A stretch of DNA of 61,308 nucleotides from Mariniblastus sp. GTDB taxonomy: Bacteria > Planctomycetota > Planctomycetia > Pirellulales > Pirellulaceae. The notes below the pieces were generated by a model that was not told the origin of the DNA, made no database searches, and saw only the letters and a program-made list of their open reading frames with translations. Location: the NCBI GenBank assembly GCA_023300235.1, contig JALZWN010000039.1:1-61308 (forward strand), read 5' to 3'. Shown piece after piece: positions 1-61,308 of this stretch (position 1 is the first letter of the stretch; the number at the start of each line of letters is the position of its first letter). Both the position numbers and the translations under genes were made by a program.

Positions 1-2
1 CA

Positions 3-545
3 TCCGGTGGTATTCGAACCGCACTGGATGTACTGGGCGGCGTGCCTTCGATCGTGTTTGGATTGTTTGGCAACGCGTTCTTTTGTTTGGCGTTGGGCAT
101 GGGTTATTCGATTTTGTCCGGCGGTTTAACTTTGGCTTGCATGGTACTGCCAATTTTCGTTCGCGTGGCCGAGTCTGCGATTCGTAACGTCGCCGCCGAT
201 CACTCCCGCGCGGCGATGGCGTTGGCGATGAGCCAATGGACGACGACGTTCCGGATCGTTTTACCCGGAGCACTGCCGGGGCTGTTGGCCGCGATCACGT
301 TGGGGCTGGCCCGAGCACTGGCCGAAACGGCGGCTTTGATTTTTACGTCCGGATACGTGACTCGATATCCCGAGTCATTAAGCGACTCCGGGCGGTCGCT
401 AAGCGTTCACATTTATGACTTGGCTTTGAATGTCACCGGCGGCAACGAACGAGCGTTTGCGGCCGCATCGGTGTTGGTTATCTTGTTGCTGCTGATCAAT
501 GCAGTGACCCATTTTGCCACTCGAAGAATACTGCGACGGACCTAA
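3..545 (+). CDS. pstA: Phosphate ABC transporter permease PstA, 5'-truncated by the window edge
   Basis: This is the C-terminal part of an inner-membrane permease of the high-affinity phosphate importer. The frame is open from the first bases of the window, so the true start lies upstream. Translation begins inside the family-typical stretch G-G-V-P-S-I-V-F-G-L-F-G. It continues with the cytoplasmic EAA-type coupling loop (A-L-A-M-S-Q-W-T-T-T-F-R-I-V-L-P), which contacts the ATPase, and ends in hydrophobic helices. Its TAA lies one base before the ATG of pstB, so the two are clearly co-transcribed. Identification is firm from the motifs and the partner gene; PstC and the binding protein would be upstream. 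Confidence 0.92.
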   Translation, partial: SGGIRTALDVLGGVPSIVFGLFGNAFFCLALGMGYSILSGGLTLACMVLPIFVRVAESAIRNVAADHSRAAMALAMSQWTTTFRIVLPGALPGLLAAITLGLARALAETAALIFTSGYVTRYPESLSDSGRSLSVHIYDLALNVTGGNERAFAAASVLVILLLLINAVTHFATRRILRRT

Positions 546-546
546 A

Positions 547-1305
547 ATGATCGAAACGAAAAAACTATCGGTTGCTTACCAAGGCAAAGAAGTCATTCGC
601 GATGTCTCGCTGAAAGTAAACCCTGGCGAGATCTTGGCGATCGTAGGGCCTTCGGGCTGTGGTAAATCAAGCTTTCTATCGGCGATCAATCGTTTGACTG
701 ACTTGGTGCCGGGAGCATCGGTGACCGGCCAAGTTCTGGTCGATTGTTGCGACGTGCGATCGACAACCCGGACGCCAGTGGAACTGCGGAAATGCGCAGG
801 AATGATTTTTCAAAAACCGAACCCATTCGAAATGTCGATCCGCAAGAACATCCAGTTGCCGCTTAAAGAACACGGCGTTCGTGACAAATCAGAACTGGAT
901 CGAATCACCGAATCAGTCCTGCAGAAAGTTGGTTTGTGGAGTGAAGTTAGCGATCGCCTGAATCATTCAGCCACTCAACTTTCGGGGGGGCAAAAGCAGC
1001 GTTTGTGCATTGCCCGAGCGATGGCGTTGCGACCACAGATCATGCTGATGGACGAACCATGCTCGGCGCTCGACCCGATCTCTTCGGCCACCGTCGAATC
1101 GTTGATTGAAAACATGAGAGGTGAGTTTACCGTGGTGATCGTTACCCATAATCTTGCTCAGGCTCGACGCATCTCGGATCGAACGGCCGTATTCTGGTTG
1201 GTCGACGGAGTAGGGCAAGTGATCGCGGAAGGGCCAACAGAGCAAATATTTGAGAATCCGCAGAGCGAAATTGCGGCGGCTTATTTTTCTGGTTTAAAAG
1301 GTTAG
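547..1305 (+). CDS. pstB: Phosphate ABC transporter ATP-binding protein PstB
   Basis: This 252-residue ATPase energises phosphate import with PstA and PstC. It shows Walker A G-P-S-G-C-G-K-S-S (about residues 33-41), a Q-loop (I-F-Q-K-P-N-P-F), the ABC signature L-S-G-G-Q-K-Q-R-L, Walker B L-M-D-E-P followed by C-S-A-L-D-P, and the switch histidine in V-T-H-N. The Q-K-P-N-P-F sequence is characteristic of PstB. Length is normal. I start at ATG 547, one base after the pstA stop, rather than at an upstream in-frame start that would overlap pstA. No phoU follows; the next gene lies 158 bp away. Confidence 0.95.
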   Translation: MIETKKLSVAYQGKEVIRDVSLKVNPGEILAIVGPSGCGKSSFLSAINRLTDLVPGASVTGQVLVDCCDVRSTTRTPVELRKCAGMIFQKPNPFEMSIRKNIQLPLKEHGVRDKSELDRITESVLQKVGLWSEVSDRLNHSATQLSGGQKQRLCIARAMALRPQIMLMDEPCSALDPISSATVESLIENMRGEFTVVIVTHNLAQARRISDRTAVFWLVDGVGQVIAEGPTEQIFENPQSEIAAAYFSGLKG

Positions 1306-1463
1306 GATGAAAGGAAATCCACACTTCCACGTAGCGAGATTTACCAGAATTCGGTTTAATATGCTCGGCCCGAAAGAAGGCACAACCAAACTTTCGTTAG
1401 TTCAATATTTGGAACGCACTGTCCCGGGCCGATCAAGCAAAAAAATAGCAGTAGGTACTCATT

Positions 1464-4001
1464 GTGAACAAACCCAAACAGAAAAAATCGCGGTACTTCG
1501 CAACGGTACCGCCGCAAGAGATTTTGCCGATCGTAGACGACCGTTATGAATCGTCCGTCAGTGGATTGTTCGTGATCGGTGACGTGACTGGTTTGCCGCT
1601 GGTCAAAGTCGCCGCCAACCAAGGCCGCCAAGTCATCGAGCGGATGGAGCGATCTGGCATATTCAAGCACAGCGCCGACCTAGAAGGGCTAGACTTGGTC
1701 ATCGTTGGTGGTGGCCCCGCTGGAATCTCAGCCGCCATCGAATGCGAAAAACGAGGCGTAAAGTACGTCATGCTCGAACGAGCTGAACTGGCAAGCACCG
1801 TTCGGACGTTCCCTCAGGGCAAGAAGGTTTACGCCGAACCCCAGACAATCAAAAACATTAGCGAACTGGATGTCGACCGTGATCTTGATCGCGATGACTT
1901 TATTCAGATCGTGGAAAAAGCCGTTACCGAACGCCAGCTGAAATTTAAGCAAGGCGTCGAAGTCAGCAAGATCCAAAAGATTCAGGATCAACAGTTCGAA
2001 GTCCACACCAAAGAAGGCACAACCTTTCCGGCAAGGCAAGTGCTCATTGCGATCGGTCGGCAGGGTCAACCTCGCAAGCTCAAGATCAATGGCTGCGACG
2101 ACTGCTCTAAGGTTACGTACCGGTTGCACACCAAAGAAGACTACGACAACGAAGACGTCTTAGTCATCGGTGGCGGAAACTCGGCGATCGAAGCGGCTTT
2201 GATGCTCAAGGACCACAATCGCGTCTCGATTTCTTACCGCGGGGAAGACTTTTTTCGCGCCAAAACGGAAAACCGAAAGCTGCTGGACGAGGCGATTGCG
2301 AAAGGCGAAATCACGGCGATTCTCAAGAGCAACCTTGTAAACAGTCGTGAAAACGAAGTCGATCTTGAGATCGCAGGCGAAACTCAAACCATCAAGAACG
2401 ACAAGGTCATCATCTTGATCGGCACACTGCCGCCCATCGAATTCTTGATGGACACTGGCATGGAGCTGGACGGGATCTGGAACTCAAAACGAGTGCTTTG
2501 GTCGATCATTGGAATTTCAGTGGGTATCTTTTTGTACTTCGGTGCGAAGAGTTTTGAGCTTCATCCAGATCGTGCTGACGGCAAATACCTCTGGCCAACC
2601 TGGCTTTCGGCTCTCGATCCAAACTCGGGTCCGATGTCGTTCTTGCTTATGAAGCTGGCTCCGCTGGTTGGCGTGTTCACGCTAGGCGCCCGGATTGTTC
2701 AGCACTTGATGTCGGGCCCCGGTAAGACTCCGCCGTTCCGCGTGCCAGCCACCAAACTGATTTTGTCAGCTTGCGTCGCATTGTTTTTGTTCGGCATGGT
2801 GGCACCTGGGGCAGTCACGAATAAAGTAGCCGAGGCTGGTCCCGGCCCGTACTTCTTGGACTTCAGCCTTGGAGCACTCGGCGCCAGCGATGTCAGTGTT
2901 AAATCAGCTTACGATTCGCTTTCACCGGCGTTCAAAAACGAAGCCACCGGCAGCCAAGGCCGTGGAGCCCGTTACTTTTCAAACCTATCAGCCATCTACT
3001 ACTTGTTGTATTTCGGTTTGATCGGTGTGTTTGGAATCTATTGGGCGATCAAGTCCAACAGCAAAATCATTTGGAAACGAAACCTCACGATCATTGCTTG
3101 TCAGTGGACGCTGTGGTGGGGCATTCCGACGTTCTTGGTGGCTTTGTTTGGTCGCAGTGCGTTTGCACCCGTCATGAAAAAAGCTCTCAACGCCTGGCCG
3201 TTGAACATGAGCGCGTTCAAAGTCAATCCAGTCGCCGGAGCGGGCGACCCTGAATGGTGGCACATGGTTGGCGTGGTCGGTGTCGTATGGGCGGTCGCGC
3301 TGACATTCATCATCATCCCGTTGTTTACCATTCGCTACGGCAAAATTTATTGCTCGTACATTTGTTCGTGCGGGGCACTCGCGGAAACAGTCGGAAACGG
3401 ATTCCGGCATCGTGGCCCAAAAGGCGATTGGCCACGGCGTCTCGAAAAGTTCGGTTACATCTTTATCTTGCTGGCAACGATCGCCACGGTCGCAGACTTG
3501 ATGAAGTGGGCACCGGTGATTTGGTTCAAAGGCGCCACCATGGCAGCTTTGTTTAGCCAAAACATCCCAGTAGGGGCCCAAGACATCGCCACGTTAGATT
3601 TGTTTGGCTGGTACGACGTTTGGGTTGGAACCTTCCTTGCCGGAGCGATGGCAATCGGGCTCTACCCATTCCTCGGTCAACGCATCTGGTGCCGAATGTG
3701 GTGCCCACTGGCGTTCTGGATGAATTTCTGGGGACGCTGGTCTAAGTTCAAAATCACGCCCGAAAAAGGCAAGTGCATCGACTGCAATGTTTGCAATCAA
3801 TTTTGCCAAATGGGAATCGACATCAAAGGCAGAGCCCTTCGCGGTGAACCGGTGACGTTGGCGGATACCCCGTGTGTGGGTTGCCAAGAATGTATCGTTC
3901 GCTGCCCGATGCAGATTTTACATCTAGGTGATGGCCCAGCCAAAAACCTAGTTCAATTAAACGGAAACATGAGTACGATTTCTTCAGGGAGTAAAGCGTG
4001 A
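1464..4001 (+). CDS. FAD/NAD(P)-binding oxidoreductase fused to a membrane polyferredoxin (NapH/CcoG-like)
   Basis: This 845-residue fusion probably moves electrons from NAD(P)H through flavin to membrane iron-sulfur clusters. Residues about 22-65 resemble the C-terminal flavin-binding tail of thioredoxin-reductase-like enzymes (F-V-I-G-D at 36-40), but here it stands before the main domain. Residues about 75-340 hold the dinucleotide folds: V-G-G-G-P-A-G near 81-87 and a second V-I-G-G-G-N-S-A near 235. Several membrane segments follow from about 345. C-S-Y-I-C-S-C and W-C-R-M-W-C-P match NapH-type proteins, and two ferredoxin motifs (C-I-D-C-N-V-C from about 771, C-V-G-C-Q-E-C from about 804) end the protein. 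The GTG start at 1464 is the first in frame. Its stop overlaps the next gene by 4 bp. Partner and direction of electron flow are unknown. Confidence 0.8.
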   Translation: MNKPKQKKSRYFATVPPQEILPIVDDRYESSVSGLFVIGDVTGLPLVKVAANQGRQVIERMERSGIFKHSADLEGLDLVIVGGGPAGISAAIECEKRGVKYVMLERAELASTVRTFPQGKKVYAEPQTIKNISELDVDRDLDRDDFIQIVEKAVTERQLKFKQGVEVSKIQKIQDQQFEVHTKEGTTFPARQVLIAIGRQGQPRKLKINGCDDCSKVTYRLHTKEDYDNEDVLVIGGGNSAIEAALMLKDHNRVSISYRGEDFFRAKTENRKLLDEAIAKGEITAILKSNLVNSRENEVDLEIAGETQTIKNDKVIILIGTLPPIEFLMDTGMELDGIWNSKRVLWSIIGISVGIFLYFGAKSFELHPDRADGKYLWPTWLSALDPNSGPMSFLLMKLAPLVGVFTLGARIVQHLMSGPGKTPPFRVPATKLILSACVALFLFGMVAPGAVTNKVAEAGPGPYFLDFSLGALGASDVSVKSAYDSLSPAFKNEATGSQGRGARYFSNLSAIYYLLYFGLIGVFGIYWAIKSNSKIIWKRNLTIIACQWTLWWGIPTFLVALFGRSAFAPVMKKALNAWPLNMSAFKVNPVAGAGDPEWWHMVGVVGVVWAVALTFIIIPLFTIRYGKIYCSYICSCGALAETVGNGFRHRGPKGDWPRRLEKFGYIFILLATIATVADLMKWAPVIWFKGATMAALFSQNIPVGAQDIATLDLFGWYDVWVGTFLAGAMAIGLYPFLGQRIWCRMWCPLAFWMNFWGRWSKFKITPEKGKCIDCNVCNQFCQMGIDIKGRALRGEPVTLADTPCVGCQECIVRCPMQILHLGDGPAKNLVQLNGNMSTISSGSKA

Positions 4002-4903
4002 GTAACGGATCAAAATACTATGGCGGCTTCTTCTGGGTGGCAGTCGTATCCTTCATCGTTCCCATATTTGTCGGTTGGAAAGCCTTTCAAAACGTCAGAC
4101 CAACGACTAAACCAATTGCTCAGCTGGACGAGAGCGGTGTCGACAACGCCGAGTGGGATTACTTGCTGAAGTCCTACGTCTCCAGCGGCTTGGTCGATTA
4201 CCCCGCAATGAAAAAAGACTACCTGTTTCGAAAGTACCTGCGCGATTTAGGATCCTGTGACCCTCAACTCCTTCAAACCGACGACGCTCGACTGGCCTTG
4301 GCCTGCAATGCTTACAACGCGTTTGTGATCAATGGCGTGATCAGCCATCAAATTCATGATACCGTTGACGGGTTCACAGTCGCTGGCAAAGGATTCTTTG
4401 ACATCAAAGAACACATTTTCGCCGGGCAAACAATCAGCTTGAATGACCTCGAACACCAGATGATTCGGCCAACGTTCAAAGAGCCGCGAATTCACGTCGC
4501 GTTGGTTTGTGCAGCGAGAAGTTGCCCATCCATCCGAGCCGAAGCTTACACAGCCGCAAGCGTTCGCGACCAGCTTCAAGACCAAAGCGTTCAGTTCGCT
4601 AACAACCCCAACTACGTGATGTACGATCCGGCGGCCAATGAGCTCAAGCTCAGTGCAATCCTCAACTGGTACGGCGACGACTGGAACCAAAGGTATCCGC
4701 AAGGAGGTTACCTCGCATGGATCAATGAACTCTGTCACGACCAAGCCGTGAAAGATGCGACGCTCAAAGCCATCGACAAAGAGATCAACGTTACTTTCTT
4801 TGGCTACGACTGGGCTTTGAATTCCCAAGCCGATCCGGGGGCAGGACCTGCAAAAAAGAAAAAGTCGGGCGGTTTTGGATCAGGCTCCAGCCCAGACGAA
4901 TAA
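3998..4903 (+). CDS. DUF547 domain protein with N-terminal membrane anchor
   Basis: This 301-residue protein has one hydrophobic segment at about residues 8-27 and then a DUF547 domain. Family hallmarks are the L-A-C-N-A-Y-N-A-F stretch, S-L-N-D-L-E-H near the centre, R-I-H-V-A-L-V-C-A-A-R-S-C-P (which parallels N-C-A-S-x-G-C-P in other members) and the L-N-W-Y-G-D-D-W block. The biochemical function of DUF547 is not established. Its GTG start overlaps the TGA of the flavoprotein fusion (GTGA), which implies translational coupling and a shared role, perhaps as an exported accessory. The C-terminus is a short Lys/Gly/Ser-rich tail. A second DUF547 gene lies at 9427-10608. Confidence 0.8.
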   Translation: MSNGSKYYGGFFWVAVVSFIVPIFVGWKAFQNVRPTTKPIAQLDESGVDNAEWDYLLKSYVSSGLVDYPAMKKDYLFRKYLRDLGSCDPQLLQTDDARLALACNAYNAFVINGVISHQIHDTVDGFTVAGKGFFDIKEHIFAGQTISLNDLEHQMIRPTFKEPRIHVALVCAARSCPSIRAEAYTAASVRDQLQDQSVQFANNPNYVMYDPAANELKLSAILNWYGDDWNQRYPQGGYLAWINELCHDQAVKDATLKAIDKEINVTFFGYDWALNSQADPGAGPAKKKKSGGFGSGSSPDE

Positions 4904-4920
4904 ATAGCAGCTCTAAGCTT

Positions 4921-4972
4921 TTCGGACTGTTGATTCGGACTGTTGATTCGGACTGTTGATTCGGACTGTTGA
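4921..4972. repeat. Tandem repeat, four copies of a 13-bp unit
   Basis: Four uninterrupted identical copies of ttcggactgttga begin about 17 bp after the stop of the DUF547 gene. The unit is too short and has no spacers, so it is not a CRISPR. Confidence 0.95.
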
Positions 4973-5037
4973 TTAAGTCGAATTTGAAAATCGGTGTTAG
5001 CCGTTTTGACAATAGCCGGCGATAGCCCCAGTTTTGC

Positions 5038-5076
5038 GGTGTGCTTTGGCGGTGTGCTTTGGCGGTGTGCTTTGGC
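5038..5076. repeat. Tandem repeat, three copies of a second 13-bp unit
   Basis: Three exact copies of ggtgtgctttggc are followed by a degenerate partial copy. The unit length equals that of the unrelated repeat about 65 bp upstream in the same gap. Confidence 0.95.
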
Positions 5077-5193
5077 GGTGCGATTTGCGGTATGTCGACC
5101 GCGGCGATCGCCAAAGCGGATCAATAAATTAACAATCCCTTATCCAGCCGGCTATAATTTTACTTTGATCGCCAACCACTCATAGAGCCGAAC

Positions 5194-6222
5194 ATGAAAG
5201 CCAATGCCTGCGTAACCTTCGTGACTACTTTGTGCCTGCTGTGCTGCCTCAATGACTGCGAAGCAAAGCAACTGGTCCCTGCGGAGCAAACTCCAGCCAG
5301 CCAACCAACGGCAGTCGCCAGTTCGCCCGCAAACGACGGCGCCACTAAAGCAGGCATGTCGCCGTTGATCACGGCCGAGCAGCTTAAAGCGCTGATTGCC
5401 AAAGGTACCACTGGCGTCAAGATTCTCGAACCCGCAAAGTTTTCGGTGACCTTCACTGAAAGCCATCTGCCGGGCGCTCATTTCCTGCACTGGGTAGATG
5501 ACATCACCGACCAGGCTCAGTTCGAACAATACAACAACGTCAAAGCCGAACCGTTTGCCAAGCTGATGTCTCGGCATGGAGTTCGCAACGACGACCGGAT
5601 CATTATTTATGATCGCATGAACAGCCGGCTTTCGACTCGTTTGTTTTGGACGTTAAAGTACTACGGTCACCAGCAAGTTCAGATTCTCGACGGCGGCTAT
5701 GAACTTTGGAAATTAAAATCGTTTCCGCTTTCTGACGATTACCCAGCTGCTAGTAAATCCGAGTACAAAGTAGCGGCGGTTAACAAGAATCTTTTGGCTG
5801 AAATGGAACTCGTCAAAACGCAGCTTGAGGCTCCCAACTCTCGAATGATCGACGGCCGTCTTGCCAAGCAGTTTTCGGGGGACAAGCTGGGGAAAGTTTT
5901 CCACACTCAAAAACATCATCCAAGAAGAGGGCATATTCCGGGTGCGATCAACATTTTCTGGGCGGACAACTTCAACCAAGACGGAACGTTCAAAACGAAA
6001 CAGCAGCTTCGAGAGTTGTACGCCAACGCGAACATCAAGCCAGAAAACGACGTGATCACTTATTGTAACGAAGGCCTGCACGCGGCCCCGGCTTGGTTTG
6101 TTCTTACTCAGTTGCTCGACTACCACAACGTGCGCATCTACGACAGCTCGATGGCCGAGTGGGCCAAGACCGAGCTTCCAATGAAGATCGACGCGCCCGC
6201 TAAACCGAGCGTGAAAGAGTAA
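5194..6222 (+). CDS. Exported two-domain rhodanese (thiosulfate/3-mercaptopyruvate sulfurtransferase)
   Basis: This 342-residue sulfurtransferase has an N-terminal signal peptide ending near the L-N-D-C-E-A-K region. Two rhodanese modules follow. The first (about 60-185) shows G-A-H-F-L-H-W and the C-terminal L-D-G-G-Y-E-L-W-K motif but has no catalytic Cys. The second (about 215-335) shows G-H-I-P-G-A-I-N and the catalytic loop C291-N-E-G-L-H-A, a C-x-x-G-x-x-A loop that departs from the common C-G-S/T-G-V-T-A. The enzyme would pass sulfane sulfur to a thiol or cyanide acceptor outside the cytoplasm. Start ATG 5194 precedes a good signal peptide. A long hairpin lies about 60 bp after the stop. 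Confidence 0.85.
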   Translation: MKANACVTFVTTLCLLCCLNDCEAKQLVPAEQTPASQPTAVASSPANDGATKAGMSPLITAEQLKALIAKGTTGVKILEPAKFSVTFTESHLPGAHFLHWVDDITDQAQFEQYNNVKAEPFAKLMSRHGVRNDDRIIIYDRMNSRLSTRLFWTLKYYGHQQVQILDGGYELWKLKSFPLSDDYPAASKSEYKVAAVNKNLLAEMELVKTQLEAPNSRMIDGRLAKQFSGDKLGKVFHTQKHHPRRGHIPGAINIFWADNFNQDGTFKTKQQLRELYANANIKPENDVITYCNEGLHAAPAWFVLTQLLDYHNVRIYDSSMAEWAKTELPMKIDAPAKPSVKE

Positions 6223-6280
6223 CACGCAGCGACCCCGAGTGTCAGCGAGAAATGATCTGCAGCTCGTCGCGTCAGCGAGG

Positions 6281-6345
6281 AAATGTGGTGATGGGCTTCC
6301 AGCCTGTCATGCGCACAGACAGGCTGGAAGCCCATCTCCACATTT
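6281..6345. repeat. Long hairpin, 28-bp arms, 9-nt loop
   Basis: Left arm 6281-6308 and right arm 6318-6345 are complementary except at one position, with loop atgcgcaca. The core ccagcctgtc/gacaggctgg recurs as a shorter palindrome at 48087-48105. A run of T follows the right arm, so it could also terminate the sulfurtransferase transcript. Confidence 0.9.
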
Positions 6346-6404
6346 TTTGGGCCTCGCCAAAACATGCTAAATCAACAGGCCCGCTGGCGAGGAACCGGAA
6401 AAAC

Positions 6405-6428
6405 TCCTCGCTAACGCGTCAGGCTACC
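6405..6428. repeat. Dispersed repeat, copy 1 (tcctcgctaacgcgtc core)
   Basis: A 24-bp block that recurs at 25632-25655 (one mismatch) and 28092-28115 (several mismatches), always outside genes. Confidence 0.8.
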
Positions 6429-6618
6429 AGCAACTTTAATGCTCAACATCTCCGTGGAATTCGCTCGCAGCCTCACCCACTACGTGCTCACGCGTCACAA
6501 CGGCCCCAACATTCGCTATCACAAAGCTCGTCTTTTTTCTTAAGATTTATTGCTCCACTTCAGTAAGCAAGCCGCTTGTTCTGCCTCTCACAAATAGAAA
6601 ATCAATTCAGAGCCTGTC

Positions 6619-6680
6619 TCAAAACCTTTTCGAACGACGCATTGCTTGCTTTGTCGCAAAGCATCGGCCCCAGCACTCAG
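6619..6680. repeat. About 60-bp intergenic repeat family, copy A
   Basis: Shows the order aacctttt-gacgca-tttgtcgcaaagcat-cagcactcag shared with copies at about 13152-13208, 18703-18771 and 59818-59880. The match is diverged, so boundaries are approximate. Confidence 0.65.
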
Positions 6681-7049
6681 CACCATCAGAGGTCTGCTTA
6701 AAAAGCCAAAAATGATTTGAAAATCGGGCAACCGCGCCGCTGACGACAGCAGTCATCCGCCGGCAACAAAAAAGATCCCTTGGGATGACAATACCAGTTC
6801 GACTGCACAAGCAAGTACAGGCTTCACCACTCTACTTACTTATGTTTCGAGCTGGTATTGCATCTTTGGAAAGTCAGTGAGGTGCTTTGACAACATCCCG
6901 CGCAAGCATTGGCGGCACCCCTGCGCCCAATCGCAGCTTTGGATTTGCTTTGTAAGAATCCCACCTGCAAAGCGTCCAACCGCAGTACCTTCCTGCTGGA
7001 AGAACATTGCTAACTCAATCGAATCGACCGTCCTCAGACAGGTAACGTC

Positions 7050-9275
7050 ATGCTACGAACTTCTCAATTGCTTGCGCTCACGGTTTTGGCAGGAATGCTC
7101 GGGATCGCCATGTATGCTTTTGGTTTCCGAGCTCCCTCGGCCACCGCTCCAGCAAATCCCGTTTTAACAGCGACCGCTCTTTCAAGCCAATCGGGCAGCA
7201 TGGAAGGCGAGTTGACCAGCAAACCGTTCGTGTTAGTCGAATTGTTCACATCCGAAGGTTGCAGCAGTTGCCCCAGTGCGGATCGGAACCTCGAAAAAAT
7301 CGCCGCCCAAGCAAAGGCTACCGGACAAAACATTTACACGCTGTCTTATCACGTCGACTACTGGGACTACCTTGGCTGGAAAGATCCTTATGCGGCCAAG
7401 CAGTTTTCCGACCGACAACGAACCTACGCACAGCAATTCAAGTCTAGCCGAATTTACACACCCCAGATGGTCGTCAACGGTCAAACCGAATTCGTCGGGT
7501 CAAATAAAAAATCTTCTCAGCAAGCCATTGAACGAGCCTTGCAAACGAAAACCAAAACCGCCATCTCAGTAAAGTCGTTCGTCAAAAACAACACCGTTAG
7601 CGTCCACTGGAAAACCGCAGGACTTGGCAAAGACGATCAAGTTCAAATCGCATTGGTGCAGAATACCGGCCAACAAAAAGTGAGCCGCGGCGAAAACGCA
7701 CGCCGCACCCTGACTCACGTTAACGTCGTCCGAGCCCACAAAACGATCGCTTCGCCGGGCGCTCAAGGGCGGCTTGAGTTTTCACTGCCAACCGGTTTGT
7801 CCGCCGAAGATTGCCACGTGTTTGCCTTTGTGCAAACCCCAAAAGCAGTAGCCGCGGCAGCAAAAAGTAAAATCGCTGCCGCAGTCAAGCATGACGATTC
7901 GAACAAAGAAATGTCTTCGACTCCAAACATCAACGGCACCAACAAGTCCACGGTGTATGTCTCCGCTTACAAGCCTCCCACAACTCAATCGCAAACTACC
8001 CAGCCAACGCTCGTTGACGAAGAAACTTTCTTGCTTATGCTTTCGCAAGACAGGCAACTTTTTGCGGTGGGGATCGCCGACGCAAAAAAGAATTGGGACA
8101 TTTCGTATGTTCCGATGCTGCTTGAAGTCGCCCGTTTCTTGCCTAGGTTAGAACGGACACGTGTCATGAGCCTACTGGAAGCCCAAACGGGACAGCGGTT
8201 TGGCCAGGACAACAATAAATGGTTGCAGTGGGTTTGGAAACAAGAATTCAATCCGCACCCCGGCTACGGCAACTTCAAAGCCAAAATTTACCAAGAGCTC
8301 GACCCACGCTTCGCCGAGTACTTTGCTGACACGCAAGACGCCAAAATTCGCTTGGACGAAATCCGCTGGGGAGGCGTCAGACGCGACGGCATCCCTCCTT
8401 TGAAAGATCCCAAGATGCTGACCGCCGGCAAAGCCCGTTACTTGGCCGACAACGACGTCGTTTTTGGCATCGAACTCAACGGCGACGCGAGGGCTTACCC
8501 TAAACGAATCTTGGCTTGGCATGAAATGTTCAAAGACACGATCGGCGGCGAATCCGTCTGTGGCGTTTACTGAACGTTGTGCGGAGCTCTGATCGTGTAT
8601 CAGACAGAAGTCAACGGAACTCACCACGAACTTGGAACCAGCGGTTTTCTTTATCGCTCCAACAAATTGATGTACGACCACGCCACCAAATCGTTTTGGT
8701 CGACCTTGCATGGCGAACCCGTCGTGGGACCATTGGTCGGCAAAGGAATCAAACTCAACCGCCGATACCTCGTGACAACGACGTGGGGTGAGTGGAAGAA
8801 ACGCCACCCCGAAACAACCGTGCTGTCACTGGAAACCGGTCATCGCCGCGACTACGGTGAAGGTGTTGCTTACCACAAATACTTTGCTACTGACAAATTG
8901 ATGTTCACGGTTCCCAAGATCGATACTCGTTTGCTGAACAAGGACCACGTCCTCGCGTTTCGCAACCAAGATGAACAACTCGCCGTCGCCATCAAGTTCT
9001 TAGCGAAGCAGCGAGTTCATCACGACAAGCTTGGCTCGCAAAACATCGTTGTCCTTGCTGACAACGACGGTACCAGTCGTGCTTACGATATCGGTGATGT
9101 GAGATTCGCTTCGTGGAATGGAACCGATCAAGCCATCGATTCGAACGGCGGCAAGTGGACCGTCTTGGAAGACTCATTGGTGTCCTCGGGCAAAAAACTC
9201 AACCGAATGCCATCGCACAACGCGTTCTGGTTCGGCTGGGTTTCCCAGTTCCCGACAACTCGCTTAGTCAAATAG
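7050..9275 (+). CDS. DUF1223-DUF3179 fusion, probable selenoprotein (in-frame TGA read as Sec508)
   Basis: The frame is open over 741 codons except for TGA at 8571-8573 (codon 508). Residues about 5-25 are a signal peptide or anchor. Residues about 58-275 are a DUF1223 thioredoxin-like domain with L-F-T-S-E-G-C71-S-S-C74-P and the H-V-D-Y-W-D-Y-L-G-W-K-D-P signature. A helical linker follows, then DUF3179 from about 450 to the end. The family motif Y-C-x-L-C-G appears as Y507-stop508-T-L-C511-G, so TGA replaces exactly the first cysteine. DUF3179 coding continues smoothly beyond it (G-T-S-G-F-L, L-M-Y-D, G-E-P-V-V-G-P-L). A SECIS-like stem-loop follows the TGA. Start ATG 7050 has an AGG about 9 nt upstream. 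The alternative is a nonsense mutation splitting the gene. No selenocysteine machinery is visible in this window. Confidence 0.75.
8571..8573 (+). other. Candidate UGA selenocysteine codon
   Basis: TGA lies in the same frame as both the upstream 507 codons and the downstream 233 codons. It falls at the position I recall as cysteine in DUF3179 proteins, giving a U-x-x-C redox motif. Confidence 0.7.
8575..8616 (+). promoter_or_regulatory. Candidate bacterial SECIS stem-loop
   Basis: The lower stem cgttg (8575-8579) pairs with caacg (8612-8616). The upper stem tctgat (8588-8593) pairs with atcaga (8599-8604). The apical loop cgtgt (8594-8598) carries G at its second position, as in the bacterial SECIS pattern. 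The loop begins 20 nt after the TGA. The two stems are separated by unpaired internal loops of 8 and 7 nt. Energy has not been computed. Confidence 0.6.
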
Positions 9276-9426
9276 CGAATTAGGACACAAACCCGTTCTC
9301 CCTTTTCCAACCAAAGCTGCAAGTTGCTACCGTTCGAGCCGTCATTTAGCCAGTACAAGTGAAGTCAGTACTATCGACAGACGATACGCTTTTAAAATGC
9401 ACTGCCGCTTTTAAAAAGAAGACCTC

Positions 9427-10608
9427 ATGGCTCGCTCAAAACTCTTGTTTGCAATTGGACTCGCTTGGCTGATCATCGCGCCGCCGGTTAGTTCGTCGTG
9501 TATGGCGTTTCAATCTGGCAGTCGAAGCGCCGCTCCAGTAGTCGGGTCGGGCAGTCGAGCCACTTTACCGTCGGTAGGATCGCCATCGTTTGCCACACCT
9601 GAGCGTTCCTTCGCCGCGCCGCAAAGTTTTGGTTCGTCGGTATCTAGCCAACCCGTCTTTCAAAATTTCCCCGATGGTTCACAGGCTCAACCACCGATCG
9701 GATCGTCGACGCTGCAGAGCAACTTTCCAGCGTTTGAGTTTGATACTCCGACGGCTCAGAGCACCGTTTCGCAACCGGCCACTGCTGCTTCACAAAGTTC
9801 ATCCATCGGCATCCCAGCATCTTCGCTAGCGGATCCCGTGTTCGAGATCAGCGATCCGAGCTCACCTTACGCTGTCGACCATTCGGCTTGGAACTGCCTG
9901 CTAGTCCGTTACCTGACCACCGATGTCCAAGGGCTCAATCGAATTCGCTATCGCGACGTGACACTGCAGGACCACAACGCCCTCAAAGGCTACCTCGAAT
10001 ACCTGCAATCGGTCGACACGCGAACGCTCAATCGCGACTCACAACTTGCGTTTTGGTTTAACCTTTACAATGCGAAGACAGTCGACATCGTCTTGGACAA
10101 CTATCCAATTCGCTCGATCCGCCAAGTCAAAACAAAGCTAACCGACTTCGTTGGCCCCTTTGATGACGAAGCTGCGGTTACGGTGCTAGGAAAACCACTT
10201 TCGCTCAACGACATCGAAAGCGGCATCGTTCGCCCGGTTTGGAAGGATCCACGGATCCATTACGCACTTAACTGCGCATCGTTTGGTTGCCCCAACCTCG
10301 CCACGCAAGCCTGGACGGCCGAGAATCTAGATGGCCGACTCCACGCGGCTGCGTATGAGTACGTGAATTCAGGACGAGCAGTAAGCCGAGGGATTCGAGG
10401 CGTTAAGGTTGCCAAGATTTTCAAGTGGTACAACGCGGATTTCGGCGGTAGCGACCAAGCGGTTTTGAATCACTTGCTGCAATACGCCGACCAAAACACT
10501 TCCCGCCTGCTGCAAGGCCAATCAAGCATCGCCGGCTACTTCTACGACTGGTCACTCAACGACGCTCGGATTCTCCGCAAGCGATTATTTGAACCGGTGC
10601 TTCGCTAA
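9427..10608 (+). CDS. Exported DUF547 domain protein with Ser/Gln/Pro-rich linker
   Basis: This 393-residue protein starts with a signal peptide (about 1-30). A low-complexity Ser/Gln/Pro/Ala linker of about 110 residues follows, then a DUF547 domain from about 150. Diagnostic blocks are W-N-C-L-L-V-R-Y-L, L-A-F-W-F-N-L-Y-N-A-K-T-V, S-L-N-D-I-E, D-P-R-I-H-Y-A-L-N-C-A-S-F-G-C-P and F-K-W-Y-N-A-D-F. The two conserved cysteines of the N-C-A-S-x-G-C-P block are present. Enzymatic activity of the family is unknown. It follows the DUF3179 gene by about 150 bp on the same strand, so co-expression is possible. It differs from the DUF547 gene at 3998 by its long linker and signal peptide. Confidence 0.82.
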   Translation: MARSKLLFAIGLAWLIIAPPVSSSCMAFQSGSRSAAPVVGSGSRATLPSVGSPSFATPERSFAAPQSFGSSVSSQPVFQNFPDGSQAQPPIGSSTLQSNFPAFEFDTPTAQSTVSQPATAASQSSSIGIPASSLADPVFEISDPSSPYAVDHSAWNCLLVRYLTTDVQGLNRIRYRDVTLQDHNALKGYLEYLQSVDTRTLNRDSQLAFWFNLYNAKTVDIVLDNYPIRSIRQVKTKLTDFVGPFDDEAAVTVLGKPLSLNDIESGIVRPVWKDPRIHYALNCASFGCPNLATQAWTAENLDGRLHAAAYEYVNSGRAVSRGIRGVKVAKIFKWYNADFGGSDQAVLNHLLQYADQNTSRLLQGQSSIAGYFYDWSLNDARILRKRLFEPVLR

Positions 10609-10790
10609 CGATGATATCCATCGCCAATCATGCGCAGGCAAAACTTAGCATCGGATTTTCACGGATCAACACGGATTTCTGAGCCGTACAAACGTGGCTT
10701 AACGAGTTGCTGATTCATGGGCCACTGGAGCAAGAAACGGCCTAGCGACTAGCAACGGCAACAAGCCATTCAACCTTGACTAAACACCCT

Positions 10791-13061
10791 ATGCGAGAAC
10801 GAATTTTACTTGCTCTGTTCGTACTAACGTTTCCGTTGGTGGCGTATGTTTCCTCGTTACCGTCTCAGCGTTTTCACAACGCGATTACTGAATGGGGTGA
10901 TCACAGTTCACTGGCTTACCAAGAATTCCACGAGTATCGCAAGAAATTCGGAGCCAACGAAGCGGTCATTCTCAGCTGGCCAGGCTGTGAACTTAACGAC
11001 GAACGACTTGAAAACGTTGCCGTTGCAATTGAGACGCAACTAGCAGGCCTCGTGCACAGCGTCTCCTCGGGGCAGCGGGCCTATCGAGCGCTGCGCGAGG
11101 CGAAACTGAGCGAAGAAGTGGCATTGAAGCGGCTGCGAAACGTCTTGGTCAGCAAAGACAGTTTTGATACGGCAATCGGTTTTCAACTGACTGAAAAAGC
11201 GATGGCCGTCCGCAACGATGTGATCTCTCGCCTCGAGACCATTCTGGAATCTGCTGGCGTTGACCCTGAATCCGTGATCTACGCTGGCCTAGGGTACAAC
11301 CTTTACGCACTCGACAAAGAAGGCTTTGAGTCACCGTTTCGAATGGTGCCGCAGATCATACTATTAGCGTTTGCGTTAACGATCTTGTTTATTCGCAACA
11401 TCCGAATGGCGTTCTTTGTCAACGCTCTAGGAATCTACACTGGCTGCCTTTCCTTTTGTTTCGTGTGGCTAGCCGATGTCGACATGAACGCAATCATCTG
11501 GCCCTTGCCAACGCTCACGATGCTGTTAACCGTTTCTGCGTCGCTGCATTTCTTGAGCTACTTCCGCAAGACAGTTCAGATGCAGCCGATTGATAAAGAC
11601 TCAAATCCTCAAACAAGCTTGGACCACCGTCGCTTGATCGCTCGGCAAACCACTCGGTCTGCCGTTAAGCCACTTGTGTGCTGCACCCTCACCACCGCGA
11701 TTGGACTGTTATCATTGCTACTAAGCAGTAGTGAACCGGTACGGCAATTTGGGATGTTCGGTGCGACATCGATCACCGCTGCGAACCTGTTATTGTTGCT
11801 CTGGTTCCCTCCTTTTTTGGTGCTGGCTGGCCGCTTTGATCCGATCAAAAGCCTGAGTAAATCCCAACCAAGCCGGTCACCAACAAACGATCGGTGGAAC
11901 CGTTGGGAAGCGTTTACTCGCGGTTTCCGATGGCCGATCATTTCAATCTGCCTGGTCATTCTTCTTTTGAGTGGCATTGGTTTTCCAAAAATCAAAACAG
12001 GAAGCAGTCTCGACAACTTCTTCCCGGCCGAACACTCAGTGCTCACTTCGGCGCGGTCGATGGAATCGTGTATTGGGCCGGTGAATTCGATTGAGCTTTT
12101 ACTGACCTTTGGTGATGCAAACCCGGACAATGATCGACTCCGACTTCGTTACTTAAAAGCGTTGGCAAATCGCATTCCTTCGCAAACAGAATTCACGTCT
12201 TGTTTTTCTGCAGCAACGTTTTCGCCATCACTTCAACAGTCTCGTAGGCCGGTGCAACGCGCCCTTGAAGACGCACGACTAGAAAAATTTAAGCAAGAGT
12301 CCATCAAAGCCAAACTGATTCATGTCGACGCCGAGAATTCACAAACAACATGGCGGATGTCGTGCCGCTATTCCATTTTTGAAAATCTCAATTTGGCGGA
12401 TCAACAAAAACAACTCAAGCAAATCGCAAGCACGCTGTTCACTCGTGATGGAAAATCGATCCTTGATGGAGAAACGTTGACGACAACGACGACGGGCGAG
12501 TTCGTTCTTTTCGATGAAGTTGACCGTCAGTTCTTTCGCGAATTGATGCTGACCTACGCCACGGCTTTTTCGGTGATTACTTTGGTCGTGTTATTGGTTC
12601 TCAAAGACTTGCGGACTGCGCTGGTCGCGTTGCTGCCGAATCTATTTCCGGCGTTGGTAGTGCTTGGCACGGCTGGATTTCTGGGCTATTCACTGGATGT
12701 CGCTTCGTTGATGACGGCCAGTATGGCATTGGGGATCGCAGTGGATGACACGCTGCATTTTTTGATTTGGCACAAAGAAGTTACTAAATCCAACAGCGAA
12801 CTTGCCTTCAATCAGCACTCGCTCAACGGCGATCCGTCTGTCGTGTCGGCGTTGAGGTACAGCGGCACGGCAATGATTCAATCGAGTATGATTTTAGGGT
12901 TGAGCATCGTGCTGTATGCTTTCTGTGGCTTTTTGCCGACGGTCCGTTTCGGGATTTTGCTTTCGGCGATGATGCTGGCGGCGTTGATCGGCGATTTGCT
13001 GCTGCTACCCGCATTGCTGACTTTGCAAAAACAAACCGTAGCCAACGGTAAACCGCTTTAA
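10791..13061 (+). CDS. RND/MMPL-family membrane transporter
   Basis: This protein of about 756 residues has the duplicated RND plan. There is one N-terminal helix (about 6-20) and a periplasmic loop. A five-helix bundle (about 190-360) is followed by another helix and a second loop, and a final bundle (about 590-750). The last bundle carries S-L-M-T-A-S-M-A-L-G-I-A-V-D-D-T-L-H, the family's proton-relay aspartate motif. Such proteins use the proton gradient to move lipids, hopanoids or drugs; the substrate here cannot be told. I prefer ATG 10791, which directly precedes the first helix, over the TTG five codons upstream. No membrane-fusion or outer-membrane partner is adjacent. Confidence 0.82.
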   Translation: MRERILLALFVLTFPLVAYVSSLPSQRFHNAITEWGDHSSLAYQEFHEYRKKFGANEAVILSWPGCELNDERLENVAVAIETQLAGLVHSVSSGQRAYRALREAKLSEEVALKRLRNVLVSKDSFDTAIGFQLTEKAMAVRNDVISRLETILESAGVDPESVIYAGLGYNLYALDKEGFESPFRMVPQIILLAFALTILFIRNIRMAFFVNALGIYTGCLSFCFVWLADVDMNAIIWPLPTLTMLLTVSASLHFLSYFRKTVQMQPIDKDSNPQTSLDHRRLIARQTTRSAVKPLVCCTLTTAIGLLSLLLSSSEPVRQFGMFGATSITAANLLLLLWFPPFLVLAGRFDPIKSLSKSQPSRSPTNDRWNRWEAFTRGFRWPIISICLVILLLSGIGFPKIKTGSSLDNFFPAEHSVLTSARSMESCIGPVNSIELLLTFGDANPDNDRLRLRYLKALANRIPSQTEFTSCFSAATFSPSLQQSRRPVQRALEDARLEKFKQESIKAKLIHVDAENSQTTWRMSCRYSIFENLNLADQQKQLKQIASTLFTRDGKSILDGETLTTTTTGEFVLFDEVDRQFFRELMLTYATAFSVITLVVLLVLKDLRTALVALLPNLFPALVVLGTAGFLGYSLDVASLMTASMALGIAVDDTLHFLIWHKEVTKSNSELAFNQHSLNGDPSVVSALRYSGTAMIQSSMILGLSIVLYAFCGFLPTVRFGILLSAMMLAALIGDLLLLPALLTLQKQTVANGKPL

Positions 13062-13151
13062 AAAACTCTCCGGCGCTGTGACCTGGCATACCCGACCACT
13101 CAAAGCGCCATTAATCGCCAAGCCAATTTCCAGTAGACTAAGTTCTCGTCC

Positions 13152-13208
13152 CGCAACCTTTTGAGCGACGCGTTTTTCTGCCTTGCCGCAAAGCATTGGG
13201 ATAGGCAC
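13152..13208. repeat. About 60-bp intergenic repeat family, copy B
   Basis: Reads ccgcaaccttttgagcgacg, then a T-rich stretch, then gccgcaaagcattgggat. It aligns with copies A, C and D and is closest to copy D. It lies between the transporter and the methyltransferase genes. Confidence 0.7.
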
Positions 13209-13353
13209 GAAGCCACTTAACGAATTACGGGTGAAATCACGTTTTATCAAGTAAGGACTCAACACTTAGCTCGTCAAAAAGCTTCAAAGTTGAGTTTCTT
13301 CGCCAACAAATTCCTTTGTTTTCATTGCCCCAAACAATCCAAGAGTCAAACAA

Positions 13354-14514
13354 ATGTCGACCATCGAGCAAGATCCAAATTTGAACATAGAAACCTGCGT
13401 CGCTGACCGTTATTCCTCAGCCGCCGAAGCCAGAGAAGAGGCCCTCTGCTGTCCCGTTCAATACAAACCTGAATTGCTTGAAGTCATTCCTGACGAGATC
13501 ATCCAGCGTGACTACGGTTGCGGCGACCCATCGCCATTCGTCAAGCCCGGCGACACCGTGCTGGACCTCGGTTCTGGTGGTGGCAAACTGTGTTACATCG
13601 CGGCTCAAATCGTCGGCAAAGCAGGCAAAGTCATCGGCGTCGATTGCAATGAAGAAATGCTTGGGCTGGCTCGTCAGTACCAATCCCAAGTCGCCAAAAC
13701 AATTGGCTACGACGTAGTCTCTTTTCGTTGCGGCGTTATCCAAAACCTAGGCCTCGACTTAGAGCTGTTCCAATCGGAGCTGAAAAAGCTTGAGTCCGAC
13801 GGCTTGGCCAATATTTTGGATCGTCGTCGGTTGGAGCAAAAACTACAAACCGAACAGCCGATGATCGAAAGCAACTCGGTCGACTGCGTGGTTTCCAACT
13901 GCGTGTTGAATCTCGTTCGCCCGGAAGATCGCCAGCAATTGTTTGCTGAACTATTCCGCGTTCTTAAGGTCGGTGGTCGCGCGGCGATTTCGGACATCGT
14001 CTCGGACGAGACCGTTCCTGAGCATTTACAGAACAATGCGGATCTTTGGTCCGGTTGCATTTCGGGAGCATGGCGTGAGGACGAATTTTTAGCGGAATTC
14101 AAAGCGGCTGGGTTCGAAGGCATGCACTTGGTCAAACGCGAATCCGAACCATGGCAAACCGTCGAGGGCATCGAATTCCGCTCGGTCACCATCGTCGCTT
14201 ACAAACCAGATCCGAGCCCGTGCCTGGAACAAAACCAAGCCGTGATCTACAAAGGCCCTTTCAGCAAAGTCGAAGACGACGACGGACACGTGTTCTACCG
14301 CGGCAAAGCCATGGCCATTTGCGGACGAACGTTTGAGTCGCTCAATCGCGAACCGTTTGCCGACCAGTTTTATTCCGTCGATCCGATCGAAGTCATCGCT
14401 GCCGAATCGGCCGAACCTTTTGCTTGCGGGCCGATGCGTTTCCGTCACCCTCGCGAAAGCAAAGGCTTGGATTACGATGTTACCGAAACATCATGCGGCG
14501 ACGATTGCTGCTAA
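13354..14514 (+). CDS. arsM: ArsM-type arsenite S-adenosylmethionine methyltransferase
   Basis: This 386-residue enzyme would methylate arsenite with S-adenosylmethionine in the cytoplasm. It has the SAM motif V-L-D-L-G-S-G-G-G-K and the ArsM cysteine pattern: a C32-C33 pair, C183 in V-S-N-C-V-L-N-L and C235 in S-G-C-I-S-G-A-W. A C-terminal extension (about residues 285-385) contains V-I-Y-K-G-P-F and G-K-A-M-A-I-C-G, and the protein ends S-C-G-D-D-C-C. As far as I recall, this extension is typical of ArsM proteins linked to arsenosugar synthesis in cyanobacteria. No radical-SAM ArsS is in the window. The nitrilase gene begins 31 bp downstream, suggesting an operon. Confidence 0.82.
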   Translation: MSTIEQDPNLNIETCVADRYSSAAEAREEALCCPVQYKPELLEVIPDEIIQRDYGCGDPSPFVKPGDTVLDLGSGGGKLCYIAAQIVGKAGKVIGVDCNEEMLGLARQYQSQVAKTIGYDVVSFRCGVIQNLGLDLELFQSELKKLESDGLANILDRRRLEQKLQTEQPMIESNSVDCVVSNCVLNLVRPEDRQQLFAELFRVLKVGGRAAISDIVSDETVPEHLQNNADLWSGCISGAWREDEFLAEFKAAGFEGMHLVKRESEPWQTVEGIEFRSVTIVAYKPDPSPCLEQNQAVIYKGPFSKVEDDDGHVFYRGKAMAICGRTFESLNREPFADQFYSVDPIEVIAAESAEPFACGPMRFRHPRESKGLDYDVTETSCGDDCC

Positions 14515-14545
14515 ACGACACCATTGGATTGGGTAAAAGTACGCT

Positions 14546-15496
14546 ATGACAACTTTGAGAATTGCCTTGCCGCAGCTTTATCCGGCATGGCTAGATCGTA
14601 GTCGTGGATTGGACCAAGTCATTGAAACCATCAAGTCGGCTGCCAAAGAGAGCGCTGAACTGATTGTGTTTTCAGAGGGCTTTGTTCCCGGCTATCCCTT
14701 TTGGCTGGACCAATCGGGAGGGGCCAACTTTGACAACCCCGTCCAAAAAGAAATCTTCGCTCACTATTCGGATCAGGCCGTGACGATCGAAGACGGTCAC
14801 TTGAACGCCGTGTGTGCGGCTTTGAAAACAGCCAAAATGGCCTGTTACTTGGGCATCATCGAACGGCCTCGAGATGTCTCAGGCCATTCGCTTTTTGCTT
14901 CCTATGTTTATATCGACCAGACGGGAACCGTTCAGTCGGTGCATCGCAAACTTCGCCCGACTTTTGATGAACGACTTGTATGGTCACCGGGCGACGGAAA
15001 TGGACTGGTCGTCCATCGCTTGGGTGACTTCACCGTTGGCGGTCTGAATTGCTGGGAGAACTGGATGCCGTTGGCTCGAGCTTCGCTCTACGGTCAAGGC
15101 GAAGATTTACATGTCGCATGCTGGCCAGGTAGCCAGCGAAACACAGCGGACTTAACACCCGTATTGGCCAAAGAAGGCCGTAGCTATTGTGTTTCCGTTT
15201 CGGCACTAATGAACCGAGAGCAAATAAGCGACGACATTCCACACGCCGACCATATTCGCAACACAATCAGTGCCGTTTCAGCTGATGGCGGAAGCTGCAT
15301 CGCCGCGCCCGACGGTAGTTGGGTGCTGCCGCCATTGGTCAATGAAGTAGGTATTCGTTACGCCGATCTCGACCCTGCCAAAGTAAGAGAAGAACGTCAA
15401 AGCTTTGACCCCGCCGGCCATTATTCACGCCCCGACGTAACCCAGCTTTCGGTTGATCGGCGTCGCCAAAGCACGGTCGACTTTACAGACGAGTAA
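14546..15496 (+). CDS. Nitrilase / carbon-nitrogen hydrolase
   Basis: This 316-residue enzyme would hydrolyse a nitrile or amide. The catalytic triad is visible: E44 in V-F-S-E-G-F-V-P-G-Y-P, K135 in H-R-K-L-R-P-T and C169 in G-L-N-C-W-E-N. The sequences P-G-Y-P-x-W, R-K-L-R-P-T-x-x-E and C-W-E-N-x-M-P-L-A-R belong to the true aliphatic/aromatic nitrilase branch rather than the amidase branches. No signal peptide is seen, so it is probably cytoplasmic. It lies 31 bp after arsM, probably in one transcript; whether the substrate relates to arsenic chemistry is unknown. A very long hairpin follows the gene. Confidence 0.87.
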   Translation: MTTLRIALPQLYPAWLDRSRGLDQVIETIKSAAKESAELIVFSEGFVPGYPFWLDQSGGANFDNPVQKEIFAHYSDQAVTIEDGHLNAVCAALKTAKMACYLGIIERPRDVSGHSLFASYVYIDQTGTVQSVHRKLRPTFDERLVWSPGDGNGLVVHRLGDFTVGGLNCWENWMPLARASLYGQGEDLHVACWPGSQRNTADLTPVLAKEGRSYCVSVSALMNREQISDDIPHADHIRNTISAVSADGGSCIAAPDGSWVLPPLVNEVGIRYADLDPAKVREERQSFDPAGHYSRPDVTQLSVDRRRQSTVDFTDE

Positions 15497-15527
15497 TTTG
15501 TAATCGCGAGCCCTTAGGAACTGTCCC

Positions 15528-15649
15528 GGAATAAGTTCCGATTTTCCTAACCCGAATGCGTAAGCGAGAGATCATTTTGTCCTGCTAAACCCCTCGCTCA
15601 CGCATTCGGGTTAGGGTTTTTGCCCATTTAAAATCGGGAACTTATTTCC
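15528..15649. repeat. Long imperfect inverted repeat, about 41- and 57-bp arms
   Basis: The inner parts pair cctaacccgaatgcgt-aagcgag with ctcgctcacgcattcgggttagg, with one mismatch. The outer parts pair ggaataagttccgatttt with aaaatcgggaacttatttcc, with two small insertions. An unpaired segment on the right arm separates the two paired blocks. It lies immediately after the nitrilase gene and before a second hairpin at 15682. Possible roles are 3'-end structure or a non-autonomous repeat. Confidence 0.85.
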
Positions 15650-15681
15650 TGCCTGATGCTAAGCTTTGATACAGCCACGAA

Positions 15682-15719
15682 AAAAGCCTTTTGCTGCACT
15701 GCGCTGCAAAAGGCTTTTG
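15682..15719 (-). terminator. Rho-independent terminator, probably bidirectional
   Basis: The arms aaaagccttttgctgca and tgcaaaaggctttt form a strong stem flanked by A- and T-rich ends. It lies about 20 bp beyond the stop of the minus-strand lipoprotein gene and could also stop transcripts from the nitrilase side. Confidence 0.8.
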
Positions 15720-15740
15720 ATGTTTTAACTGATCTTGCAC

Positions 15741-15971
15741 TTAGTGCGAGTCAGATCCTGACATAGCTTCTTTGCCAGCGTCCATGGTCTTATCCATGGC
15801 TTCTTTGCCAGCTTCCATGGTTTTATCCATCGCTTCTTTGCCAGCTTCGGCGGCTCCCTCAACTATATCCGAAACAGGATTTTCAATTGCAGCTTCGCCA
15901 CAGCCTGTAACGAAGAAACAAGATGCGGCCAAGAGCATAGCCATTGAAACTTTTGAAAGTAATTTAGTCAT
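15741..15971 (-). CDS. Small repeat-containing lipoprotein
   Basis: This 76-residue protein has a type II signal peptide with lipobox V-T-G-C. After Cys the mature part is short, charged and helical. It includes the repeated unit E-A-G-K-E-A-M-D-K-T-M in near-tandem copies, of the kind seen in amphipathic structural lipoproteins. I choose the inner ATG at 15971 because an AGGA sits 9 nt upstream of it. The outer ATG (15980) would abut that AGGA directly. Function is unknown; a role in envelope structure or stress is only a guess. It stands alone, transcribed opposite to its neighbours, with a strong terminator behind it. Confidence 0.75.
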   Translation of the reverse strand: MTKLLSKVSMAMLLAASCFFVTGCGEAAIENPVSDIVEGAAEAGKEAMDKTMEAGKEAMDKTMDAGKEAMSGSDSH

Positions 15972-15980
15972 AGAATTCAT

Positions 15981-16496
15981 TCCTATTAGAAGGTTAAAAA
16001 AATCAAACAGAGTTCAATTTGTGATTCGAAATCCACCGAGCGCTCAAGCGATACTCCAAGAGCTCAGGTTTTAAAACGTCGTTATCCTAAGGCATCATGA
16101 TAGTTAATGCCAAGAATCAGGTTGACATTTTGTTAGTAAAATCTGCCGCTCGAACAAAACTGGCTTGAACAGTTTACCTGACCAGCAGTCCGGTCCGCCC
16201 ATCCACTACAACCCGCCCTCTCAAGCACGACGCAGCTCGGTTTGTTTTCAAATTCCGGCTGCAACGAAGCGGTTATTCGGCGTTAGGCTTCGGTTCTTGC
16301 CAAAAATCCTACGCCAGAACCGCCAACTATATCACTTGGTTCGTACCGTGCCGCAACCGCCGCCAGAACCCACCGTTTCGAAGATTTCAGACCAGCTACC
16401 AACCTGAATCCAGAACGATCGAAATTAATTAGTAAGACAACCAACATTCGGCCCTCAAATACACATTGAACGAACCATTAATTTCTGGAGACTCCG
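15981..16496. other. Intergenic region between divergent genes
   Basis: This gap of about 515 bp between the lipoprotein and msrAB should hold both promoters. I see no repeat, RNA gene or convincing ORF in it. Confidence 0.6.
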
Positions 16497-17660
16497 ATGC
16501 GATTGAAAACCGCGTTACTTACATTAACTCTCGGCCTTTCGGTATTCCTGATTGCCGCTGCGACTTGGGCGATTCCTGCTCCTGAAAAGAAGCCGGTTCC
16601 GGCTAACGCCAAACTCGAATCGGCAGTCTTTGCCGGCGGATGCTTTTGGTGTGTCGAGGCGAACTTTGAAAAAGTCGATGGCGTGATCGAAGTCTTCTCC
16701 GGCTACACCGGCGGGCACAAAGAAAACCCGACCTACCAAGAAGTTTGCAGCCACACGACCGGGCATGTCGAAGCGATCAAAGTCACCTACGACAGCAACC
16801 AAATTTCCTACAGCGATCTACTGGAAGTCTTCTGGCGATCGGCGGATCCTACCGATGCCGGTGGGCAGTTCGTCGACCGTGGCGAACCCTATACTTCGGC
16901 CATCTTCGTCGCGAACAAATCACAACGAAAAATCGCCACCGCGTCCAAACAACGCCTGGCAGAATCCGGACGATTTAAAAAAACAATCATCACCCCAATC
17001 CGCGACGCAGCCAAGTTCTATGTCGCTGAAGACTATCACCAAGATTACTACCACACCCACCCACTTGAGTACAAAGCTTATCGCGTGGGTTCGGGCCGCG
17101 ATCAATTCATCGCCAAAATCTGGGGCAACGATGCTCACTACCAAGTTCCTAAAAAAGAACACAAAGCCGAATCGATGGCTCAGTCAACTTGGTCGGACAA
17201 ACCCAAATCGGCCTTCAAAAAACCAACCGCAGCCACACTAAAGCAGCAGCTGACCAGACTGCAGTTTCAAGTCACACAACACGAAGGCACCGAGAGTCCA
17301 TTCAGGAATGAGTTTTGGAACGAGAAGCGTCAAGGGATTTTCGTCGACATTGTTTCCGGCGAACCACTCTTCAGTTCAAAAGACAAATTCGCTTCGGGCA
17401 CTGGCTGGCCTTCGTTCACTCGCCCGATCGTCGGTGCAAACATTGTCGAAAAAGTAGACAGCAAACTATATTCCACACGAACCGAAGTTCGCTCGAAGCA
17501 TGCTGACTCACACTTGGGACATGTTTTTAACGACGGCCCGAAACCCACCGGCTTGCGATACTGCATCAACTCGGCCTCGATGGAGTTTATTCCCGCAGAA
17601 GCGCTAGAGCAAAAGGGTTACGGGCACTTTAAGGAGCAATTTGGATCGAGAGCACCGTAA
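16497..17660 (+). CDS. msrAB: Exported methionine sulfoxide reductase MsrA-MsrB fusion
   Basis: This 387-residue bifunctional enzyme would repair both methionine sulfoxide diastereomers in exported proteins. A signal peptide (about 1-28, ending A-W-A) is followed by MsrA (about 42-205). Its catalytic C49 lies in G-G-C-F-W-C, with the G-Y-T-G-G and Y-H-Q-D-Y-Y motifs. MsrB (about 260-385) shows G-T-G-W-P-S-F, the [10 protein letters not shown] block and catalytic C356 in L-R-Y-C-I-N-S. The two C-x-x-C zinc motifs of many MsrB proteins are missing, as in the zinc-free subgroup. A ggag ribosome site precedes ATG 16497. Confidence 0.92.
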
Positions 17661-17827
17661 ATCAAAAGTAGGTTCTCGTCCTAACCAGCGTATTAAGGTA
17701 CAACTGCGACTGGCACTTAAGTCAAAGTGACCTAATACAAGACGATGTTAAAACCGAATCTGTCGCTCGTTCCTATAGCCTGGATCTTCCCCGCGATGCA
17801 GCAGATTACAACGAAAGGAGTGGTGGT

Positions 17828-18433
17828 TTGTCGACTGTAAACCAAGACAATTGGGTCGATCGCCTAAAATCCGACGACGATGTTCGAGACCGGGCGATAC
17901 AAGAATTGAGGGCCATCCTGCTACGAGGCCTGACAGCGACTTGCCGAAGTCGCTACGGAAACAAAGTTAGCCCCGAAGACGTCGTTCAAGATGCACTTCT
18001 AAAAGTGCTCGACAAAATCGACACCTTCGAAGGTCGTAGTAAGTTTACGACTTGGGCAATGACAATTGCGGTTCGAGTTGCGATCAGCGAGATGCGCCGA
18101 AAACACTTTCGCGATATCTCGATGAACGACTTGCTCAATGACAGTATGAAGTTTGAAGTGGCCGCCGACCCAAGCCCCGAGCCTGGAGAGGAAGAACAGA
18201 AAACTGGAATTTTATCCACACTTCAAGAACTGATCGAAAGTAAGCTGACCGATAAGCAAAAAGATGCCGTTCATAGTTTACTCAACGGAATGCCGGTGGA
18301 AGTCTTTGCCGAAAAGACAGGCAGCAACCGCAACGCGGTATACAAACTTGTTCATGATGCTCGAGTCAAACTCAAGCAAGGATTTGAACAGGCGGGTTAC
18401 CAAGCGGAAGACATCAAAGCATTGTTTGCATAA
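17828..18433 (+). CDS. RNA polymerase sigma factor, ECF-like sigma-70 family
   Basis: This 201-residue factor has a sigma-70 region 2 at about 50-105 (D-V-V-Q-D-A-L-L-K-V-L, F-T-T-W-A-M-T-I-A-V-R). Region 4 lies at about 140-190 (L-T-D-K-Q-K-D-A-V-H, followed by an A-E-K-T-G-S-N-R-N-A-V-Y-K-L helix-turn-helix). A TTG start at 17828 is supported by a strong aaggag about 8 nt upstream. No ATG gives as good a fit. The following gene, 14 bp downstream, encodes a small Cys/His protein that looks like an anti-sigma factor, so the pair is probably one regulated unit. The target regulon is unknown. Confidence 0.87.
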   Translation: MSTVNQDNWVDRLKSDDDVRDRAIQELRAILLRGLTATCRSRYGNKVSPEDVVQDALLKVLDKIDTFEGRSKFTTWAMTIAVRVAISEMRRKHFRDISMNDLLNDSMKFEVAADPSPEPGEEEQKTGILSTLQELIESKLTDKQKDAVHSLLNGMPVEVFAEKTGSNRNAVYKLVHDARVKLKQGFEQAGYQAEDIKALFA

Positions 18434-18447
18434 GGAGTAATAAAGAA

Positions 18448-18687
18448 ATGACATCACTAGACAAAAATCAAATTCAAACGCTCATCGGCTTGGTTACTAC
18501 AACCCAACCAGACCAACTTAACTGCGACGATTGCTTTGGCCAAATTGCAGAATTCGCCGAATACGCCTTGGAAGACCGCGAGCTTACCGAGGGAATGAAA
18601 ATCGTCCAACAACACCTGTCCCAATGCCCTTGTTGCAAAGGTGAATACGAAGCATTGCTGGATGCCATGCAGGAACTAACAGCTTAA
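18448..18687 (+). CDS. Small zinc-finger protein, putative anti-sigma factor
   Basis: This 79-residue soluble protein contains C-D-D-C near residue 27 and H-L-S-Q-C-P-C-C near residue 52. The H-x-x-x-C-x-x-C arrangement is that of the putative zinc-finger (zf-HC2) anti-sigma domain. There is no transmembrane segment, so it would act in the cytoplasm, for instance as a redox- or metal-responsive anti-sigma. Start ATG 18448 has aaggag about 10 nt upstream, and the gene is close behind the sigma factor gene. Confidence is high that it is a gene and moderate for its role. Confidence 0.72.
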   Translation: MTSLDKNQIQTLIGLVTTTQPDQLNCDDCFGQIAEFAEYALEDRELTEGMKIVQQHLSQCPCCKGEYEALLDAMQELTA

Positions 18688-19369
18688 GCGCAGATCTTAT
18701 CTCACCACGTTTTTGACCGACGCATTTTTTATTCTGTCGCGAAGCCTTGAGACCACCACGAAGTACTCAGCATGCTCAGATTTGAGCCGCGACGATGATG
18801 AGTCATTGGTCACAGATTTACAATCACTGAAATCCGTGGCCGACAACTCCCGCTCAAAACGAACCTCCAATCTGCCCGCCAAGCCAAGCACCTCCCCGAT
18901 CTGCCAGCTAAAACCGGTGTTTTTTATATAAAACGACACGATTGCCCCACATTCTGGGTGTTTTTCGCTATCGCGCTGCTACAGTTCTTCCGTCGGCATC
19001 GCCGGCCGAACAACTCACCGGCAACAAGCAAGTGGTGCGAATTGTAATTCGCGGTATCCGGGCAAGAGAAATCAGACTCTCGACGTTTGATTTGAGTTTT
19101 TAGTATTACGGTAGCTGATTCCGAATCCGGCTGATTGAACACGCGTTCGACTGAACGCACGCTCAAACCTTGGATTCTGTATCACGTTGATCGATTCCGG
19201 GCCGAGACCTGAAGCATCGACAACCTCCGCCTGCATCTAGCAGGCAATACTTCGCCGCCTTCTTGTTTGGCCGAAGTCTCGGATGCCCAACAGGACGTCC
19301 GACCCCATTGGCGTATTTGCGCGACCATTTTAGCGGTCCGTGTGCGCACGAACTTTCTGGAACAACACC
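18688..19369. other. 682-bp intergenic region / long leader of the helicase gene
   Basis: Contains copy C of the about 60-bp repeat (about 18703-18771) at its start. The remainder has no gene I can support. Such a long upstream region before a DEAD-box helicase gene would fit a structured leader, but I see no defined riboswitch. Confidence 0.55.
18703..18771. repeat. About 60-bp intergenic repeat family, copy C
   Basis: Reads tttttgaccgacgcattttt, then ctgtcgcgaagc, then a distal cagcat-like end. It is the most diverged of the four copies and has a short insertion before its distal end. Confidence 0.6.
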
Positions 19370-20791
19370 TTGAAAACTTTTTCTGAACTGAAGCTGATTG
19401 AACCGATCGAACAATCACTACGCGAACAAAATTACGAAACCCCCACCCCGATCCAAGCCCAAACCATCCCGTTTGCACTCGAAGGCAAAGACATCCTTGG
19501 CTGTGCTCAAACCGGAACCGGTAAAACCGCAGCCTTCTCGCTGCCGCTGCTGGACTACTTAGGCGGCGAAACCGTAAAAGCCAAACGCGGCAAACCACAA
19601 GGATTAATCCTCGCTCCCACACGAGAACTGGCCATTCAAATCGCCGACAGCCTGAAGGTTTATGGCAAGCACCTGAAGTTGAAAACAACACTGATTTTTG
19701 GTGGCGTGAATCAAAACAATCAGGTCCGCGAAATGAACCGCGGTGCTCACATCGTCGTGGCAACGCCAGGTCGCTTGATTGACTTGATGAACCAAGGCCA
19801 TGTCAACTTAAGCGAACTTGAAATTTTCATCTTGGATGAAGCCGACCGTATGTTGGACATGGGATTTTTGCCGGACCTCAAACGGATCATCCGCGAACTC
19901 CCCAACAATCGACAGTCGATGTTCTTTAGTGCAACCATGGCACCCAAGATCGTCGAACTGGCCAACGAACTGTTGTACGAACCCATTTCAGTGAATGTGG
20001 CTCCCAAAGAAACGACCGTCAAAAACATCAAACAAGAATTGATGTACTGTGATCGTGGCGATAAGCCCGGCATGCTTCTGGAGATTGTCGAACGCGACGA
20101 AGTGGAAAGCGTCATCGTATTCACACGAACCAAACGCGGCGCCAACGTGGTCGCTCGACGCTTGGAACAAGCGGGCGTCGGAGCAGCGATCATCCACGGT
20201 GGAAAATCACAGAACGCTCGACAACGAGCACTCGCGGCGTTTCGTAAAGGTCAAGTCAGAGTCATGGTCGCGACCGACGTGGCCGCTCGCGGGATCGACA
20301 TCGATAACGTAACTCACGTAGTGAATTACGATTTGCCCAACGAAGCCGAAGCTTACGTTCACCGGATCGGCCGGACGGGTCGAGCGGGCGCGACCGGGAC
20401 GGCGATCTCGTTCTGTGCGGGCGACGAACTGGATTATCTATGGGATATCGAAAAACTAATCGGCAACGAGATCCCTCGGGATCCGGATTCGGTCGAGCCT
20501 GAATACATGCCGCCGAAAAAACCCGGCGGCGGACGCCGAGGCGGCGGTGGCAATCGTGGCGGTGGTGGTGGCGGCGGAATGCGCCGACAAGGCTCAGGTG
20601 GAGGAGGAGGCGGTTCCAAGAACAGTCGCTCGAGCAGCAGCAAGCGTCGCGGCGGCAGCGGTTCAGCCAAAGCATCCGGAAGTGGCGGCGGGCGCAGTGG
20701 TGCTCGTACCAAGACGACTGGCGGTGGTGGCAAGCCAAAATCCAAACGCCCCGGCAAGAACGCTCGTAATCGAGTTAAGAGCGCCAGCTAA
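19370..20791 (+). CDS. DEAD-box ATP-dependent RNA helicase with RGG-type tail
   Basis: This helicase of about 473 residues would unwind RNA duplexes in the cytoplasm. Seen in order are the Q motif (T-P-I-Q-A-Q-T-I-P), motif I A-Q-T-G-T-G-K-T, P-T-R-E-L-A, T-P-G-R, motif II D-E-A-D, motif III S-A-T and motif VI H-R-I-G-R-T-G-R-A-G. The last 100 or so residues are a Gly/Arg/Ser/Lys-rich disordered tail, as in RhlE-like proteins, that probably binds RNA. I prefer TTG 19370 because the protein then begins L/M-K-T-F-S-E-L, as homologs do; GTG 19340 would add ten residues. A terminator follows. Confidence 0.9.
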   Translation: MKTFSELKLIEPIEQSLREQNYETPTPIQAQTIPFALEGKDILGCAQTGTGKTAAFSLPLLDYLGGETVKAKRGKPQGLILAPTRELAIQIADSLKVYGKHLKLKTTLIFGGVNQNNQVREMNRGAHIVVATPGRLIDLMNQGHVNLSELEIFILDEADRMLDMGFLPDLKRIIRELPNNRQSMFFSATMAPKIVELANELLYEPISVNVAPKETTVKNIKQELMYCDRGDKPGMLLEIVERDEVESVIVFTRTKRGANVVARRLEQAGVGAAIIHGGKSQNARQRALAAFRKGQVRVMVATDVAARGIDIDNVTHVVNYDLPNEAEAYVHRIGRTGRAGATGTAISFCAGDELDYLWDIEKLIGNEIPRDPDSVEPEYMPPKKPGGGRRGGGGNRGGGGGGGMRRQGSGGGGGGSKNSRSSSSKRRGGSGSAKASGSGGGRSGARTKTTGGGGKPKSKRPGKNARNRVKSAS

Positions 20792-20811
20792 ATCGGCAGG
20801 TTAACAAAATC

Positions 20812-20852
20812 AAAAAACGCAGTTTGAGGAATTCTCATGCTGCGTTTTTTTT
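20812..20852 (+). terminator. Rho-independent terminator of the helicase gene
   Basis: The arms aaaaaacgcag and ctgcgtttttttt enclose an inner tgag/ctca palindrome. It lies about 20 bp after the helicase stop and ends in a run of eight T. Confidence 0.85.
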
Positions 20853-20863
20853 GCGCAAAACGT

Positions 20864-20897
20864 GTCAGTCGAATTTAAAAACGGACACGCCTTCTCG
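20864..20897 (-). repeat. 34-bp repeat encoding an REGVSV-F-KFD tail, copy 1
   Basis: It matches 22817-22850 at 33 of 34 positions. Read on the minus strand it gives R-E-G-V-S-V-F-K-F-D followed by TGA. The upstream minus-strand frame (to about 21083) is short and has no recognisable domain, so this copy is probably a remnant or a repeat rather than the end of a working gene. Confidence 0.75.
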
Positions 20898-21195
20898 CGT
20901 AAGATAAGTCGAACTCGCCAACTGCGTCCCAATCGTAGCACTTACTAATTGCAATAGGTTTGTCTTCGCAAGCAAAGACGTGATCTGCTTCTTCAAAGTC
21001 GTCGCGCGATGCAGACTTTCTTCCGGTAAATTTAAAATTGCTTCCAATATCCGCCCTCGGGACACGAATACGCTCGGCATCAAAGATCCACATCTGCTAG
21101 ATTTCCCCTTTCAACCACAAGTCACCGCCCGTCCGGTTCCGGTCATTGATGTAAGAACCGAGTCACGCCCGCCTCCCCCCAGACAAGCCGACCTT

Positions 21196-22788
21196 ATGTT
21201 CCGAGTCAATTTCCTGCTGTTGATTACCTTCGTGCTAACGCTACCGATCTGCTGTGCCACGGCACAAGAGAGCACGGCATCACCAGACACGTCTTCCTTC
21301 GCCCAATATTCGTTTACCTTAAATCAAGATGGACGAGTAACTTGGACACTCGAAGATTCGACCGGAGCGGCTCTCGATTTTGCCCCAGACGAACAGCGCA
21401 GGATTCTCCGTGAAATCTGTTTTCCCAAAGCACTCGAGCGAGCCGAAGCAGGAAAAACCCCGGACCTATGGACGGTTGGTTATTTCTATATCAATGGCGA
21501 CATCATCGAAAAAGATCTGGATGCGGCTGGAGTTGCTTTCCGCCGAGGGTTGAAATTCGATCGCCCTCAAGGATTTCTTTTTCTCGCCGGCGTGTATCAC
21601 CTAACCGCATTGGCGGAAGAACGCGAAGATTATTTCCAACAAGCCAATGACATGTACCTCGAAGCACTTGCGGCGAACTTGGACGTTCCTGCTGCCAGTA
21701 TAATTCCACTGGCAGGCACCTACGTCGGCGGATGGTATGGAGTAAAAGTGGATTTGGAGAAAGCGGACAAACTGCTTACCGAGGCTCAAAAAGCGCATCC
21801 CGAAGATCCTCTCGTCCAACTCGCAATTGCCAAACTACGCTACCATCAAAAACGATATTCCGAGGCCATCGATTCAGCAGAGATCGCGCAGCAAGGCTTA
21901 GTCGATCTACCGGAACAGTTTTTAAAGGCGCGATCTTACAAGTTTGCATCCGCATTGCGTGGCGGGATGATTTCTAGGATTGATGCGAAAGAGTTCATGA
22001 GCATGGGCTTAACCGCACCTGGAATGTCGGATCTAACAGGGTCTTTGGCATGGACGATTCTGGCGATTTTCTTTTTGGCTTTTTTAATCCTGCTCTGGCG
22101 CACCCGGCGATCATGGACCAAAGAACCTCGAAAGGGACCAGGAATCAGACTAACGCTGTGCTGGATTTTAGTCGCTATTTTCGGGGTTGGGATAGGATTC
22201 ATCATCACGCTGCCCGGACTCGACAACCTACTTGGCCGCTGGATCGGGGCCATTGTAATACTCGTCGCCTGTCTTATCGCGGTGTTCTTCGGAGGCTGGC
22301 AACGTTACTTCGGACCAGCCCCGATCTGTACTGGACGAAAAGGTTTTCTAATCGGCTTAGCGATCATCGTCGGCTGTATCGTGGGGCAACTGCTGGTCAC
22401 GCTTGGGTACCAAGAGATCTACAAACTAGTCATGGGAAAAGCTCCGGACCAACAGCTCGTAACGCTTTTCATGAAGAGCGAAAATTTGTGGCAACTTGCC
22501 GGCATCCTGTTCATCGTGGGAATCGCGATTCCGTTTTACGAAGAAGTCTTGTTCCGCGGTTTTCTGTTTGATTCGGTGAACCGTCGCTGGGGATCCATCA
22601 CCGCGTTTGTCGTCAGTTCGGTCGTTTTTGCCGTTGTCCACGGCCCCGTCTATGCGGTGCCGCTGATGTTCCTTGCCTTTGCTCTCGGCTGGGCTCGCAT
22701 GAAAACGGGGAACCTGAAAATGAGTTTCCTCATTCACGCTGCGAACAATTCTTTTGCGACTCTTCTGATGTACTTTGGTTCGCCCTGA
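21196..22788 (+). CDS. Exported TPR-like domain fused to CPBP intramembrane protease
   Basis: This 530-residue membrane protein begins with a signal peptide (about 1-25, ending A-T-A-Q). An extracytoplasmic helical-repeat region with TPR-like character follows (about 60-270). The second half holds about eight membrane helices and the CPBP (CAAX protease / bacteriocin-processing) signature. That signature is E449-E450-x-x-x-R454 in F-Y-E-E-V-L-F-R-G, then V-V-H-G and H-A-A-N-N. These glutamates and histidines form the metal or catalytic site of the family. ATG 21196 is chosen because it begins the signal peptide; upstream codons in frame lack coding character. The substrate is unknown. Confidence 0.82.
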   Translation: MFRVNFLLLITFVLTLPICCATAQESTASPDTSSFAQYSFTLNQDGRVTWTLEDSTGAALDFAPDEQRRILREICFPKALERAEAGKTPDLWTVGYFYINGDIIEKDLDAAGVAFRRGLKFDRPQGFLFLAGVYHLTALAEEREDYFQQANDMYLEALAANLDVPAASIIPLAGTYVGGWYGVKVDLEKADKLLTEAQKAHPEDPLVQLAIAKLRYHQKRYSEAIDSAEIAQQGLVDLPEQFLKARSYKFASALRGGMISRIDAKEFMSMGLTAPGMSDLTGSLAWTILAIFFLAFLILLWRTRRSWTKEPRKGPGIRLTLCWILVAIFGVGIGFIITLPGLDNLLGRWIGAIVILVACLIAVFFGGWQRYFGPAPICTGRKGFLIGLAIIVGCIVGQLLVTLGYQEIYKLVMGKAPDQQLVTLFMKSENLWQLAGILFIVGIAIPFYEEVLFRGFLFDSVNRRWGSITAFVVSSVVFAVVHGPVYAVPLMFLAFALGWARMKTGNLKMSFLIHAANNSFATLLMYFGSP

Positions 22789-22816
22789 GCAGCCAAATTC
22801 GTGTTCATACACACCC

Positions 22817-22850
22817 GTCAGTCGAATTTCAAAACGGACACGCCTTCTCG
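22817..22850 (-). repeat. 34-bp repeat encoding an REGVSV-L-KFD tail, copy 2
   Basis: This copy forms the last codons and stop of the minus-strand glycine-rich protein gene. It matches the copy at 20864-20897 at all but one base. Confidence 0.85.
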
Positions 22851-23603
22851 TGGAAGAGCATCCTTCGCGGGTTCGGTCGCGGTTTTTAAAGCTTCGACTG
22901 GCGTGGACGACGGTTGGCGTGCGACATCAAATTGAGTTTGCGGTACGACGTTTTGAACCGATGGAGATGGGATAAAGATTGGCGCTGGTGATACAGGAAC
23001 GTTCGTTATTGCGTTGGCAGGAAATGCAGCAGGCGCAGTCACCACACCGGCAGCGACTGGCACTTGCTGGAACCCAGGAGCGATTTGGTTTGGCTGAGCA
23101 ACATAAGCTGGTTGGTTGCCATAAACGACTGGCACTTGTTGAAAAGGGACACTGGGCTGAACCACTTGAGTCGCAGGGAAATTCGGATTGTAAATCCGAC
23201 CGACTTGGAAACCATTGCCATTGCCGTACTGAACCCCTGACTGAGGCGTGCCAACACGAGCGCCTTCACCACCACCAATTCGAACACCCGCGTTGGTTGT
23301 ACCGTATCTCAATACTTGGCCACCACCAAATTGAATTCCAGCATTTGAAGTACCGTATCGCACGCCTTGTCCGCCACCGTATTGCACCCCGGCGTTGGGC
23401 GGACCAAGTCGCAATCCCTGGCCACCACCCAGCTGAACGCCGTAGCCGCCACCGATCGTCAAGCCTTGCCCGCCACCAACGCCAATACCGAACGGACCAC
23501 CGAGTTGAACTCGGCGTTGGGCTTGAGCTGATTCGCTGGAAACAGCCATCCCAAGGACCGACATAACAACAGTCGCTACTAAATACGTTCTTCGATTTAA
23601 CAT
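22818..23603 (-). CDS. Exported glycine-rich repeat protein with REGVSVLKFD C-terminus
   Basis: This 261-residue protein has a signal peptide (about 1-27, ending S-A-Q-A-Q). The next part (about 30-130) is built of about 15-20-residue Gly-rich repeats of the form G-G-G-Q-G-x-R-x-G-x-x-N-A-G-V-Q-Y. A Pro/Val/Gln-rich segment (about 130-220) and a charged C-terminus follow. The final ten residues are encoded by a dispersed 34-bp sequence. The gggtgg-like repetitive composition suggests a structural or surface role, but no known family is recognised. ATG 23603 is chosen because it starts the signal peptide and has gaaggtga upstream; an in-frame start further upstream lacks this. Confidence 0.7.
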   Translation of the reverse strand: MLNRRTYLVATVVMSVLGMAVSSESAQAQRRVQLGGPFGIGVGGGQGLTIGGGYGVQLGGGQGLRLGPPNAGVQYGGGQGVRYGTSNAGIQFGGGQVLRYGTTNAGVRIGGGEGARVGTPQSGVQYGNGNGFQVGRIYNPNFPATQVVQPSVPFQQVPVVYGNQPAYVAQPNQIAPGFQQVPVAAGVVTAPAAFPANAITNVPVSPAPIFIPSPSVQNVVPQTQFDVARQPSSTPVEALKTATEPAKDALPREGVSVLKFD

Positions 23604-23882
23604 TGGTTCACCTTCAGTCACGGAGTATTTCAAGCGCCCATTCAGATCATCGTTTGACCCCAGGCGGCAGTTGCAGATCGGCAATCATATCGTCAGCCAA
23701 GTGATATTGTTACCAGTGATGGCCGTGCAAATTTGAAGGAAACCTGAAGGAAATTTGTTGGAGGCCGCCGATCATCTAAAAGGATTGTGAAAACTCTGCA
23801 AGAGTTGTGAAAACGTAGAAAAGCCCAACTGTGCATCTTCAATGCTAAGTTTTCTGAGCAAAGCTCTACGCTGTCGATCCAC

Positions 23883-25154
23883 TTACTGGATCGGCATGTC
23901 TTCTTGTTCTGAGAAATCATCCGCTGGTTCCAGCTCAATCGGTGGCATCGGATCTTCAAAGTGCTCCCACGACTCAGGGCCGAGCTCAAATTCTTCATCC
24001 GTAAGTAGACAGCTTGTAAGCACTCGCGTCACGTGTTCTTGGTTGAGATTCTGACCAATGAAAACCAACTCCTGCTGGCGATCCCCGTACTTGTGAATCA
24101 TGCGGGCCTCAATCTCTGCCAGGACTTCTTCGTCTTCAGGCCAAGACTCTTCGGGAGCTGATGCCCACCAAAATCCTGCGGGTTCAAGCAGGACAGAACA
24201 ACCCGCTTGCGACCAGTTGTAAGCCCAATCATGGCGAGAAGCGATCCACGCCACCCCTTTGCTTCTCAAGACATTATGGAAAAGCCCAGTTTCCATGTCA
24301 TCACCGATTGCGTCCCAAATTCGCTGAGGGTGAAACGGACGGTCGCTGCGAAACAGGAAGTCCGAAATGCCGTACTCTTCGGTTTCGGGTTCTTCTTCTC
24401 CGCGGGCAATGGCAAGCCAATCGGATGACATTTCTTGGGCTTCATCCAACTTGAACCGGCCTGTGCCAAGGATGGATTCCAGTGGCACATGACTTTTGGT
24501 GGATTCAAGAACCGTCGCGGTACTGTTCAACTTATTGATGATCTTTTTGATCAGCCCAACTTGTTCTTCCGACACCAAATCTGTTTTGTTGACGATAATA
24601 ACATTTGCAAACTCGATTTGGTCCACCAGCAAATCCACGATATTTCGATCGTCTTCCTCGCTGAGCCCCATGCTGCGATCATTCAGATCGTCCCACGAAC
24701 CGAAGTCTTTGAGAAAGTTCGCTGCGTCGACAACCGTTACCATCGTGTCGAGATCGGCGACACTGGACAAGCTACCGCCATCCTCATCTTCAAAGGTGAA
24801 GGTTTCCGCGACCGGCATTGGCTCGCTGATTCCGGTTGATTCAATCAACAAGTAGTCGAAGCGGTTTTCTTCGGCCAGTCGTTTGACTTCGATCAAAAGA
24901 TCTTCACGGAGCGTGCAACAGATACAACCGTTTGACATCTCAACTAGCTGCTCTTCGGTTCTTGAGAGCTGAGCGTTGCCATCGCGGACCAGTGCGGCGT
25001 CCACGTTGACTTCGCTCATGTCGTTAACGATGACCGCGACCTTCAATCCGTCTCGGTTGGCGAGAATGTAATTGAGCAGCGTCGTTTTACCTGCTCCCAG
25101 AAATCCGCTAAGTACCGTTACGGGCAGTTTATTCGAGGGTGAACTAGAAATCAT
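23883..25154 (-). CDS. CobW/COG0523-family GTPase, probable zinc metallochaperone
   Basis: This 423-residue G3E-family GTPase has Walker [11 protein letters not shown], the metal-binding motif G-C77-I-C79-C80, E-S-T-G-I-S-E-P and the nucleotide-specificity motif N-K-T-D. A CobW C-terminal domain follows, with an [11 protein letters not shown] block and a long acidic end. Members insert or deliver zinc, cobalt or iron; the C-x-C-C motif and the family's YjiA/ZigA branch favour zinc. Start ATG 25154 gives M-I-S-S-S before the P-loop. A near-perfect palindrome about 75 bp upstream (25227-25247) could be its operator. Confidence 0.88.
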
Positions 25155-25226
25155 CGTAGACGGTTCCGCATTGAGTATTAGAGCGTGCCAATAGGCTTCT
25201 GGCATTCAAGACGGAGCAATATACCC

Positions 25227-25247
25227 ACATGCAATCAGATTGCAAGT
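25227..25247. promoter_or_regulatory. Palindromic operator candidate upstream of the CobW-type gene
   Basis: The central 15 bp tgcaatc-a-gattgca is a perfect 7-1-7 palindrome. The flanks extend it to 21 bp with one mismatch. The layout is Fur/Zur-like and the gene behind it is a probable metal chaperone, so a Zur-type site is a reasonable inference. Confidence 0.45.
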
Positions 25248-25273
25248 GCATCACTGGGACAATTGGAAATCAG

Positions 25274-25351
25274 CCACGGATGCACACTGATAGATACGGA
25301 TTTCTAAGCGTGCATCGGTGTTGATCGGTGTGCATCGGTGGTTTCAAATTC
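25274..25351. repeat. Inverted repeat of the ccacggatgcacac family
   Basis: ccacggatgcaca at the left pairs with tgtgcatcggtgg at the right, with one mismatch. Related blocks occur near 10655-10682 (cacggatcaacacggatttc) and at 27857-27883 (ccacggatgcacactgatag). Confidence 0.75.
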
Positions 25352-25406
25352 CCCTGCGTAATAGAAAAGCAGAGCTTGTGAGGTCGTTTGATCATCCCAG
25401 GCGCAG

Positions 25407-25627
25407 ATAGTCGCCTTTCGCTCCGCGAAAGAAGCGTTTGCATGGGCGAACAAGCAGCGCCGCATTTCTAACAAGCTAAAGGTGAACTCGACAAGTCTCT
25501 CATGCAGTCACCTTCAACAGTTCTTTGGATAAATGCCTGTCTGAAAGACACCTGTTTATTCAGAGCCAACCGCTTTTTGTACGTCTACCGAAGGTAGCGC
25601 TACTTTCACGGAGTGAAAGGCGACTAT
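25407..25627. repeat. REPIN/MITE-like element, copy 1 (subtype I)
   Basis: Begins atagtcgcctttcgctccgc and ends ctttcacggagtgaaaggcg-actat; the ends are terminal inverted repeats. The interior shares the sequence gggcgaacaagcagcgccgc with copy 2 but not with copies 3 and 4. Confidence 0.88.
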
Positions 25628-25631
25628 GGGT

Positions 25632-25655
25632 TCCTCGCTAACGCGTCGGGCTACC
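25632..25655. repeat. Dispersed repeat, copy 2 (tcctcgctaacgcgtc core)
   Basis: Directly follows REPIN-like copy 1 by 4 bp. The same order (element, then this block) is seen at copy 2 of the element. Confidence 0.85.
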
Positions 25656-25752
25656 GTTGGACTTGCTTACACTCTCGCGGATTCGTGCTGGCATTGGCGA
25701 GGACCATCGAGCTACAATGAGCACCAGAACCTTTTGCTTCTTGGAATTGACT

Positions 25753-27687
25753 ATGACCAACCTGACTCATCTGCTGCTGTTTGCCATTCTTTGCAGCTGC
25801 CTGAGTAGCCTTTCGTCTGCACGTGCCGATGACGATCCAAAACCAAGCAAAGCGGAAGCCAGCCAAATCATCGCTTATGTCGAATTGCATTCGCTACCCA
25901 CCGACCTAACTAAACGCAGCCTCTTAAATGATTATGTCATTGCTTTAGCTCACGCACATCAGTTTGATGAAGCTTACAAGATTCTTACGAGCCAACCATC
26001 GGCTGTCGAAGTCTACCTTGCAGAAATGCATTCGGCATTCAAGCTGACCGAGATGGCTGAACAATTGAAACAGCTGGAATCAAAATACACCTACTATTTT
26101 GAACACAACAAAAAAGAAATCGATCGCTATCGCGAGGAAGCTGCGGTGATGCAGGCGATCATCGACAAAGACATCCCGCAAGCGACTAACTTGTTGATGA
26201 AGACCAGCTACCGAAACTACTATTATTTCATCAAGGCCACTCAAGCAAAGCTTGGCAAACCGGCAACCGAAGAACTGATCAAAAACATCCTTGCCAAAGC
26301 CCCCGAAGCCAAACGACCCGACTTTGAAGAAACCTTGATCCGCTGGGCCAAGCCCGGAACCCCTAGGATCGACTACTGGCTCAAGGGACTTAAAGACACC
26401 GAAAAGAAAGTCCAGCGTTTACAAGAACTGCAAGAAGCATCCCGAAAAGAATGGATGGACGAAGTCTGCGACCTTCGCGCGGTACCGCTTGGCCATCAAG
26501 AAGTAGCCATCAACTTATTTCTTAAAGCATTCCACGAAGAAAAAGAAACCCTAACCCAAGAAGAGATCTCCGAGTACCAAAGAGCGATTACCCCCGGATT
26601 GATCAAACACAAGCGATTCAAGGCCTTACTTGATTTTTTGAAAAGCCACCATCCTGTTTACGGAAGCAGCGGATTCTACGAGGACATCCTTTCGGCTGTC
26701 GCTGTTGAAACACCATACGAACTCAAGAAGTTTGTCGACAGTACGCCAGACGCAAACAAAGAGTCTCCCTATGAACTAAGTTTAATTGACCTTCTTTCCC
26801 GACATGGCTTTGTTGATAAGGCCGAAAAGAATATCGATTTACTCGACACAATCGAAGGTACTAATTCGCAGCGTGTATTTGCTCGATCAAGAATTGATTT
26901 TTATTGCACGCTTTACAAAACCCAACCTGAAGACGTCAATGAACTCAAACTGACCTACGACAAAATTTTTAAAGAGCTTGCAAAAAACGAGGAAACTGCA
27001 CATTTCACGGCCATCGATCTATTCGGTGATCAACACCTCGCCGTCGTTGCAAAACGTTTAGGGCCTGAAGTTGCCTTGCAATTGGCCAGAGCAATTCCTC
27101 TCAATGTGCAGACGGCCTACGACATGCAAACGGACAATGCATTCGGAGTTTGCGTATTCTCGTTACTCTCTGCAAACGAAGTTGACCTAGCGAATGAAGC
27201 AGGAAATTTCTCTACGGCCACCGAACGCGAGGAATCACGGCTTGCCTTTGTTGGCTTTCAAGAAATACGTAAAAGTATCAAACCTGCCGCTTGGAACGAT
27301 CTAGAAAAGTTGCTCCCGAACGATCCGGATGTTATCCATGGTGCAATCCAAACAGCTATTGATAACCAAAACGAAGAACATGCATTAGCTTTGGCACGGC
27401 GTTTGATACTAAAGCATCGTTCTAGCTCCAACGGAAACCTCTTTGCCAAAGCCGGAACGGATTGGGCGGAAAAGGTATTGGCGGTGGCCAAAGAAGTCCA
27501 AGCTGCCAAAGCTGATGACTATTTGTACAAGAAGCACGAGGAAAGCATGGCTTCGGCGATGATGCAGCATCTCAAATTCAAAGATGCCGAAGAAGCGATT
27601 GAGTTTGCCAACAAGTACATCAAAAGCGAAAAGTATCGACACCTTCACTTGCTTGAATTGGTTCAACGGTGGTCGCGAGGTTGGTGA
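25753..27687 (+). CDS. Exported helical-repeat (TPR-like) protein of unknown function
   Basis: This 644-residue protein has a signal peptide (M-T-N-L-T-H-L-L-L-F start, cleavage after S-A-R-A). The rest is almost entirely alpha-helical, with alternating short helices and many Ala-x-x-Leu patterns, resembling a TPR or solenoid scaffold. No catalytic motif was found. Start ATG 25753 is preferred because it begins the signal peptide. It stands alone between two REPIN-like elements, so no operon partner helps. It could be a periplasmic scaffold or a lineage-specific family. Confidence 0.68.
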   Translation: MTNLTHLLLFAILCSCLSSLSSARADDDPKPSKAEASQIIAYVELHSLPTDLTKRSLLNDYVIALAHAHQFDEAYKILTSQPSAVEVYLAEMHSAFKLTEMAEQLKQLESKYTYYFEHNKKEIDRYREEAAVMQAIIDKDIPQATNLLMKTSYRNYYYFIKATQAKLGKPATEELIKNILAKAPEAKRPDFEETLIRWAKPGTPRIDYWLKGLKDTEKKVQRLQELQEASRKEWMDEVCDLRAVPLGHQEVAINLFLKAFHEEKETLTQEEISEYQRAITPGLIKHKRFKALLDFLKSHHPVYGSSGFYEDILSAVAVETPYELKKFVDSTPDANKESPYELSLIDLLSRHGFVDKAEKNIDLLDTIEGTNSQRVFARSRIDFYCTLYKTQPEDVNELKLTYDKIFKELAKNEETAHFTAIDLFGDQHLAVVAKRLGPEVALQLARAIPLNVQTAYDMQTDNAFGVCVFSLLSANEVDLANEAGNFSTATEREESRLAFVGFQEIRKSIKPAAWNDLEKLLPNDPDVIHGAIQTAIDNQNEEHALALARRLILKHRSSSNGNLFAKAGTDWAEKVLAVAKEVQAAKADDYLYKKHEESMASAMMQHLKFKDAEEAIEFANKYIKSEKYRHLHLLELVQRWSRGW

Positions 27688-28177
27688 TTCGGCTTACGGC
27701 GAGTGTTACGTACGTTGGGCATTCTGGTCCGACGCGTGAACTAAATTTCTCATTCACCTATGTTGCTCAGGGCTGTAGTAGACGAGGCGACGAACGGGAT
27801 GATGAAACAGTCGGAGCTTGAGGCAACGAAGAGGTCTGTCCAGATAAGAAAATCAACCACGGATGCACACTGATAGACACGGATAGTCGCCTTTCGCTCC
27901 GCGAAAGAAGCGTTTGCATGGGCGAACAAGCAGCGCCGCATTTCTAACAAGCTAACGCCCACTCGACAAATCTCTCGTCAAGTCACGCCTGTTCCGTTCT
28001 TTGAATAAACACCTGTTATTCAGAGCCAACCGGTTTGTGAACGTCCACCGAGGGTAGCGCTACTTTCACGGAGTGAAAGGCGACTTTGGGGGTCTCGCTA
28101 ACGCCGCGGGCTACCATTGGATTCGCTGCGCTCTCCAAGCCTCAATCTGCTTTGACGCGAGGTCTTAGGATTGGGCA
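27688..28177. other. 490-bp intergenic region carrying repeats
   Basis: Between convergent genes. Holds a ccacggatgcacactgatag block (27857-27883) that runs straight into REPIN-like copy 2 (27883-28087) and a diverged copy of the gctaacg repeat (28092-28115). No gene is supported. Confidence 0.7.
27883..28087. repeat. REPIN/MITE-like element, copy 2 (subtype I)
   Basis: Same terminal inverted repeats as copies 1, 3 and 4, with an interior matching copy 1 (gggcgaacaagcagcgccgc and ttattcagagccaaccg). The last bases (gacttt) diverge slightly. Confidence 0.88.
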
Positions 28178-29995
28178 CTAAGCCTTACTGGCTCGGCCGG
28201 CACGTTTGCGATCAGACTCTTTCAACAACATCTTACGCAAACGAATGTTTTCCGGAGTGATTTCTACCCACTCGTCGTCTTCAACGTATTCCAGTGCTGA
28301 TTCCAACGAGAACAATCGAGCGGGCTTGAGCTGCAAGTTTTCGTCCGAGCCAGAAGCTCGCATGTTCGTCAGCTGCTTGGCCTTGGTCGGGTTCACGGGC
28401 AAATCGTTCGGTCGAACGTGTTCGGCGACGATCATGCCTTCGTAAACCGCATCGCCCGGCGACACAAACATCTCGCCACGCTGCTGCAAGTTTGCCAAAC
28501 CAAAACCAACCGCTTTGCCCGCCACCATCGAAATCATCACACCGTTAGGTCGAGCAGAAATCTCGCCTTCTAGCGGTCGGAACTCGAGGAAGCGATGGTT
28601 CATGATCACGGTTCCCTGAGTCGCGTTGAGCAACTTAGTTCGCATGCCGATCAATCCGCGTGACGGGATCACAAACTTGGCCAGTGTGAAATCGCCACGA
28701 GTGGTCATTTCCAACAAATCGCCGCGACGGTTGCCAACCATCTCCATCACGGGCCCAAACTTGTCCGTGGGAACTTCCGTCACCAATGTTTCAAATGGCT
28801 CGTTCTTGACACCGTCGATTTCTTTGATCACCACCTGCGGCTTACCGACAGACAATTCAAAACCTTCGCGTCGCATGGTTTCGATCAAAACCGCCAAGTG
28901 CAGGATCCCGCGACCAGCGACCGCGAATGAATCGCCACTCACACCCGGTCGGACGCGAAGCGCAACATTACGATCGAGTTCTTTGGTCAAACGCTCACGC
29001 AACTGACGGCTGGTGACATACTTGCCTTCTTTACCCACCAACGGCGAGCTATTGATCGAAAAGATCATTTCCAGCGTTGGTTCGTCGACAGAAATACGCG
29101 GCAACGCTTCCGTGATTTCGATATCACAAATCGTGTCGCCGATTTCAATGTCTTCGATGCCCATGATCGCGACAACGTCGCCCGCTTCAGCATCTTCGAC
29201 TTCGACGCGGCCGAGTTTATCAAACGAGTTCAAGGTTGAGATTTTGCACTGACGCGGCTTGCCGTCGGCACCGATGACGTTGACGGACTGACCTTTTTTG
29301 ACAGAACCGCTCAGGATTTTACCAACCGCGATCCGGCCGACGAACTCGGACCAATCCATCGTGGTCACGCCCATGCGGAATTTGCCAGGTTCGATGACTG
29401 GCGGATCGACTTGTGCGAGGACTAAGTCCAACAGCGGTTCCATGTTACCTTCGAAAACATCTGCTTCGGTGGTCGCGAAACCTTCTTTGGCTGAGGCGTA
29501 GATGAAGTTGAAGTTATCTAGATACTCTTCGCCGCCCATTTCCAAAATCAGCTCCATCGCTTCGTCCACAACTTCGGCGGTGCGAGCGTCGGGGCGATCG
29601 ACTTTATTGACGACGACGATTGGCTTGAGGCCAGCTTCGAGGGCTTTGCCGAGCACGAATCGAGTTTGCGGCATTGGGCCTTCGGCGGCATCGACCAGCA
29701 ACAACGCTCCGTCAGCCATCTTGAGCACTCGTTCGACTTCGCCGCCGAAGTCCGCGTGACCGGGCGTGTCGATGATGTTGATCTTTACGTCTTTGTAGGG
29801 CAGGGCAATGTTCTTTGCCAAGATGGTGATGCCACGTTCTTTTTCGATATCGCCCGAGTCAAGAATTCGCTCGCCTTGTAGCTGCGATTCGCGGAACTGG
29901 CCGCTCTGGCGGAGCAGGCAGTCGACCAAGGTTGTTTTGCCGTGGTCAACGTGGGCGATGATGACAATGTTTCGGATGTCGGTGCGAGTAGTCAT
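28178..29995 (-). CDS. typA: Ribosome-associated translational GTPase TypA/BipA
   Basis: This 605-residue GTPase assists ribosome assembly and stress translation. It has G1 [10 protein letters not shown], the G-I-T-I-L-A-K-N switch sequence of Typ[13 protein letters not shown] and N-K-V-D-R. EF-G-like domains II, III and V follow, and then the TypA-specific C-terminal domain (about 490-600), including [16 protein letters not shown]. Length is standard. It is a single gene read toward the repeat-rich gap, divergent from the macroglobulin gene. Confidence 0.96.
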
Positions 29996-30399
29996 GACGG
30001 TTTCAAAAGGCGTTCGTCGGCGGGCAAAATAGCGGTACCGAGAGCTGTGTACAGGTAACCGATTGCTGCCCGCGTTGTTGAGCTGTCTTGTTTTGACAAG
30101 ACCGAGGCTTGGGATCGGTAAGCGTGCTGAGTTCCAACTAACGGGAAACTTAATAAAGGCAGCACTTTGAAGGGCGGAATGATACAGACGGCCCGCCGAT
30201 TACGATAGATGAAAACAGCTACCAACCGGCAGCTTCAAGAACTTTCAAAATTCCATCACATTGAACTAATAAGCCTGAACTTCAAACGTGATCTTGGATA
30301 TCGCTCGCCCCTGAGCAATTAAAAAAACGTTAAATTGGTTTTAGTGGAGTGAAAACTCCCGAAATCGCTTAGAAACACCGTTCAAATCGGATTTGTCGC
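29996..30399. other. 404-bp divergent promoter region
   Basis: Separates typA (minus) from the macroglobulin gene (plus). It contains a small hairpin gtcttg-ttttga-caagac at 30085-30102. No other structure or gene is apparent. Confidence 0.5.
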
Positions 30400-33300
30400 A
30401 TGAAATCGCTCTGTATCGTTCTGCTCCTGATTTTCTCCACCGCCGCAGGTAACTTATGGAACTCTGAACCGAGCAGCCTCCTGGACGACCGACCGGCTCT
30501 TTGGAAGCAAGTCAAACAGGCTCAATCCAAAGGCCGGCCCAAATCCGCCGCTAAGTTGCTCGGCCAGATCTATGACTCGGCCGTCGCCGACGAGGAATTT
30601 GATGAAGCGGCCAAAGCTGTCTGCTATCAAATCCGCGTCGAAGGCCAAATCAACCAACCGGCGATGCCTTACGCGATCCGCAAACTGCAAGCAGAACTAC
30701 CTAAGCTGCACGAAGAAGTCCAGCCGATCGCTCAAGTGATCCAAGCTCACTGGTTTCTTAGCTACTACTACCAAAACCGCTGGCAGATCCAGCAACGTTC
30801 TCAAACCGCTCAATCGCCCAGCGACGATTTTGAAACTTGGGATAGCGTTCGGCTGTTGGACGAAGTCGACCGCTTGATGCAAGCTTCATTGGCATCCGCG
30901 GACAAGCTGAAGCAACTTCCGATCGGGCAGTTCGACAAGCTACTCAAAAAAGGATCCATGCCGGACGCTTACTATCCGACGCTGTATGACTTCGTGGCTC
31001 GCAACGCAACGGATTTTTATTCGTTGGACGAACACATCTCTCGGGCTCAAGACGAATTTGAACTCAAGGCCGACAGCCCGATCTTTGCGGATACACAAAC
31101 CTTCCTGCAGTGGAAACCAAGCTCCGAATCCAAATCGGCTGCGCTTCGTGCGATTGCGATTTATCAAGACCAACTGAAATTCCATGCCGATGACGAAGAC
31201 CCTGCCGCGAGGCTGATGGCTGATTTGCAGCGAATTCGATTGGGAGCGCGAATCGGTGTCGGAGACAAAGATGACTTACGTTACCAAGCGGCATTGCAAC
31301 GCGTGGCCGACCAACATGTCAAACATGAAATCTCGTCGATCGCCTTGGCCTTCAAGGCTCAGTCGTTGCAAGCCAACGGTGATTTGATCAATGCTCGTGC
31401 AGTGGCCTCGGTCGGGATGAAGCGTTTCCCAGAATCACCCGGCGGTCGAAACTGTGCCAACATCGTCAATCAGATCGAGCGACCTCAGTTGAATTTGACG
31501 GCTGAGCAAATTTGGAATGGTGATGAAACCGAAATCCAAGCCACGCATGTGAACTTGTCTGAGGTTCATTTTCGTTTGATTCCGTTTGATTATCGCAACT
31601 GGCATTGGGGAAGTGGCCGCAACCCGGCTCAAAATTTTCACCGAAACGACGGCAAGAAATTTTTGAAAGCTAAACCGGCCGCCAGCTGGAGTGCCGAACT
31701 TCCCGCTTCGGATGATTACAAACCTCGAACTGATGCCATTCCAGCAAACAAGCAAGTGAAACCCGGCAGCTATTTGCTAGTCGCCAGCGTCGACAAAAAC
31801 TTTGGCAAAGAGGAAAACATCCTCGCCTCGACGCATGTCTGGGTAAGCGATCTGAACGTCATTACTCGGGGCAACGACAATGCCGAAGGTCAGGTTTTTG
31901 ACGCCACCAGTGGCACCCCCGTCAGCGGCGCCAAGGTCTCGGTCTACCGCTGGAAACAAGACGGCCGCAACAGCCGCGAAGAGCTTTTGGGCAAAGCCAC
32001 GACCGACGATCGCGGCATCTACAAGCTTGAAAACGCTCCCGCGGATAATCGTGGCTACCGGCAGCTGGTTTACATTCAACACGAAGACCATTCGCTTGGC
32101 TTCACTTCTTACGCCTACCATAACCGAATCAATGACCCTAACCGCACTAACGAGCAAACGTTTTTCTTCACCGACCGCTCGATTTACCGACCGGGTCAAA
32201 CGGTCAAGTTCAAAGGAATTTGTGTTTCCCACAACCAACACACCAACGACTACAAAACGGTTTCTGGCCGGTCAGTAACCGTCCATTTCAAGGATCGCAA
32301 CGGCCAAAAAATTGAATCCAAAACTTTCGACACCAACGAGTTTGGTTCTTTCAGCGGCTCGTTTACCGCGCCACGCGATCGAGCTTCGGGCCGGATGCGC
32401 ATCGAAGACTCTCGACGAGGCGCCAGTCATTTCCGCGTCGAAGAATACAAGCGACCGAAGTTCTTTGTGGACGTTGAAAAGCCGGCCGAGCAATCGCGTT
32501 TGGAACAACCGGTGAACGCCAAAGTCAAAGCCACCGGCTACACCGGTGCACCCGTAGACAATGCCAAAGTCACTTGGCGAGTCATCCGCAGCATTCGCTA
32601 TCCGCAGTGGTGGTACTGGCGTTGTTGGTACTCGCCACCACAAAACAACACGCAAGAGATCGCTAATGGCGAAGGCGTGACGTCGGTCGATGGTGATTTC
32701 ATGGTGAATTTTACCGCCAAGCCAGATCTTAGCGTTGATCGCGAAAGCCAACCGGTTTTTGTTTACACCGTTTATGCTGACGTGACCGACAGCGCTGGCG
32801 AAACGCGTTCAGCGACTCAAACCGTCAACGTCGGTTACACCTCGCTGGCGGCTAAACTGAACGCTGGTGACTGGTTGACTACCGACGATCCGATCGAATT
32901 CAAAATCGCTACGGAAACGCTCGACGGTGAAGGCCAAGCTGCCACGGGTAAGCTAACAGTCTACCAGCTGAAAAACCCTGACCGTGTGCAACGAAAAAAA
33001 ATGTTGTCGTATTACTTCGGCCAACGTGTCGACCGATCCGATTTCAAATCATGGGAGCTTGGCGATTCGGTCGAGCAGATGGAAGTCAAAACCAACGACA
33101 AGGGGACTGCCAAGCAATCCGTTAGACTGGCCGCCGGTGCTTACAAAGCGGTCTTTGAAACGACCGACAACGCGGGCCAAAAAGTGACCAGCGAGTATCC
33201 GCTCCAAGTACTGGACGTCACCGCCAAAACGATGCCCGTCAAGATCGCCAATTTGGTGCAAGCCAAGGACTGGACGGTCGAACCAGGCGAAGAGTTCTTG

Positions 33301-36300
33301 GCGTTGTGGGCGACGGGATACGACAGCGGCCGAGCGTTTGTTGAGATCTCGCATCGCGGCAAGACGGTCGAATCTTATTGGACCGATGCGGAAGTCACCC
33401 AGCAACCGATCCGTTTTAAGGTCGACGAAAAACACCGCGGCGGTTTTAACATCAACGTAACTTACGTCCGCGAAAACCGAGCTTATATGACTTCTCGAAG
33501 AGTCAGCGTGCCGTGGTCGAACAAGAATCTGAAGATCAAGTGGGAGCATTTTGTCTCCAAACTCACCCCCGGCGGCAAAGAAACTTGGACCGCTGTGATC
33601 ACTGGACCGGACGCCAAAACAGGGGCCGCTGAAGCAGCCGCCGCTGAAATGGTCGCGGGAATGTACGACGCGTCGTTAGATGCGTTTGCACCGCACGCTT
33701 GGTCGAACCCGTTTAAGCACTTGTTCTACGGCGACCATTCGCAAATCAGATTAACGTATCACAACCAATCGATGTACTTGAGTACTTCTCATCGACTTGG
33801 ACGCTCTTCCAAAAATGACCGCGCAACGTTCCGCACTTTCGATCAACAAATCGTTGACAATGCTCAACTCTGGTCCAACCTCTGGCGTGACCCGCAATCG
33901 GCTAAATACGACTACGCACGGTCTGACTTCGATGATTTTGCAGATGTTAGCGAAATGAAAGATTCATTGAGCGATGCCTCCTCCCCGAGGGGGAAGAAAG
34001 AAGCAGCCATGCCGGTTTCTGCACCGGTAGGGCAGCTGGCAGGATTTTCCAACGAATCAAAAAGCGGAAAGCCGGCATCACGAGGTGTAGATCCAACGGG
34101 TTCAAGCGGCGGCCCAAACTTGGATCAAGTCAGTGCTCGAACCAACCTGCAAGAAACCGCGTTCTTCTATCCGCATTTGATCGCCGATGACAGCGGCGAA
34201 GTTCGGATCGAATTCACGATCCCTGAAGCACTCACCAAGTGGAAGTTTCTTGCCCTGGCTCATGACACGAATTTGCGATCGGCGTTGTTGATCGACGAGA
34301 TCACGACCAGTAAAGACTTGATGGTGCAACCGAATCCGCCACGCTTTTTGCGAGAAGGCGACCAACTTGAGTTCTCTGTCAAAATCACCAACCGCGGCGA
34401 CAAGCCGCAAGCTGGATCGATTCGCCTGACGCTGGCCGACGCGAACACCGAAGAAGATTTGAACGACAGGTTTGGCAACGGCACAATGGACCAAACCTTC
34501 GAAGTCCCCGCTGGACAATCCAAGAGTGTGTTTTGGAAACTGTCGGTGCCAGATTACGTGGGTGTGCTGACTTGGAAAGCCGTAGGTGCAACGGAGACAC
34601 TGTCCGACGGCGAAGAAGGTTTGCTGCCGGTGTTGAGCAAACGGATTTTGGTGGTCGAATCGTTGCCGCTGCCAATCCGCGGCAACCAAACGAAAGAGTT
34701 TTTGTTTGATCGTTTAGACATGATCGACAATAGCGACTCGCTGCAGAGCCAATCGTTGACGGTGCAGATGACGTCCAACCCAAGCTGGTATGCCGTGATG
34801 GCGCTGCCGTACTTGATGGAGCACCCGCATCAGTGCAACGAACAGGTGTTTAATCGGTTGTACGCCAACGCGTTGGGTCGGCATATCGTCGGCAGCAGCC
34901 CGAAGATCAAACGAGTGTTCGACCAATGGGCCGCCACGCCAGCTTTGGATAGCCCACTGGAAAAGAACGAAGACATCTTGAATGTGATGATCGAAGAATC
35001 TCCTTGGCTTAGAGACGCCAAAAAAGAGAGCCAGGCTCAACGTGACGTTGCGATTCTGTTTGACAGCAACCGATTGGACCGCGAACAAAAACGAGCCTCT
35101 CAACAACTGGCGCAGAGCCAATACTCAGACGGATCGTGGGCGTGGTTCCCTGGCGGGCCTGCCAACGATTTTATTACTCTGTACATCACCACGGGCTACG
35201 GTCGCTTGCGGCACTTGGGTGTGAAAGTGGACGAGCAACCAGCGCTGAAATCGTTGAATCGGCTCGACGGCTGGATCAACAAGTCCTACCAAAGTATCAA
35301 ACGCAACGGCCTTCTGGACAACAACAATTTGTCGACGACGGTTTGCTTGTACCTGTACGGTCGCAGCTTCTTTTTGAAGGACCGAGACATCTCGGATCAG
35401 AACCGCGTGGCAGTCGATTACTTCTTAGGTCAAGCGAAAAAGCATTGGTTGGCCGTTGGCAAAATGTCACAGGCACAACTGGCCGTCGCAACGAAACGTT
35501 TCGGTGATAAAACAACGCCGAAGGAGATTCTCGCTTCGCTGACCGAGCGTTCGCAGTCCAGCGACGAGATGGGTCGGTTCTGGCATGAGAACGAAGAACG
35601 CTGGTGGTGGCATCGTGCTCCGATCGAAACGCAAGCGATGTTGATCGAAGCGTATGCTGAAGTGGCCGATGATAAAGAAGCGGTCGAGGATTGCAAGATT
35701 TGGTTACTCAAGCAGAAGCAAACCCAGAATTGGAAAACCACCAAAGCCACGGCTGATGCGTGTTATGCCTTGTTACTCCGCGGCGCTGACCGGTTGGCTT
35801 CTAGCAAGCTGGTCCAAGTGTCTTTGGGCGACATCAAAATCGAGCCGAAAGATGTCGAAGCGGGCACAGGTTTTTACTCACAGAAGTTTGCTGGCAGTGA
35901 AGTTAAAAGTGCCATGAAAAACATCACGGTTACGAAGTCTGATGACGGTATCGCTTGGGGCAGCGTGCACTGGAAGTATCTGGAGGACGTGTCCAAAGTC
36001 AAACCCTACGAAGGCACGCCGTTGCAGTTGAAGAAGGCATTGTTTTTGAAGAAAAACACCAAAGCAGGACCAACCATCACCGCAATCGATGGGCCGGTCG
36101 AGGTCGGCGATGAAGTGGTAACGCGAGTCGAACTTCGGGTTGACCGCGACATGGAGTACGTCCACTTGAAGGACCAGCGCGGCAGCGGCACCGAGCCCGT
36201 GAATGTGTTGTCTGGGTACAAGCGGCAAGATGGCTTGTGGTACTACGAATCAACTCGTGATACGGCCAGCCATTTCTTCATCGACTATTTGCCTCGTGGG

Positions 36301-36432
36301 ACTTACGTGTTCGAGTATTCCGTTCGCGTCCAGCACCGCGGGCAATACCAATCGGGGATCGCGACGCTTCAGAGCATGTACGCTCCAGAGTTCAACAGCC
36401 ACAGCAATAGCGTGGCGATTGAAGTGGAGTGA
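30400..36432 (+). CDS. Bacterial alpha-2-macroglobulin family protein with thioester motif
   Basis: This 2010-residue exported protein is a probable protease-trapping or envelope-guarding factor. A signal peptide (about 1-17) is followed by a helical region (about 30-360) and macroglobulin beta domains (about 370-1090). An MG domain contains F-F-T-D-R-S-I-Y-R-P-G-Q. A low-complexity linker (about 1185-1240) follows, and then the A2M domain begins with E-T-A-F-F-Y-P-H-L. The latter has W-K-F-L-A-L-A-H and P-N-P-P-R-F-L-R-E-G-D. The thioester motif is C1479-N-E-Q1482 and sits in P-H-Q-C-N-E-Q; the usual core is C-x-E-Q. A helical thioester domain (about 1480-1810) and a C-terminal receptor-like domain complete it. 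No penicillin-binding protein gene (pbpC) is adjacent, unlike in enterobacteria. Confidence 0.9.
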   Translation: MKSLCIVLLLIFSTAAGNLWNSEPSSLLDDRPALWKQVKQAQSKGRPKSAAKLLGQIYDSAVADEEFDEAAKAVCYQIRVEGQINQPAMPYAIRKLQAELPKLHEEVQPIAQVIQAHWFLSYYYQNRWQIQQRSQTAQSPSDDFETWDSVRLLDEVDRLMQASLASADKLKQLPIGQFDKLLKKGSMPDAYYPTLYDFVARNATDFYSLDEHISRAQDEFELKADSPIFADTQTFLQWKPSSESKSAALRAIAIYQDQLKFHADDEDPAARLMADLQRIRLGARIGVGDKDDLRYQAALQRVADQHVKHEISSIALAFKAQSLQANGDLINARAVASVGMKRFPESPGGRNCANIVNQIERPQLNLTAEQIWNGDETEIQATHVNLSEVHFRLIPFDYRNWHWGSGRNPAQNFHRNDGKKFLKAKPAASWSAELPASDDYKPRTDAIPANKQVKPGSYLLVASVDKNFGKEENILASTHVWVSDLNVITRGNDNAEGQVFDATSGTPVSGAKVSVYRWKQDGRNSREELLGKATTDDRGIYKLENAPADNRGYRQLVYIQHEDHSLGFTSYAYHNRINDPNRTNEQTFFFTDRSIYRPGQTVKFKGICVSHNQHTNDYKTVSGRSVTVHFKDRNGQKIESKTFDTNEFGSFSGSFTAPRDRASGRMRIEDSRRGASHFRVEEYKRPKFFVDVEKPAEQSRLEQPVNAKVKATGYTGAPVDNAKVTWRVIRSIRYPQWWYWRCWYSPPQNNTQEIANGEGVTSVDGDFMVNFTAKPDLSVDRESQPVFVYTVYADVTDSAGETRSATQTVNVGYTSLAAKLNAGDWLTTDDPIEFKIATETLDGEGQAATGKLTVYQLKNPDRVQRKKMLSYYFGQRVDRSDFKSWELGDSVEQMEVKTNDKGTAKQSVRLAAGAYKAVFETTDNAGQKVTSEYPLQVLDVTAKTMPVKIANLVQAKDWTVEPGEEFLALWATGYDSGRAFVEISHRGKTVESYWTDAEVTQQPIRFKVDEKHRGGFNINVTYVRENRAYMTSRRVSVPWSNKNLKIKWEHFVSKLTPGGKETWTAVITGPDAKTGAAEAAAAEMVAGMYDASLDAFAPHAWSNPFKHLFYGDHSQIRLTYHNQSMYLSTSHRLGRSSKNDRATFRTFDQQIVDNAQLWSNLWRDPQSAKYDYARSDFDDFADVSEMKDSLSDASSPRGKKEAAMPVSAPVGQLAGFSNESKSGKPASRGVDPTGSSGGPNLDQVSARTNLQETAFFYPHLIADDSGEVRIEFTIPEALTKWKFLALAHDTNLRSALLIDEITTSKDLMVQPNPPRFLREGDQLEFSVKITNRGDKPQAGSIRLTLADANTEEDLNDRFGNGTMDQTFEVPAGQSKSVFWKLSVPDYVGVLTWKAVGATETLSDGEEGLLPVLSKRILVVESLPLPIRGNQTKEFLFDRLDMIDNSDSLQSQSLTVQMTSNPSWYAVMALPYLMEHPHQCNEQVFNRLYANALGRHIVGSSPKIKRVFDQWAATPALDSPLEKNEDILNVMIEESPWLRDAKKESQAQRDVAILFDSNRLDREQKRASQQLAQSQYSDGSWAWFPGGPANDFITLYITTGYGRLRHLGVKVDEQPALKSLNRLDGWINKSYQSIKRNGLLDNNNLSTTVCLYLYGRSFFLKDRDISDQNRVAVDYFLGQAKKHWLAVGKMSQAQLAVATKRFGDKTTPKEILASLTERSQSSDEMGRFWHENEERWWWHRAPIETQAMLIEAYAEVADDKEAVEDCKIWLLKQKQTQNWKTTKATADACYALLLRGADRLASSKLVQVSLGDIKIEPKDVEAGTGFYSQKFAGSEVKSAMKNITVTKSDDGIAWGSVHWKYLEDVSKVKPYEGTPLQLKKALFLKKNTKAGPTITAIDGPVEVGDEVVTRVELRVDRDMEYVHLKDQRGSGTEPVNVLSGYKRQDGLWYYESTRDTASHFFIDYLPRGTYVFEYSVRVQHRGQYQSGIATLQSMYAPEFNSHSNSVAIEVE

Positions 36433-36440
36433 GTTTGATT

Positions 36441-36510
36441 TGGCTTGAATTGGCTTGAATTGGTTTGGTTTGGTTTGGTTTGGTTTGGTTTGGTTTGGTT
36501 TGGCTTGCTT
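36441..36510. repeat. Short tandem repeat, 5/10-bp period
   Basis: Two tggcttgaat units, eight tggtt pentamers (written as four tggtttggtt) and a final tggcttgctt. The array begins 8 bp after the macroglobulin stop codon. Confidence 0.95.
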
Positions 36511-36536
36511 CAACAGAGAGTCGCAACGCGACCCTC

Positions 36537-36756
36537 ATAGTCGCCTTTCGCTCCGCGAAAGAAGCGTTTGCATGAATGCCAAGCAGAACCGCCTTCCCAC
36601 GCAGCTAAACTCAACCAAACCACCGACCAACTGATTGCTATCCAACAAACCAACAAATAAAATGCGAACCTAAAAGACGTTTATCAATTCAAAGCCAAAC
36701 GCTTCGTGAAAGCCTACCGAGGGTAGCGCTACTTTCGCGGAGCGAAAGGCGACTAT
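36537..36756. repeat. REPIN/MITE-like element, copy 3 (subtype II), upstream of the RAYT gene
   Basis: Has the same outer inverted repeats (atagtcgcctttcgctccgc, ctttcgcggagcgaaaggcg) but an interior atgaatgccaagcagaaccg shared only with copy 4. The stem arms pair perfectly here. Confidence 0.92.
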
Positions 36757-36768
36757 GGAGACTCGGCC

Positions 36769-37419
36769 ATGCTTGGTGAATTGTTTGACTCGACGACCGA
36801 ATTTTCCATCCATGAACATTGCCGTCCTCACTGGTCGCAAGCAGGGGCGGTCGTGTTCATTACATTTCGCACTGCCGACTCGATCCCTAAAGAAGTCCTA
36901 CAATGCTGGGAACGTGAAAAAGGCGATTGGCTGATCAAGCATGGGATCGCCTACGACCGGCACTGGTCGGAAATCTTGCCGACACTCGAAACGAAATTGA
37001 GATCGCAATTCAAGCAAACCTTCAATCGGCATCGCGAGGATTTCCTGGACACTTGCCGTGGAGCATGTGTGCTAGAACGACGCGACCTGGCCCAAATCGT
37101 TTTTGATTCGCTGCTGCACTTTGATGGTCAACGCTACCGAATGGGCGATTTCATTGTGATGCCTAACCATGTTCATTTGCTTTGCGCATTCGCCTCCGAG
37201 GAAGCCTTAGTCACGCAATGTGATTCATGGCTCCACTACACCGCATACCAAATCAACCCAAAGATCGACAACAAAGGTAAGTTCTGGCAACAAGAACCGT
37301 TCGACCACTTGGTCAGAAGCCCAGAGCAATACGATTACTTACGAAAGTACATTGCTGAAAATGGCATCAAAGCTGGACTCCGAGAAAACCAATATTTGCA
37401 TCGCAAATATGCACCATAA
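36769..37419 (+). CDS. REP-associated tyrosine transposase (RAYT, Y1/HUH superfamily)
   Basis: This 216-residue single-strand nuclease/transposase is thought to mobilise REP sequences. The HUH motif appears as V-M-P-N-H134-V-H136-L-L. A candidate nucleophile Tyr194 lies in the helix Y-L-R-K-Y-I-A-E-N-G-I-K-A-G-L, as in IS200/REP transposases. Length is typical for RAYTs. It is flanked on both sides by the same REPIN-like element (36537-36756 and 37486-37698). The start ATG 36769 is 12 bp after copy 3. It differs from IS200 by lacking its own left and right IS ends. Confidence 0.88.
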   Translation: MLGELFDSTTEFSIHEHCRPHWSQAGAVVFITFRTADSIPKEVLQCWEREKGDWLIKHGIAYDRHWSEILPTLETKLRSQFKQTFNRHREDFLDTCRGACVLERRDLAQIVFDSLLHFDGQRYRMGDFIVMPNHVHLLCAFASEEALVTQCDSWLHYTAYQINPKIDNKGKFWQQEPFDHLVRSPEQYDYLRKYIAENGIKAGLRENQYLHRKYAP

Positions 37420-37826
37420 TCGCCAAGTATCCCCGGCGGACTTTCCACTTCAACTTGCTTTTCTCCCAAGAAGGCAAGCAATGCCATAGTCGCCTTTCGC
37501 TCCGCGAAAGAAGCGTTTGCATGAATGCCAAGCAGAACCGCCTCCACCACGCAGCCAAACCCAACCAAACCACCGACCAACCAATTGCTATCCAGCAAAC
37601 AGTACATGAACCTAAAAGCCGTTTATCAATTCAAAGCCAAACGCTTTGTGAAAGCCTACCGTGGGTAGCGCTACTTTCGCGGAGCGAAAGGCGACTATGA
37701 CGGTTGATTTCTCCAATTAATTCTCCAACAATATGTCTATCGAAGGCCTGAACTCCGGCGAGCCTAGCTACAAATATGGCTCTGGAACACGGCCTAAAAA
37801 CTGATTAACTTTTTCTTGGAGTCGAT
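37420..37826. other. 407-bp gap with REPIN-like copy 4
   Basis: Contains the element at 37486-37698; the remainder is the probable promoter region of the receiver-like gene. Nothing else recognised. Confidence 0.75.
37486..37698. repeat. REPIN/MITE-like element, copy 4 (subtype II), downstream of the RAYT gene
   Basis: Very similar to copy 3 in its interior and ends. It begins 66 bp after the RAYT stop codon. Confidence 0.92.
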
Positions 37827-38201
37827 GTGAAGCGTAAAGTTCTGGATGTTGGTCAATGCAATGCGGACAACTATCGTATTAATGAGTTGCTGCAAAAACA
37901 CTTTGACGCCCAAGTCGATCGTAGCCATTCGTTGAGCGAAGCGGTCGAGGCCGCGGCGAACACCACATACGATTTGATTTTAATCAACCGGCTTCTGGAT
38001 GCCGATGGCTCAGCCGGAATGGATGTCTTGACTTCGCTTAAGTCAAACCCTGCATCGAGCGAGACTCCAGTGATGATTATTTCGAATTATCAAGACGCCC
38101 AAAATCAAGCGGTGCAAAACGGTGCGGTGGTTGGGTTTGGAAAAGCTGCTTTGGATTCAGCAGGTACGATTGAGATACTGAACCAGTATTTGACAAACTG
38201 A
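37827..38201 (+). CDS. Atypical response-regulator receiver domain protein
   Basis: This 124-residue single-domain protein has a receiver fold pattern: a beta strand at K-V-L-D, Y-D-L-I-L-I-N for strand 3, P-V-M-I-I-S for strand 4 and K106 in G-F-G-K-A-A. The normal phospho-acceptor Asp at the end of strand 3 is replaced by N54, and only one of the usual acidic pair is present (L-D-V near residue 7). It therefore probably does not accept phosphate in the classical way and may work as a pseudo-receiver. GTG start at 37827 follows a ggag about 7 nt upstream. The partner kinase is unknown; the kinase gene at 60338 is distant. Confidence 0.68.
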   Translation: MKRKVLDVGQCNADNYRINELLQKHFDAQVDRSHSLSEAVEAAANTTYDLILINRLLDADGSAGMDVLTSLKSNPASSETPVMIISNYQDAQNQAVQNGAVVGFGKAALDSAGTIEILNQYLTN

Positions 38202-38874
38202 GAATAAAGAAAAGCGCAACCCAGAACGATGCAGGAAGATATCTAACGCAAAGAAGCCAAGTCGCAAAGGAACGGCTCTGAATTAAATCTTTGCGACCTT
38301 GCGGCTTGACGTTGATTTTCTCCTGATCATCGACGCCCAAAGCTCGCGACCAGTCTCACTCGACGAACAATGCACACGATAGATTGTGTCGCCGAGCGGC
38401 AAGACAACGTTGCCGGAATGACCCAAATTGCCAGTTCTTCCGAAATTGCCTTTTGTCGGCTTCATACCGACTGCTAGGCCGTTATTTGTTGGACCAAAAT
38501 TAACGCAAAAAGATGCGTCAAAATGGCTCACTCAATCGCGAAATACAACAAGTGCTGGCAATCTATCGATCCCGCAAAACAACTGTGACACTTTTACCCC
38601 TCGATCAAAGTTGCTCTTTGACTTAAATTCTCGGTTCGAAACTAGGGAACTAATTTCTTTTAGGCCGGTCGAAGGCCCAAAAGCGAGCTGTTTCCGTCGG
38701 TTGATTTACGTTGAATTTGAGTCACAGTCCCATTTTTCAAATAGGGCTGAACAAAATTTGTGTAACCGCCGAAGTCGAGTTATTTCCTGCGTACGTTTTG
38801 AGGCTTTGCAAAGAGCCTAGCGTTCGTTTTACGTTTGCTGCAAATTTTCGCAGCGTCGGTTCAGGTGCAAATCC
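38202..38874. other. 673-bp region upstream of the respiratory locus
   Basis: Must contain the promoter of the actA operon. It holds an inverted repeat at about 38254-38307 (aagccaagtcgcaaag against ctttgcgaccttgcggctt, with a 3-nt bulge). No convincing gene was seen. Confidence 0.6.
38254..38307. repeat. Imperfect inverted repeat upstream of actA
   Basis: Arms of 16 and 19 nt pair except for a three-base bulge. It lies just after the receiver-like gene, so it could also be that gene's 3' end. Confidence 0.7.
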
Positions 38875-39609
38875 ATGCAAGAGTTTCATTTTCCAACTTG
38901 GGTAAACAAGTTCACTTTGCTGATGGCCGTAGGTGCCTTGGCGGTCGGTGGTTACTTGGCGACGTGTTTGTTTGCGTCCATTCACCCTGAAGTGGTTAAC
39001 GTCGGTCATCAACCTAAGCAGCCAGTGCCTTTCAGTCACCAACTGCACGCGGGGCAACTAAAGCTCGACTGCCGCTACTGCCACAACACGGTTGATAAAG
39101 CAGCTCATGCAGCGATCCCGCCAACAGCGACTTGTGGTAACTGCCACGGTGGCGAAGCGACCACCAAGTTCCCTGGTGCGCTTAAAGGCGACTGGCGTTC
39201 ACTCGGCCAAATCCACAAAGACAGCGAGAACCTAGAACTCATCCGCGTTAGCTTGGACAACGGTGGCGACACCGATCCGGTTTTATGGGAGCGAGTTCAC
39301 GACACGCCTGACTTCGTATATTTCAACCACAGCGTTCACGTCAACAAAGGCGTTAGCTGCAAGTCGTGTCACGGCCGCATCGACAAGATGGAAATCGTGA
39401 CGCAAGTTGAGCCTCTATCAATGAAATGGTGCCTTGAGTGCCATCGCAATCCTACCGAAAACATCCGCAACCCTGAGCTTGTGACTCAACTTGATTGGGA
39501 ATTCGATGCCGAACGAGATGGTTTCGCGACGGAAAAAGAATACCATGAGCATTGGGCGGATGCGTTGGAAGTGAACCCCAAAGTTAACTGTTCAACCTGC
39601 CACCGCTAA
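38875..39609 (+). CDS. actA: Alternative complex III subunit ActA, pentaheme cytochrome c
   Basis: This 244-residue membrane-anchored multiheme cytochrome has one N-terminal helix (about 12-35). Five C-x-x-C-H motifs follow: C-R-Y-C-H, C-G-N-C-H, C-K-S-C-H, C-L-E-C-H and C-S-T-C-H, the last at the extreme C-terminus. This matches ActA of alternative complex III, which carries electrons from quinol oxidation toward cytochrome c and the oxidase. The gene begins the operon that continues through actB-actF and the cox genes. Start ATG 38875 is chosen because it precedes the anchor helix directly. Confidence 0.92.
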   Translation: MQEFHFPTWVNKFTLLMAVGALAVGGYLATCLFASIHPEVVNVGHQPKQPVPFSHQLHAGQLKLDCRYCHNTVDKAAHAAIPPTATCGNCHGGEATTKFPGALKGDWRSLGQIHKDSENLELIRVSLDNGGDTDPVLWERVHDTPDFVYFNHSVHVNKGVSCKSCHGRIDKMEIVTQVEPLSMKWCLECHRNPTENIRNPELVTQLDWEFDAERDGFATEKEYHEHWADALEVNPKVNCSTCHR

Positions 39610-39728
39610 ACAAGTTCAGCCTAGCCAACTTGTTAACCGCCAGCTGGCCAACTGCGACTTTACCCGACCAAACACAACACAAATCAATCTTTCGCAAGCG
39701 TCCTTTTTGACCATTTGCAAATACGATT

Positions 39729-43241
<3,513 letters not shown>

Positions 43242-43364
43242 GTCGATGGCAACCCCGACCGGCTATCGGCGATCAGCCAGACGAAATAACAGAAGCAAAA
43301 ACTAATTCACAAAGAGTCTGAGGTCTTGGCGACTTCAGCTACTTAAATAACTAAGAGAATAAAC

Positions 43365-44756
<1,392 letters not shown>

Positions 44757-44883
44757 ACAAATCACTGGCGACTGCTGGTCCATTAACCTGGCCGGCGGAT
44801 GCCACACGAAGTAATTCGTGAAGCATTTTTAAATACAAATAAAACGGATTGGTTTCCGCTCACTTTTCCAAGCGACAAAAACC

Positions 44884-46221
44884 ATGGCAGAAGAAAACAC
44901 AACAGAAGAAAACACCCAACTGGTTGGTTTACTGGCCCAGTTCGACGATCCCGATTCGTTGCTGGCCGCCTGTGATCAATGCCGTCAGTCTGGGTACACA
45001 AGCACCGACGCGTTTACGCCGTTTCCGGTTCATGGAATCGATCCGGCGTTGGGTATCAATCGTTCGATCTTGCCGTTCATCGTTTTGTGCGTTGGACTGA
45101 CGGGATTGACGATTGGCTTGGGTTTGCAGTTCTTCGCAAACAGCAACGCCTTCGATGGAATCAGCCCGTTCAAGGGTTATGGTTACCTCATCGGTGGTAA
45201 ACCAATCTTTAGCGTGCCGGCGAATATCCCGGTGACCTTTGAGATCATCGTTCTTTCAAGTGCGTTTGCAACGTTCTTTGGTATGTGGGGCTTGAACAAG
45301 CTTCCGATGTTCTCGAACCCGCTGCACCGAATCTCACGATTCAAACGAGCCACCAACGACAAGTTCTTCTTGGTGATCAACTCCGACGATGCCAAGTTCG
45401 ATCGTTCAGCGACCGAAGCCAAGCTGACTTCTTGGGGTGCGGTTGCGATCGAAGAAGTTCACCAAGACCTGACTGATACGAAACTGCCGAAGTGGTTGTC
45501 GTTGGTTGGGATTTTGTTGGCGATCGTTTTGTTGTTGCCACCCATTATGATTTTCCGTGCCAAGGGCATGGTTAACCGCCAAACACGTTTGCACTTCAAT
45601 CCGGACATGGATTACCAAGAGAAGTTCAAAGCTCAAACGCTTGGCCCGATCTCAGACGACGAAGCGAATCCTTACTTGTTCGCTGACACGCGATCGATGC
45701 GACAACCAGTTGTTGGTTCAGTCTCGTACGGTAACTTGGATACGGACTCACATTTCTTCAAAGGCCTCAAAGCCGATGCGGCTCCGAAGCCGGGTGAAGA
45801 CAACGTTGCCGATTACGCAACTGAATTTCCGTCTGATCTTGAAATCAACGAAGCGTTCCTTGCTCGCGGCAAGCAACGATTTGAAATCTACTGTAGCGTC
45901 TGCCACGGATACGCGGGGCAGGGCGACGGCTTGGTTAACAAGCGAGCAATGGGGCTGGCCGCCAGCGGAAAAGCATCTTGGACGACTGCCAAGTCACTCC
46001 ACGATCCGGTCGTCAAAGACCTGAAGCAAAACCCTGTTGGTCGATTGTTCAACACGATCACCTACGGCCGGGGAACGATGGGCCCATACAAAGATCAGAT
46101 CACAGCCGAAGATCGCTGGGCGATCGTGGCATACGTGAAGGCTTTGCAAGAAACTGGCTTGCCTGTTTCTTCTGAGAAAAAAGAAGAAGCTGAGCCCGCT
46201 GACGAAGCTGCAGCTGAATAA
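44884..46221 (+). CDS. Alternative complex III fusion ActD-ActE (DUF3341 + monoheme cytochrome c)
   Basis: This 445-residue protein combines two subunits that many bacteria encode separately. Residues about 1-230 form ActD: a DUF3341 region with two helices (about 60-85 and 115-135) and a G-L-L-A-Q-F-D-D start. Another helix at about 205-225 anchors a linker. The cytochrome c domain (about 320-425) has C-S-V-C-H near residue 337 and a G-R-G-T-M-G-P-Y methionine loop. The fusion ties the cytochrome directly to ActD. It precedes actF by about 110 bp. An acidic C-terminal tail (E-E-A-E-P-A-D-E) ends the protein. Confidence 0.9.
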   Translation: MAEENTTEENTQLVGLLAQFDDPDSLLAACDQCRQSGYTSTDAFTPFPVHGIDPALGINRSILPFIVLCVGLTGLTIGLGLQFFANSNAFDGISPFKGYGYLIGGKPIFSVPANIPVTFEIIVLSSAFATFFGMWGLNKLPMFSNPLHRISRFKRATNDKFFLVINSDDAKFDRSATEAKLTSWGAVAIEEVHQDLTDTKLPKWLSLVGILLAIVLLLPPIMIFRAKGMVNRQTRLHFNPDMDYQEKFKAQTLGPISDDEANPYLFADTRSMRQPVVGSVSYGNLDTDSHFFKGLKADAAPKPGEDNVADYATEFPSDLEINEAFLARGKQRFEIYCSVCHGYAGQGDGLVNKRAMGLAASGKASWTTAKSLHDPVVKDLKQNPVGRLFNTITYGRGTMGPYKDQITAEDRWAIVAYVKALQETGLPVSSEKKEEAEPADEAAAE

Positions 46222-46329
46222 ATCAACCTTTGCCAGCGGCTATTGCTTCACAGCGTAATCGCGGCGAAACGAATCACAACCAAAACACAACTGGCTTTTT
46301 AGCCAACATATCAATTACGAAGATTTGAA

Positions 46330-47619
46330 ATGCATAAAACTCGACCTGCACAAATCACTTCGCCCGTTGTTTCACTCAACGGTGGTCAAGTCAAAGCGAT
46401 CCCGATGTTGGCAATTGCTGGAGCGATTGGAATCGGTCTTGCGCTGGCCATCTCGTTCACGACGGAAGTCCCAATCAAGCGTTTCTTGATGTCGTACTTA
46501 GCTTCGTTTTGCTTTGTACTGTCCATCGGCGTTGGTTGTTTGTTCTTTGTCACGATCATGCACCTGACCCGAGCAGGGTGGAGTGCGACCGTACGGCGGA
46601 TCGCTGAAATTTACGCGATGTGCTTGCTGCCGATGTTCATTTTGTTCCTGCCGATTTTGGTTACGGTCATTGCTGGTTGGGATACGGTCTATGAGTGGAA
46701 CGAAGTGGGCTACAGTGCTCACGGTGCCAAAGTAGACTCTGCGAATCCGCCGCCGATTGAAGTGCTCAAAGGTGCGTTCTTAAATCCGATGTGGTTCACG
46801 ATCCGAATCCTAGCTTACTTTGGTATCTGGGGTTTGTTGGGCTACACCTACCTAAGTCGTTCTTTGAAGCAAGACGAAACCGGCGACAAGACGATCACTG
46901 CGAAGCTGCAAGGTTTGGCGGCTCCGTTCTTATTGATGTTCGCGGTGACCGTTATCTTCAGCTCGTTTGACTTAGAGATGTCTTTGTCACCGCTTTGGTT
47001 TAGCACGATGTTCCCGGTTTACTTCTTTGCCGGCGGCTTTGGTGCGGCTCTGTGCACGATCTTGTTGACTTGCATGTACCTGCAACGCAGCGGTCGCGTA
47101 ACCGATGAAATCACGATCGAACACTACCACGACCTTGGTAAATTGATGCAGGGCTTCGTGATCTTCTGGGGCTACATCGCCTTTAGCCAGTTCCTATTGA
47201 TCTGGTACGCGAACATTCCGGAAGAAACCTTTTGGTACAACCCACGAATCAACGGTGCTGGCTGGAAGCCGATGACTTATGTCTTGTTGATCGGACACTT
47301 GTTCGTTCCGTTCTTCTTGCTGATGGGCCGAGCACTTCGTCGAAACAAAAAGTTGCTGACGTTCTCAGCGATTTGGATTCTCTGCTTGCACTGGCTGGAT
47401 CACTACTGGCTTGTGATGCCTGAGTACGGCCGAACATTGCACCAGGGCATCAACGAGAGCTTTACGTTCACGGGACTCGCAGCCATCGGCGACCTTGCTT
47501 GCGGAATTGGAATGGCCGCACTGTTCGTTGCTCTGTTCTGCTGGATCGCTGGCGACCGGGCTTTGGTTCCGTTGAAGGATCCGCGGCTTGGTGAAGCATT
47601 GAACCACGAGGTTCATTAA
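46330..47619 (+). CDS. actF: Alternative complex III subunit ActF, membrane quinol-binding-type protein
   Basis: This 429-residue polytopic protein is the second large membrane subunit of the complex, a paralog of ActC with about ten helices. Family marks include W-S-A-T-V-R-R-I-A-E near residue 78, F-S-S-F-D-L-E-M-S-L-S-P-L-W-F-S, and the H-Y-H-D-L-G-K-L-M block. The W-G-Y-I-A-F-S-Q-F-L-L-I-W-Y-A helix and D-H-Y-W-L-V-M-P-E also match. It sits between the actDE fusion and the small membrane protein gene and completes the complex. Confidence 0.92.
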   Translation: MHKTRPAQITSPVVSLNGGQVKAIPMLAIAGAIGIGLALAISFTTEVPIKRFLMSYLASFCFVLSIGVGCLFFVTIMHLTRAGWSATVRRIAEIYAMCLLPMFILFLPILVTVIAGWDTVYEWNEVGYSAHGAKVDSANPPPIEVLKGAFLNPMWFTIRILAYFGIWGLLGYTYLSRSLKQDETGDKTITAKLQGLAAPFLLMFAVTVIFSSFDLEMSLSPLWFSTMFPVYFFAGGFGAALCTILLTCMYLQRSGRVTDEITIEHYHDLGKLMQGFVIFWGYIAFSQFLLIWYANIPEETFWYNPRINGAGWKPMTYVLLIGHLFVPFFLLMGRALRRNKKLLTFSAIWILCLHWLDHYWLVMPEYGRTLHQGINESFTFTGLAAIGDLACGIGMAALFVALFCWIAGDRALVPLKDPRLGEALNHEVH

Positions 47620-47778
47620 AACGGCCACCTAATCGAACTAACTAGCTTCGAAACGTTCACCTAACTGGGACAGTTTGTCCCCAGAGGACGAGCTTTCGAA
47701 GGTTACAATTAACACAACCAAACACCTCGCTTTTGCCGGCAAACCAACGCCGGCAAACCATTTACAAGGCGAAACACA

Positions 47779-48069
47779 ATGAGTGACCACAACAACACTG
47801 AACCACCAGCCTACGACGACATCAACACGTCTGCCGTAGTTTTGACGGGCGCGATCGCTGCATTGGTTACGCTGATGACGATCTACTTCGTTCAAGGTGT
47901 TGCTTATCGTTGGCAAAACTCGGTTCTTGACCAGAGAAACCAAGCGGGGCCGACAAGCCAACCGTCTTACCAGCAGATCCAAGATCAGAAGGCCTTGTTG
48001 GCCGGCGGCGGAGGAACAAAGAGTATCGACGACGCCATGAAGGCCGTCGTCAGCAAATACGGCAAGTAA
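47779..48069 (+). CDS. Small membrane protein in the ACIII-oxidase locus
   Basis: This 96-residue protein has one hydrophobic helix at about 18-41 and a polar C-terminus with G-G-G-G near residue 76. A K-S-I-D-D-A-M-K-A-V-V end suggests an amphipathic helix. I do not recognise a family. Its position between actF and the SCO gene, with the same strand and spacing, points to a subunit or assembly factor of the respiratory supercomplex. Start ATG 47779 follows aaggcgaaacaca, an acceptable ribosome site. Confidence 0.7.
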   Translation: MSDHNNTEPPAYDDINTSAVVLTGAIAALVTLMTIYFVQGVAYRWQNSVLDQRNQAGPTSQPSYQQIQDQKALLAGGGGTKSIDDAMKAVVSKYGK

Positions 48070-48086
48070 CCCACAAACATTCGTAC

Positions 48087-48105
48087 GACAGGCTACCAGC
48101 CTGTC
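48087..48105. repeat. 19-bp palindrome gacaggct-acc-agcctgtc
   Basis: Short stem-loop between the small membrane protein and SCO genes. Its arms are the core of the long hairpin at 6281-6345, so the two belong to one repeat family. Confidence 0.8.
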
Positions 48106-48200
48106 ACACCTGTTGATCGAGTAACTGGAACACGCAACCGAGGGACCTAGCGAAACCTAATGACCCTCGCCGACCTGACCACTACCCCCCTGACCACCCT

Positions 48201-49109
48201 ATGACCTTCACTTCGACAACTCGACCTGTCCTCCGACTGCAGCAGTTCTGCATCGTCGTAGTGATGGCGTGTTTGCCGAGTGTTGTCAGTGCTGATCAAG
48301 CCGACACCAACGAAGACGATTTCCGCAGCAAAAAGCCAGAGGTCGCCGAGAACATCGGCGTCGATTCAAAAACCGGCGACATGATTCCAATGGGGCTGCA
48401 GTTCCGTGATACCGATGGTGTGCTGACTGAACTGGGTTCATTGTTTGATGGCAAGCAACCTGTGATGCTGTCCTTCAATTATTCGGACTGCCCAAAACTG
48501 TGTAGTACGCAGCTGAAAAACATGACGCAAACATTGCGTGAGGTCGCGAAGAAGTTCAAGGTTGACGACCACTTCCAAATGATCTCGATCAGCATCGACC
48601 CCAACGAACAAACCATTCGCCTTCGCGAAACCCAAGACAAGTACGTCAAGCAGTACAACCAACCGGGCACCGAAGATGGTTGGCACTTCATGACGGGCAA
48701 GCAAGCCGCGATCAAACAATTGACGGACGCCTGTGGCTTCCGCTACCGCTACATCGCGCGACAAAAGTACTACTCGCATCCTCCGGTGTTTATTTTGATT
48801 TCGCCCGAGGGCAAGATCGTTCGTTACATCCACGGCCTAAAGTACGAGTCAGACACGATTGAGCAAGCTTTGGTCGAATCGGCCGAGGGCAAAATCGGTT
48901 CACCGATCAACTGGCTTAGCTACGGTCTTGGATGCTACGTGTACGACGAGTCCAGCGGACAGTACAACTTTCAATCCATGTTGATCATGAAAATCGGTGC
49001 TGCAATCACAGTGATTGTGATGCTGGCAACTTTAGTTCCCTACTGGTTATTTTCCAACAGGGCGAATGACGAGACAAACAAGACGAAGGTAGTTGAACCA
49101 GCGACCTAA
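48201..49109 (+). CDS. SCO1/SenC/PrrC copper chaperone for cytochrome oxidase
   Basis: This 302-residue protein delivers copper to the CuA site of the oxidase. After a signal peptide (about 1-31) comes the thioredoxin-fold SCO domain with the copper motif C97-P-K-L-C101 and the third ligand H193 (Y-Y-S-H-P-P-V). A C-terminal helix (about 255-280) anchors it to the membrane, an unusual but known position. Its place directly before coxB fits its role exactly. Start ATG 48201 is taken because it begins the signal peptide. Confidence 0.9.
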   Translation: MTFTSTTRPVLRLQQFCIVVVMACLPSVVSADQADTNEDDFRSKKPEVAENIGVDSKTGDMIPMGLQFRDTDGVLTELGSLFDGKQPVMLSFNYSDCPKLCSTQLKNMTQTLREVAKKFKVDDHFQMISISIDPNEQTIRLRETQDKYVKQYNQPGTEDGWHFMTGKQAAIKQLTDACGFRYRYIARQKYYSHPPVFILISPEGKIVRYIHGLKYESDTIEQALVESAEGKIGSPINWLSYGLGCYVYDESSGQYNFQSMLIMKIGAAITVIVMLATLVPYWLFSNRANDETNKTKVVEPAT

Positions 49110-49167
49110 CGGTGGTGAAACCAAAACAACGACATCAATTTTTTAGTTGATAGATAAGAATACGATT

Positions 49168-50331
49168 ATGATCTGGCAATTTCCAACCTTGACGGCCCTA
49201 CAGTCAACTGAAGCCCTAGAGCAACTCGCGATTAAGCAACGCGTGATTGACTCATCGCTCGGCGGAACTGTGCCTGAGTATGTTCTTGAGCGAAAAATCG
49301 AGACATCAAATCCGTTTAATCAGGCTTATTGGTTTCCTGAACAGGCCTCAACCTACGCGGAAAGCGTTGACAGCCTGTACATGGACATCTTCTTCATTTC
49401 CTTGGTGTTCTTTGTTGCCATCGTTGCGGTGATGGTTTACTTCTGCATCGTTTACCGTCGCAAGGGTGGAGTGATCGCTCCACAACCAAGTTCGTCTCAC
49501 AACACGACCATCGAAATCTTGTGGTCAGTGCTGCCAAGTATTCTATTAGTGTACATGTTCGTTGAAGGAGCGGGAACGTTCTGGGAGATGAAGGTACCTA
49601 AAACCGACTCCGAAGAAATCCAAGTCATCGCTTACAAGTACGGTTGGCAATTCATCTATCCGAACGGCGATACGACCAGTGAATTGCACTTGGTTCAAGA
49701 CCAGCCAGTGGTCTTGAAGTTGCAATCCAAGGACGTGCTGCACAGCTTTTTCGTCCCTGCGTTCCGGCAAAAGCAGGACATTGTTCCTGGTCGCTACACG
49801 ACGGCGTACATTGAACCAAACAAGGCCGGTCAATACCGCTTGTCTTGCAACGAGTATTGCGGTGACGGTCATAGCAAAATGCGAACGGCTTGCATTGTCC
49901 ATGTGAGCCAAGAAGATCGACTAGCCAACACTGAATGGAAAAAACCTGAGTACTCGGCATGGGAAAATGGCGAGCACTTGTACAAGATTCACTGTGCTGG
50001 TTGCCACAACATCAACAGCATTGCCGGCACGGGACCTGCATTGAACCTGACTTGGAATCGCGAAGGAAAAACTGCTGGTGGTGAGGCATTCAAAGCCAAC
50101 GAGACCTACATTAAAGAATCGATTCTGTACCCTAGTAAAAAGATCGTAGAAGGCTTTGGTGCCGAAGGGTCGATTTCAAAAATGAATTCATTCAAGGGTA
50201 TTCTATCCGAAACCCCTGGCGGAGACATTGATCACGTCATCGCATTTTTACGGTACCTACAAGATCCAGATTCAGTATCCAGCGAAAAACTTAAAGACTT
50301 GCCGGAAGAGAAACCAGCAGCAGCCGAGTAA
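49168..50331 (+). CDS. coxB: Cytochrome c oxidase subunit II with fused cytochrome c (caa3 type)
   Basis: This 387-residue subunit has two membrane helices (about 70-93 and 115-135). A CuA domain carries the copper ligands C227-N-E-Y-C231-G-D-G-H235-S-K-M238, with a further H in D-V-L-H-S-F-F. The C-terminal cytochrome c domain has C276-A-G-C-H. It receives electrons and passes them via CuA to the haems of subunit I. I choose ATG 49168, seven codons inside a TTG-started frame. No separate cytochrome c gene is needed for the electron path. Confidence 0.93.
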   Translation: MIWQFPTLTALQSTEALEQLAIKQRVIDSSLGGTVPEYVLERKIETSNPFNQAYWFPEQASTYAESVDSLYMDIFFISLVFFVAIVAVMVYFCIVYRRKGGVIAPQPSSSHNTTIEILWSVLPSILLVYMFVEGAGTFWEMKVPKTDSEEIQVIAYKYGWQFIYPNGDTTSELHLVQDQPVVLKLQSKDVLHSFFVPAFRQKQDIVPGRYTTAYIEPNKAGQYRLSCNEYCGDGHSKMRTACIVHVSQEDRLANTEWKKPEYSAWENGEHLYKIHCAGCHNINSIAGTGPALNLTWNREGKTAGGEAFKANETYIKESILYPSKKIVEGFGAEGSISKMNSFKGILSETPGGDIDHVIAFLRYLQDPDSVSSEKLKDLPEEKPAAAE

Positions 50332-50397
50332 TTTGCTCAGCCGACCCTGTTTAGAAATCAAAAACTTGCCTAACCAGCGTTATCAAAGGTTATTACC

Positions 50398-52119
50398 ATG
50401 GTAGATAAAACACAACGAAACAAGATTTTTGGAACACCGGAAACGACGTTCCTTAATCACTCAAAAGGCTTTGCCTCTTGGGCATTCACCGTAGACCACA
50501 AACGAATCGGGATCATGTACATGATCGGTGTGACGATCGCGCTGTTTTTGGCGGGTTTCTTTGCACTGGTTTTGCGGTCGCATCTGTTCTCGTTTGACGG
50601 TCAAGGCCTGCCGTTTTACGGCAAACTAAGCAATGCCGACTACAATCAAATGTTTACGCTGCACGGTGCGGTGATGGTGTTTAGCTTCATCATCCCAAGT
50701 ATCCCAGGTGCACTCGGTAACATTGTGTTGCCAATGATGCTGGGCACCAAAGACGTTGCGTTCCCTCGCATGAACTTGGCGAGCTTCTACCTCTGGATCA
50801 TTGGTACGGGTTGTTTGCTTGCGGCGATTTTGTTCGGCGGTGGTTTGGACACTGGCTGGACGTTCTACACGCCTTACAGTATCGAAACTGACACTGGCGT
50901 GATTTACGCGACCTTCGGTGCGTTCATCCTTGGCTTTAGCTCGATCTTCACCGGTTTGAACTTCCTAGTCACCGTTAACACCATGCGAGCCAAGGGGCAG
51001 ACCTGGTTTAAATTGCCGTTGTTCATCTGGTCGCTTTACGCCACTGCGATCATTCAGGTTTTGGCGACGCCAGTCTTGGGTATCACACTGTTGATGCTGA
51101 TCGCCGAGAGCACGTTGCACATTGGTATCTTTGACCCGCGTTACGGCGGTGACCCTGTCTTGTTCCAGCACTTCTTCTGGTTCTACAGTCACCCGGCGGT
51201 TTACATCATGATCCTGCCGGCGATGGGGGTGATCAGCGAATTGATTTCGGTCTACAGCCAAAAGCGAATCTTTGGTTACAGTTTCATCGCATTTTCTAGC
51301 GTCGCGATTGCATTGCTGGGCTTCTTGGTCTGGGGACACCACATGTTCACCAGTGGCCAATCGGTCGTGATGACTCTGATTTTCAGTGCGATCACCTTTA
51401 CGGTTGCGATTCCTTCGGCAGTGAAGGTCTTCAACTGGTTGGCAACGCTGTATAAAGGCTCGATCCTGTTGAATACTCCGATGTGCTACGCCCTCGCGTT
51501 CATTTTCCTGTTCGGTATCGGTGGTTTGACAGGTTTGTTCCTGGGTGCCTTGTCAGTCGACATTCACCTGCACGATACTTACTTTGTAGTGGCTCACTTC
51601 CACTTCGTAATGGTTGGTGGAACACTGACTGCGTTGTTGGGTGGTTTGTACCACTGGTGGCCAAAGATTTTCGGACGCATGTACAACGACACTCTGGGCC
51701 GCGTTAGCTGCTTCTTGGTTTTTGTGGGTTTCAACGTAACTTTCTTTCCTCAGTTCGTCATGGGTGCTCGTGGTATGCCACGACGCTATGCTCAGTACGA
51801 CCCTGAGTTTCAGATTTTCCACCAGATTTCGACGATCGGTGCATTTGTGCTGGGCTTTGGAATCTTGGGAGCATTTTTGGTTTTGGTTCACGCCGCTTTC
51901 TACGGCAAGCTTGCTGGTGCGAACCCATTCAAAGCTGCTTCACTCGAATGGCAGTCCAGCTCACCGCCGGACTTCCACAACTTTACCCACACGCCTATCT
52001 TGAACGACCCATACGATTTTGATGCGTTGGTTTACGATGAGGAACTGGACACATACATCTCCCGCGAATTCGCGGATCCAGCAAAAGTACCACCCCGCAA
52101 AGAACCAGTGCATCACTAG
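50398..52119 (+). CDS. coxA: Cytochrome c oxidase subunit I, A2-type haem-copper oxidase
   Basis: This 573-residue catalytic subunit binds the low-spin haem and the haem-CuB centre that reduces oxygen. It has the haem ligand block T-L-H-G-A-V-M-V and the CuB and tyrosine motif Y263-S-H265-P-A-V-Y269. The W-G-H-H-M-F copper histidines and [13 protein letters not shown] with both haem histidines are also present. The usual helix VI glutamate of A1 oxidases is Ala267, while Tyr263-Ser264 are present. This Y-S-H-P-x-V pattern defines the A2 type found with alternative complex III in Rhodothermus. Twelve helices are predicted. Confidence 0.95.
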
Positions 52120-52164
52120 TTCTAGAGGCGGCTGAGGCACTCAGTTGAACAAGATTTTAACCTA

Positions 52165-52192
52165 AGCTGATCCATCAATTTGGTGGATCAGC
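52165..52192 (+). terminator. Hairpin between coxA and coxC
   Basis: agctgatcca and tggatcagct are perfect 10-bp arms around an 8-nt loop, with a run of T a few bases later. It lies inside the operon, so it may attenuate rather than end transcription. Confidence 0.6.
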
Positions 52193-52282
52193 TACTGATT
52201 TTTACCGAGCAATAAATTAAGATACGATCCTCTTAGAACCGGAACTTGACCCGTTCAAAGCTGGATAACATTGGAACCTGAA

Positions 52283-53371
52283 ATGGCAGACGCAGCACAC
52301 GACGATCACCACGACCACGGTGAATTCATTGCTCATCACTTCGATAGTGCGGAGCAGCAATTCGATTCGGGCAAGTTAGGCATTTGGCTCTTCTTGGTCA
52401 CCGAAGTATTGTTCTTCAGTGGTTTGTTCGTAGCGTACACGTTGTACCGAAATCACCATCCTGAAATCTTTGACCAGGCACATGTGTTCTTGGACAAGTA
52501 CTTGGGTGGTTTGAACACGATTGTGTTGTTGTTCAGTAGCTTGACGATGGCCTTGGCCGTTCGTGCAGCTCAACTGGGCCGCAACAAGAACTGTGGCATT
52601 TACATTTTGATCACGATGGTCTGTGCGGCGATGTTCTTGGGCGTCAAGGCGATTGAATACAGTCACAAATGGGACATCGGTATCTTCCCGGGTAGCTTGT
52701 TTGCCTTGAATTACCAACACCCTGAACCAACCATGATCGCCGGCATTTCAGATTATCTAATCTGGATCAGCATGATCCCCGCTATCTTGCTGGTCTTATT
52801 TTCTGTTGCCAGTATTGTTGGCTTGCTGACGAAGAAGACTGTGTTTTCAAAATTGATGCTCGGAATGGCGATCACCGTCGGTGGTTACTTCTTGGGTGTC
52901 TTCGCTGGCTATAGCTACATGGAAGCCATCATGGATCATGGTGATGAATCACACGCGGCGGTGACGGTTGAACATGACGATCAAAACATTCACATGGTCT
53001 CGATGACCATCGATGACGAAAAATCCGGAGCCGGTCACGATGGCGACCACAAAGAAGGTGACCACGCACACGCCGAAGGCGACCACGGTCACGGTGGACA
53101 CCACGAGCAAGCCTACGACAAGCATCATCCGGATCCGAAGTCATTGAGCAAAGACGTGAAGATCTTCTTCAGTATTTACTACTGCATGACCGGTTTGCAC
53201 GCGATTCACATCATCGCCGGCATCATTGCTTTGGCTTGGGTTTACTGGCGTTGCCTTCTTGGGCACTGGCGGACAGATTACTTTGGTCCGGTTGACTACG
53301 TTGGCCTGTACTGGCACTTGGTCGACTTGATTTGGATTTACTTGTTCCCGTTGCTGTACTTGATTGATTAA
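52283..53371 (+). CDS. coxC: Cytochrome c oxidase subunit III with His-rich insertion
   Basis: This 362-residue subunit has the conserved W-L-F-L-V-T-E-V-L-F-F helix and the closing W-H-L-V-D-L-I-W-I-Y helix. Its total length exceeds that of ordinary subunit III because of an inserted loop (about 215-290). That loop is rich in His and Asp (G-D-H-x-H-x-E-G-D-H-G-H-G type). The N-terminus also has H-D-D-H-H-D-H-G. These segments could hold copper or zinc ions near the oxidase, as an inference. ATG 52283 is preferred over the TTG four codons upstream. Confidence 0.9.
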   Translation: MADAAHDDHHDHGEFIAHHFDSAEQQFDSGKLGIWLFLVTEVLFFSGLFVAYTLYRNHHPEIFDQAHVFLDKYLGGLNTIVLLFSSLTMALAVRAAQLGRNKNCGIYILITMVCAAMFLGVKAIEYSHKWDIGIFPGSLFALNYQHPEPTMIAGISDYLIWISMIPAILLVLFSVASIVGLLTKKTVFSKLMLGMAITVGGYFLGVFAGYSYMEAIMDHGDESHAAVTVEHDDQNIHMVSMTIDDEKSGAGHDGDHKEGDHAHAEGDHGHGGHHEQAYDKHHPDPKSLSKDVKIFFSIYYCMTGLHAIHIIAGIIALAWVYWRCLLGHWRTDYFGPVDYVGLYWHLVDLIWIYLFPLLYLID

Positions 53372-53504
53372 GCAATTAACTGATAAGCGTTAGGCCGCAA
53401 TCGCCTATCGCTGGACGAACACCATTTAACGAGCCGTTACCAGACGTTCCTAACCAGACATTCCTTTTAACGGCTTGTTTTCAAAAGATAGATTTGAGCT
53501 AACC

Positions 53505-53873
53505 ATGGCTGACCAACACAACGACCTGCCACGATTCAACCACCCCGCATCCATCAAGCTATTGCTTGCTGTTTTCGGTTCATTGATCGGTTTGACCGTC
53601 CTAACCGTCGCCACGTCGGCCGTTTGGCCTGAGTCGAACTTACCAGCTGACTTGGCGTTTCCAGTGGCGATGATTATTGCGTCGGTCAAAGCGTTTTTGG
53701 TCTGTGCGTTTTTCATGCACATGTGGTGGGACAAAAAGTTCAACATTATCGTTTTCTTGTCGTCGACGTTATTCGCGGCGCTGTTTATCGGTTTAACATT
53801 GCTGGATACTGGGCACTACCAAAACTCGATTGATAACTTTCCGCGGAACGAAGTTGCTCAGCCTCCGGAGTAG
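53505..53873 (+). CDS. Prokaryotic cytochrome c oxidase subunit IV-like protein
   Basis: This 122-residue protein has three hydrophobic helices (about 18-38, 48-70 and 80-103) and the M-H-M-W-W-D-K-K sequence typical of COX4_pro. It would stabilise the oxidase complex. ATG 53505 begins M-A-D-Q-H and fits homologs better than the start ten codons earlier. It is placed between two subunit III-type genes. Confidence 0.85.
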   Translation: MADQHNDLPRFNHPASIKLLLAVFGSLIGLTVLTVATSAVWPESNLPADLAFPVAMIIASVKAFLVCAFFMHMWWDKKFNIIVFLSSTLFAALFIGLTLLDTGHYQNSIDNFPRNEVAQPPE

Positions 53874-53982
53874 CGTCCAATTTAACGCGTTCGATGGAAT
53901 GACGCGAATTATTTTCAACCATCACGTGTCCTTGTGAGCATTACGCTCTGTGTGCACATCAGACTGTTTGGAAAGAGCGAAC

Positions 53983-54618
53983 ATGCTAAAGAACTCCATC
54001 ACTCTGATTCCTGCTCGTAAGCAGCTGTACCAAGCCAAGCTTGTGTTCTATTTATTCCTCGCTTCGCTGGCGATGTTCTTTATCGCCAGCATGATCACGT
54101 ACTTGATCATCCGCCGGCAAGCGTTCACCGGCCATCCTGATGCTCTGCCGGGCAGTCCATTGGCGGGTGGCCCCAAACAATACACCGACTTGGTTTTGCC
54201 CGTTTCGTTTTGGGTCAGCACTGTGGTTTTGTTGCTGGTCAGTTATTTCCTGCAACGTTCGGTCTGGGCGGTGCAGCAACAACATTTATCCAAAATGCGG
54301 ATGTGGCTGGGATGTGCCTTATTGGCCGCAGTCACTTTTGTTGGGATCCAGAGCTTCGGGATGATGGACTTGCTGAATCAGCACTTCAGCAAGCTCGACG
54401 GATCCATGAAAGTCTACGGTATGTCGTTCACGCTTTCGTTCATCCATGTGCTGCATGTGGCCGGGGGCATGATCTTCCTAGGTTACGTAATCTACCAAGC
54501 TGGCCGCGACAAATATGACCACGAGCGTCACTGGGCGGTGGACCATTGCGCCAGCTATTGGCATTTTTTGGATGTTGTCTGGGTTTGTATGTTAGTAACG
54601 TTCTTTATTGCCCGATGA
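53983..54618 (+). CDS. Second haem-copper oxidase subunit III family protein
   Basis: This 211-residue protein has about five helices. It ends with the subunit III closing motif (A-S-Y-W-H-F-L-D-V-V-W-V-C) and shares the F-I-H-V-L-H-V-A-G-G helix. It is shorter than coxC and lacks the His-rich loop, so it is a paralog rather than a repeat of that gene. ATG 53983, preceded by aaagag, is chosen over the GTG 11 codons upstream. It ends the respiratory locus; the next gene lies about 270 bp away. Confidence 0.87.
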   Translation: MLKNSITLIPARKQLYQAKLVFYLFLASLAMFFIASMITYLIIRRQAFTGHPDALPGSPLAGGPKQYTDLVLPVSFWVSTVVLLLVSYFLQRSVWAVQQQHLSKMRMWLGCALLAAVTFVGIQSFGMMDLLNQHFSKLDGSMKVYGMSFTLSFIHVLHVAGGMIFLGYVIYQAGRDKYDHERHWAVDHCASYWHFLDVVWVCMLVTFFIAR

Positions 54619-54889
54619 ACTATCATCGGCAGCCTCGGCATTCCCTGCCGCAAAAGGCCTCCTTCGACAGCCAGAGACTCCATTGCCAGGAACATACTTG
54701 GAACCGCAGCTTATCCCTAGCATGTGTCCACCGCTGCTCCTAGGCGTTAAACAGGCAGTCCTTCATCTGTTTTACTTGTAAAAAGCCGGAGTTGGATACT
54801 TTAAGGCGGCTCTGTTCGGATTTTAAAGTCTTGCGGCCTGTATGGCAGCCAACTATTATTGCCGCTCAATACCAATCTGAGGAACTATT

Positions 54890-55804
54890 GTGTCCGTATC
54901 AAAATACCAACTTACCCATCTAAAACAGCTGGAAGCCGAGAGCATCCACATCATCCGCGAAGTCGCTGCCGAGTTCAAAAACCCGGTCATGCTGTACTCG
55001 ATCGGCAAGGATTCATCTGTGATGGTGCACCTTGCGATGAAGGCTTTCTACCCCGCCAAACCGCCATTCCCGCTGATGCATGTCGATACGACTTGGAAGT
55101 TCCAAGACATGTACAAGTTCCGTGACGAGTACACGAAAAAGGAACTCGGCTTGGAAGTCATCAGCCATATCAACGAGGAAGGCCGAGCGTTGAACTTGGA
55201 TCCGCTTGTTTCTAGTGGCAAGCACACCACGGTCATGAAGACCGAAGGCCTCAAGCAAGCGTTGAACAAACACAAGTTCGATGCTGCCTTTGGCGGTGGC
55301 CGTCGCGACGAAGAAAAGTCTCGCGCGAAGGAACGAGTGTTCTCATTCCGTGACACCGTGCATCGCTGGGACCCCAAGAACCAACGTCCTGAACTTTGGA
55401 ACTTGTATAACGCGAAAGTCAATCAAGGCGAAAGCATCCGCGCGTTCCCAATCTCCAACTGGACCGAGCTGGACATTTGGCAATACATCCACCTCGAGCA
55501 GATTCCGATCGTCCCACTGTACTACTCAGCGAAGCGACCAGTGATCGAGCGTGATGGTGTTTTGATCATGGTCGACGACGACCGCTTGAATCTTGAACCG
55601 GGCGAAGAGCCTGTCGAAAAGATGGTTCGTTTCCGCACGCTTGGTTGTTACCCACTCACCGGAGCCGTCGAATCAGAAGCGACCACGCTACCGGACATCA
55701 TCCAGGAAATGTTGTTGACCACCACGTCCGAGCGACAAGGTCGTGTGATCGACAACGATGACGAAGGATCCATGGAAAAGAAAAAAGCCGAAGGCTACTT
55801 CTAA
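54890..55804 (+). CDS. cysD: Sulfate adenylyltransferase subunit 2 (CysD)
   Basis: This 304-residue protein makes APS from sulfate and ATP together with CysN. The PP-loop motif S-I-G-K-D-S-S-V-M lies at about residues 40-48. [16 protein letters not shown] and a long C-terminal segment with [11 protein letters not shown] match the family. GTG 54890 is preceded by tgagga about 8 nt upstream. cysNC follows about 145 bp downstream, so the two form an assimilation operon. Confidence 0.94.
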
Positions 55805-55950
55805 ACCCAGTCCCGTTATCCCTCTCGCTTTGAGACCTGTAGCCTTTCGAAAACCGTTCGAAAACATAAAGGCAGTTTTGAAGCGAACCTATTCACGAGC
55901 TTTCCCTGCTCGCGATCTCTCCGCAGCAAATCAAACACCACACCAGATTT

Positions 55951-57888
55951 ATGTCAAACGCATCTGAACTCATTGCCTCCGACATCCATGCTTACCTTGC
56001 TCAGCACGAGCACAAGGAAATGCTCCGCTTTTTGACTTGCGGTAGCGTGGATGACGGCAAGAGCACACTCATCGGTCGCTTGTTGTACGATTCCAAGATG
56101 ATCTACGAAGATCAATTGGAAAAGATCAAGACCGGCTCGAATTTGACCAGCGGCGAAAAAGTCGATGGCTTTGACCCGGCGTTGCTGGCCAACCTGACCG
56201 ACGGACTGGAAGCCGAACGCGAACAGGGCATCACGATCGATGTTGCCTATCGCTACTTCAGCACGACCAAGCGCAAGTTCATCATTGCGGACACGCCCGG
56301 ACACATTCAGTACACTCGCAACATGGCCACCGGTGCGTCGACGGCTGACTTGGCGATCATCCTGATCGATGCTCGGCATGACCACGGTGTGATGGAGCAA
56401 ACCAAGCGTCATAGCTTTATCGCATCGCTGCTTGGCATCAAGCACGTGTTGGTCGCGGTCAACAAGATGGACTTGGTTGAGTACAACGAAGATCGTTTTG
56501 AAGAGATCAAAAAAGAGTACTTGAGCTTTGCGACTCGCCTAGACATTCCGGACCTGCACTTCATTCCAATCAGCGCACTGTTGGGCGACAACTTGGTCGA
56601 CCGCAGCGAACACATGCCTTGGTACAACGGCAGCACGTTGATGGACTTCTTGGAGACCGTCAACATCAGCAGCGACCGGAACTTGCAAGACTTCCGCATG
56701 CCAGTTCAGATTGTGATCCGCCCGGACATCAACTTCCGCGGTTTCGCCGGCACGATTAGCTCGGGTATCGTCCGAGTTGGCGACGAAGTGATGACATTGC
56801 CTTCTCGCAAGAAATCAAAGGTCAAAGAAATCGTGACCTACGATGGCAACCTCGAAGAAGCTCATGCTCCTCAGTCAGTCACGCTAACGCTCGAAGACGA
56901 AGTCGATTGCAGCCGTGGCGACATGATCGTTCGCCCTCAGAACATGCCTAAGATCGAACAGAAGTTCGATGCGATGATTGTCTGGATGGCCGATGAGGCG
57001 ATGGTTCCCGGCAAGCAGTACTTGGTCAAACACACCACCAAAACCGTTCCTGGTGTGATCCAAGATTTGCAATACGAAGTGAACGTCAACACGATGAAGT
57101 CCGAACCAGCGACTTCCTTGAAATTGAATCGAATCGGCCGCGTAAACATTTCGTTGAACCAGCCAATTGCCTTTGACCGTTACCGCAACAACAAGTCAAC
57201 CGGCGCGTTTATCGTGATCGATCGTTTGACTAACGGCACCGTCGCCGCGGGAATGATTCTGGACAAACGCACCAACGATAACACGGGTGCATGGTGGGAT
57301 GAATCTCCGGCGAGTTCCACGCTGGCACGTGAAATCAGTGCCGTGACGCCGGAAGAGCGTGAGACTCGATTTGGCCAGAAGCCGGTCACGATCCTATTCA
57401 CCGGTCGACCAGGTTCAGGTAAATCGACGACGGCTTACGGTGTCGAGCGAAGCTTGTTTGACTTGGGTCGAGCAACCAAGGTGCTGGACGGCCAGAACGT
57501 CCGTATGGGCTTGAACCGCGACCTGAACTTCTCAACCGACGGTCGTAGTGAGAACGTTCGCCGCGTCGCCGAAGTGGCTCGACTGTTCAACCGAGCTGGT
57601 TTGATTTCGTTGATCTCATTGGTGTCACCACGTGAGATCGATCGTCAACGAGCTGGTGAAGTGATCGGAAAAGAGAACTTCTTTGTCGTGCACCTGTCGG
57701 CTCCTGCTGAATTGGCTGCCAGTCGTAACGAGTCTGCAAAGAAGCGTGGCCCAGAGGAAATGGCCGAATCGGACGCGGTTTACGAGGATCCAGCAAACGC
57801 TGATTTGGTGTTGGATACTTCGACGCTGCCACCACAAGATTGCGTCGCCAAGGTAATTGAAATGCTCGATGGCAAGAAGCTGATCTAG
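55951..57888 (+). CDS. cysNC: Bifunctional sulfate adenylyltransferase subunit 1 / APS kinase (CysNC)
   Basis: This 645-residue fusion drives APS formation by GTP hydrolysis and then phosphorylates APS to PAPS. The GTPase part (about 20-450) shows [15 protein letters not shown] and N-K-M-D, with EF-Tu-like domains. The APS kinase part (about 465-645) has [12 protein letters not shown] and [11 protein letters not shown]. It is the partner of cysD just upstream. A terminator follows. No PAPS reductase gene is in the window, so PAPS may also serve sulfation. Confidence 0.95.
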
Positions 57889-57917
57889 TTTCTAGCGATC
57901 AAAGTACAAAACTCTTC

Positions 57918-57952
57918 AAGGCCAACGATGGAAATCGTTGGCCTTGTTTTTT
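57918..57952 (+). terminator. Rho-independent terminator of the cysD-cysNC unit
   Basis: aaggccaacgat pairs with atcgttggcctt (12 bp, 4-nt loop), followed by gtttttt. It begins 29 bp after the cysNC stop. Confidence 0.92.
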
Positions 57953-58074
57953 GAATGCTCGAAGCTCAGCACAAAAGTAGCGATGAACTTGGGCAAAAAT
58001 TTGTAACACTAGTGTTTCTTCTTTTGCTTGCGGTGGTTTCATGCTTCAGGACTCGTAGCCTGACCCACTACATC

Positions 58075-58608
58075 CTAGGATCGCTGGATAAACGCCGTCG
58101 CCACGGCTACATCAGAATCCATCACACTCTGAACCTGTGTGGCCACTTCGAGGTCATCATCCAATACAACTTGATAAGTGATCGGCCGATCGTCGATCGC
58201 CTCAAAATCAAACTCGGCGGCTGCCAAAATCGCGTCGATTGCCGCTTCATCAGGTTCTTCATCGTCATCGCCGACCATGAGTAGAAATCGCAGAGTCGCC
58301 ATGATTTCAAATTCCACTTCCTCATTTTTACCGGCCAACACCAACGACGCAGCAATCGGATTATCCAAGTAATAGTAGATCACGTAGGCTGCGGTGCCCT
58401 CAGAGCAAATTCGCAACACCAACGAATCTTCGTCGCCTGGGATTATTTCTTCTAGCGGCAAATCCAAGTCACCTGACAAGCGTTTAAACTTGTCTTGGAA
58501 GTGGCTTACCAACGAAGCCATTTCAGCTGTGATTTCAACTTGGTCTTGAGATTCCAGATCGCCAGCAGCAGAATACTTGGCGACGTGCAGTTTTTTGATT
58601 TCATTCAT
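58075..58608 (-). CDS. Conserved-looking hypothetical acidic protein
   Basis: This 177-residue protein lacks a signal peptide and membrane helices and is rich in Asp and Glu, with a D-D-D-E-E-P-D-E-A run near residue 115. The middle (about 55-110) has alternating hydrophobic strands such as S-L-V-L-R-I-C-S-E-G-T-A-A-Y-V-I-Y-Y. I do not recognise a family. ATG 58608 is the natural start. It is read toward the cysNC terminator. Confidence 0.62.
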   Translation of the reverse strand: MNEIKKLHVAKYSAAGDLESQDQVEITAEMASLVSHFQDKFKRLSGDLDLPLEEIIPGDEDSLVLRICSEGTAAYVIYYYLDNPIAASLVLAGKNEEVEFEIMATLRFLLMVGDDDEEPDEAAIDAILAAAEFDFEAIDDRPITYQVVLDDDLEVATQVQSVMDSDVAVATAFIQRS

Positions 58609-58659
58609 CTGAGCAAAGATAACCGAAACCGCTCGCTGAGAAAGGCGTCGCCGGCAAAT

Positions 58660-59411
58660 ATGAGCAATAAATCAATCCAATCGGCATCGCCGAACTTCGT
58701 CATCCCAGCCGGTACGCAAGTAGTGCTGCAAGATTCGATTCAAATCATCAATTCCGACGACCAGTTCAAAAAGCCCGGCAACGCTGGCATCGTCATCAAA
58801 TGCCCGCCTCACAAGGGACTCCCGTATTTGATCCGATTCAACGATGGTGCGGAACTGAATGCGGCGTTCGGCCAGCTAACGCTGCGCCGGCAAGAGATCG
58901 ACATGGCATTGGCGAAGTGGCCGTCTCATTCAGACCAGTCTGCTGATGGGTTCCAACCGCAGGTGATCTATCGATGCCTCGTCGGATCCAAGGCATTCGG
59001 GTTGTCCAATGACGAATCGGACGACGACGTTCGCGGGGTTTTTATCCCTACGGCGGGGCAACATTGGTCGCTGTATGCCATCCCTGAACAAATCGAAGAT
59101 CAAGCCGATCAGAACGACGAGGTTATCGGGCGCTCCTGACTGGAATTTACTTGATGGATCACGGGCGAATTGAAACGGATATTCGCAAGCTGTATGCGAC
59201 CCATGGTTTGGATTTCATTCCGGACTTGATCGCTCAAAAGACCAAAGAAAAAATCGCATTGCCTGATTTAGATTGGGACTTCCACCGTCAACAATTGATC
59301 GACTTAGAAGCTAAAATGGCAGCGGCTTTTGAGGCGACTTCCTTACCGCAGCATCGTGACGAACAAGCCATGAATGAACTTTTGCTTGGGTTACGACTGG
59401 CCAGTAGATAG
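58660..59411 (+). pseudogene. Degraded predicted nucleotidyltransferase (COG3541-like)
   Basis: The first frame (58660-59139) encodes an N-terminal domain with a short beta-rich segment. It then shows the nucleotidyltransferase core V-G-S-K-A-F-G-L-S-N-D-E-S-D-D-D-V-R-G-V, with the catalytic G-S and D-x-D pattern. It stops at 59139, where homologs continue for more than 100 residues. A different frame (about 59151-59411) resumes with the family-like end D-F-H-R-Q-Q-L, S-L-P-Q-H-R-D-E and N-E-L-L-L-G-L-R. The junction therefore looks like an internal deletion with frame change. Confidence is moderate; the N-terminal part may still be expressed. Confidence 0.6.
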
Positions 59412-59418
59412 CTCGATC

Positions 59419-59501
59419 CAGTTTAACGGACTACCAGCAGGCGACCGTGCTTCGGGTTCATCTCAAAAAACACCGACGCCTACCGGCTACCCGTTAAACT
59501 G
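59419..59501. repeat. Inverted repeat with 11-bp arms around 61 nt
   Basis: cagtttaacgg and ccgttaaactg are perfect complements. It lies between the decayed nucleotidyltransferase gene and the next small gene. Confidence 0.7.
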
Positions 59502-59541
59502 ATAGCCCCCACTCAACACTTTAGAAACCAGACACATTCTT

Positions 59542-59808
59542 ATGCTTAAGTACCGCGACTTTGTGCCCAAACAAATCGAAGCCCCCGGTGTTCTAACGCC
59601 GGGCGTCCACGAATCTTTTGAAGCGGCAGTTATCGCCGCCAACGAATGGCTGGCTAACGAGCAAATCCAATTGATCTCGATGGAAACCGTTGTCCTGCCA
59701 AACATCTGGAGTCGCTGGGAAGAGGGATCCGACGATGCGTCGATCGGAACTAGCGGAGGAACTCCCAGCCGCTGGCATCAGTTTTTGCGATGCTGGTACC
59801 GAGATTAA
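59542..59808 (+). CDS. Small hypothetical protein
   Basis: This 88-residue soluble protein contains A-A-V-I-A-A-N-E-W-L near the middle and I-S-M-E-T-V-V-L-P-N-I-W. The end (S-R-W-H-Q-F-L-R-C-W-Y-R-D) is aromatic-rich. It has no recognised domain but shows coding-like composition and a plausible ATG. The ribosome site is weak. It stands alone before a copy of the about 60-bp repeat. Confidence 0.5.
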   Translation: MLKYRDFVPKQIEAPGVLTPGVHESFEAAVIAANEWLANEQIQLISMETVVLPNIWSRWEEGSDDASIGTSGGTPSRWHQFLRCWYRD

Positions 59809-60337
59809 GAGCTTATCGCGGAACCCTTTTGAGCGACGCTTTTTTGTTTGTCGCGACGCATTGGGATCAACACTCAGCTACCTCGCTTGGGACGCTCAAA
59901 AGCAACAAAAGTAACGATGGCGATTCCAGCCCACCGTGCGCGGAAGATACGTTGAAGGTACTGCCGCTACACAATCAAACGCAGATGCCGGTAAACAAAA
60001 TAGGAAAGCTTGGCAAATGGCAAGGACGATAGCGGCAGGAATCGGTTCAAGATCCCCTATCGTGACAAATTCAAAACAGCCTGGAACCCCGTGATTCTTT
60101 GCCTTTAAGTCGCTCTCACAGCGAATAACCCGATAACGTCAGATATCGAAATAACCATTTTAGAAGCGTCTCTGAATCGGTCGATAATCTCTTCACACGC
60201 TCGCGATAGTAGAACCCCACGTGAGCAAGCTCGCCTAGCCATTAACTGCAATCTTAGCCCGCATCAGAATCTTATTTTGTTGCGCCACCGCCTGTCTCTC
60301 CTTTTCACATCCAAACGCCACCGCAAGGAACAATTCC
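59809..60337. other. 529-bp intergenic region upstream of the kinase gene
   Basis: Begins with copy D of the about 60-bp repeat (59818-59880). I see no gene in the rest, which should contain the kinase promoter. Confidence 0.6.
59818..59880. repeat. About 60-bp intergenic repeat family, copy D
   Basis: Reads cttttgagcgacgctttttt, then gtcgcgacgcattgggatca, then a cactcagct end. It is closest to copy B. Confidence 0.7.
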
Positions 60338-61180
60338 ATGAGCAACTCCCCAACGCCAGAGACTCTCCGCTTGCAGCAAGAAAACGAAGCGCTCAAAAAG
60401 CGTTTAAGCGAAATGCAGCGGATGACGGCGTTGGGTGAACTGGTCAGTACCACCACCCACGAATTCAATAACGTTTTGATGACCATCGTCAACTACGCAC
60501 GAATGGGAATGCGATACGAAGACAAAGAAACTCGTGACAAAGCGTTTGCCAAAATCGATAAAGCTGGCCAACGAGCTTCGAAAATCACGAAGGCCGTTTT
60601 AGGAATGGCTGGGAATCGAGGCAATCAGTTTGAGATGACGAACCTAGAAAAGTTGATCGATGAATCGATGGTGTTGCTCGAACGCGAAATGCAAAAATAC
60701 CGCATCGCGATCGAATACGACTACGAAGCCGGCCTGCCAGATGTTCCGGTCATCGGCAACCAGCTGCAACAAGTGCTAATGAACTTGATGATCAATGCTC
60801 GTCAAGCAATGCAAGACGGCGGCCGGTTGATTGTTAAGCTCAAGACAAACGTCGAAACGAAAACAGTCGATTTGAGCATTCGCGATTTTGGTCCGGGCAT
60901 CGAGCAAGAAAAACTACGTCGAATCTTTGAGCCGTTTTATTCAACCAAAGCCGGTCCAGACGAAACAGGCAAGGGCGGTACGGGCGTCGGTTTGTCGGCG
61001 TGTAAAAACATCATGGACGCACACGGCGGCAAGATTCGCGTGGATAGCTCGGTTGGCAAAGGAACATGCTTTACGTTGATGTTGCCAATGCACCGCGAAG
61101 CCAGCAAGCCAGTTTTGCGAGGCTTGGCGAGTGTTGTTGGTTCGCCAGCTCAGATGAGTTCGAGCCAACCGGCAGGCTAA
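60338..61180 (+). CDS. Soluble sensor histidine kinase with N-terminal coiled coil
   Basis: This 280-residue protein has a short coiled-coil start (about 8-28) and no membrane helix. The H box is T-T-H41-E-F-N-N. The ATPase domain shows N-L-M-I-N-A-R-Q-A-M (N box), R-D-F-G-P-G-I (G1), I-F-E-P-F-Y-S-T-K (F box) and G-G-T-G-V-G-L-S (G2). The fold belongs to the NtrB-like HPK4 branch, whose H box reads H-E-x-x-N. Lacking a sensor domain, it would respond to a partner protein or an intracellular signal. No response regulator gene is adjacent. ATG 60338 follows aaggaa. Confidence 0.9.
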   Translation: MSNSPTPETLRLQQENEALKKRLSEMQRMTALGELVSTTTHEFNNVLMTIVNYARMGMRYEDKETRDKAFAKIDKAGQRASKITKAVLGMAGNRGNQFEMTNLEKLIDESMVLLEREMQKYRIAIEYDYEAGLPDVPVIGNQLQQVLMNLMINARQAMQDGGRLIVKLKTNVETKTVDLSIRDFGPGIEQEKLRRIFEPFYSTKAGPDETGKGGTGVGLSACKNIMDAHGGKIRVDSSVGKGTCFTLMLPMHREASKPVLRGLASVVGSPAQMSSSQPAG

Positions 61181-61308
61181 CCAGATCCGTTGGCTCCAGG
61201 AGCGGTTTTGGGATCGCCGCGGCTTACGAAAACCCAAACCGTGGCTATTGCCAAAACGGCTTAGAACGATTTTTCAAATCTGACTAAATCTGCCTCAATC
61301 AACATCCC

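Follow-up and report, generated by a model that had tools for sequence, protein, structure and literature searches.

An in-frame TGA that very probably encodes selenocysteine in a DUF1223-DUF3179 gene of Mariniblastus sp.

We wondered how a single protein might be made from a reading frame that is interrupted by a TGA codon. The frame lies on the forward strand of the window, the whole stretch of 61,308 nucleotides analysed here, at positions 7050-9275. It starts with ATG at 7050, runs for 507 codons to a TGA (8571-8573) and continues for a further 233 codons to a TAG (9273-9275). A sequence-only reading of this DNA had proposed that the TGA is decoded as selenocysteine (Sec) to yield a protein of 741 residues; re-reading the frame bore out its description of one dividing TGA, as no other stop was found. 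Such an arrangement is rare within the window, where, of the 34 TGA-joined frame pairs in the six frames (at least 60 codons per side), this one alone exceeds 200 codons before as well as after the TGA (519 + 233 codons when counted stop to stop). The source genome comprises 4.73 Mb in 311 contigs, and the closest named matches are two uncultured Pirellulaceae MAGs. With the TGA read as Sec508, the translation begins with a hydrophobic stretch (7050-7127) that, judged by eye, is a probable signal or anchor. Pfam places a thioredoxin-like DUF1223 domain, on which the sequence-only reading was silent, in the first third of the protein (residues 62-262, 7233-7835, E 3.2e-60) and a DUF3179 domain at its C-terminal end (residues 445-737, 8382-9260).

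The TGA falls inside the DUF3179 domain. Across it the Pfam profile is matched without interruption, from position 1 to 292 of 292 (E 1.2e-75), and when the halves are taken singly the part before the TGA matches profile positions 1-61 and the part after it 67-292. The residues flanking the codon read VCGVY-U-TLCG and so contain the U-x-x-C motif that had been suspected, U508-x-x-C511. In an alignment of 145 rows, which includes the window gene twice, position 508 is occupied by Cys in 89 rows and by Sec in 56, that is by one or the other in every row. Cys511 (8580-8582), the second residue of the motif, is Cys in 134 rows and Ala in 10, while His491 (8520-8522) is conserved in 139 rows and Asp496 in 141. 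Translation might in principle stop at the TGA and restart just after it, for example at TTG 8577, from which the second part alone is open for 232 residues. As the break would then lie within one domain and at an invariant Cys, and as those Cys homologues whose frames were read are single proteins, we regard two separate products as very improbable.

We searched 241 genomes of the family for relatives. Among the matches listed were eight loci of the same genus (L132-L139), 59-73% identical to the window gene, and all eight carry TGA at the Sec508 codon with no further stop. Two separately found loci, L022 and L023, duplicate L132 and L133, as judged over 300 bases, and were counted once. Among the matches listed, 8/9 same-genus loci of the subfamily thus retain the TGA, with the frame open on either side of it. 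The other loci examined in the subfamily have Cys at this site without exception (65/65): TGC or TGT is found in all 55 members of a named collection (L024-L078), and a Cys codon in 10/10 further loci (L140-L149), of which nine come from other genera and one, L148, from the same genus. This same-genus Cys copy (genome G507) groups with those of other genera (98/74) and is a possible transfer or paralogue. Compared with the window gene, L132-L139 show a pN/pS of 0.12-0.29 over the 58 codons 5' of the TGA and of 0.20-0.35 3' of it, with dS of 1.7-3.1. The low downstream ratio in eight TGA loci indicates that the stretch behind the codon is selected as protein, and coding character and homology accordingly continue across the TGA as the sequence-only reading had described.

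Single TGA codons in draft assemblies are commonly errors or mutations, and the gene could therefore be dying, with the downstream part as a remnant. Given that the same TGA recurs in eight other genomes of the genus without other stops, and given the purifying selection downstream and the synonymous constraint at the hairpin described below, a nonsense mutation or sequencing error is extremely improbable. The site is also shared far beyond the genus. A search of the phylum gave a DUF3179 match in 139 of 392 genomes, from whose listed single-TGA matches we sampled 40, leaving out about 15. All 40 have the TGA at the Sec site of the family, as [YW]-U-x-x-C in 37 and as U-x-x-A in three, and six distant planctomycete copies have Sec at the same site as well (46/46 overall). 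We also noticed DUF3179 matches with an in-frame TAG, two in G246:C226 and one in G225:C64, which may be pseudogenes, errors or cases of recoding.

Reading through TGA 8571-8573 would also be expected if Mariniblastus sp. had reassigned TGA to a regular amino acid. This is hardly credible, since TGA closes 12 of the 41 stop-to-stop frames in the window that span at least 200 codons (a count that takes in shadow frames and the Sec508 site itself), only TGA 8571-8573 joins two long frames within the window, and the genome possesses tRNA-Sec together with the dedicated factors. The tRNA-Sec gene (contig C278) scored 69.8 bits and was called by ARAGORN as tRNA-SeC with anticodon tca; selA, selB and selD scored 573, 368 and 280 bits, each above its curated cut-off. 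SelA (460 residues) and SelB (640 residues) are encoded by open frames, and SelD forms the C-terminal part of an open frame of 737 residues (L020 298-2511), whose N-terminal part resembles by eye an NADH-dehydrogenase-type oxidoreductase. Among the eight genomes of the other TGA loci, selA remained below the cut-off in two (G523 and G526) and tRNA-Sec was missing from one (G526, 71% complete). Each component was also found in 8/10 Cys-type genomes. As Cys-type genomes mostly carry the machinery as well, its presence is not discriminating, and we dropped it as a means of telling Sec from Cys genomes.

If the TGA is recoded, a SECIS element should have left its mark on the codons behind it. We compared synonymous differences between pairs of the nine Sec genes (window and L132-L139), which average 0.57 over 229 codon columns. 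The minimum, 0.15, lies in an 8-codon stretch from +6 and is the lowest of 203 such stretches; the eight lowest all start within -4 to +7. Nine Cys genes (L140-L148) show no dip at this site, their lowest value being 0.44 and located elsewhere. All nine Sec genes of the clade share CTG, TAT and CAG here without variation, even though five coding stretches of the window use TAT and CAG less often than their synonyms (TAC 46 vs TAT 19; CAA 70 vs CAG 34). The invariant codons pair as CUGAU-CGUGU-AUCAG, with AGUUU as the loop in L132. In the window a sixth pair is possible, which gives a putative bacterial SECIS upper hairpin at 8588-8604 with the stem UCUGAU/AUCAGA and the apical loop CGUGU at 8594-8598, 20 nt past the UGA. 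From established knowledge, SelB carrying Sec-tRNA(Sec) would bind this hairpin and insert Sec at residue 508.

The hairpin was then compared between 55 Sec genes (the window gene, L132-L139, the 40 sampled and the six distant planctomycete copies) and 87 Cys genes. It forms in the fixed register in 37/55 Sec vs 3/87 Cys DUF3179 genes (Fisher 4.5e-17), counts that treat genes singly and, like those of the TGA, overstate independence because the Sec genes are related by descent. Synonymous resampling (2000 draws) gave a mean of 6.7 and a maximum of 17 of the 55; for the clade of the window, in which 9/9 genes have the hairpin, the null mean was 0.9 and 9/9 was reached in none of 20000 draws. 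In shifted registers at most 6/55 Sec genes show it. Standard pairs occupy 260 of the 330 pair cells over the 55 Sec genes, vs a mean of 185 and a maximum of 204 after 1000 shuffles of the 3' letters, and pairs 21-31, 20-32 and 19-33 swap among C-G, G-C, U-A and A-U in the 37 hairpin-forming genes. The loop CGUGU is present in 33/55 Sec vs 3/87 Cys genes; the loop plus the two pairs that close it, ATCGTGTAT, in eight of the nine Sec genes of the clade and 25/55 of all Sec genes vs 0/68 Cys rows. By eye, 14 of the 18 Sec genes that lack the fixed-register hairpin fold with another loop and four show none clearly.

According to the rules given in PMC13188914, a bacterial SECIS has a loop of 3-9 nt, a stem of 4-16 bp, a G in the first two loop positions and a distance of 16-37 nt from the UGA, with all four of which the window hairpin agrees. 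Relative to this consensus its stem is weak and A-U rich, and some orthologues lie outside the published energy limit (-7.5 kcal/mol or lower) in the region tried, namely L137 and L138, which fold above it. Positions +1 to +45 of the window fold at -11.6 kcal/mol, possibly through different pairs, and the hairpin alone at -3.9 kcal/mol; L135, L140, L145, L033 and L060 are omitted from this energy comparison. Folded alone, the window stretch is unexceptional (z 0.11), its minimum free energy structure uses other pairs, and 14% of synonymous draws yield an apical hairpin at least as stable. Rfam returned nothing relevant on the window or on 8500-8700. We therefore dropped single-sequence folding as proof of a SECIS, and the call rests on comparison. 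A TGA kept in relatives, its position at the Cys site of the others and a conserved hairpin 3' of it make a single Sec protein almost certain, and we conclude from these comparisons that this is very probably a genuine selenoprotein gene in which TGA 8571-8573 encodes Sec, as the sequence-only reading had held. None of the three findings which that reading had named as refuting turned up, be it a genome devoid of Sec machinery, homologues without Cys at the site, or other stops or frameshifts in close relatives. Automatic annotation is likely to split the gene at the TGA, and the model given here corrects this.

How did this branch come by its Sec? In a tree built from 105 DUF3179 rows, with long branches and no outgroup, the Sec clade of the window (100/96) is nested in a large Cys group. 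Three changes of the Sec label suffice on this tree, and placing all Sec rows in one clade was rejected (p-AU 4e-44). The own gene of the window (L131) adds one row to the tree, the clade test and the 145-row alignment, and alignment A2 was made without L097, which has an internal stop, and L053. At +6, Leu is found in 9/9 Sec genes and 0/68 Cys homologues of the subfamily; at +10, Gln is found in 9/9 and 1/68, respectively. The simplest reading of these sequences is a local Cys-to-Sec conversion: the subfamily would have been ancestrally Cys, one Pirellulaceae genus would have switched from Cys to Sec, and the SECIS would have been built in place, its stem at the cost of two altered residues (Leu at +6, Gln at +10). 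The branch of the window thus seems to have acquired Sec independently of other DUF3179 selenoproteins. Alternatively, Sec might be ancestral in DUF3179, the Cys forms being repeated losses and no recent conversion having occurred; indeed, distant planctomycete branches also have Sec, in the same register and often with the same loop. Since Cys rows surround the Sec clade, three label changes on the unrooted tree stand against about a dozen separate losses along the path to this clade if there was no gain, and we consider an ancestral Sec unlikely. Gene conversion over a short tract, with another Sec copy as donor, would also explain the Sec of the clade, and is less likely than the local Cys-to-Sec conversion. 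With nine Sec genes of one genus set against Cys relatives, the local conversion offers a clear natural case of Cys-to-Sec exchange, in which the SECIS is visible as lost synonymous freedom plus two residue changes.

DUF3179 is a family of unknown function that is seldom named in the open-access literature searched. The sequence-only reading knew of no described DUF3179 selenoprotein. Here it has to be amended, as both PMC9312934 and PMC13188914 tabulate DUF3179 with the motif UxxC/T as a known prokaryotic selenoprotein family; both tables credit Zhang and Gladyshev 2007, the Olavius algarvensis paper. We therefore dropped the idea of a new selenoprotein family. With its PF11376 domain and Sec in UxxC/T, the window gene fits the tabulated one: it belongs to the same Pfam family as the 2007 selenoproteins and, going by the motif in print, has Sec at the same position. 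By description it is set apart from them through its GVY-U-TLCG subfamily and its N-terminal DUF1223 domain, and in the tree it forms a Sec branch separate from other DUF3179 selenoproteins. The Cys-type relatives (L024-L078 and L140-L149), which come from Pirellulaceae, Flavobacteriaceae, Verrucomicrobiota and others, are 43-63% identical over the matched part and have the same domain and motif; they differ in that they have a Cys codon in place of the UGA, rarely a hairpin in register, and no DUF1223 within the flanks examined. Planctomycete selenoproteins were reported earlier (PMC4807772). In the open-access literature searched we found no paper that deals with DUF3179 together with Planctomycetes or Rieske proteins and, by title among the papers listed, no selenoprotein survey of Planctomycetota. 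What we add is modest: a separate Cys-to-Sec conversion in one Pirellulaceae genus, the fusion to DUF1223, and Sec at the same site in 46/46 further planctomycete TGA copies.

The fusion appears to be peculiar to this gene. Among the matches listed, which cover 101 of the 241 family genomes, DUF1223 and DUF3179 share one frame only in the window gene and are separate matches otherwise. A scan of 105 DUF3179 loci with flanks of up to 3 kb found DUF1223 only in L131, the own locus of the window, and no other DUF1223 fusion was recognised by eye in 12 long-frame DUF3179 loci. The proteins of L132 and L133 have an N-terminal segment of their own, without DUF1223. A chimeric assembly might conceivably be the source of the fusion. 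No hydrophobic segment was seen by eye in the linker between the domains. None of the neighbouring genes (rhodanese, DUF547, MMPL-like) recurs in the 105 loci besides L131, apart from weak MMPL matches in L034 (E 2.6e-8, 20-26% identity). Between the rhodanese gene and the Sec gene the window holds an inverted repeat of 28 nt (6281-6345), 96% complementary with a 9-nt gap, both strands of which read MGFQPV....DRLEA; there is one such place in the window.

DUF1223 (PF06764) is assigned to the thioredoxin-like clan (PMC3091736), and the window protein has in common with DUF1223 proteins such as that of PDB 2axo a CxxC thioredoxin-like domain. Its C71-S-S-C74 motif (7260-7271) is invariant in a 13-row DUF1223 alignment. 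The top Foldseek match of the DUF1223 part was 2axo (E 6.9e-9), obtained on a region modelled with low confidence; AlphaFold modelled the DUF3179 domain well (305 residues, mean pLDDT 90.4) and the DUF1223 part poorly in the 741-residue model. As for the DUF3179 site, the 10 rows with Ala at position 511 mean that the partner Cys is not always present. These forms (CPLA, UPLA and UPVA in L105, L108-L110, L127, L129, L130, L174, L175 and L179) retain the first Cys or Sec, which consequently looks essential. We infer that residue 508 does the work with 511 as its partner, and the fixed Sec site in many planctomycete DUF3179 genes likewise points to the first Cys as the working residue. The product would be an exported protein of 741 residues with two redox sites, C71-x-x-C74 in DUF1223 and U508-x-x-C511 in DUF3179. 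We tentatively propose an envelope thiol/selenol oxidoreductase, a possibility to which we give somewhat less than even weight, in which Sec508 would be the attacking residue, Cys511 would resolve it, and the DUF1223 domain would exchange electrons with the Sec508/Cys511 site. Such an electron relay between the two redox sites is plausible given the thioredoxin-like clan of DUF1223 and its C71-S-S-C74 motif.

We also explored a bolder idea, in which DUF3179 would be a remodelled Rieske-type fold whose cluster loops had turned into a His/Sec/Cys site. In this Pirellulaceae genus the residue standing where the second motif has its Cys ligand would then have been newly exchanged for Sec, with a SECIS built in place, and in this species a thioredoxin-like domain would have been added as electron partner. 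The spacing H-x16-U-x-x-C of the window equals the H-x16-C-x-x-H of a Rieske protein from the same genome (L214), and ranks 1-13 of the Foldseek matches of DUF3179 to the PDB are Rieske oxygenases (best E 0.002, TMq about 0.2); the match to 3c0d_C had a probability of 0.97, a TMt of 0.54 and an E of 0.12. None of the 781 PDB matches fell below E 0.001. The Rieske ligands C-x-H...C-x-x-H are not preserved in the window, which reads A489-W-H491-x16-U508-x-x-C511, the first Cys being absent and the last His replaced by Cys. Comparison of 35 DUF3179 with 24 Rieske rows by hhalign gave a probability of 0.7% (E 0.08), and 0.3% in a second run, both without a positive control and no better than unrelated DUF1223 pairs (0.3% and 0.2%). 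A Pfam scan of 33 DUF3179 rows found no Rieske family, and the DUF3179 profile had no match among PDB sequences up to E 10. Rieske homology was not supported by profile comparison and was kept as a weak fold lead only, and the composite idea is unlikely.

Two further observations concern the DUF3179 unit. The uncharacterised BFVD entry A0A1V0SD44 from the giant virus Indivirus ILV1 matched the DUF3179 model in Foldseek with E 2.2e-8, TMt 0.63 and 9% identity. Judged by eye, the reverse strand of L210 (G165:C23) has two DUF3179-like units in one frame, the first with Sec (UMVC) and the second with an altered motif.
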